From Ornithinibacter aureus (lineage in GTDB: Bacteria; Actinomycetota; Actinomycetes; Actinomycetales; Dermatophilaceae): DNA of 64,000 bases. Numbering within the stretch: the first letter of the stretch is position 1; each line of letters opens with the position of its first letter. The position numbers were made by a program, and so were the translations under genes. This document shows, one piece after another, positions 1-64,000 of the stretch. Location of the stretch: NCBI RefSeq assembly GCF_009858245.1, contig NZ_VMSB01000001.1:2795623-2859622 (forward strand). The letters are read 5' to 3'. Under the pieces are notes generated by a model. The model was not told the DNA's origin. It saw only the letters and a list, made by a program, of their open reading frames with translations, and did not search any database.

Positions 1-1008
1 GCGCCGCCAGTGGACGACGCCCCGCCCGTACCGAGCCGCATCCTCGAGCTCACCGGGTACCCCGACCCCGGGCCGATGATGTCCGGCCACTGGTTCAGCG
101 CCTGGCGGATGGACTGGCTCTTCGTCGGCATCGCGGTGCTCGCGGTCGGCCTGTACCTGGCCGGGGTGGTGCGGCTGCGGCGGCGCGGGGACGCGTGGCC
201 GGTGCTGCGCACGGTGTGCTGGGTGCTCGGGTGGGCACTGTTCGTGTGGGCCACGTGTGGAGCGCCCGGCATCTGGGGGCGGGTGCTGTTCAGCGTGCAC
301 ATGGTGATGCACATGGCCGTGGCGATGATCGTGCCGCTGCTGCTCGTGCCCGGTGCACCGGTGACCCTCGCGTTGCGCACCCTCAAGGCTCGCCCCGACA
401 AGACGTGGGGGCCGCGCGAGGTGCTGCTCCAGGTGGTGCACTCCCGGGCGATGAAGGTGCTGGCGAACCCGGTGGTCGCGGCGTGCTTCTTCTTCTTCAG
501 CCTGGCGGCGTTCTACTGGACCGGGCTGTTCGAGCTCTCGCTGACCACCCACACCGGGCACCTGCTGATGATCGCCCACTTCCTGCTGACCGGGTACCTC
601 TTCACGTGGGTGCTCATCGGCATCGATCCCGGTGTCCCGCGGTGGAACCCGCTCATGCTGCTCGTCATCCTCTTCGCGACGATCTCCTTCCACGCGTTCT
701 TCGGGGTGGCGCTGACCGGCAGCGACACCCTGCTGGCGCCCGACTTCTTCGCGCAGCTCAACCTGCCGTGGGGGCCCGACCCGCTGGCCGACCAGCAGCG
801 AGCCGGTGAGATCGCGTGGGGTGTCGGGGAGGCACCGACGCTCGTGCTCGCCGTGATGGTGGCTGTGCAGTGGTTCCGCCGTGACGAGCAGGAGTCGCGG
901 CGTCTGGACCGGCAGGCCGACCGCGACGGCGACGCCCAGCTACGCGCGTACAACGAGCACCTGTCCCGCCTCCGCCAAGAAACCGAGACCGAGCGCTCGG
1001 GAGGATGA
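1..1008 (+). CDS. C-terminal part of a CopD/CtaG-type membrane protein (caa3_CtaG domain), 5' end outside window
   Basis: The frame is open from base 1, so the gene begins upstream; a GTG at position 10 is unlikely to be the real start. The visible 335 residues have about seven hydrophobic segments with the His/Met-rich helix HMVMHMAVAMIVPLLL and a later AHFLLTGYLF segment. These are typical of the caa3_CtaG cytochrome oxidase assembly family, which helps load copper into cytochrome oxidase. In actinobacteria this domain is often fused behind a CopD copper-import domain, and the missing N-terminus could be that. The tail is charged and soluble. It converges with ctaD, which fits an oxidase-copper function. 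Confidence 0.85.
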   Translation, partial: APPVDDAPPVPSRILELTGYPDPGPMMSGHWFSAWRMDWLFVGIAVLAVGLYLAGVVRLRRRGDAWPVLRTVCWVLGWALFVWATCGAPGIWGRVLFSVHMVMHMAVAMIVPLLLVPGAPVTLALRTLKARPDKTWGPREVLLQVVHSRAMKVLANPVVAACFFFFSLAAFYWTGLFELSLTTHTGHLLMIAHFLLTGYLFTWVLIGIDPGVPRWNPLMLLVILFATISFHAFFGVALTGSDTLLAPDFFAQLNLPWGPDPLADQQRAGEIAWGVGEAPTLVLAVMVAVQWFRRDEQESRRLDRQADRDGDAQLRAYNEHLSRLRQETETERSGG

Positions 1009-1181
1009 CGGCGGAGGTGTCCCTCTGCGACCTGCGAAGCGTCAGGGAATCGTGCACAGTCGACCGTCCGCAGCGCAGCCCGACGCGGACGCTGGGGGGT
1101 GCTGGCCCGGATTCGCGATCAGAATGGCGAGGACGGATAAGGCGGGGGCAATTGCCATCCAGCATGCCGACGCAGCATCGC

Positions 1182-2948
1182 TCAGCCCTCCTTGTTCTCG
1201 TCGGCGAAGGCGTTGCCGCCGAGGTCGGCAGGCCCCAGCGCCGAGACCAGGGCGTTGTCGCCGGCCATGGCCGCGTCGTGGACCCCTGCGGGCGCCGCCT
1301 CGGGGTGGTGCAGGTCAAAGGCCGGGCGCTCCGAGCGAATGCGCGGCATGCTGTCGAAGTTGTGGCGCGGCGGCGGGCAGGACGTCGCCCACTCCAGTGA
1401 GGCTCCGTAGCCCCACGGGTCGTCGGTCTCCACGAGCGGCGCGGTCTTCCACGTCTTCCAGACGTTGTAGAAGAACGGCAACATCGAGGACGCCAGGATG
1501 AACGACCCGACCGTGGAGATCTGGTTGCCGAGGGTGAACCCGTCCTCGGGCATGTAGTCGGCGTAGCGGCGGGGCATGCCCTGCATGCCGATGAGGTGCT
1601 GGACGAGGAAGGTCGTGTGGAAGCCGATGAACAACATCCAGAAGTGGATCTTGCCCAGCCGCTCGTCGAGCATCCGACCGGTCAGCTTCGGCCACCAGAA
1701 GTAGTAGCCGGCGAACATCGCGAAGACCACGGTGCCGAACACGACGTAGTGGAAGTGGGCCACCACGAAGTAGCTGTCCGAGAGCTGGAAGTCCAACGCC
1801 GGGCTGGCCAAGATGACACCCGTCAGACCGCCGAACAGGAACGTCACGAGGAAGCCGATCGACCACAGCATCGGTGTGTCGAAGGAGAGCTTGCCCCCCC
1901 ACATCGTCCCGATCCAGTTGAAGAACTTCACCCCCGTCGGGACCGCGATCAGCATCGTCATGATCGCGAAGAACGGCAACAGCACCTGACCGGTGACGTA
2001 CATGTGGTGCGCCCAGACACTCACCGACAGCGCGGCGATCGCGATGGTCGCGTAGACCAGGGTCTTGTAGCCGAAGATCGGCTTGCGGGAGAAGACCGGG
2101 AGGACCTCGGAGATGATCCCGAAGAAGGGCAGAGCGATGACGTAGACCTCTGGATGCCCGAAGAACCAGAAGATGTGCTGCCAGAGCATTGCTCCGCCGT
2201 TGGCCGGGTCGAACACGTGCGCACCGAAGCGACGGTCAGCGCCGAGCGCGAACAGGGCCGCAGCCAGCGCGGGGAAGATGAGGAGCACGAGGATGGAGGT
2301 GACAAGCACCGTCCACACGAAGATCGGCATCCGGAACATCGTCATCCCGGGGGCCCGCATGCACAGGATCGTCGTGATGAAGTTGACCGCACCCAAGATG
2401 GTGCCAAAACCAGCCAGGGCCAGGCCGAAGACCCACAGGTCACCACCCAGGCCCGGGCTGAAAGCGCTGTCGGACAGCGGCGCGTACGCGAACCAGCCGA
2501 ACGCCGCCGCACCACCGGGCGTGAGGAACCCGCCCGCCGCAATAAGCCCGCCGAACAGGTAGAGCCAGTACGCGAACATGTTCAGCCGCGGGAACGCGAC
2601 GTCGGGCGCGCCGATCTGCAACGGCATCAGGGCGTTCGCGAAGCCCGCGAACAGGGGCGTCGCGAACAGCAGCAGCATGATCGTGCCGTGCATCGTGAAC
2701 ATCTGGTTGTACTGGTCGGGGTTGTCCACGACCTGCAGGCCCGGAGCCATCAGCTCGGCCCGGATCACCAACGCCATGAGACCGCCGATGATGAACCACA
2801 TGAACGAGGTGATGAAGTACAGGTTGCCGATCACCTTGTGGTCAGTGGTCGTCACCCACTTCACCACCGTGGACCCCGGCGCGATGCGGCGCGTGGTCGC
2901 TGGCGCATCGGTCGTCCGGAACATGGTCGACTCCGTGGCGGCGCTCAT
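1182..2948 (-). CDS. ctaD: Cytochrome c oxidase subunit I (aa3-type)
   Basis: Catalytic heme-copper subunit of the terminal oxidase; it reduces O2 to water and pumps protons across the inner membrane. 588 residues with twelve hydrophobic stretches. The frame contains the HPEVY motif (CuB histidine and cross-linked tyrosine), the HH pair in [10 protein letters not shown], and the [12 protein letters not shown] segment carrying the heme ligands. The ATG at 2948 was chosen because the 47 codons further upstream are poorly hydrophobic and the protein then begins MSAATEST, about 30 residues before the conserved TTDHKVIG. No subunit II or III gene is adjacent, so this may be a second, island-borne copy. 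The 3' end faces the CtaG-type gene. Confidence 0.95.
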
Positions 2949-3474
2949 CGGGTGCTCACTCTCGTCGGTGATCGGGAGGCGTAGAGGGAGAAAAGGGCCC
3001 GCCATGTGTGTCGGGCAGCAGCCTAGGCGCTGTGCGATCGGGGAACGGCGGTCAGAAGCCATCCGAAGCGGCGGCTGACGAAATGTCAAGAGGGCCGCTG
3101 CAAAGATCGTCTCTGCGCAGTGCGAAACTCAGGGCTGAGCGCGCGTCGGTGGACCCTCGTTGCATGGAACGGTCGCACTATCGTGCTGACGGGCGTCGAG
3201 ATCGGGGCTTGCCCGGGACCATTTTACCCGACTGCTCCAGCGGTGCCGCGTTCGCGCCCGCACCGACAGCCCAGAGCGTTGGCGCTCATCCAGCGGTTGC
3301 CACGCTGTCGGGATCCTTCTCACTCGTCTTCGAGGTCGACAGGTATCATCATGCTTCGCGCGATGCGGAGAGCGGCTCTACCGTGGTGCGTGACGTCGGA
3401 CTCGTCGGACTCGTCGGGGCGGCGTTGACGGCAGCGCGAGCAGCGCCATCATTTGACGACGTGAAGGAGCCTCG
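2949..3474. other. 526-bp intergenic region between ctaD and ccsB
   Basis: No coding frame with family features. It must carry the divergent promoters of ctaD and ccsB. A GAAGGAG ribosome-binding site precedes the ccsB GTG at 3475. I see no convincing -35/-10 pair or palindrome. Confidence 0.4.
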
Positions 3475-4455
3475 GTGACAGGCACCACGCTGGCCCAGCT
3501 GTCAAGCCTCGCGGTGTACTCGGCGATGGGCGTGCTCACCTTGGCGATGGTGATGTACTCGGTCTATCTCGCCCGCATTGCTCCGACGCGGACGAACTCC
3601 CGGGTCGCCGACGACCGCGAACTTGTCGCTGTGGGGGGCGCAGAGGTGCCCGCGGCAACGAACGGACCGGGCTTGGCAGCAGTCGACGCCGAGCCCGTGT
3701 CGATGGGCGCGCGCAGGGCGGGCGGCATCGCGTGGATGCTGACCTTGCTGGGCACGCTGCTCACCGTGGCTGGCGTGGTCCTGCGGGGCCTTGAGGTGCG
3801 CCGGTGGCCGCTTGGCAACATGTACGAGTTCGCCATCGTCGGCTGCATGCTGACGCTCTTGACCTACGTTGCGTGGGCCAGCCGGCGGGACCTGCGCTGG
3901 CTGGGGCTCTTTGTTGTCGGGCCGGTCCTGCTGACGCTCGGACTGGCCGTCACTGCGTGGTACACCGACGGCTCCGAACTGATGCCGTCGTTGCGCTCCA
4001 TCTGGCTCGCCATCCACGTCTCGGTCGCCACCCTGTCGGTGGCGCTTTTCACCATCGGGTTTTCACTCGCGATCATCTATCTCATCCAGGCCCGCCTCGA
4101 GGCCGCGGACCCCAGGCCCGCCTCCTTCATGGACCGACTCCCCGACTCCCGGGCGCTGGAGCGACTCACCTACTCCATCCACGTCGTCGCGTTCCCCTTG
4201 TGGACCTTCACCCTCATCGCCGGTGCCATCTGGGCCCGCCAAGCGTGGGGTGCGTACTGGAGCTGGGACCCCAAGGAGGTGTGGACGTTCGTCATCTGGA
4301 CCGTGTACGCCGGCTACCTCCACGCGCGCGCGACCACGGGCGTGCGACGCCAGAGCGTCGCGTGGATCGCCCTCGCCGGGTTCGGTTGCATCATCTTCAA
4401 CTACACCGTCGTCAACATGTTCTTGGTCGGCATGCACTCGTACTCGGGGCTGTGA
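3475..4455 (+). CDS. ccsB: Cytochrome c biogenesis protein CcsB/ResC (system II heme handler)
   Basis: 326-residue polytopic membrane protein. The heme-binding WWD motif is visible as WGAYWSWDPKEVWTF near residue 260, followed by the FNYTVVNMFLVGMHSY C-terminus of the family. With ResB it moves heme across the membrane and attaches it to apocytochrome c CxxCH sites. The start is GTG, with GAAGGAG five bases upstream. The partner resB lies 4 kb away behind the oppositely oriented lnt operon, so the usual resB-ccsB operon has been split or was assembled in pieces. Confidence 0.92.
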   Translation: MTGTTLAQLSSLAVYSAMGVLTLAMVMYSVYLARIAPTRTNSRVADDRELVAVGGAEVPAATNGPGLAAVDAEPVSMGARRAGGIAWMLTLLGTLLTVAGVVLRGLEVRRWPLGNMYEFAIVGCMLTLLTYVAWASRRDLRWLGLFVVGPVLLTLGLAVTAWYTDGSELMPSLRSIWLAIHVSVATLSVALFTIGFSLAIIYLIQARLEAADPRPASFMDRLPDSRALERLTYSIHVVAFPLWTFTLIAGAIWARQAWGAYWSWDPKEVWTFVIWTVYAGYLHARATTGVRRQSVAWIALAGFGCIIFNYTVVNMFLVGMHSYSGL

Positions 4456-4462
4456 ACCCGTG

Positions 4463-4543
4463 ATGCGCGAGCCCCTCGTGCGGTTCTTGGTGCTCTTCGG
4501 CTGCCTGGCTTTGCTCCCGCCGTTCGGCCTGCGACCGAGCTGA
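4463..4543 (+). CDS. Possible 26-residue hydrophobic small ORF after ccsB
   Basis: A short frame (MREPLVRFLVLFGCLALLPP then six residues) starts 7 bases after the ccsB stop. It has one strongly hydrophobic segment that could be a small membrane peptide or the decayed beginning of a longer gene. No recognisable family and no clear ribosome-binding site. Confidence 0.2.
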   Translation: MREPLVRFLVLFGCLALLPPFGLRPS

Positions 4544-4584
4544 ACATGGCTCCCCGCGTCGCCGCGCGGCGCTGCCGTCGGCCG

Positions 4585-6453
4585 TCATGTCGTCCTTGGC
4601 TCTGCGCCGCTTTCGTCACGGCGAGACAACCCAGGTCGCCTCGCGGCGGCAGAAGCGGGGTGGTCGCTACCGCGTCGCGGTTTCACGAGAGAGAGGTGGC
4701 CCCACCTGGCTGTCCTCGACCCTGCTGGCTGAGCACGGCGACCATCCGGGCGTCGAGCACGCCTGATGGCCATCAGTGCCGGGATGGCGAATCCCGCAGC
4801 GACGATCGCCAGCTCCAGCGCAGGGCCGAGCCGAAGTGCCGGAGTCGAACTCGTCGACAGCGGGAGCGAGGCGCTCAAGACTTCGGAGGTGAAGTGCCCG
4901 CCCTTGCCCACGAAGCTCCCGTCCGGGCGGATCAACGCGCTCACCCCCACGGTGGACACGTGCGCCACGGGTCGGCCGAGCTCCACTGCCCTGAGCCTGG
5001 ACATCGCCAGCTGCTGCACGCTCTCGTCCGTTCGACCGAAGGTGGCGTTGTTGGTCGGGACGAACAGCACCTGCGCCCCCTGGCGGACCGCGGTGCGCAG
5101 CTGGTCGTCGAAGGCCACCTCGAAACAGATGGCGACCCCGAGCCGTACCGGCCCGGCCTGCACGATGTTGGGTCCGCTGCCCGCCGCGAAGTCGGTGCGC
5201 ACGAGGTCCACGGCCGTGCTGAAGGTCCGGAAGAAGGACCGGTAGGGCACGTACTCGGCGAACGGCACCGGGCGGTGCTTGTCGTATCGGGCCGTCACCT
5301 GCCCTGTGGGCGACCACACGAGGGTCGAGTTCGAGACGTTCGGGGCGGGTTCGGACAACACCGCGCCCACCACGACGGGCACACCGACCGCGGCCGCCGC
5401 GAGGGTGATCTCGGTGGCGGCCTGGCTGTCGCGCGTGGGGTCGATGTCGCTGGAGTTCTCCGGCCACAGCACCACATCCGGTGCGGGCAGACGTCCGCGC
5501 CGCACGTCCTCGGCCAGGGCCAGTGTGCCCTTGACGTGGTTGCCCAAGACTTCTCGGCGCTCAGCGTTGAAGTCCAGGCCGGGTCGGGCCACGTTGCCCT
5601 GCACCGCTGCGACGGTGACCTGATCCTGCGGGGGTTCCTGACCAGCCGTGCGTAACGGGTCGCCCGCCAAGGGAAGTACCGCAGCGGCAGCCAGCAGTGC
5701 CACCGGACGCCAGGCACCCTGTGAGCGACCCAGGCCGGCGGAGCGAAGCCGCAGCGCGGCCAACGCCGTCAGGGCCCCCGCGGTTGCGATGACGAACGTG
5801 ACCATCGGAGCGCCACCGACCCAGGCCCAGCCCACGGCCGGGCCGTCCGCCTGCGAGAACGCGACCCGCCCCCACGGGAAGCCGCCGAAGGGCGTACGCG
5901 CCCGGACAGCCTCTTGAGCCACCCACAAGGGTACGCACAGCAGAACCTGGGCCCAAGATGTACCCACCCACCGTCCCGCAAGGGTGACAACAGCCCCGAA
6001 CGCGCCAACGTAGAGAGCTTGTAGGCAGGCCAGCGCCAGCCACGGGACCGGCCCGACGTAGATGCCGGACCAGGACAGGTGTGGCACGAAGAACGCCAGG
6101 CCGAAGACCATGCCCACAAGGGCCCCCAGAGCCACTGGCTGGCCCCGCAGGAGCAGGAACAGCATCGCGAGGCTGACCGGCGCGAGCGGCCACCATCCGA
6201 GCCCGGGAAATGCTGCGTCCAGAGCGATCCCCGCCACCGCGGCTCCAACGAGCCGCAGGGCTGCGTTCACGCCAGCCCGCCTGATGCGGAGTCTTCGGTT
6301 GGCAGTTGACCTGTTGGCGTCTGACGCGCCGAGGCCCTCGGATGCTGCGGACGACCCGCGCGGTACCTCCGGTCGCGCCAACGCCTGGCGTTCGCGGCGG
6401 TCCGCTTCAGGCACTGACGGGGGAATCACGTAGGCGGAGGAGCCGTTCCTCAC
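4585..6453 (-). CDS. lnt: Apolipoprotein N-acyltransferase
   Basis: Transfers an acyl chain to the N-terminal cysteine of lipoproteins at the outer face of the membrane. The first 270 residues hold a soluble leader and about seven membrane segments; the rest is a CN-hydrolase domain. The Glu-Lys-Cys triad can be placed at E332 (LWPENSS), K392 (YDKHRPVPFAEYVPYR) and C443 (VAICFEVAF), with spacing like the E. coli enzyme. The hydrophilic C-terminal tail of about 60 residues is extra. GTG start with GGAAGGGA six bases upstream, only 12 bp after the DUF305 gene, so one operon. In E. coli this gene was first found as cutE, a copper-sensitivity locus, which fits the copper and lipoprotein neighbours. 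Confidence 0.93.
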   Translation of the reverse strand: MRNGSSAYVIPPSVPEADRRERQALARPEVPRGSSAASEGLGASDANRSTANRRLRIRRAGVNAALRLVGAAVAGIALDAAFPGLGWWPLAPVSLAMLFLLLRGQPVALGALVGMVFGLAFFVPHLSWSGIYVGPVPWLALACLQALYVGAFGAVVTLAGRWVGTSWAQVLLCVPLWVAQEAVRARTPFGGFPWGRVAFSQADGPAVGWAWVGGAPMVTFVIATAGALTALAALRLRSAGLGRSQGAWRPVALLAAAAVLPLAGDPLRTAGQEPPQDQVTVAAVQGNVARPGLDFNAERREVLGNHVKGTLALAEDVRRGRLPAPDVVLWPENSSDIDPTRDSQAATEITLAAAAVGVPVVVGAVLSEPAPNVSNSTLVWSPTGQVTARYDKHRPVPFAEYVPYRSFFRTFSTAVDLVRTDFAAGSGPNIVQAGPVRLGVAICFEVAFDDQLRTAVRQGAQVLFVPTNNATFGRTDESVQQLAMSRLRAVELGRPVAHVSTVGVSALIRPDGSFVGKGGHFTSEVLSASLPLSTSSTPALRLGPALELAIVAAGFAIPALMAIRRARRPDGRRAQPAGSRTARWGHLSLVKPRRGSDHPASAAARRPGLSRRDESGAEPRTT

Positions 6454-6465
6454 GAAGTCCCTTCC

Positions 6466-7221
6466 TCACAGGAGCGACGTCAGCTGCTTGATCTCAGTGC
6501 TCTGGGCGCTCCGGATCGCCGACGCCAGCGCGACAACCTCGCCGCGGTCGGTCTGTTCGAGGATCGCGTCGGCCATCTGGATGCCGCCCTGATGGTGCTT
6601 GATCATCAGGGTGAGGAACATGCGCTCCGCCTCTTGGCCAGTGGCCGCCTCGAGCAGATCCATCTCGGTCTCGCTGGCCATGCCGGGCATGAGCCCGTCG
6701 GCCTGCAGCGCTGCGTCCTCCGGCGTCGCGGAACCTTCCATGTCACTCATGGATGTGGTCGTGTCCATCCAGGACATTGCGCCGTCCGGGCTCGTTTGGT
6801 TCAGCCCCCACTGGGTGAGCCAGCCATACATCTGGCCCGCCTGCTGCTGCTGGGCGGTGATGATGTCGTAGGAGACGGCCCGAAGCGTCGGATCGGAGGT
6901 CTTGTCGCGGATGATCAGGGACATCTCTACCGCCTGAGCGTGGTGGGTCTGCATGTCCCGGGCGAAGCCTGCCTCGGGGCTGTGATCGCCGGGGCTAGCC
7001 CACTGCTTCGCCACCCCGGCGCCCACCAGGCCTGCGGCCAGGAGCGCCACAAGAGCGAGCGCTGTGGCCACCAGGGTCACCTCGAGCTTTCCCCAGTGAC
7101 CCGGTCCCTTCGGAGTCGACTCGCCGGCCGGGCCGTCATGACCATCCGGCTCAGCCTCCGTCTCGACCGGGGCGCCGGACGATGCGTGTGCAACGTGTCC
7201 GCGCACGCCCACCTCGCTCAT
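6466..7221 (-). CDS. DUF305 family membrane-anchored protein
   Basis: 251 residues: a cytoplasmic N-terminus of about 47 residues, one membrane segment (about 48-70), then a DUF305 four-helix domain facing outside. The repeated HH motifs (MQTHHAQAVEMS and MIKHHQGGIQMA), each followed by Met, are the family signature and look like metal ligands. DUF305 genes recur in copper-resistance clusters; the molecular activity is not established. ATG start overlaps the DUF3105 stop by four bases (ATGA), so translation is coupled. A second, lipoprotein-type DUF305 gene is at 24124. Confidence 0.88.
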   Translation of the reverse strand: MSEVGVRGHVAHASSGAPVETEAEPDGHDGPAGESTPKGPGHWGKLEVTLVATALALVALLAAGLVGAGVAKQWASPGDHSPEAGFARDMQTHHAQAVEMSLIIRDKTSDPTLRAVSYDIITAQQQQAGQMYGWLTQWGLNQTSPDGAMSWMDTTTSMSDMEGSATPEDAALQADGLMPGMASETEMDLLEAATGQEAERMFLTLMIKHHQGGIQMADAILEQTDRGEVVALASAIRSAQSTEIKQLTSLL

Positions 7222-7847
7222 GAGCCCTGCCCACCGTCGATGCCCCCAGTGCAGGCAGCCCCCGGTTCGGGCGCCTGCGGGCTCTGCCGGAACTCGCGGA
7301 TGAACTCCGTCAGGCGGGGGTCATCCGCCCCCTCCAGGGTCAGCTGCTTGCCCCACGCGGAGGCGACGACCGGCGCGGGAAGGCCATCGAAGGGGGATAG
7401 CACCATGTACGTGTCGGGCACCGACTGACGCAACGTCTCGACCTGGGCGGCGGGCAGGTCGGGACGGTATGTGACCCAGACCGCGCCGTGCTCCATCGAG
7501 TGCACCGCGTTTTCGTTGGTGACCGGGGCCTCGTACGTGCCACAGTTCAGCCAGGCCGGGGCGTGCTCACCACCCGCTGGGGGTGTCTGTTCGTAGGTGA
7601 CAGGGTCCTCCGTGTGCCCCGACTCGGGCGTATACGTCGCCACCGCGTCCAGCGTGGGGGTGTTTCGGAGATCCACGATCACCGTCGCGGCCACCACACC
7701 AGCGACCACGACGACAGCCGTGATCGCGGCAGTCCAGATGGTCAACCGCTGCCGACGCTCCCGTCGGGCCTGCTGGCCCCGAAGGTCTGACAGCTTCTCC
7801 TGGGCACTCGATCTGGCTTGTTTGTTAGCACTACCGGATGGGGACAC
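7218..7847 (-). CDS. DUF3105 family membrane-anchored protein
   Basis: 209 residues from the GTG at 7847, chosen because TGAGGAG lies six bases upstream and the longer frame has a low-complexity leader. A charged coil (about 15-35) precedes one membrane segment (about 36-58), then an extracellular DUF3105 domain with LNCGTY, HSMEHGAVWVTY and Asp/His-rich loops. Family function is unknown but it is commonly next to DUF305 and copper genes. First gene of a tight three-gene operon with DUF305 and lnt. Confidence 0.85.
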   Translation of the reverse strand: MSPSGSANKQARSSAQEKLSDLRGQQARRERRQRLTIWTAAITAVVVVAGVVAATVIVDLRNTPTLDAVATYTPESGHTEDPVTYEQTPPAGGEHAPAWLNCGTYEAPVTNENAVHSMEHGAVWVTYRPDLPAAQVETLRQSVPDTYMVLSPFDGLPAPVVASAWGKQLTLEGADDPRLTEFIREFRQSPQAPEPGAACTGGIDGGQGS

Positions 7848-8086
7848 CAATTGCTCCTCAGTCGACGTCGCCCGGCCAGGGAACGAGCCGCGCATTTCGG
7901 CAAGGGTACGTGGAACACGGCTCCCCAACCACACCCTCAAGTGACAGGGCTCGGCCTTCACGGCCTCGCCCGCATGCGCGGTGGGATTGGGTGCACGGCT
8001 GCATCCGCAGACCCTGACAGCTCTCATCTGAACAAATGCTCAGGTGTTACGCTGCACTGCTTCCCGTGCCGTCGACTAGGACTCCC

Positions 8087-8722
8087 ATGAAGACCCGCCC
8101 GTCCGCCAGTGGCCCTCCGCCCTCGCGTCGCACCTGCCTGCGGTCTGGTGTCGCCGCACTCGCGGCCGCAGCTGTCGCGCTGGGAGCATCGGCGTGCTCC
8201 AGCGAGGCGAACTCGGTTGCCGCGCAGGCCAAGGCTGGCGACCAGAAGGGCTTTGTGTCGGGCGACGGCACGGTCGAGACGATCGCAGCGACCGAACGAG
8301 GGGAGCCCGTGGAGCTGGAGGGGGATCTCCTGGGTGGCGGGAGGTGGGCCAGCGAGTCTGCTCGGGGGCAGGTGGTGGTCCTCAACGTCTGGGGGTCGTG
8401 GTGCGCGCCATGCGTCGCGGAGGCCCCGCACCTCCAAGAGGTCTGGGCGGGCCTGGAGAAAGAGGGCGCCCCCGTGCTGTTCATGGGCATCGACTTCCGC
8501 GAGGACCCTGCACGCGGGCTCGCTTTCGTCACCAAGATGGGCGTGACCTATCCCAGCCTCAGTGACGAGTCCGGGACGCTCATCCTGGATCTTCAGGGCA
8601 AGGCACCCACCGTCCCGACCACGCTCGTCCTGGACCGCGAGGGCCGGATCGCGTCGCGGGTCAACGGCCCCGTGGACCCCACGACACTGCGCGGGCTCGT
8701 CGACGACGCGGTCGCAGAGTGA
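8087..8722 (+). CDS. TlpA/ResA-like thiol-disulfide lipoprotein
   Basis: 211 residues from the ATG at 8087. Twin-Arg-poor signal segment ending at a possible lipobox (GASAC), then a thioredoxin fold with active site WCAPC and the cis-Pro segment APTVPTT. It should act outside the membrane to keep apocytochrome c cysteines reduced for heme attachment, receiving electrons from CcdA. The last codon overlaps the resB start (GTGA), so the two are co-translated. A frameshifted, CxxC-less relative sits before ccdA at 13572. Confidence 0.88.
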   Translation: MKTRPSASGPPPSRRTCLRSGVAALAAAAVALGASACSSEANSVAAQAKAGDQKGFVSGDGTVETIAATERGEPVELEGDLLGGGRWASESARGQVVVLNVWGSWCAPCVAEAPHLQEVWAGLEKEGAPVLFMGIDFREDPARGLAFVTKMGVTYPSLSDESGTLILDLQGKAPTVPTTLVLDREGRIASRVNGPVDPTTLRGLVDDAVAE

Positions 8723-10332
8723 CTCCACAGCCCACCCGGGGCGTCGCGAGGGAGGGGTCTGCCGCGGTGACGCAGCGTGAGGAGGTGGCCGAGCCGCGCC
8801 TCGGCGTCGTCGGCTGGGTTCGGTGGGCCTGGCGTCAGCTGACGAGCATGCGTTCGGCCCTGTTCCTCCTGCTGTTGCTCTCTGTGGCAGCAGTGCCCGG
8901 CTCGACGTTCCCCCAACGCAACATCGACGCCTCCCGGAGCGCCCAGTGGATCGCCGAGAACCCGACCGCGGGACCGATCCTGGATGCGCTCGGCTTCTTC
9001 GACGTCTACTCCTCACCGTGGTTCGCCGCGATCTACCTGCTCCTCTTCACCTCGCTCGTCGGCTGTGTGGTGCCGCGGACCCGCATTCTGTGGCGACAGC
9101 TGAGCTCGCGGCCGCCGCGGGTCCCCCGTCGGCTCGAGCGGCTCGCCGCCCATGTCGAGGTCGACGTCGAAGGTGAGACGGAAGACGTCATCGCACAGCT
9201 GCGGGCCGCCCTACGCCGCCGCCGCTACCGGGTGCACGCGCACGACGGGACATCGCTGTCGGCCGAGAAGGGCTACCTGCGCGAGGCGGGCAACCTCGCC
9301 TTCCACATCGCCCTCATCGGCGTCCTGGTGGGGATGTCGGCCACCCAGCTGCTCGGGTGGCGCGGCGATGTCATCCTCCCCGAAGGAAAGACGTTCGCGA
9401 ACACGTTGTCTCGGTACGACACCTTCAAGCCCGGGGCATGGGTCGACGTCAACGACCTTCAGCCGTGGACGATCACCCTGGACCGCTTCACCGCTGACTT
9501 CGAGAGCGGGACAACCGGCCGTGGGCAGTTCGGTGCCCCCCGCGACTTCGAGGCCACCACGACGTTCACCCCGGCCGAAGCGGAACCCAAGCGACGAGCG
9601 ATCCGGGTCAACGGCCCCCTGGAGACCGGTGACGGCACGATCTACCTCCTGGGCAACGGCTACGCGCCGGTGATCACCGTGCGGGACGCCGCCGGGACGG
9701 TGCTGTACTCGGACGCCACGCCCTTCCTTCCCCAGGACAACACCTACACCTCGGTGGGCGCCATCAAGGTATCCGGCGCCTCGCCCAAGCAGCTCGGCTT
9801 CGCCGGGTTCTTCCTCCCCACCGGGCGTATAGACGCCGATCGAGGACCGGTCTCGGTCTTTCCTGACGCGCTGGATCCTCAGCTGGCCATCACCGCCTTT
9901 GAGGGCGAGCTGTTCAGCAACGGGCGACCCCAGTCGGTCTACCAGCTCGACACCGCGACGATGACCCCGATCCCCGGCAAGGACGGCGCCGACCAGCTGC
10001 GCATCCTTCTGCGCCCCGGGCAGAGCTTCGAACTGCCGGGCGGTCGCGGGTCCATCACGTTCGAGCGCGTGCAGCGGTTCGCCGGCTTCTCGATCCGCAC
10101 CGACCCGGGCAAGATTCTCACCCTCGTCTCGTCGATGGTGGCGCTCGTGGGGCTCGTGGTGTCCCTCGTCGTACGCCGCCGCCGGATCTTCGTGCGGTGC
10201 TCGCCCGGTCAGCGGGAGGGAACTGTCGTGGTGGCAGTGGGCGGACTGGGCAAAGGTGACGACGAAGGAATCGGCGACGACGTCTCGGCTGTCGCTCAGT
10301 GCCTCAGGCGCCCAACCCATCCCGAGCACTGA
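8719..10332 (+). CDS. resB: Cytochrome c biogenesis protein ResB
   Basis: 537 residues. It shows the ResB layout: two N-terminal membrane helices (MRSALFLLLLLSVAAVPG and WFAAIYLLLFTSLVGCVV), a third near residue 195, a long extracytoplasmic domain, and a last helix near 470-490. With CcsB it forms the system II heme lyase. The GTG start overlaps the tlpA stop by four bases. The C-terminus carries about 50 extra residues after the last helix that I cannot assign. Confidence 0.92.
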   Translation: MTPQPTRGVAREGSAAVTQREEVAEPRLGVVGWVRWAWRQLTSMRSALFLLLLLSVAAVPGSTFPQRNIDASRSAQWIAENPTAGPILDALGFFDVYSSPWFAAIYLLLFTSLVGCVVPRTRILWRQLSSRPPRVPRRLERLAAHVEVDVEGETEDVIAQLRAALRRRRYRVHAHDGTSLSAEKGYLREAGNLAFHIALIGVLVGMSATQLLGWRGDVILPEGKTFANTLSRYDTFKPGAWVDVNDLQPWTITLDRFTADFESGTTGRGQFGAPRDFEATTTFTPAEAEPKRRAIRVNGPLETGDGTIYLLGNGYAPVITVRDAAGTVLYSDATPFLPQDNTYTSVGAIKVSGASPKQLGFAGFFLPTGRIDADRGPVSVFPDALDPQLAITAFEGELFSNGRPQSVYQLDTATMTPIPGKDGADQLRILLRPGQSFELPGGRGSITFERVQRFAGFSIRTDPGKILTLVSSMVALVGLVVSLVVRRRRIFVRCSPGQREGTVVVAVGGLGKGDDEGIGDDVSAVAQCLRRPTHPEH

Positions 10333-10442
10333 CCCCCAATCCCGGCGGGGACGCAGGTCCCACAGGGGACGGTGTCTCGGTCGCCGGTGCCGATGAGTGG
10401 ACAGGGCCTCGCCTCCCTAGCTTCTCTACCATGTCCGCTTGT

Positions 10443-10491
10443 CAGCGAACTCACAGCGAACAGTCGGATTTTAGGTTACGAACAGGTCACG
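10443..10491. promoter_or_regulatory. Two 11-bp-period direct repeats upstream of the M23 peptidase gene (MtrA-like site)
   Basis: CAGCGAAC occurs twice 11 bp apart (10443 and 10454), followed by GGTTACG and GGTCACG, again 11 bp apart (10474 and 10485). Eleven-bp direct repeats are the binding pattern of OmpR-family regulators, and the GTTAC/GTCAC halves resemble published MtrA motifs in actinobacteria, where MtrA controls wall hydrolases. The regulator assignment is inference. Confidence 0.4.
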
Positions 10492-10545
10492 CTACGGTTC
10501 TCGAATGCTTCTCGCCCCCGTGCCCGTCCCGAGGTCCGTCATCCT

Positions 10546-11331
10546 GTGAGCACTTCATACCGGGGGCGCCACCACACCGGACGCCACCGCGTGTCAGGCC
10601 GTAGCGCGCGCCTGCCTCGCGCCCTGTCCTCCAGCTTCGTGCTGCCCACGCTGGCCGCCGCAGCCCTGGTAGTGACTGCCACGGGCGCGAGCGTGGCCGA
10701 GTCGCCCCCGGCGTTGACCCTGGACTTCACGAAACAGGAGGCGGCAGTCGCCCGCTCCGAGGAAGCCGCGGAAGAGGCCACCGTCTCCGACCTGGCCACC
10801 CGCCGCCAGGCCTCTGCGATGCAGAGCGCAGCCCTGCAGGGACGCGCCGAAAGCCAGCTGCGTGCAGCGCGCAACGCTGCGCGAAAGGCCGCCGCCGAGA
10901 AGGCCGCCCGCGCCAAGGCCGAGCAGGAGGGCAAGCGGTGGGTTGAGGCGCTGCGCGGCGGGCGACTGACCTCCGACTTCGGGCCACGCTGGGGCAGAAA
11001 CCACGATGGCCTGGACATTGGAGCCCCCTCCGGTACCCCGCTCTATGCCATGTCCCGGGGAACCGTGGTCCGCTCCTTCCTGCACCCCACCTTCGGCAAC
11101 AAGATCGAGATCAAGTACTGGGATGGCTCCGTCTCCTGGTACGCCCACATGAGTGCCCGCCTGGTGCGTGCCGGTGACACGGTCATGCCCGGTGACATCG
11201 TCGGCCGCGTCGGAAGCACCGGAAACTCGACCGGACCGCACCTGCACCTCGAGATCCACCCCGCCGCCGGGGTCGACAACCCGATGAACCCAGCCTCATG
11301 GTTGCGCAGCCGGGGAGTCATGGGTGCCTGA
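10546..11331 (+). CDS. Secreted M23 family (LytM-type) peptidase
   Basis: 261 residues from GTG 10546 (VSTSYRGRHH), chosen because a basic leader and a hydrophobic segment then form a normal signal region. An Ala/Arg/Glu-rich helical region (about 65-130) is followed by an M23 domain with metal ligands in HDGLDIGAP and HLHLEIH. It should cleave peptidoglycan cross-bridges or act as an activator outside the cell. Upstream repeats suggest control by an OmpR-type regulator such as MtrA. Confidence 0.85.
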   Translation: MSTSYRGRHHTGRHRVSGRSARLPRALSSSFVLPTLAAAALVVTATGASVAESPPALTLDFTKQEAAVARSEEAAEEATVSDLATRRQASAMQSAALQGRAESQLRAARNAARKAAAEKAARAKAEQEGKRWVEALRGGRLTSDFGPRWGRNHDGLDIGAPSGTPLYAMSRGTVVRSFLHPTFGNKIEIKYWDGSVSWYAHMSARLVRAGDTVMPGDIVGRVGSTGNSTGPHLHLEIHPAAGVDNPMNPASWLRSRGVMGA

Positions 11332-11428
11332 CCGGGAGGCTCGACCGCGCGGAGTGATCCCGCTCAGCGGGCATCTGACAAACAGGGGCGCCCACCGCAG
11401 GGCCAGCCAGCGATGGTTGACCACGTCC

Positions 11429-12811
11429 TCACAGCCACCGACGTGGGTCCACGAAGTCTCCGTCTTGTAGAGCCTCGAAATGGAGATGACACCCGGTCGA
11501 GGTCCCGGTGGTGCCGACGTAGCCCACGACGTCGCCGCGCGAGATGCTGCCACTTCGCTTGCGGATGCTCTGCATGTGGTTGTACGTGGTCGCCAAGCCG
11601 TCGCCCGAGACGATGCCGTGGTCGATGACGACCCGGTTGCCATATCCACCTCCGTCGCCGGCCATGATGATGGTGCCATCGGCGGCAGCCCGGATTGGCG
11701 AGCCGCACGGCGCTGCGTAGTCGCGACCCGCGTGCAGCTTCCAGTACTGGTAGATCGGGTGAAAGCGCTGACCGAACTCAGAGCTGATCCGACCGCTGCT
11801 CGGGGCGCTGAGGTACCCGCCGGAGCGTCCTGGGGCCTCGTCGCCCCCACCGGAAGAGCCGCCAGGACTGGTGGCCGTCTTCCCGCCGCCCGCCGCGCGT
11901 CGGCTTGCCGCCGCCTTGCGAGCTTCTTCAGCGCGTCGAGCTGCTGCCGCCCTGCGAGCCTCCTCAGCGCGTTGGGCGAGTACCTTCTTGAGGCGTTCCT
12001 GCTCGGCCTGCATCGTGGCGAGCCTGGCCTTGTTCGCAACGAGCTTGTCCGCGACGGCGCGGGCCTGTGCGGCCTGGTTCGCTGCGAGCTGGTCGAGGTC
12101 GGCCTTGGCCCGGGCGGCATCATCCCGGGCGCTTTCGGCGCGGGCAAGGGCGGCCTCGGCCTGCTCCTTCTTCTCCGCCGAGTCCGCGCGCAGGGCGGAC
12201 AGGTGGTCCTCTAGGGCGGTCAGGCTGGCCTGCTCGGTGGCCAGCCGCTCCATCGTTTCGCCTTGAACGCCCATAACGGTGTCGACGAGTGCCAGCCGGT
12301 CGGCGAACTGCTGCGGGTCGGTGCTCGACAGGGCCATGTCAAGCTGCCCAAAGCCCTGCTCCTGGTAAACCTGCGCAGCGAACTGGGCGACCCGCGTTCG
12401 GCTGGCCGAGACCTGCATCGTCGTGGCACTGAGCTGGGCCTGAGCCTTGTCCTCGCTCGCCTTCGCGGCCTCAAACTCCTGAGCCGCGACGGAGTTCGCT
12501 CGATCTGCAGCCAGTGCTTTGGAGACGGCGTCTGCCAACGCGATCCGGGCGGCCGGGAGTCTGCCCTTGGTCGCCTCGAGCGCGACGTAGGCGGCACTGA
12601 GGTCTTGGCTGGTGTCATCGAGCAGCTCCTTGAGTTGCTCCACCCGCGCGTCGACTTTCAGCTTCTCCTTGTTGGGGTCGGCAGCCGACGGAGTGGCCTG
12701 GGCCGTCGTGATCGCCAACGCGCCTGCACACAGCAACGCCACACCGGCGGTACCGACGATGCGATGATTCGCAGCCCGCGAAGGAGTACGCCCTCGTCCC
12801 ATGAGCACCAT
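11429..12811 (-). CDS. Secreted coiled-coil M23 family peptidase
   Basis: 460 residues from ATG 12811; ATG 12802 is an equally good start. A signal segment (ANHRIVGTAGVALLCAGALA) is followed by a coiled coil of about 250 residues rich in Ala, Glu, Arg and Gln, a Gly/Ser linker, and a C-terminal M23 domain with HAGRDYAAPCGSPI and CHLHFEAL. This is the EnvC/RipC-like layout in which the coil restrains or positions the catalytic domain during septum splitting. It converges with the M23 gene at 10546 and the two are not close copies. Confidence 0.85.
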   Translation of the reverse strand: MVLMGRGRTPSRAANHRIVGTAGVALLCAGALAITTAQATPSAADPNKEKLKVDARVEQLKELLDDTSQDLSAAYVALEATKGRLPAARIALADAVSKALAADRANSVAAQEFEAAKASEDKAQAQLSATTMQVSASRTRVAQFAAQVYQEQGFGQLDMALSSTDPQQFADRLALVDTVMGVQGETMERLATEQASLTALEDHLSALRADSAEKKEQAEAALARAESARDDAARAKADLDQLAANQAAQARAVADKLVANKARLATMQAEQERLKKVLAQRAEEARRAAAARRAEEARKAAASRRAAGGGKTATSPGGSSGGGDEAPGRSGGYLSAPSSGRISSEFGQRFHPIYQYWKLHAGRDYAAPCGSPIRAAADGTIIMAGDGGGYGNRVVIDHGIVSGDGLATTYNHMQSIRKRSGSISRGDVVGYVGTTGTSTGCHLHFEALQDGDFVDPRRWL

Positions 12812-13571
12812 TTGTAACAGACCCAGGACCTTTCGCTCGACATGTGGACCCAGCTGCCCTGAGGGAACTGGGCGCTTTGCGACGGCCCCGCGCAAGACCA
12901 TTGTTGACTCTTCAGTCAAATCCCTGAGGTCGCACTCATGTCAATCACGGGCGCGCGTCATGCTAGGGGGGATCGCACGAGCCTTTACCTGGTCCACGAA
13001 CTGGACCCCAAAGGCACCGCACAGGCATGCTGGGCCATGAGCTGGAACCGGCACCCAACGCTCTCGCCGCCACCTTCGTCAACCCCATGCCGGCCGCCGA
13101 GACTCTCCACCGCCATCAATGCCAGGACTGCGTTCATCGACCAGGCCTCAGTGAGTGACATGGCACGAGGGCAGGGTCTTCATTGAAACTTCATGGAATG
13201 TTGACGCCTCGCGACTGCTGGCACGGCGACAGTCTGAGGATGATCTCTCCGGCGGCTGCGCCACTGGGACCTGCGTCCCGAGCACGTGTCCTCAGGGCCA
13301 GATCGTGCCGCCTTCAGAGCGTTGCAGTGCCGAGCGTGTCAAGCGAAGTCCTCGCATTGCCGCGTCGGTCCCTGCGCGAGGTATGCCACCGGGCTCGCCG
13401 GTCACGTGATCTGGGCGCAGATGGCACGCCGGAGTCGGCGCTGGGTGGCGTGACCACGGACTATTCGGGTGCCGCTGGCCCACTGAGTCATCATGGCTAT
13501 GCAGACGGGGGCGGGGTGGAGGCACGTCGTGTGTCGTCGCCCCTGCACCATCCCGAGCCCGTGGCGCAGGC
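12812..13571. other. 760-bp region without a convincing gene
   Basis: No frame here has recognisable domains. It holds the promoter side of the M23 gene at 11429 and one CopR-like box at 13178. The sequence to about 13180 could be a decayed gene, but I cannot identify it. Confidence 0.35.
13178..13193 (-). promoter_or_regulatory. CopR-like direct-repeat box 1
   Basis: The minus strand reads TGAAGTTTCAATGAAG: TGAAG repeated with an 11-bp period. It matches boxes at 20101 and 24029 and resembles the published Corynebacterium CopR site (TGAAGATTT repeated). A TTGACG follows on the plus strand at about 13201. It lies about 380 bp before the tlpA remnant and ccdA. Confidence 0.5.
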
Positions 13572-14155
13572 ATGACCGCGCGCGCCGCCGCGCGATGTGC
13601 CGGGTGCCTCGCCGCGATCGTGGTCCTTGACTCCGAAGCGCGCAGCTGGAACCCCGGCTCTGTTGCTGCTCGGTTCAAGGCCTGGGATCAACGGGGAGAC
13701 GTCTTCGGCGACCGAGCCGTTGAGTCCACCCCCGAGGCAGACCGCACGGGGCCTGTCGAGATGAGGGGTGAGCTGCTCGACGGCACACTGTCAGCCAGGC
13801 CAGCCGCCCGCGACGACATGTTCGTGCTCAACGTGTGGGTTTCGTGGCGGGCGCCCTGCGTCGGCGATGACGCTGGCCTGCATTGGGTTGGGAGGGACTG
13901 CAAGCAGCGGACTGCCGGGTGCAGTTCGTGCGCGCCGACGTCCGCCAGGAGCCTGCTCGCGGAGGAGCGTTCATGATGAATGCTGGTTCCACCTACTCCA
14001 GCCTCAGGGACAAGCCACCTGCGCTCATCCGTGAGCTGCAAGACAAGGCGCCGACCGTCCGCACAACCCTCCAACTCGACACGGAGTGCCGGGGTGCCAC
14101 TGACGTCAACGGGCCGGGCTGCGCGACCACCCTGCACGGCCCCACCGCCTCGTGA
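13572..14155 (+). pseudogene. Decayed TlpA-like thioredoxin gene
   Basis: Two frames together retrace the TlpA-like protein at 8087. The first (to about 13900) gives VEMRGELLDGTL and FVLNVWVSWRAPC; the second (from about 13920) gives VRADVRQEPARGGAF, DKAPTVRTTLQLD and NGPGCATTLHG, matching the intact paralog's FREDPARGLAF, GKAPTVPTTLVLD and NGPVDPTTLRG. There is a frameshift between them and the active-site CxxC has become RAPC, so it is non-functional. The stop overlaps the ccdA start, as an active tlpA-ccdA pair would. Confidence 0.8.
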
Positions 14156-14928
14156 TCGTCGCCGCGGCTACCCCAGCCTTCGTGCTCGCGGCGGGCGACG
14201 CCATCACGTCCGGTGCGTTGCCGGTCGCGGTCGCGGTCGCGGCTCTCGCGGGGTTCGTGTCCTTTGCGAGCCCGTGCGTGCTCCCTCTCGTTCCGGGCTT
14301 TCTCGGCTACGTCACGGGACTCACCTCTGAGCGCCTGGCTGACCGGTCGCGGGGGCGGATGGTGCTCGGCGCCCTGCTGTTCGTTCTGGGATTCACGGGG
14401 GTCTTCGTTCTCGGGTCCATCTTCGTGACCACCGCCGGACGGGCTCTTATCGAGCACCGCACTGTCCTGATGCGCGTGGGTGGGGTCATCGTCGTCGTCA
14501 TGGGCCTGATGTTCCTGGGCTTGGGCGGCCAGCGAGAGGCGAAGATCGCCTGGCGCCCCCGTGCCGGGCTGGCCGGGGCCCCGGTACTCGGTGCCGTCTT
14601 CGCGCTCGGTTGGGCGCCGTGCACGGGCCCCACCCTTGCCGCGGTCCTCGTCATGTCAAGCGCCACCTCCGACCCCCAGGTCGGTCGAAGCGTCACGCTC
14701 GCCGCGGCCTACGGCATCGGGCTGGGCCTGCCGTTCATCCTCATCGCAGCTGGGTTGGACCGGGCCGGACGGGCATCGGGCTGGCTGCGACACCACCAGC
14801 GCAGCATCCAGGTCGTCGGTGGGGTGATGCTTGTGCTCGTGGGTGTGCTGTTGCTCACCGGCGTATGGGAGGACATCAACCGGTGGCTCCAGATCGAGCT
14901 CGTCAACAACTTCCAGGTGTGGCTGTGA
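14152..14928 (+). CDS. ccdA: Cytochrome c biogenesis protein CcdA
   Basis: 258 residues, six membrane segments. The two redox cysteines lie in the family motifs ASPCVLPLVPGFLGY and GWAPCTGPTL. It carries reducing power from cytoplasmic thioredoxin to extracytoplasmic TlpA-type proteins. GTG start overlaps the end of the tlpA remnant, so it may have lost an efficient translation signal; the functional partner is probably the lipoprotein at 8087. Confidence 0.92.
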   Translation: MIVAAATPAFVLAAGDAITSGALPVAVAVAALAGFVSFASPCVLPLVPGFLGYVTGLTSERLADRSRGRMVLGALLFVLGFTGVFVLGSIFVTTAGRALIEHRTVLMRVGGVIVVVMGLMFLGLGGQREAKIAWRPRAGLAGAPVLGAVFALGWAPCTGPTLAAVLVMSSATSDPQVGRSVTLAAAYGIGLGLPFILIAAGLDRAGRASGWLRHHQRSIQVVGGVMLVLVGVLLLTGVWEDINRWLQIELVNNFQVWL

Positions 14929-14958
14929 GCGCACGCACCGATGTTGCCGCGGCTCGGG

Positions 14959-14990
14959 CTGGGTGCGACATCCCCACGGCTCGGCCTCTG
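14959..14990 (+). repeat. 32-bp dispersed direct repeat, copy 1
   Basis: Begins CTGGGTGCGACA and matches 25651-25682 with three mismatches, same orientation. The two copies bracket the copA-to-DUF305 block. It lies in the 245-bp gap after ccdA, where I see no gene. Confidence 0.6.
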
Positions 14991-15173
14991 CTGGCCGGAC
15001 GGACTCGTGCTGCGGGCCAAGTAGCGTGAACGAGGGCGCTTCCTCGACGGTTCCCTGGGGGCGTCGAACATTTGCGAAGCGACCCGATGGTCACCGTGGG
15101 GGGTAGGTCAAAATGTGCTGACGATGCCGCTCTGCCGGGGCCTCAACGATCCATCCCGGCACGACGGGCACGC

Positions 15174-17471
15174 TCAGCGGGAGGGGTCGAACCGACGCAG
15201 GCGCAGGCTGTTGCTGACGACGAACACCGAGCTGAACGCCATGGCAGCGCCGGCGATCAGGGGGTTGAGCAACCCGAGCGCGGCCAGGGGGAGCGCGGCG
15301 ACGTTGTAGGCGAACGCCCAGAACAGGTTGCCCTTGATGGTGCCCAAAGTGGCCCGGGCAAGCCGGATGGCGTCTGGGGCGGCTCGCAGGTCCCCGCTGA
15401 CCAGGGTGAGGTCGGAGGCCTCTATGGCGACGTCGGTGCCGGTGCCCATGGCCAGTCCGAGGTCGGCCTGCGCGAGGGCTGCGGCGTCGTTGACGCCGTC
15501 ACCGACCATGGCCACGACCGCTCCTTCGGACTGCAGGCGCTTGACGACGTCGACCTTGTCCGCCGGGAGAACCTCGGCGATGACGTCTTGCGGGTCGATG
15601 CCGACCTGGCGGGCGACCTCGCGGGCGGCGCGTTCGTTGTCGCCGGTGAGGAGCACCGGGCGCAGCCCGAGGCGCCGCAGTTCCGCGATGGCGGGGCGTG
15701 AGCTGTCCTTGACGGTGTCGGACACGACGACGACCGCCCGGATGGCGCCGTCCCAGGCGATCCAGACCGGGGTTCGGCCTTCGGTCTCGGCGGCCTCGGC
15801 CAGCGGCACCAGGTCCTCGGGGGCGGTCAGCGACCACTGGTCGGCGAGCCAGGAGCGGCGACCGGCCTGGGCGGCGTGGCCGTCCACGACGCCGGAGACG
15901 CCGTTGCCACCGTGCCCGGTGAAGTCATGGGCGGTGGCCAGGTCGATGCCGCTCTCGCTGGCGTGCTTGGCGATGGCGCGACCGATGGGGTGCTCCGAGG
16001 CGTCCTCGAGGGCACCGGCGATGGTGAGCACCGCGGCGATGGATTCGCCCGCGGCTGGGTGGACCTTGCTGACGCCCATGTGGCCGGTGGTCACGGTGCC
16101 GGTCTTGTCGAGCACGATGGTGTCGACGCGGCGGGTGGACTCCAGGATCTGTGGGCCCTTGATGAGGATGCCGAGTTGCGCGCCGCGACCGGTGCCGACG
16201 AGAAGCGCCGTGGGAGTGGCGAGCCCGAGCGCGCAGGGGCAGGCGATGATCAGGACGGCGACGGCCGCGGTGAAGGCCGCGGTCGCGGAGTGCCCGGTGA
16301 CCAGCCACGCAGCCAGGGTCGTCAGCGACAGCCCGATGACGATGGGCACGAACACGGCTGAAACACGGTCGGCGAGTCGCTGGACGTCGGCCTTGCCGTT
16401 CTGGGCGTCCTCGACGAGCCGGGCCATCTGGGCGAGCTGGGTGTCGGAACCGACGCGCGTGGCCTGGACGACCAGGCGTCCTCCGGCGTTGACGGTGGCA
16501 CCGACGACGCTGTCGCCGGGGGCGACCTCGACGGGGACTGACTCGCCGGTGAGCATGGCGGCGTCGATGGCGGAGGTGCCGCTGATGATCGTGCCGTCGG
16601 TCGCGACCTTCTCTCCGGGTCGCACGACGAAGCGGTCGCCGACGGCCAGCTGCGAGACCGGCATCCGGATCTCGACCGGGCCGTTGGGGCCGTCCCGGAG
16701 GACGGCGACGTCCTTGGCGCCCATGTCGAGCAGCGCGCGCAACGCGGCACCGGAGGTGCGCTTGGCCTTGGCCTCGAAGTAGCGCCCGGCGATGATGAAC
16801 GTCGTGACCGCGGCGGCGACCTCGAGGTAGAGGTGTGCCTCCTCGGCCCCGGAGCGGCCGGGGAAGAGGTCGAACGGCATCCGCATGCCGGTCATGCCGG
16901 CGTCGGTGAAGAACAGCGCCCACAGCGACCAGAGGTAGGCAGCGCCCACGCCGACCGAGATGAGGGTGTCCATGGTGGCTGCGCCGTGGCGCAGGTTCGC
17001 CCAGGCCGCTCGGTGGAACGGCAGGGCGCCCCACACGACGACGGGGGAGGCCAGGGTCAGGGAGAGCCACTGCCAGTTGTCGAACTGCAGGGCCGGCACC
17101 ATGGACATCAGGAGCACCGGCACGCTCAGGACGGTCGAGACGACCAGGCGCTGGCGCCACGAGGCGGCCTCTTCGTCCTTGGCGCGCTGCGCGGCATCCA
17201 CCGGGGCGCTGGTGGTGTCCGTGGTGGGTGGGGCAGGCAGGGTTGCCGTGTAGCCGGTGGCCTCGACGGTGGCGACGAGGTCGGCCGGGTCCACGTCGGC
17301 GGCGAAGCTGACCTTGGCCTTCTCGGTCGCGTAGTTCACCGTGGCCGTGACGCCGGGCATCTTGTTCAGCTTCTTCTCGACCCTCGCGGCGCAGGACGCG
17401 CAGGTCATGCCCCCGATGACGAGCTCGACGTCGCGGTCGTGCTGCTGAGTGTCGTCCACGTGCGTGGTCAT
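15174..17471 (-). CDS. copA: Cu+-exporting P1B-1 ATPase CopA
   Basis: Pumps cytoplasmic Cu+ out. 765 residues: one N-terminal heavy-metal domain with GMTCASC (C24, C27), eight membrane helices, TGES actuator loop, the membrane CPC site at 411-413, phosphorylated Asp in DKTGT (D455), an HP locus in SEHPIG, and GDGVND. GGAAGGA five bases before the ATG is a strong ribosome-binding site. It follows copZ and csoR on the same strand, so csoR-copZ-copA is one copper-induced unit starting at the CsoR palindrome at 18109. Confidence 0.96.
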
Positions 17472-17512
17472 TGCTGTCCTTCCGACCCTGGTCGAGGGCC
17501 TGTGCTGCGTTG

Positions 17513-17734
17513 TCAGATGGTGGCGAGGTGGTAGTCGCCGGCCTCGTCGAGGGCGGTGGCCACGTCGGTCTCGCTGACCGGGGTGTCACTGGTCACCGTG
17601 ACGGTTGAGGTGCCTCCGGCGGCGAGGTCGACGGTGACGTCGGTGACGCCGGGGATCTGCTGGATCTCGCTGCTCACGGCGCTCACGCAGTGGCCGCAGG
17701 TCATGCCGGTGACGTCAAAGGTCTGGGTGTTCAT
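17513..17734 (-). CDS. copZ: CopZ-type copper chaperone
   Basis: 73 residues forming a single heavy-metal-associated ferredoxin-like fold with the Cu+ site GMTCGHC at residues 10-16. The CGHC version with histidine is usual for actinobacterial CopZ. It would pass Cu+ to CopA, encoded 41 bp downstream. An AAGGAG sequence precedes the ATG. Confidence 0.93.
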
Positions 17735-17772
17735 CTGGTGTCTCCTTGGGATGCTGCTGGTGGGTTTCTGGC

Positions 17773-18081
17773 TCAGGATCGGACGAGTCGAGCGATGGCG
17801 GAGGAGGCCTCGCTCAGCTTCTCCTCGAGGTGGGCGGGGTCGTTCGCGGCGTGGACCATGCAGTGCCGCAGGTGGTCATCCAGCAGGCCCAGGGCGACGG
17901 CTTCGAGGGCCTTGGTGGCCGCGGAGACCTGGGTGAGGATGTCGATGCAGTACGTGTCGGCCTCGACCATCCGCTGCAACCCGCGCACCTGTCCTTCGAT
18001 GCGGCGCAGCCGGGTGAGGTGGCTGTCCTTGTCGTCGATGTAGCCCGGGATCGTGGCGGGGTGTGGCGCGTGGTCGGTCAT
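17773..18081 (-). CDS. csoR: CsoR copper-sensing repressor
   Basis: 102 residues from ATG 18081, which has AAGGAG at the right distance; the longer frame upstream reads through the promoter. All-helical DUF156 fold. Cu+ ligands are recognisable as Cys in TYCIDILTQ and the HLRHCMVHA segment (His and Cys). It represses without copper and falls off when Cu+ binds. Its own promoter carries the GC-rich palindrome at 18109, so it is autoregulated with copZ and copA. Confidence 0.94.
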   Translation of the reverse strand: MTDHAPHPATIPGYIDDKDSHLTRLRRIEGQVRGLQRMVEADTYCIDILTQVSAATKALEAVALGLLDDHLRHCMVHAANDPAHLEEKLSEASSAIARLVRS

Positions 18082-18108
18082 GGTGCTCCTTCGCTCACCC
18101 CTGTCAAC

Positions 18109-18128
18109 GATACCCCCCGGGGGTGTAT
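18109..18128. promoter_or_regulatory. CsoR operator upstream of csoR-copZ-copA
   Basis: TACCCCCCGGGGGTGTA at 18111-18127 is an imperfect GC-rich palindrome of the TACCCC..GGGGTA type bound by CsoR. It sits about 30 bp before the csoR ATG. A near-identical site at 21524 precedes the second ATPase. Confidence 0.85.
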
Positions 18129-18145
18129 TCCTTGCGTCGTGGTCG

Positions 18146-19285
18146 TCATCCGGCGACGGCTGGCAGGCGGATGCGGAACGTGGTTCCTTGCCCTGGTCCG
18201 GCACTGTGTGCGGACAGGCCACCGCCGTGGGCTTCCACCAGGGCGCGGCTGATGGTCAGGCCGATGCCGCTGCCGCTGTTGCCGGGTTGGCGCAGGCGGG
18301 CGGGGTCGGCGCGGTAGAACCGCTCGAAGACGTGGGGGAGGGCTTCGGCGGTGATGCCCTCACCGGTGTCGGCCACCTCCAGCTCCACCCAGTGCTGGTC
18401 CGGTCGGGTGGCGCAGAGGCGAACCGACCCACCTGGTGGGGTGTGCCGCAGTGCGTTGTCGAGCAGGTTGGCCAGGACCTGCCCCATCCGTTCGGGGTCC
18501 ACGTGCACGTCCGGGACCGTGCCGCCCGCCTCGATGGTGAGCCGTACCTGAGCGGTGTCATAGGCGTCCTGGGCGGCGGCCGCGGCCGCCCTCAGGAGCA
18601 GGTGGGGGCTGGTGCGGACGGGCCGCGAGTCCAGCTGGCCCTCCTCGGCGCGTGAGACGGCACTGATGTCCTCGGCCAGGCGGTGCAGCCGTTGGGTGCC
18701 GCCGTGCAGCGCCGCAAGGGTTGGCTCGTCGAGGTCGCGCACGCCGTCCTCGAGCGCCTCCAGGTGCGTCTCGATCGTGGCCAGCGGGTTGCGCATCTCG
18801 TGGGCGAGGTCGGCCAGGATGCGGCGGCGGGTTCGCTCGACGTCGCCGAGGCGTTCGGCCAGCTCGTTGACGGTGTCGGCGAGCTGGTCGAACTCGGGGC
18901 CGAGACCGGGGTTGGGCACGCGTGCCCCGAACTGGCCCTCGGCGATCCTGGCCGCGGCATGAGACACCTGGGTTGTGGAGCGCTGCACCCGGCGGGTGAA
19001 GTATCCCGTCACCAGAAGGGCCATGAGGACCGAGGTCAGGAGCGCGACCGCGAACGAGATGAGCAGCGCAGAGCCGAACGCCTCCTCGACGTGGGCGGCC
19101 TCTGACCCGGAATGCCCGACACCGGCCTGGACGAGGTGGTCGTGGAAGATCCCGGGTGCGACGACGGAGGCCACCACCCACGCGGTGACCGCGCCGGCGA
19201 ACAGGACCAAGGCCTGAGCGACGAGCAGTCGGGTGGACAGCGGCGCAGCGCTCCGCCGCCTGACCAGCCAGCTCTGACCGCTCAC
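18146..19285 (-). CDS. Sensor histidine kinase of a probable copper two-component system
   Basis: 379 residues: two membrane helices (about 18-42 and 72-95) around a short extracytoplasmic loop with HDHLVQAGVGHSGSEAAHVEE, which is His-rich and a good metal-sensing candidate. Then HAMP, HisKA with phospho-His H162 (LAHEMRN), and HATPase with NLLDNALRH, DTGEGI and GSGIGLTI. GTG start overlaps the response regulator stop (GTGA). The copper role rests on context and the CopR-like boxes nearby. Confidence 0.9.
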   Translation of the reverse strand: MSGQSWLVRRRSAAPLSTRLLVAQALVLFAGAVTAWVVASVVAPGIFHDHLVQAGVGHSGSEAAHVEEAFGSALLISFAVALLTSVLMALLVTGYFTRRVQRSTTQVSHAAARIAEGQFGARVPNPGLGPEFDQLADTVNELAERLGDVERTRRRILADLAHEMRNPLATIETHLEALEDGVRDLDEPTLAALHGGTQRLHRLAEDISAVSRAEEGQLDSRPVRTSPHLLLRAAAAAAQDAYDTAQVRLTIEAGGTVPDVHVDPERMGQVLANLLDNALRHTPPGGSVRLCATRPDQHWVELEVADTGEGITAEALPHVFERFYRADPARLRQPGNSGSGIGLTISRALVEAHGGGLSAHSAGPGQGTTFRIRLPAVAG

Positions 19286-20040
19286 TCGCCCGAGCCCATC
19301 CGGTATCCGACACCTCGCACGGTGCGGATGAACCGTGACGCACTGGCGTCGTCGTCGAGCTTGCGGCGCAGGTGGCCGATGTGGACGTCGACGAGGTGCT
19401 CGTCGCCGACCCAGGTCTGCCCCCAGACCGCGTCGATGAGTTGGCGCCTGGTGTAGGCCAGTCGGGGGCGCTCGGACAGCACCGCCAGGACGTCGAACTC
19501 GGTGCGGGTCAGGGCGATCGGCTTGTCGTGCAGCCAGACATCCCGCCCGGTGGGGTCGATGGTCAAGGGTCCGAACACCCTGAACCCTTCTGCGTCGGGT
19601 GCTGCGTTGCCGATGGGTCGGGGGCGGCGGAGCATCGCCCGCAGGCGGGCAACGAGCTCGCGCGGGCTGAACGGCTTGGTGAGGTAGTCGTCCGCGCCGA
19701 CCGACAGGCCGACCAGGGTGTCCACCTCGTCGCTGCGCGCGGTGAGCATCACGACGTAGGCGTCAGAGAAGGTCCGCAGCTGCCGACAGACCTCGAGGCC
19801 GTCCTGGCTGGGCAGGCCGAGGTCGAGCACGACGATGTCGGGGTCGACCTCGCGAGCCCTTGCCACGGCATCCAGGCCGTCGTGGCTGAGGTGGACCTCG
19901 AAGCCCTCACGTTCGAGGTAGCTGCCGATCACCTGGGCCATCTCGACCTCGTCCTCCACAACCAGCGCCCTGGTGGCGACACGGGCGACGGGCTCGGCGT
20001 CGCCGGGCACCGACCTGGGGTCGCGGTCAGTGGCGGGCAT
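19282..20040 (-). CDS. OmpR/PhoB-family response regulator, CopR/CusR-like
   Basis: 252 residues from ATG 20040. Receiver domain with phospho-Asp D73 (VVLDLGLP), T100 and K122 (TKPF), then a winged helix with RRQLIDAVWG and RTVRGVGYR. Should dimerise on 11-bp direct repeats, which is exactly the arrangement found at 20101, 60 bp upstream of its start, and at 13178 and 24029. Autoregulation together with the divergent SHOCT gene is likely. An earlier start at 20067 is possible. Confidence 0.9.
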   Translation of the reverse strand: MPATDRDPRSVPGDAEPVARVATRALVVEDEVEMAQVIGSYLEREGFEVHLSHDGLDAVARAREVDPDIVVLDLGLPSQDGLEVCRQLRTFSDAYVVMLTARSDEVDTLVGLSVGADDYLTKPFSPRELVARLRAMLRRPRPIGNAAPDAEGFRVFGPLTIDPTGRDVWLHDKPIALTRTEFDVLAVLSERPRLAYTRRQLIDAVWGQTWVGDEHLVDVHIGHLRRKLDDDASASRFIRTVRGVGYRMGSGE

Positions 20041-20100
20041 GCCGTCATCGTCGCAGCCGAGCCGCACCGTTCACGGCCCACACGGGGTCTTCGCGCACAT

Positions 20101-20116
20101 CTTCAGCGAACCTTCA
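20101..20116 (-). promoter_or_regulatory. CopR-like direct-repeat box 2
   Basis: Minus strand TGAAGGTTCGCTGAAG, TGAAG repeated at 11 bp. It lies between the divergent response regulator and SHOCT genes, where it can serve both promoters. Confidence 0.65.
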
Positions 20117-20190
20117 TGGAACCGTGACCGCGCAGCAGGGGCCGGCCGAGGAGGGTGGCCCCATCGACCCGACACGAAGAGGTGAGCACC

Positions 20191-20433
20191 ATGACGTGGG
20201 GCAATGGCATGGGATGGGGCGGCTGGCTCCTGATGACCCTGACGACGGTGGCCTTCTGGGCCGTGGTCGTCTTCGGGATCGTGGCACTCTTCCGCGGCAG
20301 CGGAGGCTCGGGGCCGCGCGACGGAATTCGTGACAGGGATGCCCGGAAGATCCTGGACGAGCGGTTCGCCCGCGGCGAGATCGACGCCGAGGAGTACCGC
20401 TCCCGACAGAGCATCCTGTCCACTCACGGATGA
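20191..20433 (+). CDS. Small membrane protein with C-terminal SHOCT domain
   Basis: 80 residues from ATG 20191 (GAGGTGAG upstream). One membrane helix (about 12-33), a Gly-rich linker, then a SHOCT module, DARKILDERFARGEIDAEEYRSR. SHOCT proteins are frequent next to metal and stress regulators, but no activity is assigned. First gene downstream of CopR-like box 2. Confidence 0.8.
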   Translation: MTWGNGMGWGGWLLMTLTTVAFWAVVVFGIVALFRGSGGSGPRDGIRDRDARKILDERFARGEIDAEEYRSRQSILSTHG

Positions 20434-20583
20434 ACCGGGCATCGAAAGAACGTCCTCGGACAGGCCGGGATCTACCCACCACGGTGCGCCTGCCACGTCA
20501 GGGGCCACCCGTGGTCAGCGCTCCCGCGCTGGCCGCAGCTTCCACCCTTCACGCACGTCCATCACGAGAATGAGGAACCCGTC

Positions 20584-20793
20584 ATGACCCGCTTCGCCCT
20601 GAGGTTCGCCGCCACAGCCGCATCCGTCACCCTGGGCCTGGTAATGGCCTCCTCGGCATCGGCAGCACCCGCAGATGCGGCGATGTACGGCCAGCACGTG
20701 CGCGACTGCGCCCAGTCCATGGGCTTCGACCAGAACCACAACCCGGGCATGCACCAAGGCATCTCGATGTGGGACCCCGCCCACACCTGCTGA
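20584..20793 (+). CDS. Small secreted Cys/His/Met protein, unknown family
   Basis: 69 residues: a clean signal peptide ending near ASA (about residue 27), leaving about 42 residues with two cysteines, five histidines and four methionines. The cysteines at either end (RDCAQ and HTC) could form a disulfide. I do not recognise the family. Its position in a copper cluster suggests a periplasmic copper-binding peptide, but this is inference. Confidence 0.6.
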   Translation: MTRFALRFAATAASVTLGLVMASSASAAPADAAMYGQHVRDCAQSMGFDQNHNPGMHQGISMWDPAHTC

Positions 20794-21018
20794 CACCAAC
20801 GTGGCGAGGCCGCCGGTGAGAACTCACCCGCGCTCACGGGCAGCTCGCGAAGCTCACCTGAAGCTGCGGCCCCACCGGGCGGGCGGTGACAATTCGGCGC
20901 ATCCAGCCGGAGCCCCACCGCGCTCCCGTCACTCGCCTCCGGCGCCGCCGGCTCGAACGGAGTACGCGCCCGTAGCGCGGCTCGATCACAACCCGCGAAC
21001 CCTGAAAGGACGTCCCCC

Positions 21019-21297
21019 ATGAACAACCATGCCATCGACCCTGCCCACGGCGACGTGCACGCCGACCTACCCGCCACAGGAAGCAGCCTCGGGGCGCAAC
21101 CGCAGCCAGGCCCTGAGAAGCACGAACGCCCGTGGCGCCACCACCTGCTGATGATGGTCATGTGCCTGCCCATGCTGGTGATCGTCGGCGCCTTGGTCAT
21201 CACCGGCGTTGCCGGCGCTGGAGCAATCGGATACGCCGTGCTCTGCACCGCGATGATGGCCGCCATGATGATGCTGATGCGGGGAGATCGGCACTGA
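21019..21297 (+). CDS. Small His/Met-rich membrane protein
   Basis: 92 residues. A His-containing hydrophilic N-terminus, then two membrane helices with many methionines (HHLLMMVMCLPMLVIVGALV and MMAAMMMLMRGDRH). GAAAGGA precedes the ATG. Similar short Met-rich membrane proteins accompany heavy-metal ATPases. Function unknown; the next gene is the CPD-type ATPase. Confidence 0.6.
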   Translation: MNNHAIDPAHGDVHADLPATGSSLGAQPQPGPEKHERPWRHHLLMMVMCLPMLVIVGALVITGVAGAGAIGYAVLCTAMMAAMMMLMRGDRH

Positions 21298-21523
21298 GCG
21301 CACCCCTCGGTGCCAGGGCGACTCACCGAGGGCTCCGCTGAGTTGCCGGCCGCGTCCGCAGCTCGAGCATGATCGCGCCGCCAATCTCACCCTTGCGTGC
21401 CGGCTGGTGCAGCGTCACGCGCTGCGGGCGGCGTGCCCGGGACAGCCGGCAACTCACACAGCCGGCGGGCGCATCACGAGCACTGCAGCCATCCGCTACG
21501 AGGTCGGAGACACCTCCCCGGGA

Positions 21524-21540
21524 ATACCCCCAGGGGGTAT
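21524..21540. promoter_or_regulatory. CsoR operator upstream of the second P1B ATPase
   Basis: ATACCCCCAGGGGGTAT is a perfect 17-bp palindrome around a central A, the same type as the csoR promoter site. It is 56 bp before the ATPase ATG, so this gene is probably repressed by the same CsoR. Confidence 0.85.
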
Positions 21541-21596
21541 CAGGTTGGACGGGAGAGAAGCACCTCGGGAACCAGTTGAAAGCGAAGTAGATCACC

Positions 21597-24047
21597 ATGA
21601 GTCAGACCACGGTTCTGCACGTCGGCGGACTGCACTGGGCCACCAGTGAACACGCCATCGAGTCCATCCTGTCGCGGCGCGAAGGCGTCGAAGCGGTCGA
21701 GGCCAACGCCGCCAACCAGAGCGCCACGGTCACCTACGACCCAGACCGAACCTCCGTGGCCGAACTGGCCGAGTGGGTGCGCGAGTGCGGCTACCACTGC
21801 GCTGGCCGCTCCGTCCCCATGCACGTGTGCGAGCCAATGGACGAGGACCCAGTGCCCGAGGCTGCTCGCGCACACGCGCACCACGCCGATCAGGCGAGGC
21901 ACCCGGCCGCTCACGTCGACGCCACCCACGCGGGACACACGGCTGTCACCACGGCAACGACTGCGGCTGAGCACTCACCGCACGAGATGATGGGCCACGG
22001 CGGCCACGGCGGCCACGGCGGCATGTCCATGGACGACATGGTCCGCGACATGCGCAATCGGTTCGTCGTTGCCGCACTGATGACGGTGGGGATCGCCCTG
22101 TGGTCGCCCATGGGCCGCGACATGCTCGGCTTCACGGCCCCGGCACCGTTCGGGCTGCGCGATGACGTGTTCGCGCTGCTGCTGAGCCTGCCCGTGGTGT
22201 TCTACTCGGCCTGGATCTTCTTCGACGGCGCCTACCGGGCTCTGCGCAACCGCACCCTGGACATGATGGTCCTCGTCGCGGTCGCGGTCGCTGCGGGCTG
22301 GTTGTACAGCGTCGGCATCACTCTGACCGGTGGCGGCGAGGTGTTCTACGAGGCCGCGGCGATGCTCACGGCATTCGTGCTGCTGGGCCACTGGTTCGAG
22401 ATGCGTGCCCGCGGGGGCGCGAACGAGGCAGTGCGCGCCCTCATGGACCTGGCCCCGCCGATGGCCACCGTGGTTCGCGACGGTGAGCCGGTCGAGGTCC
22501 TCACCGCTGACGTCCTCGTCGGCGACCTGGTCCTCATCCGTCCCGGCGGGAAGGTCCCGGTGGACGGCACCGTCGAGGACGGCACGTCAGAGGTGGACGA
22601 GTCGATGGTGACCGGGGAGAGCCTGCCCGTCGCCAAGACGCCGGGCTCGACGGTCATCGGCGCCTCGATCAACACGACCGGGACGCTGCGGGTGCGGGCG
22701 ACCAAGGTCGGCTCGGACACCGCGCTGGCGCAGATCGTCGCCCTGGTGCAGCAGGCGCAGAACTCCAAGGCCCCCGGGCAGCGACTGGCCGACCGGGCCG
22801 CGTTCTGGCTGGTCCTGGTCGCGCTCTTCGGCGGCCTGCTGACCTTCGCGGTGTGGCTGCTCTCCGGTGCCAGCGTCGAGACTGCTCTGCTGTTCGCCAT
22901 CACCGTCGTGGTCATCACCTGCCCCGACGCCCTCGGGCTGGCCACCCCGACCGCGATCATGGTCGGCACCGGCCTGGGCGCCCAACGCGGCGTGCTCGTC
23001 AAGAACGCCACCGCGCTGGAGGCCTCGGCCCGCATCGACACCGTCGTCATGGACAAGACCGGCACCCTGACCAAGGGCGAGCCGGAGGTCACCGACGTCA
23101 TCGTCGACGGCATCGACGAGACCGAGCTGCTCGCCCTGGTCGCCGCCCTCGAGAACGAGTCCGAACACCCCCTGGCCGCAGCCATCGTCGACCATGCCGC
23201 GCAGCGAGGGGTCGTCCCCGAGCGCCCCACCGAGTTCCGCAACGTCCCCGGCCACGGCGCCGTCGCCCTGGTGAACGGACGGCGGGTGGTCGTGGGCAAC
23301 CGCAGGCTCATGGACGACGAGGGCATCGACGTGTCGGCCATGACCGCACGTCGCGACAAGCTGGCCGCCAGCGGACGCACCGCGGTCCTGGTCGCCGTCG
23401 ACGGCCGGGCCGTCGCAGTCATCGGTCTGGCGGATGCCGTGCGCGACACCTCCGCGGCCGCCGTCGCGACCCTGCACGAGATGGGCGTGCAGGTCGTCAT
23501 GCTCAGCGGCGACAACGAGGCCACCGCGCGACGCATCGCCGCCCAGCTCGGCATCGACACCGTCCTGGCTGAGGTGCTCCCCGGTGACAAGGCCGCCGAG
23601 GTGGCCCGGCTCCAGCAGGCCGGCCGCAAGGTCGCCATGGTCGGGGATGGCGTCAACGACGCCCCGGCGCTGGCGCAGGCAGACCTCGGCATCGCCATCG
23701 GCGCCGGAACCGACGTAGCCATCGAGACAGCTGACGTAGTCCTCATGCGCTCCGACCCCCTGGACGTACCCACGGCGCTGCGCATCGGCAGGGGCACGCT
23801 GCGCAAGATGCGGCAGAACCTGTCCTGGGCGGTGGGCTACAACGCGATCGCCCTACCCATCGCGGCCGGGGTCTTCGCCAACTGGGGTCTGGTCCTGCGC
23901 CCCGAGATGGCCGCCCTGTCCATGTCCGGGTCCAGCGTCATCGTCGCCGTCAACGCCCTCATGCTCAAACGGCTCCGGCTGCCCCACCCCGATGCAGAGA
24001 CGGCAGACGACAACGACCCGGCCCGCACCTTCATCGAACCTTCATGA
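21597..24047 (+). CDS. P1B-type heavy-metal ATPase with CPD membrane motif (CopB-like)
   Basis: 816 residues. The N-terminus is a heavy-metal-domain fold in which the usual CxxC is replaced by GGLHWATS, followed by a His-rich stretch (HGGHGGHGGMSMDDM) as in CopB-type pumps. Then eight helices, TGES, the metal motif C442-P-D444 instead of CPC or CPH, DKTGT (D486), SEHPLA and GDGVND. It is clearly an ion-pumping ATPase; the Asp makes the substrate uncertain (Cu2+/Cu+ or another divalent ion). A CsoR palindrome upstream points to copper. Its last codons contain CopR-like box 3. Confidence 0.9.
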   Translation: MSQTTVLHVGGLHWATSEHAIESILSRREGVEAVEANAANQSATVTYDPDRTSVAELAEWVRECGYHCAGRSVPMHVCEPMDEDPVPEAARAHAHHADQARHPAAHVDATHAGHTAVTTATTAAEHSPHEMMGHGGHGGHGGMSMDDMVRDMRNRFVVAALMTVGIALWSPMGRDMLGFTAPAPFGLRDDVFALLLSLPVVFYSAWIFFDGAYRALRNRTLDMMVLVAVAVAAGWLYSVGITLTGGGEVFYEAAAMLTAFVLLGHWFEMRARGGANEAVRALMDLAPPMATVVRDGEPVEVLTADVLVGDLVLIRPGGKVPVDGTVEDGTSEVDESMVTGESLPVAKTPGSTVIGASINTTGTLRVRATKVGSDTALAQIVALVQQAQNSKAPGQRLADRAAFWLVLVALFGGLLTFAVWLLSGASVETALLFAITVVVITCPDALGLATPTAIMVGTGLGAQRGVLVKNATALEASARIDTVVMDKTGTLTKGEPEVTDVIVDGIDETELLALVAALENESEHPLAAAIVDHAAQRGVVPERPTEFRNVPGHGAVALVNGRRVVVGNRRLMDDEGIDVSAMTARRDKLAASGRTAVLVAVDGRAVAVIGLADAVRDTSAAAVATLHEMGVQVVMLSGDNEATARRIAAQLGIDTVLAEVLPGDKAAEVARLQQAGRKVAMVGDGVNDAPALAQADLGIAIGAGTDVAIETADVVLMRSDPLDVPTALRIGRGTLRKMRQNLSWAVGYNAIALPIAAGVFANWGLVLRPEMAALSMSGSSVIVAVNALMLKRLRLPHPDAETADDNDPARTFIEPS
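24029..24044 (-). promoter_or_regulatory. CopR-like direct-repeat box 3
   Basis: Minus strand TGAAGGTTCGATGAAG, TGAAG repeated at 11 bp. It is inside the last codons of the upstream ATPase gene and about 80 bp before the DUF305 lipoprotein gene, which it probably controls. Confidence 0.65.
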
Positions 24048-24123
24048 AACCACCAGGTGACCTCTACGGTCCGCCGGACAGGATCATGCTTCCTGCTCCA
24101 GCCCCAGTTCCAGGAGACCGCTC

Positions 24124-24711
24124 GTGCGTCTGACCTCTCGACTTGCCATCCCCGCCGCGTCCGCCGTCCTCATCCTTGCGCTGAGCGCCTGCGGCTCCGG
24201 TGACGACTCCCACAGCACGATGTCCGGTGCAGGCACCACCTCCTCGTCCACGGCTGAGGGCGCGACCACCAGCGCCACGGGGGACGTGGAGTTCGCTCAG
24301 ATGATGATCCCGCACCACGAGCAGGCCGTGGAGATGGCCGACCTGGCCCTGGCGAGCGACACCGCATCGCCGGAGGTCAAGGCCCTGGCTGGCCAGATCA
24401 AGGCCGCGCAGGATCCCGAGATCCAGACCATGAAGGGGTGGCTCGCCCAGTGGGGGGCCTCGGAGAGCGCAGGCCAGATGGATCACGGCGGGATGATGAG
24501 CGACGAGGACATGAGCTCACTGATGGGCATCTCCGGCCCCGAGTTCAACCAGATGTGGCTCACGATGATGATCGAGCACCACGAGGGCGCCGTCGAGATG
24601 GCTCAGGACGTGCTGGCCACCACGTCCAACCCTGAGGTGGAGAAGCTGGCGACGGCGGTCGTGCAAGGCCAGGAGAAGGAGATCACCACCATGAAGGGGA
24701 TGCTCGGCTGA
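24124..24711 (+). CDS. DUF305 family lipoprotein
   Basis: 195 residues from GTG with AGGAG upstream. Signal peptide with lipobox LSAC, a Ser/Thr-rich linker, then a DUF305 domain with two HH motifs, MIPHHEQAVEMA and MIEHHEGAVEMA, and an intervening MDHGGMMSDEDM. The many His and Met suggest extracellular copper binding; the family's activity is unproven. Followed by the propeller lipoprotein 2 bp later, so one operon. Lipidation could depend on the lnt gene at 4585. Confidence 0.9.
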   Translation: MRLTSRLAIPAASAVLILALSACGSGDDSHSTMSGAGTTSSSTAEGATTSATGDVEFAQMMIPHHEQAVEMADLALASDTASPEVKALAGQIKAAQDPEIQTMKGWLAQWGASESAGQMDHGGMMSDEDMSSLMGISGPEFNQMWLTMMIEHHEGAVEMAQDVLATTSNPEVEKLATAVVQGQEKEITTMKGMLG

Positions 24712-24713
24712 CC

Positions 24714-25637
24714 ATGCGTGAGCGACTCTCCCTGTCACGACCACTCAGCCTGCTCGTCGCGGTGATCTCCATCGGGCTCGTGGCGGCGTGCTCCGCCTCA
24801 CCTGCTTCGGCACCCGCCCCCGCGGCCGCCACCAGCGACGCGTGGGGCGGCACGCCAAGTCCAGAACCCGTGGGCCCGTCAGCCAGCCCGGGCGCCGACG
24901 AGCTGAGGCTTCCCTCAGCGCACGTCCATGCCATCGCCCGTGACCCCGGCAGCGGCAACGTGGTTGTCGCCGCACACGACGGGCTGTACGTCTATGACGG
25001 GGCGACGCCGAAGCGGGTCGGGCCCGTCATCGACCTCATGGGGTTCACCGTGGCCGGACCCGGCCACTACTACGCCTCCGGGCACCCCGGGACCGCGACC
25101 GACCTCCCGCAACCGGTCGGGCTCATCGAGTCACGCGATGGCGGGAACACGTGGACCGTCCTGTCCCGCGGAGGCGCTTCGGACTTCCATGCACTGACCA
25201 CCGCAGGCAGCACCGTCGTCGGATTCGACGGCGTCCTGCGCAGCACTGCCGACGGCCGGACCTGGCGCGACGGGAACCTCGACGCCCAACCCCGGACCCT
25301 GGCCGGCTCACGCGACGGGGCCACGGTTCTCGCGACCACGCCAGAGGGCCTGACGCACTCCACAGATGCCGGGCTCAGCTGGCGCTGGAGCGAGCAGGCG
25401 CCCCTTCTACTGATGGTGGCCTTCGGTGACGGGACCACCGTCGCCGGTCTCACACCCGATGGACAGGTCCACACCAGCACCGACGCCGGTCAGACCTGGC
25501 GCGCTACCGAACTCCTCGCACCCGACGCGCAAGCACTGCACGCATCAGGCGAAGGAGAGCAGCTGGAGATCCTCGTCGCGAACGACCGGACAATCCTTGC
25601 CTCCACCGGCGGCCAGCCGTTCCAGTCCATGCGCTGA
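24714..25637 (+). CDS. BNR/Asp-box beta-propeller lipoprotein (F510_1955-like)
   Basis: 307 residues: lipobox AAC near residue 26, a Pro/Ser linker, and a repeated-sheet domain with Asp boxes SRDGGNTWT, STADGRTWR, STDAGLSWR and STDAGQTWR. This is the sialidase-like fold of a family that regularly follows DUF305 in copper clusters; no sialidase active-site set is seen, so an enzymatic role is doubtful. Last gene of the copper region. Confidence 0.8.
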   Translation: MRERLSLSRPLSLLVAVISIGLVAACSASPASAPAPAAATSDAWGGTPSPEPVGPSASPGADELRLPSAHVHAIARDPGSGNVVVAAHDGLYVYDGATPKRVGPVIDLMGFTVAGPGHYYASGHPGTATDLPQPVGLIESRDGGNTWTVLSRGGASDFHALTTAGSTVVGFDGVLRSTADGRTWRDGNLDAQPRTLAGSRDGATVLATTPEGLTHSTDAGLSWRWSEQAPLLLMVAFGDGTTVAGLTPDGQVHTSTDAGQTWRATELLAPDAQALHASGEGEQLEILVANDRTILASTGGQPFQSMR

Positions 25638-25650
25638 CCCAGCGAATGAG

Positions 25651-25682
25651 CTGGGTGCGACAACCCCACGGCTCCGCCCCTG
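25651..25682 (+). repeat. 32-bp dispersed direct repeat, copy 2
   Basis: Counterpart of 14959-14990 with three mismatches. It lies 14 bp after the propeller gene, between the copper region and the tRNA cluster. The rest of this 227-bp gap shows no gene. Confidence 0.6.
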
Positions 25683-25864
25683 TCAAGCGAACCCAAAGGC
25701 CAGGGCCAGGGCTCCGGTGCGCCCTCCTGCGGCTCCGAGCCGGGGTGCATTCACCAGAATCGCCGGGACGGCTGAAAGCGTTACGTCCCACCGTTGTGTT
25801 AGCAAGCGTTAGCAACGACTGAATGTCGCTGGTCCCCAGCAAGCCTGTGACCTGCGGTTTTGTG

Positions 25865-25938
25865 TGGCCAGGGGCGGGGTCGAACCGCCGACCTTCCGAT
25901 TTTCAGTCGGACGCTCGTACCAACTGAGCTACCTGGCC
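25865..25938 (-). tRNA. tRNA-Phe (GAA)
   Basis: Minus strand folds as a cloverleaf: acceptor GGCCAGG/CCTGGCC, D-arm with AGCTCAGTTGG, anticodon loop CTGAAAA (GAA), T-arm GGTTCGACC. CCA is not encoded. Last of three tRNAs read Glu-Asp-Phe, a common actinobacterial order. Confidence 0.95.
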
Positions 25939-25983
25939 GGACGAGTGAGGCGGCCGGATCTCTCCGACCGCTTCTCCTCGAAG

Positions 25984-26057
25984 CGACCCCGACGGGACTC
26001 GAACCCGCGACCTCCGCCGTGACAGGGCGGCGCGCTAACCAACTGCGCTACGGGGCC
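25984..26057 (-). tRNA. tRNA-Asp (GTC)
   Basis: Minus strand: acceptor GGCCCCG/CGGGGTC, anticodon loop CTGTCAC (GTC), T-loop GGTTCGAGTCC, discriminator G. Middle of the tRNA-Glu-Asp-Phe group. Confidence 0.95.
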
Positions 26058-26082
26058 TTGTGTAAGGCCTTGTGGCATTGCG

Positions 26083-26155
26083 TATCCCCAACGGGATTCG
26101 AACCCGTGCTACCGCCGTGAAAGGGCGGGGTCCTGGGCCGCTAGACGATGGGGAC
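26083..26155 (-). tRNA. tRNA-Glu (TTC)
   Basis: Minus strand: acceptor GTCCCCA/TGGGGAT with a G-U end pair, D-arm ATCGTCTAGCGG, anticodon loop CTTTCAC (TTC), T-loop GGTTCGAATCC, discriminator A. First of the three tRNAs in transcription order. Confidence 0.95.
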
Positions 26156-26278
26156 CCGACCTCAGTCAGATCCACAACGTCACGCAGACCGCAGCGTTCG
26201 GATCCGTTGAGGACTTTGGAAGCATAGGGGACGAATCCCGCCCGCACCAAAACGAGTCCGGGAATCCCTGCCCCGGTC

Positions 26279-26680
26279 TCACGGGAGGCGGGTGAGCGCC
26301 TCCTGAACCAGCGCCACGGCATCGTCGTCCGGGATGCGGGCCGCACGAGCCGCGCGGGCGTAGTCACCGGCCGCGAGACGCACCGCGGCGTCCGCGCCGA
26401 GGCCGTCGACGGCATCCGAGGCGACGACGGTGCCGAGACGCCCGCGGGTGAGGACGAGGCCGGCCGCCTCGAGTTCCTTGTAGGCGCGCGCCACGGTGTT
26501 CGCCGCGAGGCCGAGGTCGTCGGCGAGCCCGCGGATCGGTGGCAGCTTCGTGCCGACGGGCAGGCGGCCGTCGGCGATCGCCTCGGACACCTGTCGGCGC
26601 ACCTGCCAGAACGGGGCCTCACCGGACGCCGGGTCGACCCGCACCAGCCCGCCCATCGCCGTGCGCACCGGGCCGCTCAC
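26279..26680 (-). CDS. GntR-family transcriptional regulator (YtrA-like, short effector region)
   Basis: 133 residues from GTG 26680, whose GTGA overlaps the PHP gene stop. An N-terminal winged helix shows the GntR pattern: APFWQVRRQVSEAI, LPPIRGLADDLGLAANTV and GLVLTRGRLGTVV. Only about 40 helical residues follow, typical of the YtrA subgroup. No target operator is visible nearby. Co-translated with the PHP protein. Confidence 0.85.
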   Translation of the reverse strand: MSGPVRTAMGGLVRVDPASGEAPFWQVRRQVSEAIADGRLPVGTKLPPIRGLADDLGLAANTVARAYKELEAAGLVLTRGRLGTVVASDAVDGLGADAAVRLAAGDYARAARAARIPDDDAVALVQEALTRLP

Positions 26681-27726
26681 GGGTTCGCCCAGGTGAGGAG
26701 GCGGTCGGCATCCCACGTCGTGACGATGCGCTCGGCCGGCACCCCGAGTCGTTCGGCCCGCTCGCAGCCGTAGGCCTTCATGTCCAGCTGCCCGGGTGCG
26801 TGGGCGTCGGAGTCGATCGCGAACAGGCACCCGATCTCCAGGGCGAGCAGCAGCAGGTCATCGGGTGGGTCGCGGCGTTCGGGCCGGCTGTTGATCTCGA
26901 CGGCGGTGCCGTGCTCGGCGCACGCCTCGAACACGGCGCGGGCGTCGAAGTCGGACTGCGGGCGGGTGCCACGCGAGCCCTCGACGAGCCGCCCGGTGCA
27001 GTGACCGAGCACGTTCACCCGCGGGTTCGACACGGCCGTCACCATGCGTTTCGTCATGGGCCCCGCGTTCATCCGCAGCTTGCTGTGCACGGATGCCGTG
27101 ACGAGGTCGAGCCTGGCGAGCATCGCGTCGCTCTGGTCCAGGCCCCCGTCGTCGAGGATGTCGACCTCGATGCCCTTGAGCAGCCGGAACGCCCCACCGA
27201 GCGAGCGGTCGATGGCCTCGACGATGCCGATCTGCTGGGTGAGCCGCTCGGCGCTCAGCCCGCTCGCGACCCGCAGCTGCGGGCTGTGGTCGGTGAGCAC
27301 GAGCCACTCGTGGCCGAGCTCGAGGCCGGTGAGCACCATCTCGTCGATGGGGGAGCCGCCGTCGCTCCAGTCCGAGTGCAGGTGGCAGTCACCCTTCAGC
27401 GCGGCGTACAGCGCTTCCCCGCCCTCGACCAGCGGCCCGCCGGCCTTGGCCTCCAGCGCGGCCAGGTACGTGGGCAGGTCACCGGCGAGGGCCTGCGCGA
27501 TCACGCCGCTCGTCGACTTCCCGATGCCGGGGATCTCCTGGAGGGTGCCCTCCTCGGCACGCTCGGCGAGCTCACCGGCATCCAGGGTCTTGAGCGTCTT
27601 CACGGCGTTGCGGAAGGCCTCGACGCGGTACGTGCCGGCCCGCGTGCGCTCGAGGAGGAACGCGACGCGGCGCAGTGCCTCGATCGGGTGGACCGGCGCC
27701 TCGAGCGGGTCGAGCAGGGCGACCAT
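26677..27726 (-). CDS. PHP-domain phosphoesterase with N-terminal HhH module (PolX C-terminal type)
   Basis: 349 residues. The first 90 residues look like the helix-hairpin-helix region of DNA polymerase X (LQEIPGIGKSTSGVIA), and the rest is a PHP domain with metal ligands in CHLHSDWSDG, LTDHS, EVDIL, TASVHSK, GHCTGR and DSDAHAPGQ. The polymerase palm is absent. Likely a metal-dependent phosphoesterase or nuclease linked to DNA repair; substrate unknown. Confidence 0.85.
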   Translation of the reverse strand: MVALLDPLEAPVHPIEALRRVAFLLERTRAGTYRVEAFRNAVKTLKTLDAGELAERAEEGTLQEIPGIGKSTSGVIAQALAGDLPTYLAALEAKAGGPLVEGGEALYAALKGDCHLHSDWSDGGSPIDEMVLTGLELGHEWLVLTDHSPQLRVASGLSAERLTQQIGIVEAIDRSLGGAFRLLKGIEVDILDDGGLDQSDAMLARLDLVTASVHSKLRMNAGPMTKRMVTAVSNPRVNVLGHCTGRLVEGSRGTRPQSDFDARAVFEACAEHGTAVEINSRPERRDPPDDLLLLALEIGCLFAIDSDAHAPGQLDMKAYGCERAERLGVPAERIVTTWDADRLLTWANP

Positions 27727-27744
27727 CGACTGTTGCCCTGCGGC

Positions 27745-28971
27745 TCAGAGGATCTCGCGCAGGCCGGTGACGAGCCGGTCGACGTCGTCGGCGCTCGTGT
27801 ACGGCGCGAGCCCCACGCGCACCCCGCCGACGTCGCCGAGTCCGAGGTGGCGCGAGCACTCGATGGCGTAGAAGTGCCCGGCCGGGGCGTTGACCCCCCG
27901 CTGCGCGAGCAGGCCTAGGATCTCCTGCGGGTCGCGCCCCTCCACGGTGAAGAGCAGGGTCGGCGTGCGCTTGGCCGCGTTGCTGTGCACGGTGACTCCC
28001 GGCAGGTCGCGCAGCGCCGGCTCGAGCACGTCGAGCAGCGCGCGCTCGTGCGCGCGCACCGCCGACATCGAGGCCTCGATGCGCTCGCGACGCGTCCCGG
28101 ATGCCGGGTCGTCACCCTCCGCGGACGCGTCCAGGCCCGCGATGAAGTCGACGGCCGCGGTGGCCCCGGCGAGCGCCTCGTACGGCAGGGTGCCGAACTC
28201 GAACCGCTCGGGGACGTCGTTCGTCGAGGGCAGCAACTTGTCGGGGTGCAGCGTCTCGAGCAGGTCGGGGGAGGCAGCCAGCACCCCGCAGTGCGGCCCC
28301 ATGAACTTGTACGGCGAGCACGTCCAGACGTCGGCCCCGAGGGCGGCGATGTCGACCGAGGCGTGCGCGGTGGCGTGCACCCCGTCGACCCAGTGCAGCG
28401 CCCCGACCGCGTGGGCCAGCCGGGAGATGTGGCACACCGGTGGCTTGGTGCCGATGAGGTTGGAGGCCGCGGTGGTCGCGACCAGGCGGGTGCGCTCGGT
28501 GACGACGGCCGCCACGGCATCCGCGGTCAGCTCGCCGGTGGCGGGGTCGAAGTCGACCCAGCGGACCGTGGCGCCGGCGGCCTGCGCCGCCTGCACCCAC
28601 GGGCGCACGTTCGAGTCGTGGTCGAGGCGGGTCACGACGATCTCGTCACCGGGGCCCCAGTTCTTGGCCAGCGTGCGCGAGAAGTCGTACGTGAGCGCGG
28701 TCGCGCTGCGGCCGTGGACGATGCCGCGCGGGTCGGCGCCGAGGAAGTCGGCGATCGCTGAGCGGAAGTCGGCGACGACGGCATCCGCCCGCCGCTCCGA
28801 GGGGGTGAAGGTGCCGCGGTTGGAGATCGCGGCGGTCACGGTGTCCGCGATCGCGCGGCCGACGACGTCGGGCACCTGGCTCCCACCGGGCCCGTCGAAG
28901 TGGGCACCACCCTCGGCGAGCGAGGGGAAGCGGGCACGGACCGAGGCGACGTCGAACGGCATACCCGGCAT
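27745..28971 (-). CDS. Cysteine desulfurase-like class V aminotransferase
   Basis: 408 residues, PLP fold type I. HVDGVH-like segment LHWVDGVHATAH and the PLP lysine in TCSPYKFMGPHCGV are visible. It matches the cysteine desulfurase-like subgroup (TIGR01976 type) rather than SufS or IscS, and no Fe-S assembly genes are adjacent, so the substrate is not certain. Two possible starts, 28971 and 28962. Confidence 0.85.
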   Translation of the reverse strand: MPGMPFDVASVRARFPSLAEGGAHFDGPGGSQVPDVVGRAIADTVTAAISNRGTFTPSERRADAVVADFRSAIADFLGADPRGIVHGRSATALTYDFSRTLAKNWGPGDEIVVTRLDHDSNVRPWVQAAQAAGATVRWVDFDPATGELTADAVAAVVTERTRLVATTAASNLIGTKPPVCHISRLAHAVGALHWVDGVHATAHASVDIAALGADVWTCSPYKFMGPHCGVLAASPDLLETLHPDKLLPSTNDVPERFEFGTLPYEALAGATAAVDFIAGLDASAEGDDPASGTRRERIEASMSAVRAHERALLDVLEPALRDLPGVTVHSNAAKRTPTLLFTVEGRDPQEILGLLAQRGVNAPAGHFYAIECSRHLGLGDVGGVRVGLAPYTSADDVDRLVTGLREIL

Positions 28972-29038
28972 CCTGCCTCAATCCCGACGACGTCCGGCAG
29001 GTTGGTGCCCCGAGAAACCACCGTGCCGGACGCTCACG

Positions 29039-30535
<1,497 letters not shown>

Positions 30536-30584
30536 TCAGAGCGGGGCGGGAGGTGAGCGACGGCATCCGACCTCGCGTACCCCC

Positions 30585-30653
30585 ATCGACCAATAGGTCA
30601 CTCCAGGTACGCCCGCCCACGAGGCTCCTGTACCTACATCGACCAATAGGTCA
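30585..30653 (+). repeat. Two copies of an ATCGACCAATAGGTCA intergenic repeat
   Basis: The 16-mer occurs at 30585-30600 and 30638-30653, each followed within a few bases by GGTAC. Three more copies lie on the far side of the DUF445 gene (32006-32129), two of them inverted. The core GACC..GGTC and the outer GTACC..GGTAC form nested inverted repeats. Confidence 0.8.
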
Positions 30654-30711
30654 CTGCGGGTACAGCCCGCCCCCGCAAGGCTGGGCGGACCCATGAGGCA
30701 GGATCGGGCGC

Positions 30712-31968
30712 GTGAGTCTCATGGCAGCATCCCCCGCCGACGCCGCACGCCGCACCGGGCTGCGGCGGATGCGGCTCGTCGCGCTCGGCCTGCTCGCGTT
30801 CGCGGCTGCCGTCTTCCTCGCCACCTTGCGCCTGGACCACGACGGCGTGTGGGGCTACGTCAACACCGCGGCCGAGGCGGCGATGGTGGGGGCGCTCGCC
30901 GACTGGTTCGCCGTCACGGCGCTGTTCCGGCATCCGCTCGGCCTGCCGATCCCCCACACGGCGATCATCCCGAAGCGCAAGAACGAGATCGGGCGCAACC
31001 TCCAGGAGTTCGTCACCGAGAACTTCCTCACCGAGGAGATCGCGCGCGAGCGCCTGGCGACCGCGCGGGTGGGTGAGCGCGTCGGGCAGTGGTTGGGGAT
31101 GCCGGCCAATCGCCGCCGCGTGATGGCCGAGGCCGTGCGGGTCGGCCGTGCGGGGTTGGGGCGGCTGTCGGATGACGAGGTCCGCGCGCTGGTGCAGGAC
31201 TTCCTCGTGCCGCGGCTGGTCAAGGAGCCGGTGTCGCCGATCGCCGGTGCGCTGCTCGAGGGGGTCGTCGAGCAGCAGACCCACCAAGGGCTGGTCGACC
31301 TGGCCCTGGAGCACCTGCGCGAGTGGCTGGCCGACAACCCCGGCACGTACGCGGCGGTGCTGGGCGAGCGCGCCCCGTGGTGGTCGCCGCCGTGGGTCGA
31401 CGACAAGGTCATCGGCTGGACCTACCAGCAGGTCATCGCCTGGCTGCGGGACATCGAGAACGACCCGCGCCACCCCGCGCGCCAGGCCTTCGACGACCTG
31501 CTGCGGCGCCTGGCCGTGGACCTCCAGCAGGACCCCGAGGTCATGGCCCGCGCGGAGGCGCTCAAGGAGCTGCTGCTCACCCACCCGCAGGTCCCGGAGA
31601 CCGTGCTCGGGCTGTGGCAGTCGTTCCGCACCGCCCTGACGACGGCGATGGACGACGAGACCTCGTACTTCCACACCCGCGGTGACGAGCTGCTCGAGAA
31701 CCTCGGCAACCACCTCGTGCACGACGAGGTGTGGCGGGCCCGGCTTGAGGCCCGCCTCGGGGAGGCCGTGTCCTTCTTCGTCAACACCTACGGCAGCGAG
31801 TTGGCCGAGGTCATCTCGGTCACGGTCGATCGCTGGGACGGCAAGGAGGCCGCCGAGCGCATCGAGCTGCACGTCGGCCGGGACCTGCAGTTCATCCGGA
31901 TCAACGGCACGATCGTCGGGGCGCTCGCCGGACTGGTGATCCACGGGGTCGCCCAGGCGCTCGGCTGA
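30712..31968 (+). CDS. DUF445 family membrane-associated protein
   Basis: 418 residues. Two hydrophobic helices near the N-terminus (about 20-40 and 48-72, with ADWFAVTALFRHPLGLPIPHT, the family hallmark), a long helical cytoplasmic part, and a C-terminal helix (INGTIVGALAGLVIHGVAQAL). Function of DUF445 is unknown. GTG start with AGGA eight bases upstream; ATG at 30721 is the alternative. Flanked on both sides by copies of the GACCAATAGGTC repeat. Confidence 0.85.
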   Translation: MSLMAASPADAARRTGLRRMRLVALGLLAFAAAVFLATLRLDHDGVWGYVNTAAEAAMVGALADWFAVTALFRHPLGLPIPHTAIIPKRKNEIGRNLQEFVTENFLTEEIARERLATARVGERVGQWLGMPANRRRVMAEAVRVGRAGLGRLSDDEVRALVQDFLVPRLVKEPVSPIAGALLEGVVEQQTHQGLVDLALEHLREWLADNPGTYAAVLGERAPWWSPPWVDDKVIGWTYQQVIAWLRDIENDPRHPARQAFDDLLRRLAVDLQQDPEVMARAEALKELLLTHPQVPETVLGLWQSFRTALTTAMDDETSYFHTRGDELLENLGNHLVHDEVWRARLEARLGEAVSFFVNTYGSELAEVISVTVDRWDGKEAAERIELHVGRDLQFIRINGTIVGALAGLVIHGVAQALG

Positions 31969-32005
31969 CCCTCGAGCCCTCAACGACACGCCGCCGCGTC
32001 CCGAC

Positions 32006-32129
32006 ATCGACCAATAGGTCAATCCAGGTACGCGCGCTGACTGGCTGGGTGTACCTGCGGTGACCTATTGGTCGATGTGGGTACGCGAACTGAGTGGCTG
32101 GGTGTACCAGCGGTGACCTATCGGTCGAT
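32006..32129. repeat. Three further copies of the GACCAATAGGTC repeat
   Basis: Copies at 32006-32021 (direct), 32061-32076 (inverted) and 32114-32129 (inverted, one mismatch). The inverted copies share the longer frame GTACC-N4-GGTGACC and GGGTAC and are followed by TGGCTGGGTGTACC. They fill the 185-bp convergent gap between DUF445 and the MerR-type gene. Confidence 0.8.
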
Positions 32130-32153
32130 CTGGGTACGCCGGCTCGCTGCGGG

Positions 32154-33311
32154 TCAGGCGGTGGCGGACGTCGGGGTGGTCGCGTCGGTCCGGATGCCGT
32201 CGCCTTGGATGCCGTCGGTCCGGATGCCGTCGCCTTGGATGCCGTTGCCGTTGCCGTTGGCGCGGCTGTCGTCGATTGGGATGCCGTCGCCGTCGGGTCG
32301 GGCCGCGGCCTCACGCTGGTTTCGGCGGTCGCGGGCGGTTGCGGTCAGCTCGGCCACTGCTCCGACGAGGTCGGCCCCGAGGTATCGGACGCCCACCTCC
32401 TCGAGCACCCGCGGCGTCGCGCCGCGGCCGGCCAGCCACACCGGGTAGTCCTCGCCGAGTCGCCGCAGCGCCGTGGCGTGCGCCCGGAAACCGGAGGGCC
32501 GACGACAGGCCAGCACGACGGCATCCGCCTGGGTGAGCTGCGCGGCCGCCGCCAGCGAGTGCACCGGGGTGTCCGGCCCGAGGTAGCGGATCCGCCACCC
32601 GGTGCGCCCGAGGAGCACGCCGAAGCTCAGCAGCACGATGTCGTGGAACTCGCCGGGCGGGCAGGCGAGCACCGCCACCGGCCCGCTGCCGACACCCCAC
32701 GTCAGGGACATCGCCCCGAGGCGGCGGCGCACGAGGCTGCTCGCGAAGTGCTCCTGCGCGATGCCGATGCGCCCGAGCTCCCACAGCTCACCGACCCGCA
32801 CGAACAACGGCAGCAGCACGTCGACGATCGCGCTGTCGACGGAGCGCTCGCCGAACGCGACGTCGAGCACCGCGTGGGCCCGGTCCTCGTCGAGGGCGGA
32901 CACCGCCTCGAGCAGCTGCGCGACGAGGGCCGGCGGATCGGAGCGCAGGGGGACGCTCGTATTTACGCCCATGCCGGATGCCGTGCCCACGGCTCGGGCG
33001 CGCCCCCCGGCCCTTGCGTGGCCCGCGGCGAAGGAGGAGCCGCTGGCGTTGGTCGCGTCGTCGTCGATGTCGTCGTCGATGGCTGACAGGCCGGACCGGT
33101 CGGCCTCGAGCACTCGGCGGGAGGCCTCAACGGCGCTCACGCCCTGATCCCGCAGGGCGATGACCTCGCGAACGCGGCGCTCGTCCTCGTGGTCGTACAG
33201 GCGGTAGCCCCCGGCCGATCGCTGCGGGCGCAAGAGCCCGTAGCGGCTTTCCCATGCCCGAAGGACATGGGTGCTGACGCCCACCCTGGCGGCGAGCTCA
33301 CCAATCCGCAT
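32154..33311 (-). CDS. CarH/LitR-like MerR regulator with cobalamin-binding domain
   Basis: 385 residues from ATG 33311 (GTG 33335 possible). MerR winged helix (MRIGELAARVGVSTHVLRAW), an Asp/Ala-rich linker, then a B12-binding module. The helical cap has W177 and E187-H188 exactly spaced as the Wx9EH signature of light-sensing CarH, and H223 in PGEFHDI is in place of the lower cobalt ligand, although the usual Gly of DxHxxG is Val. Expected role: AdoCbl-bound tetramer represses in the dark, light releases it. Divergent from an operon ending in photolyase. The C-terminal tail has a 10-residue tandem repeat. Confidence 0.85.
   Translation of the reverse strand: MRIGELAARVGVSTHVLRAWESRYGLLRPQRSAGGYRLYDHEDERRVREVIALRDQGVSAVEASRRVLEADRSGLSAIDDDIDDDATNASGSSFAAGHARAGGRARAVGTASGMGVNTSVPLRSDPPALVAQLLEAVSALDEDRAHAVLDVAFGERSVDSAIVDVLLPLFVRVGELWELGRIGIAQEHFASSLVRRRLGAMSLTWGVGSGPVAVLACPPGEFHDIVLLSFGVLLGRTGWRIRYLGPDTPVHSLAAAAQLTQADAVVLACRRPSGFRAHATALRRLGEDYPVWLAGRGATPRVLEEVGVRYLGADLVGAVAELTATARDRRNQREAAARPDGDGIPIDDSRANGNGNGIQGDGIRTDGIQGDGIRTDATTPTSATA
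32190..32250 (+). repeat. 30-bp tandem repeat in the 3' end of the CarH-like gene
   Basis: Two copies of a unit containing CGGATGCCGTCGCCTTGGATG, encoding two rounds of GIQGDGIRTD near the C-terminus. Each unit carries the octamer GGATGCCG twice, so the octamer itself seems to have seeded the expansion. Coding frame is kept. Confidence 0.75.
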
Positions 33312-33362
33312 CGTCGGGGGTATCGAACTCTTCACGAGGGTCACCGTAGACCTGAGACAGAG

Positions 33363-33427
33363 TTTTGACAAACACTCAACACAAGGTTCGCCAAACATTT
33401 GACGCGCTGCTGAAGGTCGGCATACTG
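33363..33427 (+). promoter_or_regulatory. Promoter of the SRPBCC-photolyase operon with possible CarH operators
   Basis: TTGACG at 33399 and CATACT at 33421 form -35/-10 elements with about 16 bp spacing. Two short AT-rich inverted repeats, TTTTGACAAA at 33363 and CAAACATTTG at 33392, flank and overlap the -35. In this GC-rich background they are candidate CarH sites. Regulator assignment is inference from the divergent gene. Confidence 0.55.
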
Positions 33428-33472
33428 TCGAGTCATGCTCCCCCAGTCCTGCGCCGGCATCGGGCCGCGGCC

Positions 33473-33775
33473 ATGACCACGACCATCGAGCGCAGGGTGA
33501 TGACGGCGACCGACCCAGACAGGGTGTTCGCGTACCTGACCGACTTCCGCAACGCGAAGCAGTGGGACTCGGGGACGACGTCCTGCGAGGTGGTCCTCGG
33601 TGACGGCGGCCCCGGCACCGTCTACCGCAACGTCTCCGAGTTCGCCGGCACCACCGTCGAGCTGGAGTACACGACGCAGACCCTCGAGCATGTCGCGCCG
33701 CTGATGAAGCCGTTGCTCGACCGCCTCGGCGACCGCACCGCGGAGCAGCTGAAGAGCACGTTGGACCGGCTGTGA
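33473..33775 (+). CDS. SRPBCC-family protein with internal in-frame deletion
   Basis: 100 residues. The N-terminal half (MTTTIERRVMTATDPDRVFA to VELEYTTQTLE) and the C-terminal helix (VAPLMKPLLDRLGDRTAEQL) are typical of actinobacterial SRPBCC/polyketide-cyclase proteins of about 145-150 residues, but the central strands between them, roughly 45-50 residues, are missing without loss of frame. The ligand cavity cannot be complete, so it may be inactive. Its GTGA end overlaps the next gene. A 13-codon upstream frame (33434-33475) ends on the ATG of this gene. Confidence 0.7.
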   Translation: MTTTIERRVMTATDPDRVFAYLTDFRNAKQWDSGTTSCEVVLGDGGPGTVYRNVSEFAGTTVELEYTTQTLEHVAPLMKPLLDRLGDRTAEQLKSTLDRL

Positions 33776-34800
33776 CCGACCCTTCGACCACGCCCCGGCG
33801 CGCGCTCGTCACCGGCGCCACCGGCTACATCGGCTCGCGCCTCGTCCCCCGTCTGCTCGACGAGGGCTGGCAGGTGCGGGTGCTCACCCGTTCCGCCGAC
33901 AAGGTCGCGCCGCGCGCCTGGCGTGACCGGGTCGAGGTGGTGGAAGGGGATGCCGCGTCACCCGACACGCTCGCACGCGCGCTCTCCGACGTCGACGTCG
34001 CCTACTACTTCCTACACTCGATGGACGGCCAGGGCAACTTCGTCGAGCGTGACCGCGAGCTCGCGCAGACCTTCGGGCGGTGCGCCGCGGATGCCGGGGT
34101 GGGCCGGATCGTCTACCTCTCGGGGCTGCACCCCCACGACGGTGAGCTGAGTGACCACCTCGCCTCCCGGGTCGAGGTCGGCGACATCCTGCTCGCGAGC
34201 GGGGTGCCGACGGCGGTGCTCCAGGCCGCGGTGATTCTCGGCTCGGGGTCGGCATCGTTCGAGATGCTGCGCCACCTGACGACCCGCCTGCCGGCGATGA
34301 TCACGCCGAAGTGGCTCGACAACCGTATCCAGCCGATCGCCGTGCGCGACGTGCTGCACCTGCTCGTCGCGGCCGCGGACCTGCCACCCGAGGAGAACCG
34401 CACCTTCGACATCGGCGGCCCGGACGTGCTGACCTACCGCGAGATGATCAACCGGTTCGCCACGATTGCCGGCCTGCGCCCGCGGCTCATCGTCTCCGTG
34501 CCGGTGCTCACCCCCTACCTCGCGAGCCAGTGGGTGGGGCTCGTGACGCCGGTGCCCACGGGCGTCGCGAAGCCGCTCGTCGGCAGCCTGCTCCACGAGG
34601 TCGTGTGCACCGAGCACGACATCGACGACCTGGTCGGTGCCCCGCCCCAGGGCTACCTCGACTACGACCGGGCCGTCGCCGACGCCCTCGCCGGTGACGG
34701 GGTCGACCCGCGCCCCGAACCGGGCACCGCCGACCCCGCGCGCATCACCGCCGCAGACCCCGACTGGGCCGGGGGACGCCGCCCGCGCCGTCAGTCGTGA
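33772..34800 (+). CDS. NAD(P)-binding Rossmann-fold protein (NmrA/atypical SDR type)
   Basis: 342 residues. Begins ALVTGATGYIGSRLVPRLLD, the GxxGxxG dinucleotide site, and has the RSAD-type Arg after strand 2, suggesting NADPH. The C-terminal half is variable. Similar proteins are found in light- or stress-induced operons with photolyase. GTG start overlaps the SRPBCC gene and its own stop overlaps the CPBP gene (GTGA), so the three are co-translated. Substrate unknown. Confidence 0.85.
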   Translation: MTDPSTTPRRALVTGATGYIGSRLVPRLLDEGWQVRVLTRSADKVAPRAWRDRVEVVEGDAASPDTLARALSDVDVAYYFLHSMDGQGNFVERDRELAQTFGRCAADAGVGRIVYLSGLHPHDGELSDHLASRVEVGDILLASGVPTAVLQAAVILGSGSASFEMLRHLTTRLPAMITPKWLDNRIQPIAVRDVLHLLVAAADLPPEENRTFDIGGPDVLTYREMINRFATIAGLRPRLIVSVPVLTPYLASQWVGLVTPVPTGVAKPLVGSLLHEVVCTEHDIDDLVGAPPQGYLDYDRAVADALAGDGVDPRPEPGTADPARITAADPDWAGGRRPRRQS

Positions 34801-35519
34801 ACGTCGTCGCCGAGTTCCGGGCGTTCCTGCGTGCCGCCCTCGTGACGCCCGTGGAGCGTTACCACACCGAGAGCGATGCCGCCTTCCGCCGTCGCCGGGT
34901 CGTCGCCGCCGTCACGCTGGTCATTGGGGCGGTGATCCTGGCGTTCGCGCTGCGCATCGAGCCCGGTGACCCGCGGTTCTACGGGGCCACCTTCGCACTG
35001 GCCGGTGTCTGGGCGGGTGGAGCCTTCCTCTCCGGCCCGCTGCACCTCGGCCGTGCCCACACCCGAGGCGGCTCGGGGTCCAGCCGTGCCGTCGTGCAGT
35101 CGCTCGCCCTCGGGGTGATGCTCCTGGCGCTGTTCATGGTCGGGGCGCTGGTCGTGGCCCGCATCCCGGTGCTGCGCGAACCCGTCCAGGAACTGCTCGA
35201 CCACGCCCGGGTCGGTTCGCTGCCCCTGGTTGCCCTCATCACCGTCGTCAACGGCATCGCCGAGGAGCTGTACTTCCGCGGAGCCCTCTACGCCGCCGTC
35301 GGGCGCCGGCACGCGGTGGCGGTGACCACGGTGGTCTACGCCCTCGTGACCGCCGCGGCCGGCATCCCCCTGCTCGTGCTCGCCGCGGCCCTCGTCGGGC
35401 TCGTCGTCGCCTTCCAGCGGCGGGTGACCGGCGGCATCCTCGGCCCCATCGTCACGCACCTGACCTGGTCGCTGGGCATGCTCTTCCTCCTGCCGCCCGT
35501 GCTCGACGCCCTGTCGTGA
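34797..35519 (+). CDS. CPBP family intramembrane metalloprotease
   Basis: 240 residues with about seven membrane helices. The CPBP signature is present: EELYFRG (EExxxR) near residue 160 and the second histidine in THLTWSLG near residue 222. The middle FxxxH motif is less clear. Predicted Rce1-type protease acting in the membrane; substrate unknown. Translationally coupled to the upstream gene and 10 bp before phr. Confidence 0.82.
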   Translation: MNVVAEFRAFLRAALVTPVERYHTESDAAFRRRRVVAAVTLVIGAVILAFALRIEPGDPRFYGATFALAGVWAGGAFLSGPLHLGRAHTRGGSGSSRAVVQSLALGVMLLALFMVGALVVARIPVLREPVQELLDHARVGSLPLVALITVVNGIAEELYFRGALYAAVGRRHAVAVTTVVYALVTAAAGIPLLVLAAALVGLVVAFQRRVTGGILGPIVTHLTWSLGMLFLLPPVLDALS

Positions 35520-35529
35520 AAGGCCCCGC

Positions 35530-36903
35530 ATGACCGCGATCCTCTGGCTGCGCCGCGACCTGCGCCGTGCCGACCACCCCGCCCTGCTCGCCGCCCGGGA
35601 GGCGGCCACGGCATCCGGGGGTGACCTGGTGGTCGCGTTCGTCGTCGACCCGCGCCTGTGGGACGGGGGAGGGGCCGCGCGGCGCGCTTGGCTGGCGGCC
35701 ACCCTGAAGGCCACTGACGAGGCCTACGACGGCGCCCTGACACTGCTCCACGGCAACCCTCGAACGGTCATCCCCGAGCTCGCCGCCCGGGTGGGGGCCA
35801 CGTCGGTGCACGTGTCGCGCGAGACCACCCCGGCCGGGCGACGCCGGGACGAGGTCGTGGCCGGGACGCTGCGGTCCGCCGGGGTCGAGTGGGTCGAGAC
35901 GGGGACGCCGTATGCCGTGGGGCCGGGTCTGGTCGTGAGCGGCTCGGGGGACCCGTACAAGGTCTTCACGCCGTTCTCGAAGGCGTGGCGTGCCCACGGG
36001 TGGCCTGCGCCGGCGCCCACCTCGCGCGAGCTCCCGCTGCGGCGAGTCGACAGCGACCCGCAGGCCATCGCTGCGGTGGCCGCTGCCCTCGAGGCGGCCG
36101 GCCTTCCCGAACTGCCCCCCGCCGGGGAGAAGGCGGCCCTCGCGCGGTGGCGCGAGTGGCGGGAACGGGCGCTCACGGCATACGCCGACGACCGCAACCG
36201 GCCCGACCTCGACGGCACCTCGCGGCTGTCGCCGTACCTGAAGCTCGGTGTCGTGCACCCGCGCACGCTGCTCGCCGACCTCGCGGGGGAGACGGGCAAG
36301 GGGGCGCACACGTTCGAGAACGAGCTGGCCTGGCGCGAGTTCTACGCCGACGTGCTGTGGCACCACCCGCGCACCGCCTGGGAGGACCTACGGCCCGAGA
36401 TGGCAGGGATGCGTTACGACGAGCCCGAGGACGCGATCGAGGCCTGGAAGGCTGGTCGCACCGGCTACCCGATCGTCGACGCCGGCATGCGCCAGCTGCT
36501 CACCGAGGGGTGGATGCACAACCGGGTGCGGATGATCGCGGGCAGCTTCCTCACCAAGGACCTGCACGTGTGGTGGCCGCTCGGGGCCCGGCACTTCATG
36601 GAGCACCTCATCGACGGCGACATCGCCTCGAACAACCACGGCTGGCAGTGGGTGGCCGGCACCGGAACTGACGCCTCGCCGTACTTCCGGGTGTTCAACC
36701 CGGTGACGCAGGGGCTGCGCTTCGACCCCGACGGTGACTACGTGCGGCGGTGGGTGCCCGAGCTGGCGCACGTGCCGGGTGCCGCGGCGCACGAGCCGTG
36801 GGACGTCGCCGACGGTTACGCCCACGGCTACCCCGCGCGGATCGTCGACCACGCGGCGGAGCGCATCGAAGCCCTCGACCGCCTCCAGGCAAGCAAGTCC
36901 TGA
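35530..36903 (+). CDS. phr: Deoxyribodipyrimidine photolyase (class I CPD)
   Basis: Repairs cyclobutane pyrimidine dimers with light and FADH-. 457 residues: an N-terminal antenna-binding domain (ILWLRRDLRRADHPAL) and a C-terminal FAD domain with ENELAWREFYAD, TGYPIVDAGMRQL, WMHNRVRMIAGSFLTKDL and SNNHGWQWVAGTGTDASPYF. Trp residues of the electron chain are present. Last gene of the operon divergent from the CarH-like regulator, a placement that implies light-induced repair. Confidence 0.95.
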   Translation: MTAILWLRRDLRRADHPALLAAREAATASGGDLVVAFVVDPRLWDGGGAARRAWLAATLKATDEAYDGALTLLHGNPRTVIPELAARVGATSVHVSRETTPAGRRRDEVVAGTLRSAGVEWVETGTPYAVGPGLVVSGSGDPYKVFTPFSKAWRAHGWPAPAPTSRELPLRRVDSDPQAIAAVAAALEAAGLPELPPAGEKAALARWREWRERALTAYADDRNRPDLDGTSRLSPYLKLGVVHPRTLLADLAGETGKGAHTFENELAWREFYADVLWHHPRTAWEDLRPEMAGMRYDEPEDAIEAWKAGRTGYPIVDAGMRQLLTEGWMHNRVRMIAGSFLTKDLHVWWPLGARHFMEHLIDGDIASNNHGWQWVAGTGTDASPYFRVFNPVTQGLRFDPDGDYVRRWVPELAHVPGAAAHEPWDVADGYAHGYPARIVDHAAERIEALDRLQASKS

Positions 36904-37000
36904 CCCGCGGAACGGCGCGGATGCCGTGTCTAAGGTTGGCGACCTTTTCCGCACCTTCGGGTTGTGAAACTCCCGTGGCGTTCCGTAGCCTGTGACGCAC

Positions 37001-37120
37001 GAGGGGAGTACTTCCCAAGCTCGCGCCGGTCAATACGTCCACCCTGAGGTGGTCTCGGTGCGGCGCCGACCCCGGTCGGTGAAGGAGACCTCAAGACCGC
37101 AGTTCCGTCTTGAGGAGACC
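37001..37120 (+). ncRNA. yybP-ykoY manganese riboswitch
   Basis: Lies directly upstream of terC. Recognisable blocks are GAGGGGAGTA at 37001, a CAATACGTCC element and GTGAAGGAGACCTCAAG. The expression platform is a 9-bp hairpin CCTCAAGAC/GTCTTGAGG (37089-37097 with 37107-37115) whose 3' arm runs into the terC ribosome-binding site GAGGAG. This RNA class binds Mn2+ and commonly precedes TerC-type exporters in actinobacteria. The likely logic is exposure of the site when Mn2+ binds. Confidence 0.82.
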
Positions 37121-37121
37121 C

Positions 37122-38231
37122 GTGTTCACATCTTTGCCCTCGTCCCTGCTCGCTGCCGCGGCACCCGCGGCCGCTGAGCCCGCGACCGCCATCGAATCGA
37201 TCGGCACGCCCACGCTCTGGGCGCTGACCATCGGCGCGGTCATCGTGCTGCTCATCGTCGACTTCCTCATCACCCGCCGGCCGCACGAGGTCTCCATGAA
37301 GGAGGCGCTGGGCTGGTCGGCGTTCTACATCGCCATCCCGGTGGCCTTCGGTGTGTGGATCTGGCAGTCCTTCGGCGGCCAGACCGGTCTGGAGTACTAC
37401 ACCGGCTACCTCGTCGAGAAGTCGCTGTCCGTCGACAACCTGTTCGTCTTCCTCCTGCTCCTCACCGCCTTCGCCGTGCCGCGTGAGCTCCAGCAGCGAG
37501 TGCTGCTCATCGGCATCATCGGTGCGCTCATCCTGCGCGGCATCTTCATCGCCCTCGGCGCCCAGATGATCGCGACGTTCTCGTGGACCTTCCTGCTCTT
37601 CGGTGCCGTCCTGCTCGTCACCGCCGTCAAGGTGCTGCGCGATGCCATGTCTCACGAGGACAAGGCCATCGACATCGGCTCCATCAAGTCGGTCCGCCTC
37701 ATCCGTCGGTTCATGCCCGTCACCGACACCTACGAGGGCACCCGCCTCATGGTGAAGCAGGCCGGCCGCCGCGCCCTCACCCCGCTGGCCCTGGTCATCG
37801 TCGCCATCCTCGCCACCGACATCGTCTTCGCGGTTGACTCGGTGCCCGCGGTCTACGGGATCACCGGTGACCCCTACCTGGTCTTCGCGACCAACGCGTT
37901 CGCCCTGCTCGGCCTGCGCGCCCTCTACTTCGTCGTCGAAGGGGCGCTGGGCTCGCTGCGTCACCTGGGCCACGGCCTTGCCGCGATCCTCGCCTTCATC
38001 GGCGTCAAGCTCGTGCTCCACTGGGCTCACGGGGTGTGGACCTGGATCCCCGAGGTCCCGACCCTGCTCTCGCTGGGTGTCATCGTCGGCATCCTCGCCC
38101 TGGCCACGACGACGAGCATCCTCGCCAACCGTCGCGAAGCACGGCGCGAGCTGGCCGGCGCCGATGCTGGCGACTCCGAGGCGAGCGACGCCGAGCGCGA
38201 CCGCGCCGAGCGCGACCGCGCCGAGGTCTGA
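37122..38231 (+). CDS. TerC family manganese exporter (Alx/MeeF type)
   Basis: 369 residues from GTG 37122; GAGGAG is six bases upstream. About nine membrane helices. The two acidic repeats are visible: EKSLSVDNLFVFLL and ATDIVFAVDSVPAVYGI, the metal sites of the family. The charged C-terminus has a duplicated AERDRAERDRAE. Family members export Mn2+, and the riboswitch upstream supports that substrate. Confidence 0.9.
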   Translation: MFTSLPSSLLAAAAPAAAEPATAIESIGTPTLWALTIGAVIVLLIVDFLITRRPHEVSMKEALGWSAFYIAIPVAFGVWIWQSFGGQTGLEYYTGYLVEKSLSVDNLFVFLLLLTAFAVPRELQQRVLLIGIIGALILRGIFIALGAQMIATFSWTFLLFGAVLLVTAVKVLRDAMSHEDKAIDIGSIKSVRLIRRFMPVTDTYEGTRLMVKQAGRRALTPLALVIVAILATDIVFAVDSVPAVYGITGDPYLVFATNAFALLGLRALYFVVEGALGSLRHLGHGLAAILAFIGVKLVLHWAHGVWTWIPEVPTLLSLGVIVGILALATTTSILANRREARRELAGADAGDSEASDAERDRAERDRAEV

Positions 38232-38308
38232 GCGCCAACGCCACGGCATCCGGGGCCGGTCGTCCAGTCATGGGCGGCCGGCCTCGTCGCGGCGCTAGGT
38301 TGGCACTT

Positions 38309-39154
38309 ATGGATGCCGCCCTGCCGCCGCCGCACGTCGTCGACACCTCCGCGTGCACCGGGGAGATCCACGACCAGGGCGCCCAGGTCACCCGGTGGGC
38401 ACCGCGGGGGGCTGCGCCGGCGCTCTACGTGAGCAGCGCCGTGCGTCTGGCGCCGGGGCGGTCGATTCGCGCCGGGATCCCGGTGTGCTGGCCGTGGTTC
38501 GGCGCGGGGCAGCGGCCCGGCATGGAGCCGGCGCACGGATTCGCCCGCACGGCGCGCTGGGCCCTCGTCGACCGCACGGAGGACGCCGCCACCGGCGAGG
38601 TCACCTTCGTGCACCGCCTGACCTCCGACGCCGCCACCTCTGCGCACTTCCCGCAGCCGTATGCCGTGGAGCTGCGGTCGCGCTTCGGCGCCACCCTCGA
38701 GGTGTCGTTGACGACGACCAACACCGGGCCGGAGCCCTTCGAGATCGACGAGGCGCTGCACACCTACCTCGCCGTCGGCGACGTGCGCGAGATCGCCGTC
38801 GAGGGCCTGGACGGCGCCGCCTACTTCGACAAGGTGACGGGGACGGAGAAGGTGCACCACGGCATCCTCGAGTTCGCCGGTGAGACCGACTCGGTGTTCC
38901 GCAGCAGCGGGCCGGTGATGCTGCACGACCCGGGGTTGGAGCGCCGCCTCATCGTGCGCACCGAGGGCGCGGGCAACCTCGTCATCTGGAACCCGTGGGA
39001 CGCCAAGGCCCGCGAGGTGGCCGACATCGGCGACGACGACTGGAGCCAGTTCGTCTGCATCGAGGCCGCCAACGTCCTCGAGAACGCCGTGACCCTCGCC
39101 CCGGGGGAGTCGCACACGCTGACCTACCGACTGGAGCTCGAGTCCGATGACTGA
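38309..39154 (+). CDS. D-hexose-6-phosphate mutarotase/aldose 1-epimerase family protein
   Basis: 281 residues from ATG 38309. Galactose mutarotase-like beta-sandwich with RAGIPVCWPWFG, EPAHGFAR and the catalytic Glu region FVCIEAANV typical of YeaD-type enzymes that interconvert anomers of glucose-6-phosphate. Its end overlaps the next gene by eight bases, so a two-gene carbohydrate operon. Confidence 0.88.
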   Translation: MDAALPPPHVVDTSACTGEIHDQGAQVTRWAPRGAAPALYVSSAVRLAPGRSIRAGIPVCWPWFGAGQRPGMEPAHGFARTARWALVDRTEDAATGEVTFVHRLTSDAATSAHFPQPYAVELRSRFGATLEVSLTTTNTGPEPFEIDEALHTYLAVGDVREIAVEGLDGAAYFDKVTGTEKVHHGILEFAGETDSVFRSSGPVMLHDPGLERRLIVRTEGAGNLVIWNPWDAKAREVADIGDDDWSQFVCIEAANVLENAVTLAPGESHTLTYRLELESDD

Positions 39155-40358
39155 CCCTGCCGCCTCCACTGCTGACGCCGCCGTGTCCCCCGCCCAGTCC
39201 TGGCTGGACACCCCCGGCCACCGCGAGTGGCTGCGTTTCCGGTTCGCCGACGTGCTGACCTTCGCGCTGCCCTCGATCCTGCCCGGCGGCGGCTTCGCCT
39301 ACCAGGATGCCGACGGCTCACCGATGCCGGGACGCCCGCCGCAGCTTTTCCTCACCGCCCGCATGGCGTACGCCTCCTCGATCGGGGTGCGCCACGGCAT
39401 CCCCGGTTCCGGCGAGCTGCTCGACCACGCGATGGAGTCGCTCGTCGGGCTGCACGCCGACACCGAGCACGGCGGCTGGTTCACGCAGCCGGGCACCGTG
39501 ACCCGCAAGGCGACGTACGACCACGTGCACGTCGGGCTGGCGTCGGCCAACGCGCTCACGGTCGGGCACCCGCTGGCCGCCGGGCTGCTGGAGCAGGTCA
39601 TCGAGGTCATCGACACGCGGCTGTGGGACGAGTCGACGCAGACCCTGCTCGAGTCCTTCGCCCCCGACTGGTCGGACTGCGAGGACTACCGCGGAGCCAA
39701 CGCCAACATGCACGGCCTCGAGGCGTTCCTCGCGATGGGAACGGCGACGGGGGATGCCGTGTGGCACCGTCGCGGGTTGGCCATCGCTGACCGCTTGATC
39801 AACGTCGCTGCGCGGGAGCAGGACTGGTTGCTGCCCGAGCACTTCACCGCTGACTGGACGGTGCTGCCCGACTACAACATCGACGAGCCGAACCACCCGT
39901 TCCGCCCGTACGGGGCGACGTTCGGGCACTCGCTGGAGTGGGCCCGCTTCCTGCTCCAGCTCGACGAGTCACCGCTCGTGGAGTCGCCGTCGTGGCTGGT
40001 GGAGGCGGCTGACGGGCTGACCCGACGGGCGCTCGACGGCGGCTGGGAGGTCGACGGCCGCCCCGGGCTGGTCTACACCGTCGACTGGGACGGCGACGCC
40101 GTGGCCGACGTGCGGCTGCACTGGCCGATCTGCGAGGGCATCCAGGCGTCGGCGTACCTGCTGCGCCGCACCGGCGACCAGCACTGGGAGGGCTGGTACC
40201 GGCGGCTGTGGGACCACGCGGCCCGCTACTTCATCGACGAGAACGGTGCCTGGCGCAACGAGCTCGACGAGAACATGGAGCAGGGCACGCAGGTGTGGCC
40301 CGGCCGGCCCGACGTCTACCACTGCACCGGAGCCCTGACGACACCCCTCGCCGTCTGA
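39147..40358 (+). CDS. AGE family epimerase/isomerase
   Basis: 403 residues, (alpha/alpha)6 barrel. Conserved pocket residues are in GGWFT, NANMHGLEAF, EPNHPFRPYGATFGHSLEWAR and VYHCTGAL. The AGE family includes N-acylglucosamine 2-epimerase, mannose isomerase and sulfoquinovose isomerase; the RPYGATFGHSLEWAR block resembles the mannose/glucose isomerase branch. Co-translated with the mutarotase-type gene, which supports a role in aldose-ketose conversion. Confidence 0.85.
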   Translation: MTDPAASTADAAVSPAQSWLDTPGHREWLRFRFADVLTFALPSILPGGGFAYQDADGSPMPGRPPQLFLTARMAYASSIGVRHGIPGSGELLDHAMESLVGLHADTEHGGWFTQPGTVTRKATYDHVHVGLASANALTVGHPLAAGLLEQVIEVIDTRLWDESTQTLLESFAPDWSDCEDYRGANANMHGLEAFLAMGTATGDAVWHRRGLAIADRLINVAAREQDWLLPEHFTADWTVLPDYNIDEPNHPFRPYGATFGHSLEWARFLLQLDESPLVESPSWLVEAADGLTRRALDGGWEVDGRPGLVYTVDWDGDAVADVRLHWPICEGIQASAYLLRRTGDQHWEGWYRRLWDHAARYFIDENGAWRNELDENMEQGTQVWPGRPDVYHCTGALTTPLAV

Positions 40359-40404
40359 CCGGCACCGCCCGCGGTCTGACGCGCCAACCCCGGGTCCTGG
40401 CCCA

Positions 40405-40468
40405 AGTCGAGAGTAGGCGAATCGCCGTCTGCCCTCTGCCCTGCACGGCGATTCTCCTACTCTCGACT
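40405..40468. terminator. 64-bp inverted repeat between convergent genes
   Basis: 24-bp arms (40405-40428 and 40445-40468, one mismatch) beginning AGTCGAGAGTAGG, 16-base loop. It is between the AGE gene and the transglutaminase-type gene, which converge, so it can act as a bidirectional terminator. No T-run follows. The long, nearly perfect arms also fit a small mobile or REP-like hairpin. Confidence 0.6.
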
Positions 40469-40486
40469 GCGTCCTGAGAACGAGCC

Positions 40487-41323
40487 TCAGGCGAGGGCGA
40501 CGAGGTCGTCGGGGTCCTCGGTCGGCAGCCCGGGCGCAGCCGTCGCGGTGACCTCGAACGTCGTCGGCCCGCTCACGCCGCCGAGGCTGCTGAGGATGGC
40601 CACGTCCGCGGCATCCCGACCCGTCCCGATGCGCACCATTGAGCGACGTGGGGCGAGCCGGGTCGCGTCGAACAGGAACCACTGCCCGTCGACGGCGATC
40701 TCGGCGACGGCGTGCGCGTCCATCGGCGACAGACCCGGCGCGTACACCGAGACGTAGCGGGCCGGCATCCCGACGGCGCGTGCCAGCGCGACGACGAGGT
40801 GGGCATAGTCGCGGCACACCCCGAGGCCACCGAGCAGGGGTGTGAGGGCGTCGTCGGTCGCGACCGTGCTGCCCGGGGTGTAGCTGAGGCGGTCGTGCAC
40901 CCACGACACGATCCGGCGAGCGCGCTCGGCATCCGACTCGATGTGCCCGAACTCCGCGCTCGCGAGCCCGCTGAGCCGGTCGCTCGGGCAGTAGCGGCTG
41001 GGCAGCACGTAGGAGAACGCGTCGGCGTCGCTGACCTGCTCGGGGGTGGCTGCTCCCGCCACCGCGACGGTCGCGTCGTAGGTCAGCGTGACCTCGCCCT
41101 GCGGGGCGTCGATGACGTGCAGCCGCATTCCGCGGTCGAGCGGCACCTCGCGATGGGGCACCACGGTGCCGTCGGATGCCGTGAGCGTCACCGACTCGGT
41201 GCTCGCCGCCTGCTCGGCGAGGTGGTCGGCGACGGCCACGGAGACGGCGAGGCGACCGGCGACCTCGACGGGGATGACGAGCTGCGTTTGGACGGTGACG
41301 GATTCGGTCTGCTGGGCGTTCAC
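40487..41323 (-). CDS. Transglutaminase-like cysteine protease family protein
   Basis: 278 residues from GTG 41323 (GGAG upstream). An N-terminal beta domain, then the transglutaminase core with the Cys-His-Asp triad in GVCRDYAHL, DAHAVAEI and FDATRL. Actinobacterial proteins of this type are cytosolic and often sit near uncharacterised ATP-grasp and alpha-E genes; those neighbours are absent here. Substrate unknown. Confidence 0.85.
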   Translation of the reverse strand: MNAQQTESVTVQTQLVIPVEVAGRLAVSVAVADHLAEQAASTESVTLTASDGTVVPHREVPLDRGMRLHVIDAPQGEVTLTYDATVAVAGAATPEQVSDADAFSYVLPSRYCPSDRLSGLASAEFGHIESDAERARRIVSWVHDRLSYTPGSTVATDDALTPLLGGLGVCRDYAHLVVALARAVGMPARYVSVYAPGLSPMDAHAVAEIAVDGQWFLFDATRLAPRRSMVRIGTGRDAADVAILSSLGGVSGPTTFEVTATAAPGLPTEDPDDLVALA

Positions 41324-41360
41324 GGGTGTCTCCGGCGAGGTGGAAGGGAGGAGGCGGCGA

Positions 41361-42818
41361 TCACCAGGGGTGGGGGGCGAAGTTCTTGAGGAAGACGCCG
41401 TGCAGGTCCTCGCCGGCCTCGCCGCGCACGATCGGGTCGTACACGCGGGCGGCGCCGTCGACGAGGTCCAAGGGTGCGTGCCAGCCCTCGGCGGCGATCC
41501 GCAGCTTCTCGTCGTGCGGGCGTTCGTCGGTGATCCACCCGGTGTCGACGGCGGTCATGAGGATGCCGTCGGTCTCGAGCATCTCGGCGGCGCTGGTGCG
41601 GGTCAGCATGTTCAGGGCGGCCTTGGCCATGTTCGTGTGGGGGTGACCCGCTCCCTTGTAGCGCCGCGAGAACTGGCCCTCCATCGCCGACACGTTGACG
41701 ACGTAGGTGCGTCGAGCGGGCGAGGCCGCCAGTGACGGCCGTAGCCGCGAGACCAGCAGGAACGGCGCGGTCGAGTTGCAGAGCTGTACCTCGAGCAGTT
41801 CGAGCGGGTCGACCTCGGAGACGGTCTGGGTCCACGAGTTGGTGCGCTGGAGGTCGGGCAGCAAGCCGCCGGCGTCGATGGCCGTGCCGGCGACGTGGGC
41901 CTCGAGGCTGGCCTGCCCGGCGCGCAGGGCGAGCTTGGTCATCGAGGCGGCGTCGAGGTCGGCGTGGGGGACGGGGTGCTTCGCGAGGCTGCCGAGCAGG
42001 GCTGCGGGGTGGGCCTCGCTGATCCGGTCGAAGGTGACGAGCTCGGGCATCGGCTCGTGGGTGTCGAGCGGTTCGTCCTCGCCGTGGACGAGGTGGGAGT
42101 AGGAGCCCGGGCTGCGGCGCACGGTCTGTGCGGCGTTGTTGATGAGGATGTCGAGCGGCCCGGCGGCGGCGACGTCGTCGGCGAGGGCGATCACCTGGGT
42201 GGGGTCGCGCAGGTCGATGCCGACGATCTTCAGCCGGTCGATCCACTCGGGGCTGTCGGCGAGCTCGGTGAAGCGGCGCACGGCGTCACGCGGGAAGCGG
42301 GTCGTGATCGTCATGTGCGCCCCGTCGCGCAGCAGCATGAGCGCGATGTACATGCCGATCTTGGCGCGCCCCCCCGTGAGGAGGGCGCGGCGGCCGGTGA
42401 GGTCGGTGCGCTGGTCGCGCTTGACATGCGACATCGCGGCACAGGCCGGGCACAGCCAGTGGTAGAACGCGTCGACGAGGGTGTAGTCGGCGTGGCAGAT
42501 GTAGCAGCCGCGGGGGGTGTTCAGCTCGCCGGCGTAGGCGCCGGGTGCGCTCGACACGAGGCGGATGCCGCGCGTCTCGTCGTCGATGCGCATGGGTGAG
42601 CCGGTGGCGGTGCTGGCGAGCACCGCGGCGTCGGCCTCCTGCTGGGGACGGCGGGCGTGGGCGCGGCGGGACTTGCGGATCTTGCGGTACATCCGGCCGG
42701 TCGCCTGCTTGACGACGTGGATGTCTGGGTGGCCCGCGGGTAGCTCGGTCAGTTCCTCCAGGACGCGAAGGGTGGTCGCGAGGTCGTCCGGGTCGATCCC
42801 CCGGGGCTGTTCATCCAC
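41361..42818 (-). CDS. SDR oxidoreductase with N-terminal extension and CxxC-CxxC zinc-binding insert
   Basis: 485 residues from GTG 42818, which gives the VDEQPRGIDPDDLATTL start; GTG 42893 is the alternative. The first 160 residues carry a helical region and a zinc-ribbon-like CYICHADYT...CPACAAM. An SDR domain follows with TGGRAKIGMYIAL, NNAAQTVRR and a YKGAGHPHTNMAK catalytic region. The family is conserved but uncharacterised. Ten bp after vapC on the same strand if the longer start is used. Confidence 0.75.
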   Translation of the reverse strand: MDEQPRGIDPDDLATTLRVLEELTELPAGHPDIHVVKQATGRMYRKIRKSRRAHARRPQQEADAAVLASTATGSPMRIDDETRGIRLVSSAPGAYAGELNTPRGCYICHADYTLVDAFYHWLCPACAAMSHVKRDQRTDLTGRRALLTGGRAKIGMYIALMLLRDGAHMTITTRFPRDAVRRFTELADSPEWIDRLKIVGIDLRDPTQVIALADDVAAAGPLDILINNAAQTVRRSPGSYSHLVHGEDEPLDTHEPMPELVTFDRISEAHPAALLGSLAKHPVPHADLDAASMTKLALRAGQASLEAHVAGTAIDAGGLLPDLQRTNSWTQTVSEVDPLELLEVQLCNSTAPFLLVSRLRPSLAASPARRTYVVNVSAMEGQFSRRYKGAGHPHTNMAKAALNMLTRTSAAEMLETDGILMTAVDTGWITDERPHDEKLRIAAEGWHAPLDLVDGAARVYDPIVRGEAGEDLHGVFLKNFAPHPW

Positions 42819-42903
42819 TGCTCGAGGGTACGGGCGCGGCCAGCGTTCCCCCGCATCGGTGACGGTGCTGGTGAGGTCCGCTGGGCTGGTCACCCTCAGC
42901 AGA

Positions 42904-43293
42904 TCACCAGAGCGTCCGGATGCCGGGGAGCCCGCAGAACGCTCTGTCCTTGGTGATCAGGGTCAGTGACTCCGTCATGGCCTGGGCCGCGAGCATGCGG
43001 TCGAAGGGGTCTCGGTGCTCCCACTCAAGGCGCCCGGCGAGGATCGCGTGTGCTGCCGTGATCGGTAGTTCGGAGGCACCCAGACGGTCGAGGGCGCGTG
43101 CATACGTCGACACGATCGCGTCAGCCTGGGGGAGCCTGCCGAGCCGCTGCTTCGTGGAGATCTCCCACGCAGTGGCCGCCGAGACCACAAGGCGCTGGTC
43201 GGCATCCGCCATGACCCGCCTCGCCTGTGTTCCCAACGACGCCGGGTCCGTCAGGGCCCACAGCATCGCATGGGTGTCGAGGAGGTAGGTCAC
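42904..43293 (-). CDS. VapC-type PIN-domain toxin
   Basis: 129 residues. PIN nuclease acidic residues are visible: D7 in LLDTHAMLW, E in AWEIS, D in RDPFDRMLAAQA and the TKDRAF segment. Expected to cut tRNA or rRNA when freed from its antitoxin. GTG start overlaps the antitoxin stop (GTGA). This subgroup pairs with Phd/YefM-type antitoxins, as here. Confidence 0.92.
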   Translation of the reverse strand: MTYLLDTHAMLWALTDPASLGTQARRVMADADQRLVVSAATAWEISTKQRLGRLPQADAIVSTYARALDRLGASELPITAAHAILAGRLEWEHRDPFDRMLAAQAMTESLTLITKDRAFCGLPGIRTLW

Positions 43294-43520
43294 GCCTCGC
43301 CTTCCCAGGCCTGGATCTCGACCCCGGGAAGATCAGCGAAGAATTCTGCTGGCACCTGGTAATCGATGAAACCGAGCTCGCGTTCGCCACGGGGCCGGGC
43401 CGGCACCAGTCGCGCCACGGGTTGGTCGCCGCGCGCGATGACGACCTCATCACCCTGCTCCACGGCAGCGAGCAGCGCTGACAGATGGGTCTTGGCGTAC
43501 TGAACCTTGACGGTGGTCAT
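43290..43520 (-). CDS. Phd/YefM-type antitoxin of the vapC pair
   Basis: 76 residues from ATG 43520. Phd fold: VKVQYAKTHLSALLAAVEQG and VIARGDQPVARLVP, then a C-terminal toxin-binding helix with EFFADLPGVEIQAWEG. It should bind its own promoter through the direct repeats just upstream. The -10 element leaves almost no leader. Confidence 0.9.
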   Translation of the reverse strand: MTTVKVQYAKTHLSALLAAVEQGDEVVIARGDQPVARLVPARPRGERELGFIDYQVPAEFFADLPGVEIQAWEGEA

Positions 43521-43556
43521 ACCAATCAGACTAGGTTGGTCAACTGCGTTGGTCAA
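43521..43556 (-). promoter_or_regulatory. vapBC promoter and antitoxin operator
   Basis: On the minus strand TTGACC and TAGTCT are 17 bp apart, and TAGTCT is only seven bases before the ATG, so the mRNA is probably leaderless. TTGACCAAC occurs twice in direct orientation at a 13-bp step over the -35 and spacer, the likely antitoxin site. Confidence 0.65.
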
Positions 43557-43600
43557 CAACTGTTCACAGTGGGAGCCGCCTCAGGGGCGCAGGGGCGCGC

Positions 43601-44089
43601 TCAGGTCGTGCTCTGCGCGGCGTCGACGAGGGTGGTGACGCGGTCGCGGATGTCCTCGAGCTCGCTGACCTCCAGGCCGAGGCGGGCGATGATCGCCTGC
43701 GGGATCTTCTCGGCCTTGCGCCGCAGGCGGCGCCCGGCCGGGGTGAGGCTGACGGCGAGGGCGCGGTCGTCGCGGGGGTCGCGGTCGCGCACGACGAAGC
43801 CGCTGGTCTCGAGGCGCTTGAGCAGGGGAGACAGCGTCGCCGGCTCCAGGTTGAGTCGCTCGGCGAGTTCGGAGACCCGCAGCGGCTCGCTCTCCCAGAG
43901 GGCGAGCATCACGAGGTACTGCGGGTGGGTCAGCCCCATCGGCTCCAGCAGTGGCCGGTAGAGCCCGATGACGGTGCGCGAGGCGACGGCCAGCGCGAAG
44001 CAGACCTGACGATCGAGCGCGAGGAGGTTCCCGGCATCCGGGGTCTTGTCGGTAGGGGGGGTGGAGGTCTGCGGGCTCACGGATTTCAT
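43601..44089 (-). CDS. OhrR/MarR-family regulator
   Basis: 162 residues. The sequence LDRQVCFALAVASRTVIGLY contains the reactive N-terminal Cys and surrounding residues typical of OhrR peroxide sensors; the winged helix follows (LRVSELAERLNLEPATLSPLL, RDPRDDRAL). It should release DNA when the Cys is oxidised. No ohr gene is adjacent. Palindrome at 44126 lies between it and the divergent gene. Confidence 0.85.
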   Translation of the reverse strand: MKSVSPQTSTPPTDKTPDAGNLLALDRQVCFALAVASRTVIGLYRPLLEPMGLTHPQYLVMLALWESEPLRVSELAERLNLEPATLSPLLKRLETSGFVVRDRDPRDDRALAVSLTPAGRRLRRKAEKIPQAIIARLGLEVSELEDIRDRVTTLVDAAQSTT

Positions 44090-44125
44090 CCTACGGCTGC
44101 GGGCCGCTAACTTAGGGGCCGAACA

Positions 44126-44139
44126 GTTAGTGGACTAAC
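44126..44139. promoter_or_regulatory. MarR-type palindromic operator
   Basis: GTTAGTGGACTAAC is a perfect inverted repeat (six-base arms around GG) in the 62-bp gap between the divergent OhrR-like gene and the small gene at 44152. Size, position and symmetry fit a MarR dimer site. Confidence 0.65.
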
Positions 44140-44151
44140 AAAAGGACAGAC

Positions 44152-44343
44152 ATGGCCAAGGCGGACCGTGAAGGGCTCTCACTGGGCTACCGGATCATGT
44201 GGCGCATCAAGTACGCGGGGCTGCACGTCTTCGGCCCCGCCCAGCTCGGCACCGAGAACGACCCGCAGGCCCGGCTCATCCGGCAGCGCGAGGCCAAGGT
44301 CGCCGCCGCCCGCGATGCAAGGCTCGCCCGCGAGGCCGACTGA
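44152..44343 (+). CDS. Small hypothetical protein under the MarR-type operator
   Basis: 63 residues, basic, no membrane segment strong enough to call; central WRIKYAGLHVFGPAQLG. AAAGGA precedes the ATG. No family recognised. Probably co-regulated with the OhrR-like gene through the palindrome at 44126. Confidence 0.55.
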   Translation: MAKADREGLSLGYRIMWRIKYAGLHVFGPAQLGTENDPQARLIRQREAKVAAARDARLAREAD

Positions 44344-44389
44344 CCGGCATCATCGCGTCAGCGACGTCCTGGAGGGCAAACCACGATGG

Positions 44390-44788
44390 CCGAACCACGG
44401 CCCGCAGCCCACGAGATGCGTTCTGCGCGTGACCGGGTTCGTGCTCGCGCCGCTCCTGGTCGCCGTGGCGATCGGCCCGTCGATCGTCCCGGTCGGCGAT
44501 GTCGAGGACCTCACCGCGGAACAGCTGCGCGACTGGTCCGTCGCCTCCGTCAACATCGCGGTGGCCTCGGCCATCTCGCTGAAGGCCGTGCCCGAGAGGT
44601 TCGAGGGCGCCTTCGACATCGTCTTCACGCGCATCCCACCCTTGCCCCTCAAGGCTCAGCCGCCTCGCGCAGCAGTGGCGCGACCACGGGGCGCCGGTCA
44701 CGACGGGACAGTTCCCGGCGGGACTGAACCTGCCGCATGACACGGTGGACCCGGCGCAACCCTCAGGCGATGTCGCGGTCACCCACCC
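44390..44788 (+). pseudogene. Fused remnants, including an alpha/beta-hydrolase-like C-terminus
   Basis: One frame gives a hydrophobic piece (RVTGFVLAPLLVAVAIGPSI) and DLTAEQLRDWSVASVNIAV; another, from about 44655, gives LAQQWRDHGAPVTTGQFPAG followed by LNLPHDTVDP, like the end of an alpha/beta hydrolase. The frames do not join and no full domain remains. I read the gap as decayed genes. Confidence 0.45.
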
Positions 44789-44857
44789 GTGTCCCGTCGC
44801 GCCCTGGCCGGCGAAGCGCTCAGCACACCCATCGAACCAGCACCGGAGGCAACACTT

Positions 44858-45862
44858 ATGAGCACCCCCACACCCCGCGAAGTCCGCCTCGTCTCGCGCC
44901 CTGTCGGCTGGCCCACGCACGCCGACTTCGAGGTCGTCGAGAGTTGCGTGCCCGAGGTGGGTGATGGGCAGATTCGCGTGCGCAACACCGTCATGTCGGT
45001 CGACCCCTACATGCGCGGGCGGATGAGCGCCGCGAAGTCCTACGCCGACCCCTACGTGATCGGGGAGGCGATGACCGGCGGCGCCGTCGGCGTCGTCGAG
45101 GAGTCGCGCGCCGACGGGTTCGCCGTCGGTGACCACGTGCTGCACGGGCTCGGGTGGCGTGAGGTGGCTGTGCTGGATGCCGCGTCGGCGCGTCGGGTGG
45201 ATGCCGCGGCTCCCGATTCGGCGTACCTCGGCGTTCTCGGGATGACGGGGTTGACGGCCTACGCAGGCCTGACCCGTATCGCCGCGCTTCAGCCCGGTGA
45301 CGTCGTCTTCGTCTCGGGCGCAGCCGGTGCCGTGGGCAGCGCGGTCGGCCAGATCGCGAAGGCGCTCGGGGCAAGCCGCGTCATCGGCAGCGCCGGGTCG
45401 CCCGAGAAGGTGCGCCACGTCGTCGAGGACCTCGGATTCGACGCGGCGTTCGACTACAAGGCTGCTCCGGTATCGGGGCAGTTGCGCGAGGCCGCGCCGG
45501 ACGGCATCGACGTCTACTTCGACAACGTCGGCGGCGAGCACCTCGAGGCCGCGATCGGGTCGCTGCGCCTCGCTGGCCGCATCGCCGTCTGTGGGATGAT
45601 CTCGGTCTACAACGACACCGAGGCTGCTCCAGGGCCGCGAAACCTCGCCCGGCTGATCCAGACCCGCGGTTGTATCCGAGGCTTCCTCGTCGGCGACCAC
45701 TACGACCTCGCGGGGGAGTACGCCAAGCGGGCGGCCGGTTGGTTGGCCTCGGGTGAACTGCAGTCGCGTGAGACGTTCGTCGACGGCATCGCCCACGCGG
45801 TGGACGCCTTCCTCGGGGTCCTGCGGGGCGAGAACACCGGCAAGATGATCGTCCGACTCTGA
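44858..45862 (+). CDS. MDR family NADP-dependent oxidoreductase (CurA/leukotriene B4 dehydrogenase-like)
   Basis: 334 residues from ATG 44858 with GGAGG upstream. Zinc-free medium-chain reductase: VDPYMRGRM substrate-side motif, the dinucleotide site [20 protein letters not shown], and [13 protein letters not shown]. Members reduce enone double bonds with NADPH. Next to an OhrR-like sensor, so a detoxification role for reactive carbonyls is plausible. Confidence 0.9.
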
Positions 45863-45870
45863 CCTCGTCC

Positions 45871-46206
45871 ATGACAGTTCTGAGGTCGGTGCTGCTGTTC
45901 GTGCTGGCTGCCGTCGCGGAGATCGGTGGTGCCTGGCTGATCTGGCAGGGCGTACGCGAACACCGTGGGTGGGTGTGGATCGGCGCCGGGGTCGTGGCGC
46001 TCGGGCTCTACGGGTTCGTCGCCACCCTTCAGCCGGACGCTAACTTCGGGCGCATCCTCGCGGCCTCCGGGGGCGTCTTCGTGGCGGGATCGCTCGCCTG
46101 GGCCATGGTTCTCGACGGCTTTCGCCCTGACCGCTACGACGTGGCCGGCGCGTTGCTCTGCCTCGTCGGCGTCGCGGTCATCATGTACGCGCCGCGCTCC
46201 GCCTGA
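45871..46206 (+). CDS. YnfA/UPF0060 family membrane protein
   Basis: 111 residues, four membrane helices. Family motifs [40 protein letters not shown] and [13 protein letters not shown] are present. Resembles small multidrug transporters in fold; transport activity has been suggested for some members but not settled. Eight bp after the MDR gene, so probably one operon. Confidence 0.92.
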
Positions 46207-46438
46207 CGCCCGCTGCCGAAGGCCTGGCCAGGGTCTGAATCGAGAGAACCTCTTGTTCACAGGTGGCGTCGGTCGTCACCGTGTTGGTTCGGGAGCACCG
46301 TCGCGGTGATCGGCTTCGACAGGCACTCGGGGCCGGTGACGTCCTTACCGATCCCGCGGCCATGTTGGCGTGTCGGGCCAGAAACACCGTTCGGCGACTC
46401 TCCCTCTGACAGTTCGCCGCCGACGGTAGCGTGGCGGT

Positions 46439-46888
46439 GTGACGCCTTGGGGATCGATCAGGCCGCTACGTGTTGGTGGTCTCGTGGCGGTCGGATTCCT
46501 GGACGAGCAGCGCATCATCGTCGGGAGCCATGATGGGCTCGGCGTTCTGGATGCGGCGACAGGTGCTGTGCTCGACAGGTCTGAAGATCCCTCAGGTGAC
46601 TACGCGTGGTTCCACGAGCCACCACCGACCGCGTTCTACGAGGACGGTGAGGGGCTACACCGGGTGCCCGTGGCCGGGTTATGGGGTGGCGTGTTGTCCT
46701 CGACGACGCGTGACGGCTGGAGCTGCCGAATGACCCCTCGGGGTGTGGAGTTGGCCGGGCCCAACGGTAGTGGGTTCGTTGTCGATGACGAAGAGGCGCC
46801 ACGAGCCTGCGGATTCTCACCACTGGGCCGCGTCTTCGTCTTCGCGACCTCCCCCACCCTCCATGTCGGGGTCCGCACCTTGACTTGA
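46439..46888 (+). CDS. Hypothetical protein, possible beta-rich fold
   Basis: 149 residues from GTG. Sheet-like pattern with RIIVGSHDGLGVLDAATGAV, similar to one propeller blade. No family recognised. The 230 bp before it and 360 bp after it show no gene I can support. Marks the start of the accessory zone, where the GGATGCCG octamer becomes rare. Confidence 0.45.
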   Translation: MTPWGSIRPLRVGGLVAVGFLDEQRIIVGSHDGLGVLDAATGAVLDRSEDPSGDYAWFHEPPPTAFYEDGEGLHRVPVAGLWGGVLSSTTRDGWSCRMTPRGVELAGPNGSGFVVDDEEAPRACGFSPLGRVFVFATSPTLHVGVRTLT

Positions 46889-47248
46889 GCGGTGCTCGAG
46901 CAGGAACGTGGCCGCTCGGATCGCGGCATGAGGGGACGTACGAGTCTTGCAGAGTGCGCCGTGACGGTGGGCGCGGCATTGAGGGCAAGAACTCGACCAG
47001 CTCGGAGCCACCGCCGCAGCCCTCGGCCTCACCGGCACCTGAACAGAAACTCCTCCCAGGGCTCGGCACCGGGCAAGGGCTCTGGCGCATCAAAGAACGC
47101 TTTTCGTCGTCCACCACCAACTTCACCCGGCCGAACTCACCGCGTTCGACACCACCGAACGGAGGAAGGGCGAAAACCCTTGGGTTCAGGACTCCTGATC
47201 CCCCCGTCGGCGTCCTTCTGCGTTTGCTCGCCTCGGTCATTGCGCGCG

Positions 47249-47746
47249 TCACGGTACGGGGCGCAGGAACACATCCTCGAACTGCTTCTGGGCGCGTTTC
47301 GTACGTATGGCGCGGATCGTTCGCTGGCGTTCGGTCAGAGTCGGGTTTTCGAGGTTGAAGTAGCCAGTGTCGAAACGGTTCTCGCCGGTCGGGAAGCTCT
47401 GCTGGCGAAGGCGATCGACGAGCGTGGTGCAATAGGCAAGGAGCGTGCGAAAGCTGTCCGGATCGCGTTCGGCGTCACTCGCGTACAGTTCGCGAACAGC
47501 CGTCTCCTCATCCTCGTAATGGGTTCGCGCGGTGTCATCCAGCTCCCAGAAGAGGCGCAACGCGAGTGCACGATCACATCGCGGATGCGAGACCACTGCG
47601 AGCGGAACTGCGAACCCGTCGTCCCAGTTGTACGCGCTCATCAGTTCCCACAGCGCTCCCTCGTCGGGAAGGGCAGCGACCAGACTCGGCAATTGAGCGT
47701 GTTCAGTGCAATCGTGCTGGATGATCGCGGCGACGTCGTCACGCAT
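47249..47746 (-). CDS. DUF4274-like protein
   Basis: 165 residues from ATG 47746, with GAAGGGA upstream. The core LPDEGALWELMSAYNWDDGF then PLAVVSHPRCDRALALRLFW fits DUF4274, a family of unknown function found in accessory regions. Acidic throughout. It follows the membrane protein at 47806 on the same strand by 59 bp. Confidence 0.7.
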   Translation of the reverse strand: MRDDVAAIIQHDCTEHAQLPSLVAALPDEGALWELMSAYNWDDGFAVPLAVVSHPRCDRALALRLFWELDDTARTHYEDEETAVRELYASDAERDPDSFRTLLAYCTTLVDRLRQQSFPTGENRFDTGYFNLENPTLTERQRTIRAIRTKRAQKQFEDVFLRPVP

Positions 47747-47805
47747 GATGATCCCTTCATGGTTGGGCGATACCTCTCCCACGGAGGTCGTATCCCTGTA
47801 GTTCC

Positions 47806-48549
47806 TCAGGCGAGTGCATCGAAGGCGACAATCGCGAAGAGCACGGCCGGGCCCATAGCGAGGAGAAGGATCCACCGGACGCGACGCCTTCCCAGTCGTG
47901 TGTGCGGGAGCCGTGCGGTCGCGTACCAGGCGGCGAGCAGCGCCAGGGCGAAGGGAAGATAGAGCGCCCACAGTCCGACATCGATCTGCCCTCGCCCGTT
48001 CCGGCGTGTCGGCATCTCCACGTTCGCACGCTCCGGAGCTATGAGCTGCACGACGACGGCGCCGAGCAGCAGCAGCCCGGCGATTCCGTACATGACCACA
48101 CGTAACCGACGAGATGATTCCGGCGCGGCGTTCTCGGGGGCTGTCCGGTGCTCAGTCACGGGCACGCCGTATCTGAGGTTGTCGAGCTCCTCCTGACGAG
48201 CACGTTCTTCTTCACCGGAGCGGATGATGTTGCGTAGCTCATCCAGGGTGATCCGCGAGGCGTCACCCGTTACCTCCCCGTCGTCGGGTTCGGCGAACGT
48301 ATCGCAGAGGATGTAGCCGAAGCCTTGGGCATCCCAGCCCGACAGTAGGTCCAAGATGCCTGCCGCGCCGCTGTCGTACCAGTCGTTGGTGAACATCTCG
48401 ACATCGAGCACCGGAGCGCCCACGGCGATCAGCACCCGCAGTTCGCTGAACCCCAGCCCCGTCGCATCCTTCAAGCCGGTCAGCACACGTGCGGGTGCGG
48501 TAGCGCCGTCGATGAATACATGCAGCCGCGGTGAGGAGAGATCATTCAC
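47806..48549 (-). CDS. Hypothetical protein with two C-terminal membrane helices
   Basis: 247 residues from GTG 48549 (VNDLSSPRLHVFIDG). A soluble N-terminal domain of about 100 residues (LKDATGLGFSELRVLIAVGA), a helical linker, then helices near 150-172, 192-212 and 222-245. No family recognised. Possibly paired with the DUF4274 gene. Confidence 0.5.
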   Translation of the reverse strand: MNDLSSPRLHVFIDGATAPARVLTGLKDATGLGFSELRVLIAVGAPVLDVEMFTNDWYDSGAAGILDLLSGWDAQGFGYILCDTFAEPDDGEVTGDASRITLDELRNIIRSGEEERARQEELDNLRYGVPVTEHRTAPENAAPESSRRLRVVMYGIAGLLLLGAVVVQLIAPERANVEMPTRRNGRGQIDVGLWALYLPFALALLAAWYATARLPHTRLGRRRVRWILLLAMGPAVLFAIVAFDALA

Positions 48550-48942
48550 TGCGGCGTTCCCTTTGTCGTCGTGTCGTTGGAGTGTGCGGGAGGCGGCCCC
48601 TGCACCCCGCACCGCAGCTCTTCCAGATCAGGCTCCTATCGCGTCTGCCAGGGCGAATCGGTTGAGCGACGCAGGGATCGATACGTTCGGTGGCAGCGGA
48701 TGGATGCCGGTGATCCAGCCGTTTCGTAGGCGATGGTCCGACTCATCTGTTGTCAGTGTTCGCCGTGTCCATGCTGTCTATTCTAGAGACCCCTTCCCGG
48801 CGGCCTCCGATCATGTGCCGATCGCGTGAATGGTGTCAATGGGCAACGAGTCTGGGGTGCGGGTGTCGGCTGGCTTCGCCGTCTGCACGACCCATGTGGA
48901 CTTCCCCCCGAAGCGTGTAGGTATCAGCTATAAGGAGATGCT

Positions 48943-49233
48943 GTGCCTGAGACACGTAAGAAGTACGACCGTGAGTTCCGTGAGGGGGCTGTACGGATCG
49001 TCGAGGAGACCAACAAGCCGATCGCTGCCGTCGCGCGCGATCTCGGCGTCAACGAAGGGACCCTGGGCAACTGGGTTACCCGGGCTCGCGCCGAGCGTGA
49101 GGGACGCGGCGAAATGTCGGCCGGTGACATCGAGGAGTTGAAGCGGCTACGCGCGGAGAACGCCGAGCTGCGGATGGAGCGTGATGTCCTCAAGCGATCC
49201 GTGGTCCTGTGGGTGAAGGAGGCGACGAAGTGA
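48943..49233 (+). CDS. IS3-family transposase OrfA (element A)
   Basis: 96 residues. Helix-turn-helix YDREFREGAVRIVEETNKPI and a leucine-zipper tail (IEELKRLRAENAELRMERDV). GTG start with AAGGAG upstream. It recognises the element ends and forms OrfAB by frameshifting. Overlaps orfB by four bases. Confidence 0.92.
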   Translation: MPETRKKYDREFREGAVRIVEETNKPIAAVARDLGVNEGTLGNWVTRARAEREGRGEMSAGDIEELKRLRAENAELRMERDVLKRSVVLWVKEATK

Positions 49234-50158
49234 GCGTGGCACGCTTCGTGGTCGACCAGAGGACCAACTACCAGGTGCCCGTCGCGTTCACCTGCGCGCT
49301 GCTCGGGATCTCGATCTCGTGGTTCTACAAGTGGCTACCTCGGACGGCCATCGCGACCGGCCTGTACACCAAGCGGGACCTGCGCCGCGACACCATGGAC
49401 CGGGCGGTGAAGGTCATGTTCGACAAAAACCGCGGGTTGCACGGGTCCCCGCGGCTGGTGCTCGACCTGCGCGAGGAGGGGTGGACGGTCAGTGAGAAGA
49501 CGGTCGCGAACTCGATGCGCCGGCAAGGGTTGATCGCTCGGAAGATCAAGCGCCGCAACGGATTAACGAAGCAAGATAAGTCGAAGGCGCCGTTCCCGGA
49601 CTTGATTCGCCGGGACTTCACCGCGACCGCGGTCAACCAGCGCTGGGTCGGTGATATCACCGAGATCCCGACCGCGGCCGGGAAGCTGTACCTGGCCACC
49701 GTGATCGACCTGTACTCCCGCCGACTGATCGGGGCCGCGACGTCGCTGCACCCGAACGCGGAACTGGCCAAGGCCGCGATCACCATGGCCGTAACGGTCC
49801 GCGGCGGCAAAGAGGCGATCTGGAAGGAGGAGGAATCAGAGCGGTCATTTTCCACTCTGACCGCGGCTCGACCTACACCGCGGATCTGTTCACCCGCGCA
49901 TGCCGAAACCTCGGGATCCGCCAATCCATGGGACGCGTCGGATCGTGCTTCGATAATGCGGCCGCGGAGGCGTTCTTCTCCAGCCTCGAGTGGGAAGTCC
50001 TCTCCCGCAACGAGTTCCGAAACACCACCGAAGCCGCTACCGTGGTCTCGGACTGGTGCTGGAACTTCTACAACACCGACCGCCGCCACAGCGCCGCATC
50101 GATGATGTCACCCATCAACTACGAAAACGCTGCCCTCACCCCGAGAGCAGCCGCCTAA
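49230..50158 (+). pseudogene. IS3-family transposase OrfB (element A), frameshifted
   Basis: The rve core begins in one frame (QRWVGDITEIPTAAGKLYLA) and continues in another from about 49840 (VIFHSDRGSTYTADLFTRAC, then FFSSLEWEVL). Around 49815-49845 an insertion encoding WKEEESE-like residues breaks the frame between the first and second catalytic Asp. All three DDE residues can be found, but not in one frame. Confidence 0.85.
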
Positions 50159-50244
50159 GAGACAACCTCCACGATTCGGGGGGAACCACACATGCCGCCC
50201 CCCGCGATTCCCAGCCCCTTCCCACATCGAAGCTGGAAGGCATG

Positions 50245-50480
50245 GGGGCTCATCCCAATCGAGGGTGTAGGAGCTGGGTCTGAAGCCGCCGGATTCGAGC
50301 AGGCATCTGGCGATGTAGTTGGTGAGGTTGCGGAACCCGGGAGCGGAGCCGCGGAGGTGCTCGAGGCGACCGTTGATGGGTTCCGGTGGGTCCGTTGCTG
50401 GTGCCGGGGCGCTCGAAGTAGGCCAGGACAGCCCCGCCAGCCCAGGTCGACGAGTGTTGGGAGAGGCCCTTTGAGCACGA
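50245..50480 (-). pseudogene. ISL3-family transposase C-terminal remnant
   Basis: Minus strand shows AVLAYFERPGTSNGPT, then in a shifted frame the AINGRLEHLRG-like and NLTNYIARCLLESGGFRP-like end of ISL3 transposases. The rest of the gene is missing, cut off on the element A side and at the IS3-B copy. Confidence 0.65.
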
Positions 50481-50565
50481 TCGGCGATTCATACTCGCTG
50501 ACGGCGGTTGCACAGTCACCGACCCCCCGCAGCGGAAGGTGTCAAGCCGTTTGAGACATCTGCGG

Positions 50566-51531
50566 TCAGGCGCTTTGTATGAGGGCCTCCTGTGAGGGCT
50601 GGTTGATCCACGCGGCGGTGGGCAGTTTCGGTGGCGCGGGGCGTCGATGGCCGAAGCGGTCGGGGTGCGCGGCGTAGGCAGCGTCGAGGGTGGCCTGCCG
50701 CTGGGCGCGGACCTGTGTGGCGGTGCCGTAGTGGACCGAGGCGGGGGTGTGCAGCCCGATCCCGGCGTGGCGGTGCTCGTGGTTGTAGTAGCCGAAGAAC
50801 CTCTCCCCGAACGCTCTCGCGTCGGCCAGGGACCCGAACTCGCCGGGGAAGGCCGGGGCGTACTTCAACGTCTTGAACTGCGCCTCGCTGTAGGGGTTGT
50901 CGTTGGACACGTGCGGGCGGGAGTGGGAGCGGGTCACGCTCAGGTCGACGAGCAGCTGCGCGACGGGTTTGGAGGTCATCGAGGTGCCCCGGTCGGCGTG
51001 GACCACGTCGGGGATCCCGTGCACACCCATCGCCTCCTCGAGCATGGCCGTGGCGATCTGAGCGTCCTCGCGGGCGGCGACGGTCCACGCCACGACGTAC
51101 CGGGAGAAGATGTCGAGCACGACGTACAGGTCGTAGTACACCCCGCGCTGCGGCCCGCGCAGCTTGGTGATGTCCCAGGACCACACCTGCCCGGGCCTGG
51201 TCGCCACCAGCTCCGGTTTGACCCGGGGCGGGTGGGTGGCCTGGGCGCGGCGCTCACCCGCGGCGTCGTTCGCGCGCAGGATCCGGTGCATCGTGGACCG
51301 CGAGCACAGGTAGGTACCCTCGTCCAACAGCGTCGCCCACGCCTGGGCCACCGACTTGTCGGCGAACCGGTCGCTGGTCAACACCGTCAGCACCTGCGCC
51401 CGTTCGGCGTCGGTCAGCGCGTTGGGTGGGGCCGGTCGCGGCGCCGAATCCCTCACCGGGCGAGGAGCTTTGGCCCGGTAGTGGCTACCCCGCGCCCGGC
51501 CCAGCAGCGCACACGCGGCCTTGACGCCAGT
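50566..51531 (-). pseudogene. IS3-family OrfB (element B copy 1), 5' end cut by IS256
   Basis: Retains the rve core: WSWDITKLRGPQRGVYYDLY, VHADRGTSMTSKPV and SNDNPYSEAQFKTLKY with the DDE residues. The first about 10 codons (MINPLVDVLAV in copy 2) are on the other side of the IS256 insertion near 53000-53035, so the gene is broken. An internal ATG at 51456 could give a shorter protein. Confidence 0.85.
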
Positions 51532-51539
51532 ATGCCCCG

Positions 51540-52999
51540 GGGGGTATCAGATGGTCTGTGTAAGCGAGGGGGTCTCCAACCCTGAAGGAGTTTGACTGTG
51601 AGCATGACCAAGGAAGCGAAGACGGACGCTGTCGAGCCTGAGGCTCGCCGGTTGCGTCGGGAGTTGTTCACCGACGAGATGCTGGACCAGTTGATGGCTG
51701 CGACGGGTGAGCGTGGCCTGTCGCTGACCGGTGAGGGCGGGTTCTTGCCGGAGATGATCAAGGCCGTTCTCGAGCGGGGATGGAGGCCGAGCTGACCGGT
51801 CACCTGGGTTACGACAAGGGCGACCCGGCCGGGAAGGGGTCGGGCAACTCGCGTAACGGGTCCACCCCGAAGACGGTGGGCACCGAGGTTGGTGACATCG
51901 CGTTGGACCAGCCTCGGGACCGGAACTCCACGTTCGCGTCGGCGCTGGTGCCCAAGGGCGCCCGCCGCCTGGGCGGGCTGGAGGACATGATCATCTCCCT
52001 GTACGCCGGCGGGATGACGATCCGTGACATCCAGCACCACCTGGCGTCCACGCTGGGCACCGAGCTCTCGCACGAGACGATCAGCAAGGTCACCGACGCG
52101 GTCGCCGAGGAGGTCAAGGCGTGGCAGACCCGCCCGTTGGAGGCGTTCTACCCGGTGATCTATCTCGACGCGCTCGTGGTCAAGATCCGCGACGGGGCGC
52201 ACGTGGCCAACCGGGCCGCGCACATCGCCGTCGGGGTCGACATGGACGGGGTCAAGCACGTCCTGGGCATCTGGGTCCAAGCCGCCGAGGGCGCGAAGTT
52301 CTGGGCGTCGGTGTGCGCCGAGCTGGCCAACCGCGGCGTCAAGGACGTGCTGATCGTGTGCTGCGACGGGCTGACCGGCTTCCCCGAGGCCATCGAGGGC
52401 ACCTGGTCGCAGGCGATGGTCCAAACGTGTGTGGTGCACCTGATCCGGGCCTCGATGCGGTTCGTGTCCTACAGCGACCGCAAGGCCGTCGCCGCGATGC
52501 TGCGCCCGATCTACACCGCCGCCAACGAGGACGCCGCGCTGATCGCCCTGGCCACGTTCGCCGACTCCAACCTGGGCAAGAAGTACCCCGCCGCCGTCGC
52601 GTCGTGGGAGAACGCCTGGGACCGGTTCACCCCGTTCCTGGCGTTCGGGCCAGCCCTGCGCAAGGTCATCTACACGACCAACAGCATCGAGAGCTTGAAC
52701 TACCAGCTGCGCAAGATCATCAAGAACCGCGGCCACTTCCCCAACGACGCCGCCGCGATCAAGCTGCTCTGGTTGGCTATCCGCACCATCGAGGACAAAC
52801 GCGCCCGGCAACGCGCCAAAGAAGCCGGCCTACCCAAGGGCAGCCCCCGAAAAGCCCCCGGCAAACTCGTCGAAGGCTCGCTCATCCAAGGCTGGAAAGC
52901 CGCCCTGGGCGAGCTCGCCCTCGTCTACCCCGACCGCATCAACACCTACCTCTAACCCCATGTGACCCACCTCACTTACACAGAGAACTTGACACCCTC
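51540..52999 (+). mobile_element. IS256-family element inserted in IS3-B copy 1
   Basis: 1460 bp with inverted ends sharing TCTGTGTAAG-GAGG (left from 51540, right to 52999) and an exact 8-bp target duplication ATGCCCCG (51532-51539 and 53000-53007), the size usual for IS256. Comparison with the intact copy 2 of IS3-B confirms the empty site. Confidence 0.92.
51592..52955 (+). pseudogene. IS256-family (mutator type) transposase, frameshifted
   Basis: The first 67 codons (to KAVLERGWRPS) and a second frame from ATG 51780 (MEAELTGHLGYDKGDPAGKG) would join as VLERGMEAELTGHLGY if the GGGG run near 51776 had one more G. The second frame alone, 391 residues, contains the catalytic core: DALVVKIRDG, VCCDGLTGFPEAI and YTTNSIESLNYQLRK. 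Either a real deletion, or frame restoration by slippage, or a sequence error. Confidence 0.85.
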
Positions 53000-53031
53000 A
53001 TGCCCCGCCAGCTCGTCCACGAGCGGGCTGA

Positions 53032-53436
53032 TCACCGCCGCGACCGCTTGGTCGGCTCCGCGCTCTCGGAGAGCGTCTCCAAGAGCGCGTGTGCTTTTCC
53101 CATCAGGTCCAGCGCCGCCCTCGTGCGTGCCAGCTCGGCCTCGGCGCGCTCCGCCCGGGCTGTGAGCTCCTCAATCTCCCGGTCGCGGCGGTCCCGCGAG
53201 ACCGGGCCCAGCCCAGCCCGGGCACCGGCGTCAGCCGCTCGGCGCCACTCCACGATGTGCGAGGAGTACAGCCCTTCCCGGCGCAGGACCGCACCCCGCC
53301 CACCATGCTCAGCGGCGTCGTACTCGGCCAGGATCCGCGCCTTGTACTCCGCCGTGAACACCCGCCGCTTGGGCCGGTCACCTCGAGGTCCCATGGCCCC
53401 ATCATCAACGGCCCCATCGGCCAAAGTCATCGTCAT
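53032..53436 (-). CDS. IS3-family transposase OrfA (element B copy 1)
   Basis: 134 residues. Helix-turn-helix (FTAEYKARILAEYDAAEHGG) and a coiled coil (REIEELTARAERAEAELART). Differs from copy 2 at only a few residues. Separated from its orfB by the IS256 element. Confidence 0.88.
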   Translation of the reverse strand: MTMTLADGAVDDGAMGPRGDRPKRRVFTAEYKARILAEYDAAEHGGRGAVLRREGLYSSHIVEWRRAADAGARAGLGPVSRDRRDREIEELTARAERAEAELARTRAALDLMGKAHALLETLSESAEPTKRSRR

Positions 53437-53513
53437 CAGCTACTACTCGCTTCTCACCCCGTGCAAGGGAAGGAACTCAGTCGTTGTGTCTCACCACAGC
53501 CTGACGCACAGGG

Positions 53514-53705
53514 ATACGCCAGCGGGGGCTCGATGAGTGCCATCTCGCCGAAGCGGTCGAGCTGTACGACGAGGGCCTTACGCTAATGGAAGTCGGGCTG
53601 CGGTACGGGGTCAGCCAGCAAGCTGTCCGACGCGCGCTGGCCGCAGAGGGCGTCACGATTCGACCGGGTGGTCGGCGCGCAAAAGCCGTCGCATCGAACG
53701 TCTGA
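53514..53705 (+). pseudogene. Helix-turn-helix gene fragment beside IS3-B copy 1
   Basis: Open from the IS end: HLAEAVELYDEGLTLMEVGL then RYGVSQQAVRRALAAEGV and RPGGRRAK to a stop. It looks like the C-terminal HTH of a resolvase-type or transposon-associated protein. The 5' part is not found on the other side of the IS, so the original gene is truncated. Confidence 0.6.
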
Positions 53706-53760
53706 GCTGCGAGTCCGGCGGTGTCATCCGTTATCCGTGGGATTCGGAGCGAATCGGACA

Positions 53761-56307
53761 TCACTCGATCGGGATCTCGATCGGGGTGTGGAGGAGGTTC
53801 GCCACTGGTGTGTACAGGTCGACGTCGGTGGCGTCAGTCTGGAGTGATACGACGAGGGCGTAGCGGATCTTCCGGTCGACGCGTTCGCGGTTCTTGTTGT
53901 TCTTCCACCAGCCGCCGACGGGGTAGACGGCGATCTTTCCGGTGTCGGCGAGTGCTGAACCGTAGGTCTCCCAGATGTCTTGATGCAGTGAGCCGTACAG
54001 GCGTTGGTTGGCGCCAACGAGCCACGACACTTGTCCGCTTGCGGGGCGCCCGCCGGCTTCCTCGGTGCGGGCTTCACGGTTCACTCGCTGAATGAAATGG
54101 GCCTCAGATTCAAGGGGGTCTTGTAGCTCGAACCGGAGTCCGTGTGATGCGTACTTGTACCGCTGCCGCCATCCTCGTCGGGAAGCCGTCGGCTCGATGA
54201 AGTAGGAGAGGGTGACGCGCAGAGTCACGGAAGCGGAGCCCAGGTCTTGCAGTACTTCGCGCGGCCAAGGAAGGTCGTGTAGTCGGAACGACGGGACCTT
54301 GAACTCATCGCCCTCGAAAGGGGTGAACTCGTCCTGTACGACCAGGGTTACGGACCGATCGGAGGAGAACAACACGCGTTCCTCGGTCGGGACGCCCCAG
54401 CCGTATCGGCGTAGCAGCATCTGTTTGGCTTGAAGTCCGCTCTGCCCCGCACGATCGATTTCGTCGCGCATGATGGGTGTCCACTGCGCGGAGTGGACAA
54501 GGAGTGCTCGGATCGTCTCGGGCCAGTACTCGGGATAGGTGGCCATGACGAGGGCTGCGAGCCGGGAGCCTTGCGCGGTCGCGGCGCTGGTTGCGTTGGC
54601 CGATGCCAGAGCCTGGTCGTTTGTGTGCCCGGTGGTTCGCAGGGACAGCGCCGGGTGATTCGGCTCGAACATGGAGGCGGTGTCATGGAGGACGTTGCCG
54701 CCTTCCATGACGATGTCGGGCTTGATCGGCCAGCGCCTGTTCCCGAACGGCAGAGACGTGCGACTGTGGGGCGAGAGGTCGCCCTTCCGCGCGACAGGGG
54801 TCCAGCCTGCGAAGGCCGGATCGGTCGGGACCGCGTCGAGGTCGGTGTAGGCGCCGACGGTGAGTGCGTTCCAGGCTTGGCCGGGATCTCGAACCGGAGA
54901 GGTGTCGGATTCGGCGAGGTGGTCGGCGACGTAGCCGGTTACGTTTCCGGCGGACACGATCAGGAGTCTTGCTGCTTCGCTGTCTGGTGGCGCGAGTAGC
55001 CGGAGTTCGTCGCCGTTGCTGACGACGTTGGCGCCGACGGCCAGTGCGTCGACGGTGGCCGACCACAGCGTGGGCTGACCTGGGCTGCCGGGGGTGTCGG
55101 TACTGGTGCTGACCGGCATGCAGAACACCCGGCGCCGTGTCGCTGCGATTTCGGGCAGCGAGACGGCTTGGGCGGTGACGTCTCCGTACGCGCGGGGTTC
55201 GTGCGGCTTCTCGGTCTTGGTCGGAAGGATGCGAACCGACTCCAGTCGGTGTCGCAGCACAACGGAGTCCGATCCGAGCAGGTGGCGGTCGACCGCGGCT
55301 CCCAGCAGCGCGATGCCGGCCATCTTGGTGCCATGTCCGTCTTGATCGAAGCCGCTGACGCCGATCACGGTGTGCAGGTCCTGGGGTGCCAGGGACTGCT
55401 CGATGAGGACGTGAGTTCTCGCTACGCCCGTGTCGAGGTGGCAGACGGCGGGCTGGAGTTCGTCGGCAGGTTCCAGTCGCTTGGCCAGGTCGTCGACGTA
55501 GTCGGCTTGCTCCTCGGCGGTGAGGTCTTCTATGGAGTCGATGAACTCCGGGCGCCGGATTTCGGCCAGCGGCACCGCGGTGAACGGTAGGACTTCAAGC
55601 TGCGCCCACGTCGCCTCGACCCACATGACGTCGCGGTCGACGAGCCGGAGGAGACGCTGCGAGATGGTCAGTCCGGAGGCTTCGGCGAAGCGCCGTAGCA
55701 GATCGGGGCCGTCAGCGTTTGGGCGTAGCCATAGTTCCCACCATGTCGTCGTACCTTCTGGAGGGCGACCCTCGGACTGCCAAAGGTCACCCAGGATGGT
55801 GGCACGGATGCGTGCGATGTTCGCGACGAGTTCGTTGTTGCGAGGTTTGCCTTTCGGTGACTCCTTCGCCAGGTAGTCCTCGAAGAGCTGCAGGAACTTC
55901 GCACGGTAGTCGTCGCTGACCCAGACGGTCGCTCGCTCGGGGATGCCAGAACCCGAGTCCGCGGGGAGAACCGAGAGAAGGAGCCACTTGGGGCGCCTGC
56001 GCTGCGAATCGCGGTGCGAGGTGAGCTGTTGGAGAGTGTCGAGCTTGAGCGGATAGGCGGGGTCAGAGCCCTCCAACGTGATGATGGTGCCCAAGGCACG
56101 TAGCTCGTCGTCTGGGAGTTGTTCTTCACGGGTCTCGTCACCGCTAGAGAACGCGGACTGCAACTCGTTCAGCCGCCCGCCGCCGTGACCGGCACGGTCT
56201 TCGACCGGACGAATCTTCGGGTCCGGTCCACCCCGTCGGCGAAACTCCTCGTCTGCCGCTCGATCTTCTACCAGAAGGTGACTGAGGTGTTCCTGCCCCT
56301 CAGCCAA
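53761..56307 (-). CDS. ietS: Subtilisin-like S8 serine protease, IetS-type defence component
   Basis: 848 residues if started at TTG 56307, which overlaps the ATPase stop by eight bases and begins MAEGQEHLSHLLVEDRA; GTG 56355 would add 16 residues. After a 280-residue N-terminal domain comes an S8 fold with Asp292 (CHLDTG), His325 (DGHGTKMAG), oxyanion Asn455 (SAGN) and Ser574 (NATSAATAQ), then a C-terminal beta domain. No signal peptide, so cytoplasmic. The partner is the AAA+ ATPase immediately upstream; the pair matches IetAS, known for plasmid stability and anti-phage activity. How it is triggered is unknown. Confidence 0.85.
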   Translation of the reverse strand: MAEGQEHLSHLLVEDRAADEEFRRRGGPDPKIRPVEDRAGHGGGRLNELQSAFSSGDETREEQLPDDELRALGTIITLEGSDPAYPLKLDTLQQLTSHRDSQRRRPKWLLLSVLPADSGSGIPERATVWVSDDYRAKFLQLFEDYLAKESPKGKPRNNELVANIARIRATILGDLWQSEGRPPEGTTTWWELWLRPNADGPDLLRRFAEASGLTISQRLLRLVDRDVMWVEATWAQLEVLPFTAVPLAEIRRPEFIDSIEDLTAEEQADYVDDLAKRLEPADELQPAVCHLDTGVARTHVLIEQSLAPQDLHTVIGVSGFDQDGHGTKMAGIALLGAAVDRHLLGSDSVVLRHRLESVRILPTKTEKPHEPRAYGDVTAQAVSLPEIAATRRRVFCMPVSTSTDTPGSPGQPTLWSATVDALAVGANVVSNGDELRLLAPPDSEAARLLIVSAGNVTGYVADHLAESDTSPVRDPGQAWNALTVGAYTDLDAVPTDPAFAGWTPVARKGDLSPHSRTSLPFGNRRWPIKPDIVMEGGNVLHDTASMFEPNHPALSLRTTGHTNDQALASANATSAATAQGSRLAALVMATYPEYWPETIRALLVHSAQWTPIMRDEIDRAGQSGLQAKQMLLRRYGWGVPTEERVLFSSDRSVTLVVQDEFTPFEGDEFKVPSFRLHDLPWPREVLQDLGSASVTLRVTLSYFIEPTASRRGWRQRYKYASHGLRFELQDPLESEAHFIQRVNREARTEEAGGRPASGQVSWLVGANQRLYGSLHQDIWETYGSALADTGKIAVYPVGGWWKNNKNRERVDRKIRYALVVSLQTDATDVDLYTPVANLLHTPIEIPIE

Positions 56308-57268
56308 GGCTCGCCGCCTGCCGCGATTTGAGCGACTGTCGAATGTCGTCGGCACTCACTCGTGTTCCGCCAGCGAGGATGACGCTCTTGGCGGCAGACT
56401 CCGCAGCCCTTACGAGGTCCGCATGGGAGAGCCCTGCCATGTGCTCTGCCAGTGCGGCCCAACGGACGCCCTTGGCGAGAGACCCGAGCCTGCCGCGCAT
56501 CACGGCGGCGGCCTGTTTCGCGTCCGGCAGTGAGTAGTTGAGAACCATGTCGAAACGTCGGAACAGGGCCTTGTCCAGAATCGACCGGTGGTTGGTGGCA
56601 GCGATGACGATGCTCTCGGGAGAACTGTTCTCCAGGAACACCAGGAAGGAGTTCAGGATGCGTCGGGCCTCACCGACGTCGTTTCCTGCTCGGTCGCCAC
56701 CGAGCGCGTCGAACTCATCGAACAGGTACACCCCGCGCTGCGCGCCCACTGCATCGAAGATGACGCGCAGCTTACTGGCGGTCTCGCCCATGAACTTGCT
56801 CAGCAGGCTGTCGAGCCTGATCGTCAGCAAAGGCAGAGAGAGCTCGTGAGCCAGGACTGCCGCGGTCATCGTCTTGCCCGTACCAGGCGGCCCCTCGAAC
56901 AGGAGGCGATGCGCAGGCTCAAAGCCGTGATCCAGAAGCTGCTTGCGTTGGCGCTGTTCGCTGAGGACACGTCGCACCTGCGCGGCCAGCTCATCCGGCA
57001 GGACCAAGTCTTTCAAGCCAACGGCTGGGTGAGAGGCGATAACGAGTTCTGAAAGATCGCCTCGCGGTTGAGCGATTGAGGTGACCTTTTTTGGCCGCTC
57101 GACACGTGAGTGATCAACTGCGGCTTTGAGGTCAGCCGCGAGATGGTGATGCCCCTGCCGAGCCGCCTGAGCGGCAACCTGTAGCGCGACTGAGTAGAAC
57201 GCCTCGTCGTCGCCGCTCCCGTGGCTTCGTACGAGCGCCTTGAAGTGCTCTCCTGATCCGGCCACCAC
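56300..57268 (-). CDS. ietA: AAA+ ATPase, IetA-type defence component
   Basis: 322 residues. A helical N-terminus (about 20-55) precedes one FtsH/Vps4-type AAA module: Walker A GPPGTGKT at 126-133, Walker B YLFDEFD ending near 187, sensor ATNH at 224, arginine finger FRRFD at 236-240, and a C-terminal lid. GTG start with GGGAGG upstream. It overlaps the protease gene and is its probable regulator or unfolding partner. Bracketed by IS copies, so likely acquired. Confidence 0.87.
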   Translation of the reverse strand: MVAGSGEHFKALVRSHGSGDDEAFYSVALQVAAQAARQGHHHLAADLKAAVDHSRVERPKKVTSIAQPRGDLSELVIASHPAVGLKDLVLPDELAAQVRRVLSEQRQRKQLLDHGFEPAHRLLFEGPPGTGKTMTAAVLAHELSLPLLTIRLDSLLSKFMGETASKLRVIFDAVGAQRGVYLFDEFDALGGDRAGNDVGEARRILNSFLVFLENSSPESIVIAATNHRSILDKALFRRFDMVLNYSLPDAKQAAAVMRGRLGSLAKGVRWAALAEHMAGLSHADLVRAAESAAKSVILAGGTRVSADDIRQSLKSRQAASLG

Positions 57269-57447
57269 TCACCTCCCGCCGTACGCTGCGTGTTGTCCCA
57301 AGTCTACGGGCCAGGACCGTCAGAGCATCGCTGATCCCCCGCATGCCGACCACTCGGGTCAGCCAGCAGGCCGCCAAGCGCACTGGCCGGGACTGGCGTC
57401 GTGATTCGGCCGAGTCCACGCCGTGCTCGGGGTCAGCGTGTCCCGCA
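57269..57447. other. 179-bp gap upstream of ietA
   Basis: Must contain the ietA promoter; TAGACT about 40 bp upstream is a possible -10. A short plus-strand piece reading VLGVSVSRIKELAG near 57425-57468 looks like a helix-turn-helix remnant cut by the IS3-C element, but it is too short to name. Confidence 0.35.
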
Positions 57448-58398
57448 TCAAAGAATTGGCAGGATTTCCTTGTTCTGAAAGTTGGGGATGCTCGGGTCGG
57501 CCTGGCCCAGGTGCACCTCCTTGGGCCGGTTCCAGGCGATGGCCTCGTGCGGTCGCAGTTCGTTGTACTCGATGCGGTAGTCCTCGGCGTGCTCGGCGAG
57601 CATGACGGCGTCGTCGATCTCGTCGATGAAGAGCCGCTCATACTTCAGCGTCCCGAACCCACGTTCGCGTGATCCGTTCTGCCCCGGCGACTTCACGCGG
57701 GTGCGGACGTGCGCCAGCTCGGGATGGAGCTCGATGAACGCCTCGAACCGGAACGATCGGAACGGACCGCCGTTGTCGGTGACGATCGTGACCACCGGCA
57801 GCACCTCACCGCTGTGCTCATCGACCGGGCAGTCATCGATCATCGGATGCCCGAAGAGCTCCTCGTACTCGGCCAGCGCGAGCTCGACCGCATCGATCGC
57901 GTCGTGCTGATTCGCTGTCGGCGACACATGGAATCGGCGCTCGTACTTGGACCAGTAGTCCCGGCACCCCGCGATCCGCCACGTCCCACCCGTGGTGGTC
58001 TCGAACTCGCTGAAGTCCAGCTGCCAGACCTGGTTGGCGCCCGTGGGCTCCTTGGCGAACGCGGCCTTGCGACGTTCGGCCAGCTTGCGGCGTTCCCGCT
58101 GATACTCATCGGGCAGGATCAGGCCCTCGTCGCGCAGGATCCGCAGCACGGTCGCCTCGGACACGACATGGTCGTCGTGGCGGACCAACGCCCAGATCTT
58201 GCGATGACCCCACGCCGGATGAGCAGACGCATGCACCAGCACTCGGTCCCGCGCGGCACCGCGGGCCGGCCGCGGCCACGGACCACGCGCAGGAAGGCCA
58301 CGGTCGGCCTTGGCCTGCCACCGCCGCCAGGTCCGTTCCGGGATGTCGAACCTCCTGCACCACCTCGCGGTCGACATCCCAGACTCTTGTCTGATCAC
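57448..58398 (-). CDS. IS3-family transposase OrfB (element C)
   Basis: 316 residues, rve integrase core with NQVWQLDFSEFETTTGGTWR, VTIVTDNGGPFRSF and PGQNGSRERGFGTLKYE (DDE). Its frame begins GTG overlapping the orfA stop (GTGA), with a -1 frameshift read-through to orfA possible. Intact itself, but its orfA is truncated, so the element is probably immobile. Confidence 0.87.
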   Translation of the reverse strand: MIRQESGMSTARWCRRFDIPERTWRRWQAKADRGLPARGPWPRPARGAARDRVLVHASAHPAWGHRKIWALVRHDDHVVSEATVLRILRDEGLILPDEYQRERRKLAERRKAAFAKEPTGANQVWQLDFSEFETTTGGTWRIAGCRDYWSKYERRFHVSPTANQHDAIDAVELALAEYEELFGHPMIDDCPVDEHSGEVLPVVTIVTDNGGPFRSFRFEAFIELHPELAHVRTRVKSPGQNGSRERGFGTLKYERLFIDEIDDAVMLAEHAEDYRIEYNELRPHEAIAWNRPKEVHLGQADPSIPNFQNKEILPIL

Positions 58399-58626
58399 CT
58401 CGAGGTCCTCAAAGGGCCCAACCGGCCCTCGGCGCTCTTCTTCCAGACCCGGATCTCGACCGCCGCCTCACCCAGGGCCTGCGTCAGATCCTCGACCTGC
58501 GCCTCCAGCTGCTCCTCCCGCGTCGACGGGCCGGACCGGCCCGCCGCCAACGCGGTCTTCCCCGCCTCGAGGAAGTCAGCCTTCCACCGCCCGATGGACT
58601 GCTCGCTGACCTTCTCCCGCCGAGCC
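58395..58626 (-). pseudogene. IS3-family OrfA (element C), 5' end lost at IS3-B copy 2
   Basis: Reads RREKVSEQSIGRWKADFLEA, then GPSTREEQLEAQVEDLTQAL and VEIRVWKKSAEGRLGP, the C-terminal two thirds of an IS3-type OrfA. The frame runs straight into the end of IS3-B copy 2; no N-terminus is found beyond that copy, so insertion was followed by a deletion or rearrangement. Confidence 0.8.
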
Positions 58627-58658
58627 GGAAGGTGTCAAGCCGTTTGAGACATCTGCGG

Positions 58659-59660
58659 TCAGGCGCTTTGTATGAGGGCCTCCTGTGAGGGTTGGTTGAT
58701 CCACGCGGCGGTGGGCAGTTTCGGTGGCGCGGGGCGTCGATGGCCGAAGCGGTCGGGGTGGGCGGCGTACGCGGCGTCGAGGGTGGTCTGCCGCTGGGCG
58801 CGGACCTGTGTGGCGGTGCCGTAGTGGACCGAGGCGGGGGTGTGCAGCCCGATCCCGGCGTGGCGGTGCTCGTGGTTGTAGTAGCCGAAGAACCTCTCCC
58901 CGAACGCTCTCGCGTCGGCCAGGGACCCGAACTCGCCGGGGAAGGCCGGGGCGTACTTCAACGTCTTGAACGCGGCCTCGCTGTAGGGGTTGTCGTTGGA
59001 CACGTGCGGGCGGGAGTGCGAGCGGGTCACGCTCAGGTCGACGAGCAGCTGCGCGACGGGTTTGGAGGTCATCGAGGTACCCCGGTCCGCGTGGACCACG
59101 TCGGGGATCCCGTGCACACCCATCGCCTCCTCGAGCATGGCCTTGGCGATCTCGGCGTCTTCGCGGGCGGCGACGGTCCACGCCACGACGTAGCGGGAGA
59201 AGATGTCGATCACGACGTACAGGTCGTAGTACACCCCGCGCTGCGGCCCGCGCAGCTTGGTGATGTCCCAGGACCACACCTGCCCGGGCCGGGTCGCCAC
59301 CAGCTCCGGTTTGACCCGGGGCGGGTGGGTGGCCTGGGCGCGGCGCTCACCCGCGGCGTCGTTCGCGCGCAGGATCCGGTGCATCGTGGACCGCGAGCAC
59401 AGGTAGGTGCCTTCGTCGAGCAGCGTCGCCCACGCCTGGGCCACGGACTTGTCGGCGAACCGGTCGCTGGTCAACACCGTCAGCACCTGCGCCCGTTCGG
59501 CGTCGGTCAGCGCGTTGGGTGGGGCCGGGCGCGGCGCCGAATCCCTCACCGGGCGAGGAGCTTTGGCCCGGTAGTGGCTACCCCGCGCCCGGCCCAGCAG
59601 CGCGCACGCCGTCTTGACGCCGGTGTGCACCGCCAGCACGTCCACGAGCGGGTTGATCAC
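58659..59660 (-). CDS. IS3-family transposase OrfB (element B copy 2)
   Basis: 333 residues, complete: N-terminal helical region MINPLVDVLAVHTGVKTACA, then rve core with DDE in WSWDITKL, HADRGTSM and NPYSEAAFKTLKY. GTG start overlaps the orfA stop by four bases. Confidence 0.93.
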   Translation of the reverse strand: MINPLVDVLAVHTGVKTACALLGRARGSHYRAKAPRPVRDSAPRPAPPNALTDAERAQVLTVLTSDRFADKSVAQAWATLLDEGTYLCSRSTMHRILRANDAAGERRAQATHPPRVKPELVATRPGQVWSWDITKLRGPQRGVYYDLYVVIDIFSRYVVAWTVAAREDAEIAKAMLEEAMGVHGIPDVVHADRGTSMTSKPVAQLLVDLSVTRSHSRPHVSNDNPYSEAAFKTLKYAPAFPGEFGSLADARAFGERFFGYYNHEHRHAGIGLHTPASVHYGTATQVRAQRQTTLDAAYAAHPDRFGHRRPAPPKLPTAAWINQPSQEALIQSA

Positions 59661-60061
59661 CGCCGCGACCGCTTGGTCGGCTCCGCGCCCTCGGAGAGCG
59701 TCTCCAAGAGCGCGTGTGCTTTTCCCACCAGGTCCAGCGCCGCCCTCGTGCGCACCAGCTCGGCCTCGGCCCGCTCGGCCCGGGCCGTGAGCTCCTCAAT
59801 CTCCCGGTCGCGGCGGTCCCGCGAGACCGGGCCCAAACCAGCCCGGGCACCGGCGTCAGCCGCTCGACGCCACTCCACGATGTGCGAGGAGTACAGCCCT
59901 TCCCGGCGCAGGACCGCACCCCGCCCACCGTGCTCGGCCGCGTCGTACTCGGCCAGGATCCGCGCCTTGTACTCCGCCGTGAACACCCGCCGCTTGGGCC
60001 GGTCACCTCGAGGTCCCATGACCCCATCATCAACGGCCCCATCGGCCAAAGTCATCGTCAT
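59657..60061 (-). CDS. IS3-family transposase OrfA (element B copy 2)
   Basis: 134 residues: HTH (RVFTAEYKARILAEYDAAEH) and a coiled coil. Co-translated with orfB. Same protein as at 53032 with a few substitutions. Confidence 0.92.
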   Translation of the reverse strand: MTMTLADGAVDDGVMGPRGDRPKRRVFTAEYKARILAEYDAAEHGGRGAVLRREGLYSSHIVEWRRAADAGARAGLGPVSRDRRDREIEELTARAERAEAELVRTRAALDLVGKAHALLETLSEGAEPTKRSRR

Positions 60062-60138
60062 CAGCTACTACTCGCTTCTCACCCCGTGCAAGGGAAGGAA
60101 CTCAGTCGTCGTGTCTCACCTCAGCCTGACGCACAGGG

Positions 60139-60494
60139 TCGGCGGAGTCTTCGTCTTGGCGAGGGATCCAGCCGCGCTGTCAGCCTGGTATGCGCGTTGC
60201 TTGGGAGTCGACTCACCCCCTCTGACCTATGAGCGTCGGTCATGGCGGCAAGAGGCTGGCCCGACCGTCTTTGCCCCCATGAACGCTCATCCCGAACACC
60301 TGCCCGCTGGTCGGTCATGGGCGCTCAACTTCAGAGTGTCAAACCTTGACGCGATGGTCGCCCAGCTCAGGAGCCTAGGGGTCGACGTTCGCGTCCATGA
60401 AGAGGGTTACCCCAATGGACGGTTCGCTGACCTCCACGATCCCGAGGGGAACAGCGTCCAGTTGTGGGAGCCGGGCGGGATCGACGAGGTCTGA
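60139..60494 (+). pseudogene. VOC-family protein missing its start, fused to IS3-B copy 2 end
   Basis: Reads GGVFVLARDPAALSAWYARC through WALNFRVSNLDAMVAQLRSL to DPEGNSVQLWEPGG, a near-complete glyoxalase/bleomycin-resistance fold. The frame is open into the IS, so a GTG inside the element (about 60112) could replace the lost start. Only a few N-terminal residues are missing, so a product is possible. Confidence 0.65.
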
Positions 60495-60499
60495 GGTCT

Positions 60500-60577
60500 G
60501 GGCGCGGTCGGCTTCTCCCTGAGCCGGCCAAGCTCCACGCCACGCGCCCGGAACTCCGGCGACTTCGGTGCAGGCAT
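60500..60577 (-). pseudogene. N-terminal fragment of a transposase OrfA
   Basis: From ATG 60577 on the minus strand: MPAPKSPEFRARGVELGRLR, the start of an IS3-type OrfA with MPAPKxPEFR; nothing downstream continues it. Confidence 0.5.
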
Positions 60578-60639
60578 CTCCTGGACTCCTTCACGAGAAG
60601 ATCATTCCCCCAAGATCGGTGGCCGGACATCTCAGGACA

Positions 60640-60825
60640 GGTGACGGCCGCGATCTTCCGACGTCACCGACTGCAGGACGCTGCTCACCACGTGCGCGAG
60701 CAACCCGACGTTCCCTTGCGGCGGTCGCTGCTCATCTCAGCACACCGACTACGCCCACCTCACCGGCGACTTCCGAAGCGTGCTTGGTTTCACTCCCAGC
60801 GACTATCGCACCGAGTCGTCGTGAG
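60640..60825 (+). pseudogene. AraC-family regulator C-terminal remnant
   Basis: The final frame reads TDYAHLTGDFRSVLGFTPSD then YRTESS to a stop, the last helix-turn-helix of AraC proteins; the preceding LAAVAAHL is in another frame. The rest is absent. Ends inside the 3' end of the arginase-family gene on the other strand. Confidence 0.6.
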
Positions 60826-61807
60826 GCGCGCGAGGGGTGTGCCCACTGCGACTCGAGACACGTCCAGCTCGCCCGACTCCCGCCACAATCATCTGCACAT
60901 AGTCGTCGAGTGCCGTTACGTCGGGGGCATTTCCAGGGTTCACCTCCGTGAGCACGAGACCGGCGAACCGATCGTCAGTGGTGAACGCACGGAGCGCCTC
61001 CACTAGCTCGTCAATGGTGAGCCCCCAAGGTTCGCTGTCCGGGTTCGGCATGTTCGCCAGCGGCATTTGGTAGTGCGCGAGCACGTCGACATCGACATGC
61101 ACGACGAATCGCAGGCCAGCACTCGCGATGGCCTGGATCGCCAGTGCCGGCGCGTCTGGGTCGTCGTGAACGCATCTCGCGGGAATCCGCACGATGCCTA
61201 GTTCGTGGAGCAGAGCCAGTTCCAGGTCACCACTCTCCTCCGGAAGTGCGTCACCGTAGGAGACGATTTGGTCCGGGCGCAGCAGAGGCGGGGAACCTTC
61301 GATCGTGGTCAGCGCCTCGTCGCTTCCGGGGAGCGCGAGCATGTGCGCGACACCCATCGCGTCCACGTTCCCAAACTCGATGAGTCCAGGCGTGTAGAGG
61401 TCCGGACCGCCGTCCACGTACATCAGGGCAACCTCATGCCCTGCACGTCGGAAGCCGGCAACGACGCCCACCGTGACTGTGCAGTCGCCGCCCAGCACGA
61501 GGGGTACCCGGCATGCAGCGAGCACAGATGCTACCGCGGTCGCCGTCTCGTCGGCTACGCGTGCGACCTCCTGGATGTTCTGCCGATCAAGGTGCGCAGG
61601 ATCGGGCCGCCGCCTAAATCCTCGCACGTCGCCGCCGTCGACCACCTCGTCGCCGGCCGCGCGCAGGAGCCGCGCCAGCTCGGCCTCACGGATAGCCGCC
61701 GGCCCTAAGTCCATCCCCGGAGTGTGACCGCCGACACTCGACGGCACGCCCACGAGTGTCCACCTCGTGCCGCCTTCATCCGCGGTTCCGCGCGTCACAC
61801 TGGACAC
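60803..61807 (-). CDS. Arginase/agmatinase-family protein with altered metal ligands
   Basis: 334 residues from GTG 61807 (GGAAGGAG upstream); the longer frame runs into an ABC remnant. Ureohydrolase fold with GGDCTVTVG, MYVDGGPDLYTP and HVDVDVL. Canonical binuclear Mn sites are GGDH, DAHxD and DxD; here His is Cys in the first and the second reads DGGPD. Some arginases have GGDC, but loss of the DAH histidine makes normal arginase activity uncertain. Conserved as a full-length protein. Confidence 0.75.
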   Translation of the reverse strand: MSSVTRGTADEGGTRWTLVGVPSSVGGHTPGMDLGPAAIREAELARLLRAAGDEVVDGGDVRGFRRRPDPAHLDRQNIQEVARVADETATAVASVLAACRVPLVLGGDCTVTVGVVAGFRRAGHEVALMYVDGGPDLYTPGLIEFGNVDAMGVAHMLALPGSDEALTTIEGSPPLLRPDQIVSYGDALPEESGDLELALLHELGIVRIPARCVHDDPDAPALAIQAIASAGLRFVVHVDVDVLAHYQMPLANMPNPDSEPWGLTIDELVEALRAFTTDDRFAGLVLTEVNPGNAPDVTALDDYVQMIVAGVGRAGRVSSRSGHTPRAPHDDSVR

Positions 61808-61849
61808 ATCGACGATCTCCTTCCGGGTCTGAAAGTCCCTGATCAATTC

Positions 61850-62105
61850 GTGTACGAAGTTGCGCCCCGGTGTGGGTGTCGCGTGGGAGAGGTCATGCAC
61901 AGTGCCGGCGAACTCGGGCAACGCCTCGCGTGGGGCGCGTCAGTGTCGTGAGCAGCCGCACCATTGTGGTCTTCCTGCACCGTTGATCCCAAGACGCCCA
62001 GCACCCGACCCTCCTGCAAAGTGACGTCGCCCTCCCTGAGCGCGGCTTCTCTCGCCCCGGGTAAACCTCTGGACAACCCTTCGGCCGGGATCGCTGAGAG
62101 GCCAT
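61850..62105 (-). pseudogene. N-terminal fragment of a DrrA-type ABC transporter ATPase
   Basis: One frame gives GLSRGLPGAREAALREGDVT and EGRVLGVLG; a shifted frame gives CRKTTMVRLLTTLTRPTRGV; the first Walker A Gly residues are lost at the shift. This is the start of a daunorubicin-resistance type ATPase, ending near 61850. Confidence 0.65.
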
Positions 62106-62481
62106 GGACCACGTGGTCACGACCATCGTCAACATGGCCACCGGCGCTACCCGATGGCAGCTTGGCCTCGACCGTGTCCGAGCAGCCTCACAACTGTCAG
62201 ACGACGGCTGGTGGGCCTTGTCCCAGCCGGTCCTCGCATCCGCGATGGAAGGTCTGGAACTGCCCATCTCGGCCCGAGTGGCCAGCAGCGGTCAGGTCTG
62301 TGACGTCGTCGGCTACATGGCGGGGCTCGTCGGTGACTTCCTGGCTGGGTCACCGTTCAGTGCCGAACCATTGCTCGCGGGTGGCATCAAGACCATCATC
62401 TACAGCTCCCGGTATAGGACAGAAGAGTTTCCAGGCGTAGCCATAGGGGTCGATGCACTCGGCGTATCGCTCCCCCCATGA
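62104..62481 (+). CDS. Doubtful ORF overlapping a VOC gene
   Basis: 125 codons with GC-rich third positions through about 62370 (RWQLGLDRVRAASQLSDDGW), but the last 130 bp lie over the end of the VOC gene on the other strand. It may be a remnant of a real gene. No family recognised. Confidence 0.25.
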   Translation: MDHVVTTIVNMATGATRWQLGLDRVRAASQLSDDGWWALSQPVLASAMEGLELPISARVASSGQVCDVVGYMAGLVGDFLAGSPFSAEPLLAGGIKTIIYSSRYRTEEFPGVAIGVDALGVSLPP

Positions 62482-62829
62482 CGAGTCCTGAGCCGCTGCC
62501 GTCAGCTCGCACCCGACACCCACGACATAGTCGACCGCAGCGTCAACGTCGTCGACGGTGATACCGATCACCATCCCCAGTCCACGCGGGCCTGCCACGG
62601 TCATGCGTTCCCGCGTGCTGTCCGGGAACGGCATACCCACGAGGGCATCGACCAGCAGCTGCAGGTTGCCTCGACGCAGAATGGCCATGATCGTGCGGCC
62701 GTCGGGGCCAGGTATCCCGGCAACCCGCTCGAAGCCGAGGCCTGCGTAGAAGTCTGCCGCCGCAGGAACGTTGCCGACCCGCAGTCCCACCTTGAAGTCA
62801 GGTTCATCGCTTACACGTGGCGCCTGCAT
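62350..62829 (-). CDS. VOC-family (glyoxalase-like) protein
   Basis: 160 residues from ATG 62829. Two beta-alpha-beta-beta-beta units: VGLRVGNVPAAADFYAGLGF and GITVDDVDAAVDYVVGVGCE, ending in DPYGYAWKLFCP. The expected metal-binding His/Glu set is incomplete, as in many VOC proteins used for antibiotic or aldehyde binding. Substrate unknown. Confidence 0.85.
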   Translation of the reverse strand: MQAPRVSDEPDFKVGLRVGNVPAAADFYAGLGFERVAGIPGPDGRTIMAILRRGNLQLLVDALVGMPFPDSTRERMTVAGPRGLGMVIGITVDDVDAAVDYVVGVGCELTAAAQDSSWGERYAECIDPYGYAWKLFCPIPGAVDDGLDATREQWFGTER

Positions 62830-63214
62830 AGTCACGTCGTCCTCGCCGGGGCCGATGGGATGCCACCAGCGTGCCGTCGAATCAGGTATGGAGCGGAGAG
62901 CTGGTTGGCGACAGCAGCGGGGTCGATCCGTTGGTCGTGCAAGACGCCCGGCGACACGACCACCTGTCGAGCCCGCCGCTGAGTTATCAGCTCCGTGATG
63001 CCGCCCCAAGTGGGGCTTTCGCCGCTTCGACCAATCCTTGGCGCTCCAGCGTCGTTAGGGGGATGGTTCACCATGTGGCGCGTGCCCTCGAAGCCACGGC
63101 AATGGCCGACCGGTGTCGAGCTGCAGCGAAGCTCGCACGCTCGTGTGCGGAGTACTTTGCGCAGGCCGACCGTTCGAGTGATCTCAAGCAAGATCCGGGC
63201 CTGCTCGCCGCTGC
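62830..63214. other. 385-bp gap between two VOC genes
   Basis: No frame with recognisable domains on either strand. It contains the promoter side of the VOC gene at 62350. Confidence 0.35.
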
Positions 63215-63736
63215 TCACTCTTGGCGCTCGGAGGAGTACGACGCTGCCCACTCTGCGACCCGGCGGGAACTCTCATCTTCGGATAGGTCCTCAACACGGC
63301 TCATAACCGACCAGCGTACTCCGAATGGGTCGCGGATGCTGGCGTAGCGGTCGCCCGACACGAAGGTGGAGATTTCTTCGCGTACCGTTGCTCCGGCCGC
63401 GACCGCGCGCGCGACGACGGCATCGACGTCAGGGACATATAGTCCGAGGGAGTAGCAGGCCTTGTCGTCTTCCGGAGGTGGCACAAGCCGATAGTCCGGG
63501 CTGGGAACACCTAGTTGAAGTTGGCCGAGTTCGAAGTCGAGGTCGGCGTGAACCAATTGGCCGTCCATCTCGGTGACGTCGATGACGCGTGCGCCGAAGA
63601 CGTCGCGGTAGAACTCGATCGCGCCAGCTGCATCCGTCAGCGCTAGGAACGGGGTAATTGAGGTCATGCTGTGAGGCCGACCCTCGGTTGTGAATGAGCC
63701 GGTGACTCCCCGGCATGGTGTCTCTTTCTGTGTCAT
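63215..63736 (-). CDS. PhnB-like VOC-family protein
   Basis: 173 residues from ATG 63736; ATG 63667 is the alternative. Core ITPFLALTDAAGAIEFYRDV, LGLYVPDVDAVVARAVAAGA and SIRDPFGVRWSVMSRVEDLS, the single-chain PhnB type that dimerises to build the active site. Function unknown. Confidence 0.87.
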   Translation of the reverse strand: MTQKETPCRGVTGSFTTEGRPHSMTSITPFLALTDAAGAIEFYRDVFGARVIDVTEMDGQLVHADLDFELGQLQLGVPSPDYRLVPPPEDDKACYSLGLYVPDVDAVVARAVAAGATVREEISTFVSGDRYASIRDPFGVRWSVMSRVEDLSEDESSRRVAEWAASYSSERQE

Positions 63737-63902
63737 CCGGCCACCGTACGGGCGTGACTGCGCCGGCCGCTTGGAGATGCGCGCCACCAGTTGCGTCCCT
63801 GATGGTGGTGTAGCGCCGCTGGCCGGCTCGTCGTAGACGACTAAAGTCACCGCGTGATCCTTCGAGTTCACCTCTCACAGCACCTCTCGAACGGAGCATC
63901 GC

Positions 63903-64000
63903 GATGACGGCGCACCTCGCATTGTCGAACCCTGCCGGCGTCTTGGGCCAGGCGCTGGCCGACGCGTCCCCGGACCTGATGCGTCACCTGTTCGGCACCG
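63903..64000 (+). CDS. IS256-family transposase, 5' part only
   Basis: Begins MTAHLALSNPAGVLGQALAD and continues ASPDLMRHLFGT to the window edge, the usual N-terminus of mutator-type transposases (ALxxASPDLL). CGGAG precedes the ATG. Different from the element at 51540. Confidence 0.65.

Follow-up and report, generated by a model that had tools for sequence, protein, structure and literature searches.

Two-gene modules in which an AAA+ ATPase and an S8 protease act as antitoxin and toxin are known from mobile DNA, namely IetAS of pTiC58 and sgiAT of SGI1 (PMC5006074). The report on sgiAT states that the SGI1 protease is toxic without the ATPase and not toxic with it, and that sgiAT under its own promoter caused no post-segregational killing, so a simple toxin-antitoxin picture is incomplete. 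The mycoplasma pair TA132/3 has the same two domains, with the ATPase gene first and the ATPase required to survive the protease (PMC6755753 and PMC8562856). A minimal mycoplasma dies when it loses the ATPase gene alone but survives the loss of both genes (PMC6755753; also PMC8562856). On homologues, others have thus demonstrated that the protease is toxic and that the ATPase neutralises it. The ietAS system is said to be activated by phage replication components (PMC10732053) and its mechanism is described as unknown (PMC11878078). Our literature search found no phage or toxicity assay for the actinobacterial ietAS clade.

The window, i.e. the whole 64,000-nucleotide stretch of Ornithinibacter aureus DNA that was analysed, contains a pair of open reading frames at 53761-57268 which an initial annotation had read as an ATPase-protease defence pair of the IetAS type. 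Both frames are present there and intact. The genes and their functional codons are as follows.

56300..57268, minus strand: ietA, AAA+ ATPase of 322 amino acids, GTG start (PADLOC IetA, Pfam AAA and motifs)
53761..56307, minus strand: ietS, cytoplasmic S8 subtilase of 848 amino acids from TTG (PADLOC IetS, Pfam Peptidase_S8 and overlap start)
56300..56307, minus strand: overlap of 8 nt between the ietA stop and the ietS start (TTGGCTGA)
57272..57277, minus strand: GGGAGG, ietA ribosome-binding site (from sequence)
56792..56794, minus strand: codon of the IetA pore-loop aromatic Phe159 (SKFMGET; alignment and sequence)
55432..55434, minus strand: codon of the IetS catalytic Asp292 (alignment and sequence)
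55333..55335, minus strand: codon of the IetS catalytic His325 (alignment and sequence)
54943..54945, minus strand: codon of the IetS oxyanion Asn455 (alignment and sequence)
54586..54588, minus strand: codon of the IetS nucleophile Ser574 (alignment and sequence)

The defence-profile search proposed in the initial annotation matched both components in PADLOC: IetA to PDLC04232 (E 3.3e-68, residues 9-317 on profile positions 7-317 of 330) and IetS to PDLC04233 (E 9.9e-30, profile positions 271-849 of 855, with the N-terminal part outside the best HMM stretch). Pfam gave AAA for IetA (8e-29) and Peptidase_S8 for IetS (7e-45); because of the PADLOC, Pfam and PHROG matches the pairing is not chance. 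By contrast, the scores lie far below the NCBIfam equivalog cut-offs, at 190.4 of 510 bits for IteA and 46.3 of 900 bits for IteS, and the pair was therefore kept out of that narrow group. Profile comparison gives good support to its assignment to IetAS in the broad PADLOC sense. With these matches, and with relatives adjacent to CBASS (see below), neither a lack of profile matches nor a housekeeping context, either of which would have spoken against the annotation, was found.

The ATPase gene lies directly upstream and overlaps the protease gene, an arrangement correctly recognised as that of IetAS. Of the 21 loci in which both genes were measured, 16 share the 8-nt overlap, some of them near-identical copies; in the other five, alignment starts were used, which leaves the overlap undecided there. 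Since the overlap is so common, ietS probably starts at TTG 56307 (848 residues), and the 864-residue frame from GTG 56355 is probably wrong. In ietA, a second GTG stands at 57265.

As annotated, IetA has an intact Walker A (GPPGTGKT), Walker B (LFDEFD), sensor-1 (N226) and arginine finger (R237/R238), and IetS an intact Asp-His-Ser triad. D292, H325, N455 and S574 (848-residue numbering) are invariant in all 48 aligned IetS proteins. The protease was also taken to be cytoplasmic, in keeping with which nothing in IetS looks like a signal peptide or membrane helix: over 19-residue windows the Kyte-Doolittle mean peaks at 1.08, and within the first 50 windows at -0.54. Searches of solved structures by sequence found nothing with the single IetS protein and five weak subtilase matches with an IetS profile. 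In the predicted structure, whose VIA-align rows cover mainly residues 270-648 and scarcely the N-terminal region, the C-terminal domain resembles that of KP-43-type subtilases. Within the N-terminal region, modelled residues 188-251 have the element order b-a-b-b-a-b, a propeptide-like topology; the top Foldseek match of the region is the pro-form 3afg, but with an rmsd of 23.8 across the whole alignment, and Pfam I9 (Inhibitor I9 propeptide) gave no match in eight IetS fragments. The initial annotation placed the sensing step, as probable, in the two terminal domains of IetS; autoinhibition or docking would suit these modelled features just as well.

The pore loop of IetA is of the aromatic-hydrophobic-Gly type, its predicted structure is closest to PAN, p97 and FtsH, and p97 is nearest by sequence profile. 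These features suit a ClpX/ClpP-like machine, in which IetA would unfold phage proteins and thread them into IetS, and their degradation would be the defence. We regard this as unlikely. ClpP-type peptidases are generally inert by themselves. The toxicity of the homologous proteases without their ATPase (PMC5006074, PMC6755753) for that reason counts against such a machine, as does the model of IetS, a subtilisin with a KP-43-like C-domain and no predicted closed chamber.

Upstream of ietA, and ending 32 nt ahead of GTG 57268, is a conserved element.

57301..57322, minus strand: PafBC/RecA-NDp-like promoter motif, TGACGGTC-N8-TAGACT (conserved in the ietA-upstream alignment; genome match C1:2852923-2852944)

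The consensus of the PafBC/RecA-NDp DNA-damage motif is TTGTCRGTG-N8-TANNNT. The ietA element looks like a close variant of it, sharing the N8 + TANNNT layout. It differs in reading TGAC for TGTC, as do ligD and clgR in this genome, and in the leader that follows, which is 32 nt long and contains a ribosome-binding site, whereas the spacing is 6-7 nt before uvrA, uvrB, uvrC, polA, ligD and the CBASS effector. GGAGGTG is invariant across 12 aligned ietA upstreams. The ietA form of the motif is exact in 9 of 25 upstreams, four of them near-identical copies (the window, L002, L003 and L005), and has three or more mismatches in 11 of the 25, including the Rhodococcus plasmid pairs L018 and L019, plus L009. 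In 100 viral-contig upstreams, matches were no better than with a reversed control. A promoter motif of its own sets the actinobacterial clade apart from the pTiC58/SGI1 type.

The general form of the motif, into whose pattern the W position was put only after the ietA sequence had been looked at, has 26 matches in the O. aureus genome against none for the reversed control. Eight of the 26 downstream genes were scanned, and the HMM names include polA, uvrB, uvrA, uvrC, ligD and clgR; recA has the motif with one mismatch, 87 nt upstream, and several matches precede genes that by eye do not resemble DNA repair. The pattern counts and the DNA-repair genes indicate that genes carrying the motif form a genuine regulon in O. 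aureus; in the L008 genome the counts were 9 against 5 for the control. A tandem of WYL genes at C1:547.8-549.0 kb, neither of them named by NCBIfam, was considered as PafB/PafC. PafBC would be the candidate regulator of ietAS; we found no paper stating a link between PafBC and phage defence.

In 298,218 bases around the loci of 18 relatives there are 12 motif matches against one for the control: eight before ietA, three before a CBASS effector and one between the two operons. CBASS lies upstream of ietAS in L002 (phospholipase E 1.9e-112, cyclase E 1.4e-170, E1-E2 E 4e-292); in L014 the cyclase and E1-E2 were found by a scan that covered these two components, and in L005 the neighbour was assigned by 99.7% DNA identity to L002. 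In all three the motif stands exactly 6 nt before the effector start. Among 13 phospholipase-effector CBASS loci (those of 30 fetched with E below 1e-30, two of them with shorter flank and the same outcome) only one, L276, carries the exact general form. On these loci the motif is not general to CBASS, and we take it as a trait of one subclade.

The pair lies in a block of island DNA bounded by insertion sequences.

53513..57441, no strand assigned: island DNA block of 3.9 kb with insertion-sequence junctions at both ends (blastn and junctions)
50533..53513, minus strand: left insertion sequence, rve transposase (self-blast 95.4-97.0% to 58626-60138; Pfam)
57448..58398, minus strand: transposase of the right-hand insertion element, rve_3 + HTH_21 (Pfam)
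58626..60138, minus strand: a further copy of the left insertion sequence, oriented alike (self-blast)

The left insertion sequence is itself interrupted at about 51540-52987 by a Mutator-family (IS256-like) element. As the junctions at 53513 and 57441 take away the CBASS side, as none of the three same-genus genomes listed has an IetS, and as a Pseudonocardia plasmid copy of ietAS is broken by two IS1380, the window copy might be a stranded remnant, cut by insertion sequences and no longer expressed or useful. This is very improbable: neither frame is interrupted, no catalytic residue is lost, the promoter motif survives together with about 120 nt above it, and the block is 97.7-99.3% identical (blastn) to L002, L003 and L005, which leaves little time for decay.

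Relatives of IetS occur in 465 plasmid records; among the 40 listed, the non-actinobacterial ones share 36-39% identity with IetS, and by tblastn the N-terminal part aligns to Klebsiella plasmid copies from residue 26 (42 of the 864-residue frame). This distribution, the position of the window block among insertion sequences and the maintenance role of the SGI1 homologue and the pTiC58 pair (PMC5006074) would suit a pair that does no more than stabilise plasmids or islands and keep out rivals, and that in this clade has no real part in defence against phages. We consider that improbable in view of the CBASS neighbour, with the same motif, in L002 and L014, and of the pairs in viral contigs, where 48 of 65 distinct IetA proteins are paired with IetS (46 IetS loci by alignment query, none by single-protein query). 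Pf phage-carried IetAS, moreover, correlated with phage resistance (PMC11878078). TA132/3 differs in being chromosomal in mycoplasmas, and the excerpts describing it mention no defence island (PMC6755753, PMC8562856).

In nine contigs IetA stands among phage genes without IetS, according to whole-contig IetS searches with positive controls. L144 was kept out of the phage count, since its contig looks bacterial (valS-like and ankyrin genes); L096, L093 and L113 were left out of the lone set as they retain an IetS remnant, and L099, L109, L124 and L148 as having too little DNA downstream. In an IetA tree of 82 rows, the nine lone rows (including L144 and excluding L223, which was found later) need eight changes, at least five of them forced by well-supported branches, which rules out one old lineage. 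Lone rows cluster no more than shuffled labels do, as 158 of 500 shuffles gave a count as low; the placement of L146, which groups with another long branch, is unsure. Omega was 0.20 (0.145-0.277) for L101 against L093, the latter probably paired; between lone genes it was 0.17 (L112-L223) and 0.12 (L101-L112), but in both cases dS exceeded 2 and was close to saturation, which three other comparisons had reached. The values hint that lone IetA is under selection. Phages may keep it as an antidote to IetS, which fits these genes better than ATP-fed proteolysis does. AdfB of ICP1, an antitoxin mimic against DarTG, is likewise a stand-alone phage gene directed at toxin-antitoxin-type defence, and its function is established by experiment (PMC11481870), whereas lone IetA is known here from phage-contig genes alone. 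We found no paper describing such genes.

The reading we favour, and hold to be rather probable, is a toxin-antitoxin-like abortive-infection pair under a PafBC-type promoter, with IetS freed in phage infection. IetS would be a cytoplasmic subtilase, toxic when unbound, and IetA, a Cdc48/PAN-type ATPase with a three-helix N-domain, would restrain it. In the actinobacterial clade the pair would be transcribed from the DNA-damage promoter, so that single-stranded DNA from phage replication would raise both proteins; IetS would then be set free by a replication protein of the phage, or because IetA no longer works, and would cleave essential proteins and halt infection. We infer the trigger, the target of IetS and the activity of the window copy. 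The wider proposal, that IetAS and the adjoining CBASS operon belong to the host PafBC regulon with phage replication as the switch, and that tailed phages repeatedly retain lone IetA as an antidote, is offered tentatively, with the chances slightly against it.

An ietAS of this kind was already known; the DNA-damage-like motif before ietA and CBASS and the lone IetA genes among phage genes go beyond the first reading. A promoter of this type ahead of both operons would offer a trigger route open to direct testing, and the lone IetA of phages lends itself to testing the restraint model. What resembles a DNA-damage switch ahead of ietAS suggests a route by which infection could turn the pair on.

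The two genes of the pair, both on the window's minus strand, are:

57268..56300, minus strand: ietA, AAA+ ATPase, 322 aa (ORF)
56307..53761, minus strand: ietS, S8 protease, 848 aa from TTG (start set by overlap with the ietA stop)

The listed IetS ORF (864 aa) begins at a GTG at 56355; the alternative TTG at 56307 gives an 8-nt overlap (TTGGCTGA) between the IetS start and the ATPase stop. An 8-nt overlap was found in 16 of 21 loci where both genes were measured (near-copies included), the other five being uninformative because the alignment start was used. The Walker A, Walker B, sensor 1, arginine finger and pore loop of IetA are all intact, and Asp292, His325, Asn455 and Ser574 of IetS (848-aa numbering) are invariant in 48 of 48 IetS sequences. 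Neither a signal peptide nor a membrane helix is apparent. The initial annotation, an AAA+ ATPase gene overlapping that of a cytoplasmic S8 protease, with intact ATPase motifs and Asp-His-Ser triad, is thus upheld.

The proposed IetAS identity was supported by PADLOC profiles for both proteins (IetA, E 3.3e-68; IetS, E 9.9e-30), and Pfam matched AAA and Peptidase_S8 in the ATPase and protease. NCBIfam equivalogs named as anti-phage were matched, but because the scores are far under their cut-offs the pair is assigned by sequence to the broad IetAS family, outside the narrow NCBIfam equivalog group. It is a further case of an already known kind.

The AlphaFold2 model of IetS (48 sequences) has a mean pLDDT of 81.7 and a pTM of 0.71. 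Residues 285-822 match the KP-43 subtilase including its C-terminal domain (Z 26.0, rmsd 2.7, 371 aligned), a match tied in Z with subtilisins that lack this domain. The N-terminal region can be aligned family-wide from about residue 26 (42 in the 864-aa ORF). Subtilisin propeptides have the element order b-a-b-b-a-b, as modelled for IetS residues 188-251, and the top Foldseek match is the pro-form 3afg (E 4e-19), but with an rmsd of 23.8. Residues 188-251 may have a propeptide-like fold; Pfam does not support a propeptide in the N-terminal region. In the IetA model (pLDDT 85.6), an N-domain of three helices is joined through a linker of low confidence to an AAA domain whose closest matches are PAN, p97 and FtsH.

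The host genome (3.70 Mb, one contig) has a single ietAS copy. Relatives of IetS (E up to 0.001), several of them weak or partial matches, occur in 9 of 186 same-family genomes and 15 of 396 genomes of a phylum sample, own genome counted in each, and in 465 plasmid records. The gene pair is mobile and sporadic in distribution. On a Pseudonocardia plasmid (L017:12180-19302), ietAS (IetS 94% identical) is broken by two IS1380 elements.

Window positions 53513-57441 share 97.7-99.3% DNA identity with loci of Agromyces (L002), Microbacterium (L005) and Actinotalea (L003), in which homologous DNA continues beyond both ends, whereas the window copy ends at insertion sequences. Two same-orientation copies of one rve-type element, the left interrupted by a Mutator-family element, flank ietAS and a third element. 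Upstream of ietAS, L002 carries a CBASS operon, with matches to the phospholipase effector (E 1.9e-112), the cyclase (E 1.4e-170) and E1-E2 (E 4e-292), and L005 has the same 11,135 bases at 99.7% identity; in the relative L014 the cyclase and E1-E2, the two genes covered by the scan, were likewise matched. The near-identity, the insertion-sequence junctions and the CBASS neighbour in relatives together indicate that the window ietAS is a recently moved defence-island fragment, trimmed by insertion sequences. An arginase-family gene (60806-61921) and a DUF4274 gene (47252-47971) flank the insertion-sequence region.

In an alignment of ietA upstreams from 12 loci, TGACGGTS-N8-TAGACT stands out as a block some 30 nt ahead of the start (32 nt in the window, counted to GTG 57268); it resembles the RecA-NDp motif of the DNA-damage activator PafBC. 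A general pattern, TGWCRGTS-N8-TANNNT, in which W replaced T only after the ietA motif was known, has 26 matches in the host genome against 0 for the reversed control. NCBIfam scans of eight of the 26 downstream genes, within the extent of their loci, gave polA, uvrB, uvrA, uvrC, ligD, clgR (98 bits against a cut-off of 170), a DEDD exonuclease and, weakly, hsdM; by eye, some others of the 26 are unlike repair genes. The motif is spaced 6-7 nt before uvrA, uvrB, uvrC, polA and ligD, a version of the pattern with a single mismatch lies 87 nt ahead of recA, and the three matches of the TGAC form precede ietA, ligD and clgR. The motif also precedes an hsdM-like gene and small ORFs that by eye are antitoxin-like (L259, L261 and L262; C1:998875, 2321024 and 2469644 of the host contig). 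Nine relatives' genomes have 9 to 26 matches versus 0 to 5 for the control, the weakest being that of L008 (9 versus 5). The activating signal of PafBC is single-stranded DNA (PMC11804915); its named regulon members include recA, uvrA and uvrC, and the promoter type is said to reach other actinobacteria (PMC8223512).

Among 25 ietA upstreams the ietA form is exact in 9, with one mismatch in 2, two in 3 and at least three in 11 (shuffled upstreams: two mismatches in 0.04%, fewer never), a test partly circular because the form was derived from the same loci; the genome-wide count is more independent. With near-copies set aside, 11 clade members were aligned on the TAG.CT half; their TGACGGTS half has 86% identity per column, compared with 62% for the spacer, 56% for the upstream flank and 49% for the downstream flank. 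L013 reads CGTCGGTG at this place, close to the canonical PafBC-type form. The general pattern turns up 12 times (control, 1) in the 298,218 bases surrounding the loci of 18 relatives: eight ahead of ietA, one between the two operons of L014, and three before CBASS effectors, those of L002 and L005 being near-copies:

L002:2130-2151, L005:2130-2151 and L014:2475-2496: PafBC-type motif, exactly 6 nt before the phospholipase effector start

The motif is not a general CBASS trait, an exact copy preceding the effector in 1 of 13 loci examined (L276, a related effector). Rhodococcus plasmid ietAS pairs are without it, and in 100 viral-contig ietA upstreams (copies included) matches were no better than the reversed control. 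No statement that ietAS and CBASS of one clade are tied into the DNA-damage response, or that phages carry a lone IetA, appears in the accessible portions of the literature.

The viral contigs yielded 65 distinct IetA. IetS accompanies 48 of these at their own locus and survives as a remnant beside 3; 10 show no IetS over 1000 nt or more of downstream sequence, and 4 have too little sequence. One of the ten, L144 (IetA without N-domain, valS-like and ankyrin-repeat genes), is on a viral-classed contig that is probably bacterial. Whole-contig profile searches (controls detected 7/7) found no IetS in the other nine, whose contigs are possibly fragments. Their lone IetA is preceded by terminase and portal genes and followed by head decoration and major head protein genes (L118), lies upstream of the terminase large subunit (L101, L106) or of a head-tail adaptor and neck protein (L126), follows primase and DNA polymerase (L223), or neighbours RecT (L112) or methyltransferases (L098, L145, L146). 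All eight scanned (the nine minus L223) hit the PADLOC IetA profile with E no higher than 8e-62, and the genes are dispersed over the IetA tree. L101 and L102, from the two termini of a single 41.6-kb viral contig, share an IetA region that is inverted in one relative to the other, possibly an assembly artefact. At L096:5767-7604, IetA is followed by a 4-nt-overlapping short ORF with an IetS-like start; the remaining IetS was not found there. In Enterobacter phage phiT5282H (Peduoviridae; L173) an IetA-like gene annotated ftsH overlaps a 734-aa function-unassigned gene, possibly a phage-borne IetAS pair.

Phage retention of an antitoxin without its toxin has been shown experimentally for DarTG (PMC11481870), and by analogy the lone phage IetA fits repeated keeping of a putative antitoxin without toxin. 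Homologous proteases are described as lethal to cells unless the ATPase is present (PMC5006074, PMC8562856 and PMC6755753), and activation of ietAS by phage replication components is reported (PMC10732053). The main rival reading is an ATP-fed protease, with IetA feeding IetS. Under the preferred reading, IetS would be held inactive by IetA; phage replication would raise ietAS expression via PafBC and also release IetS, and the freed protease would cleave essential proteins.
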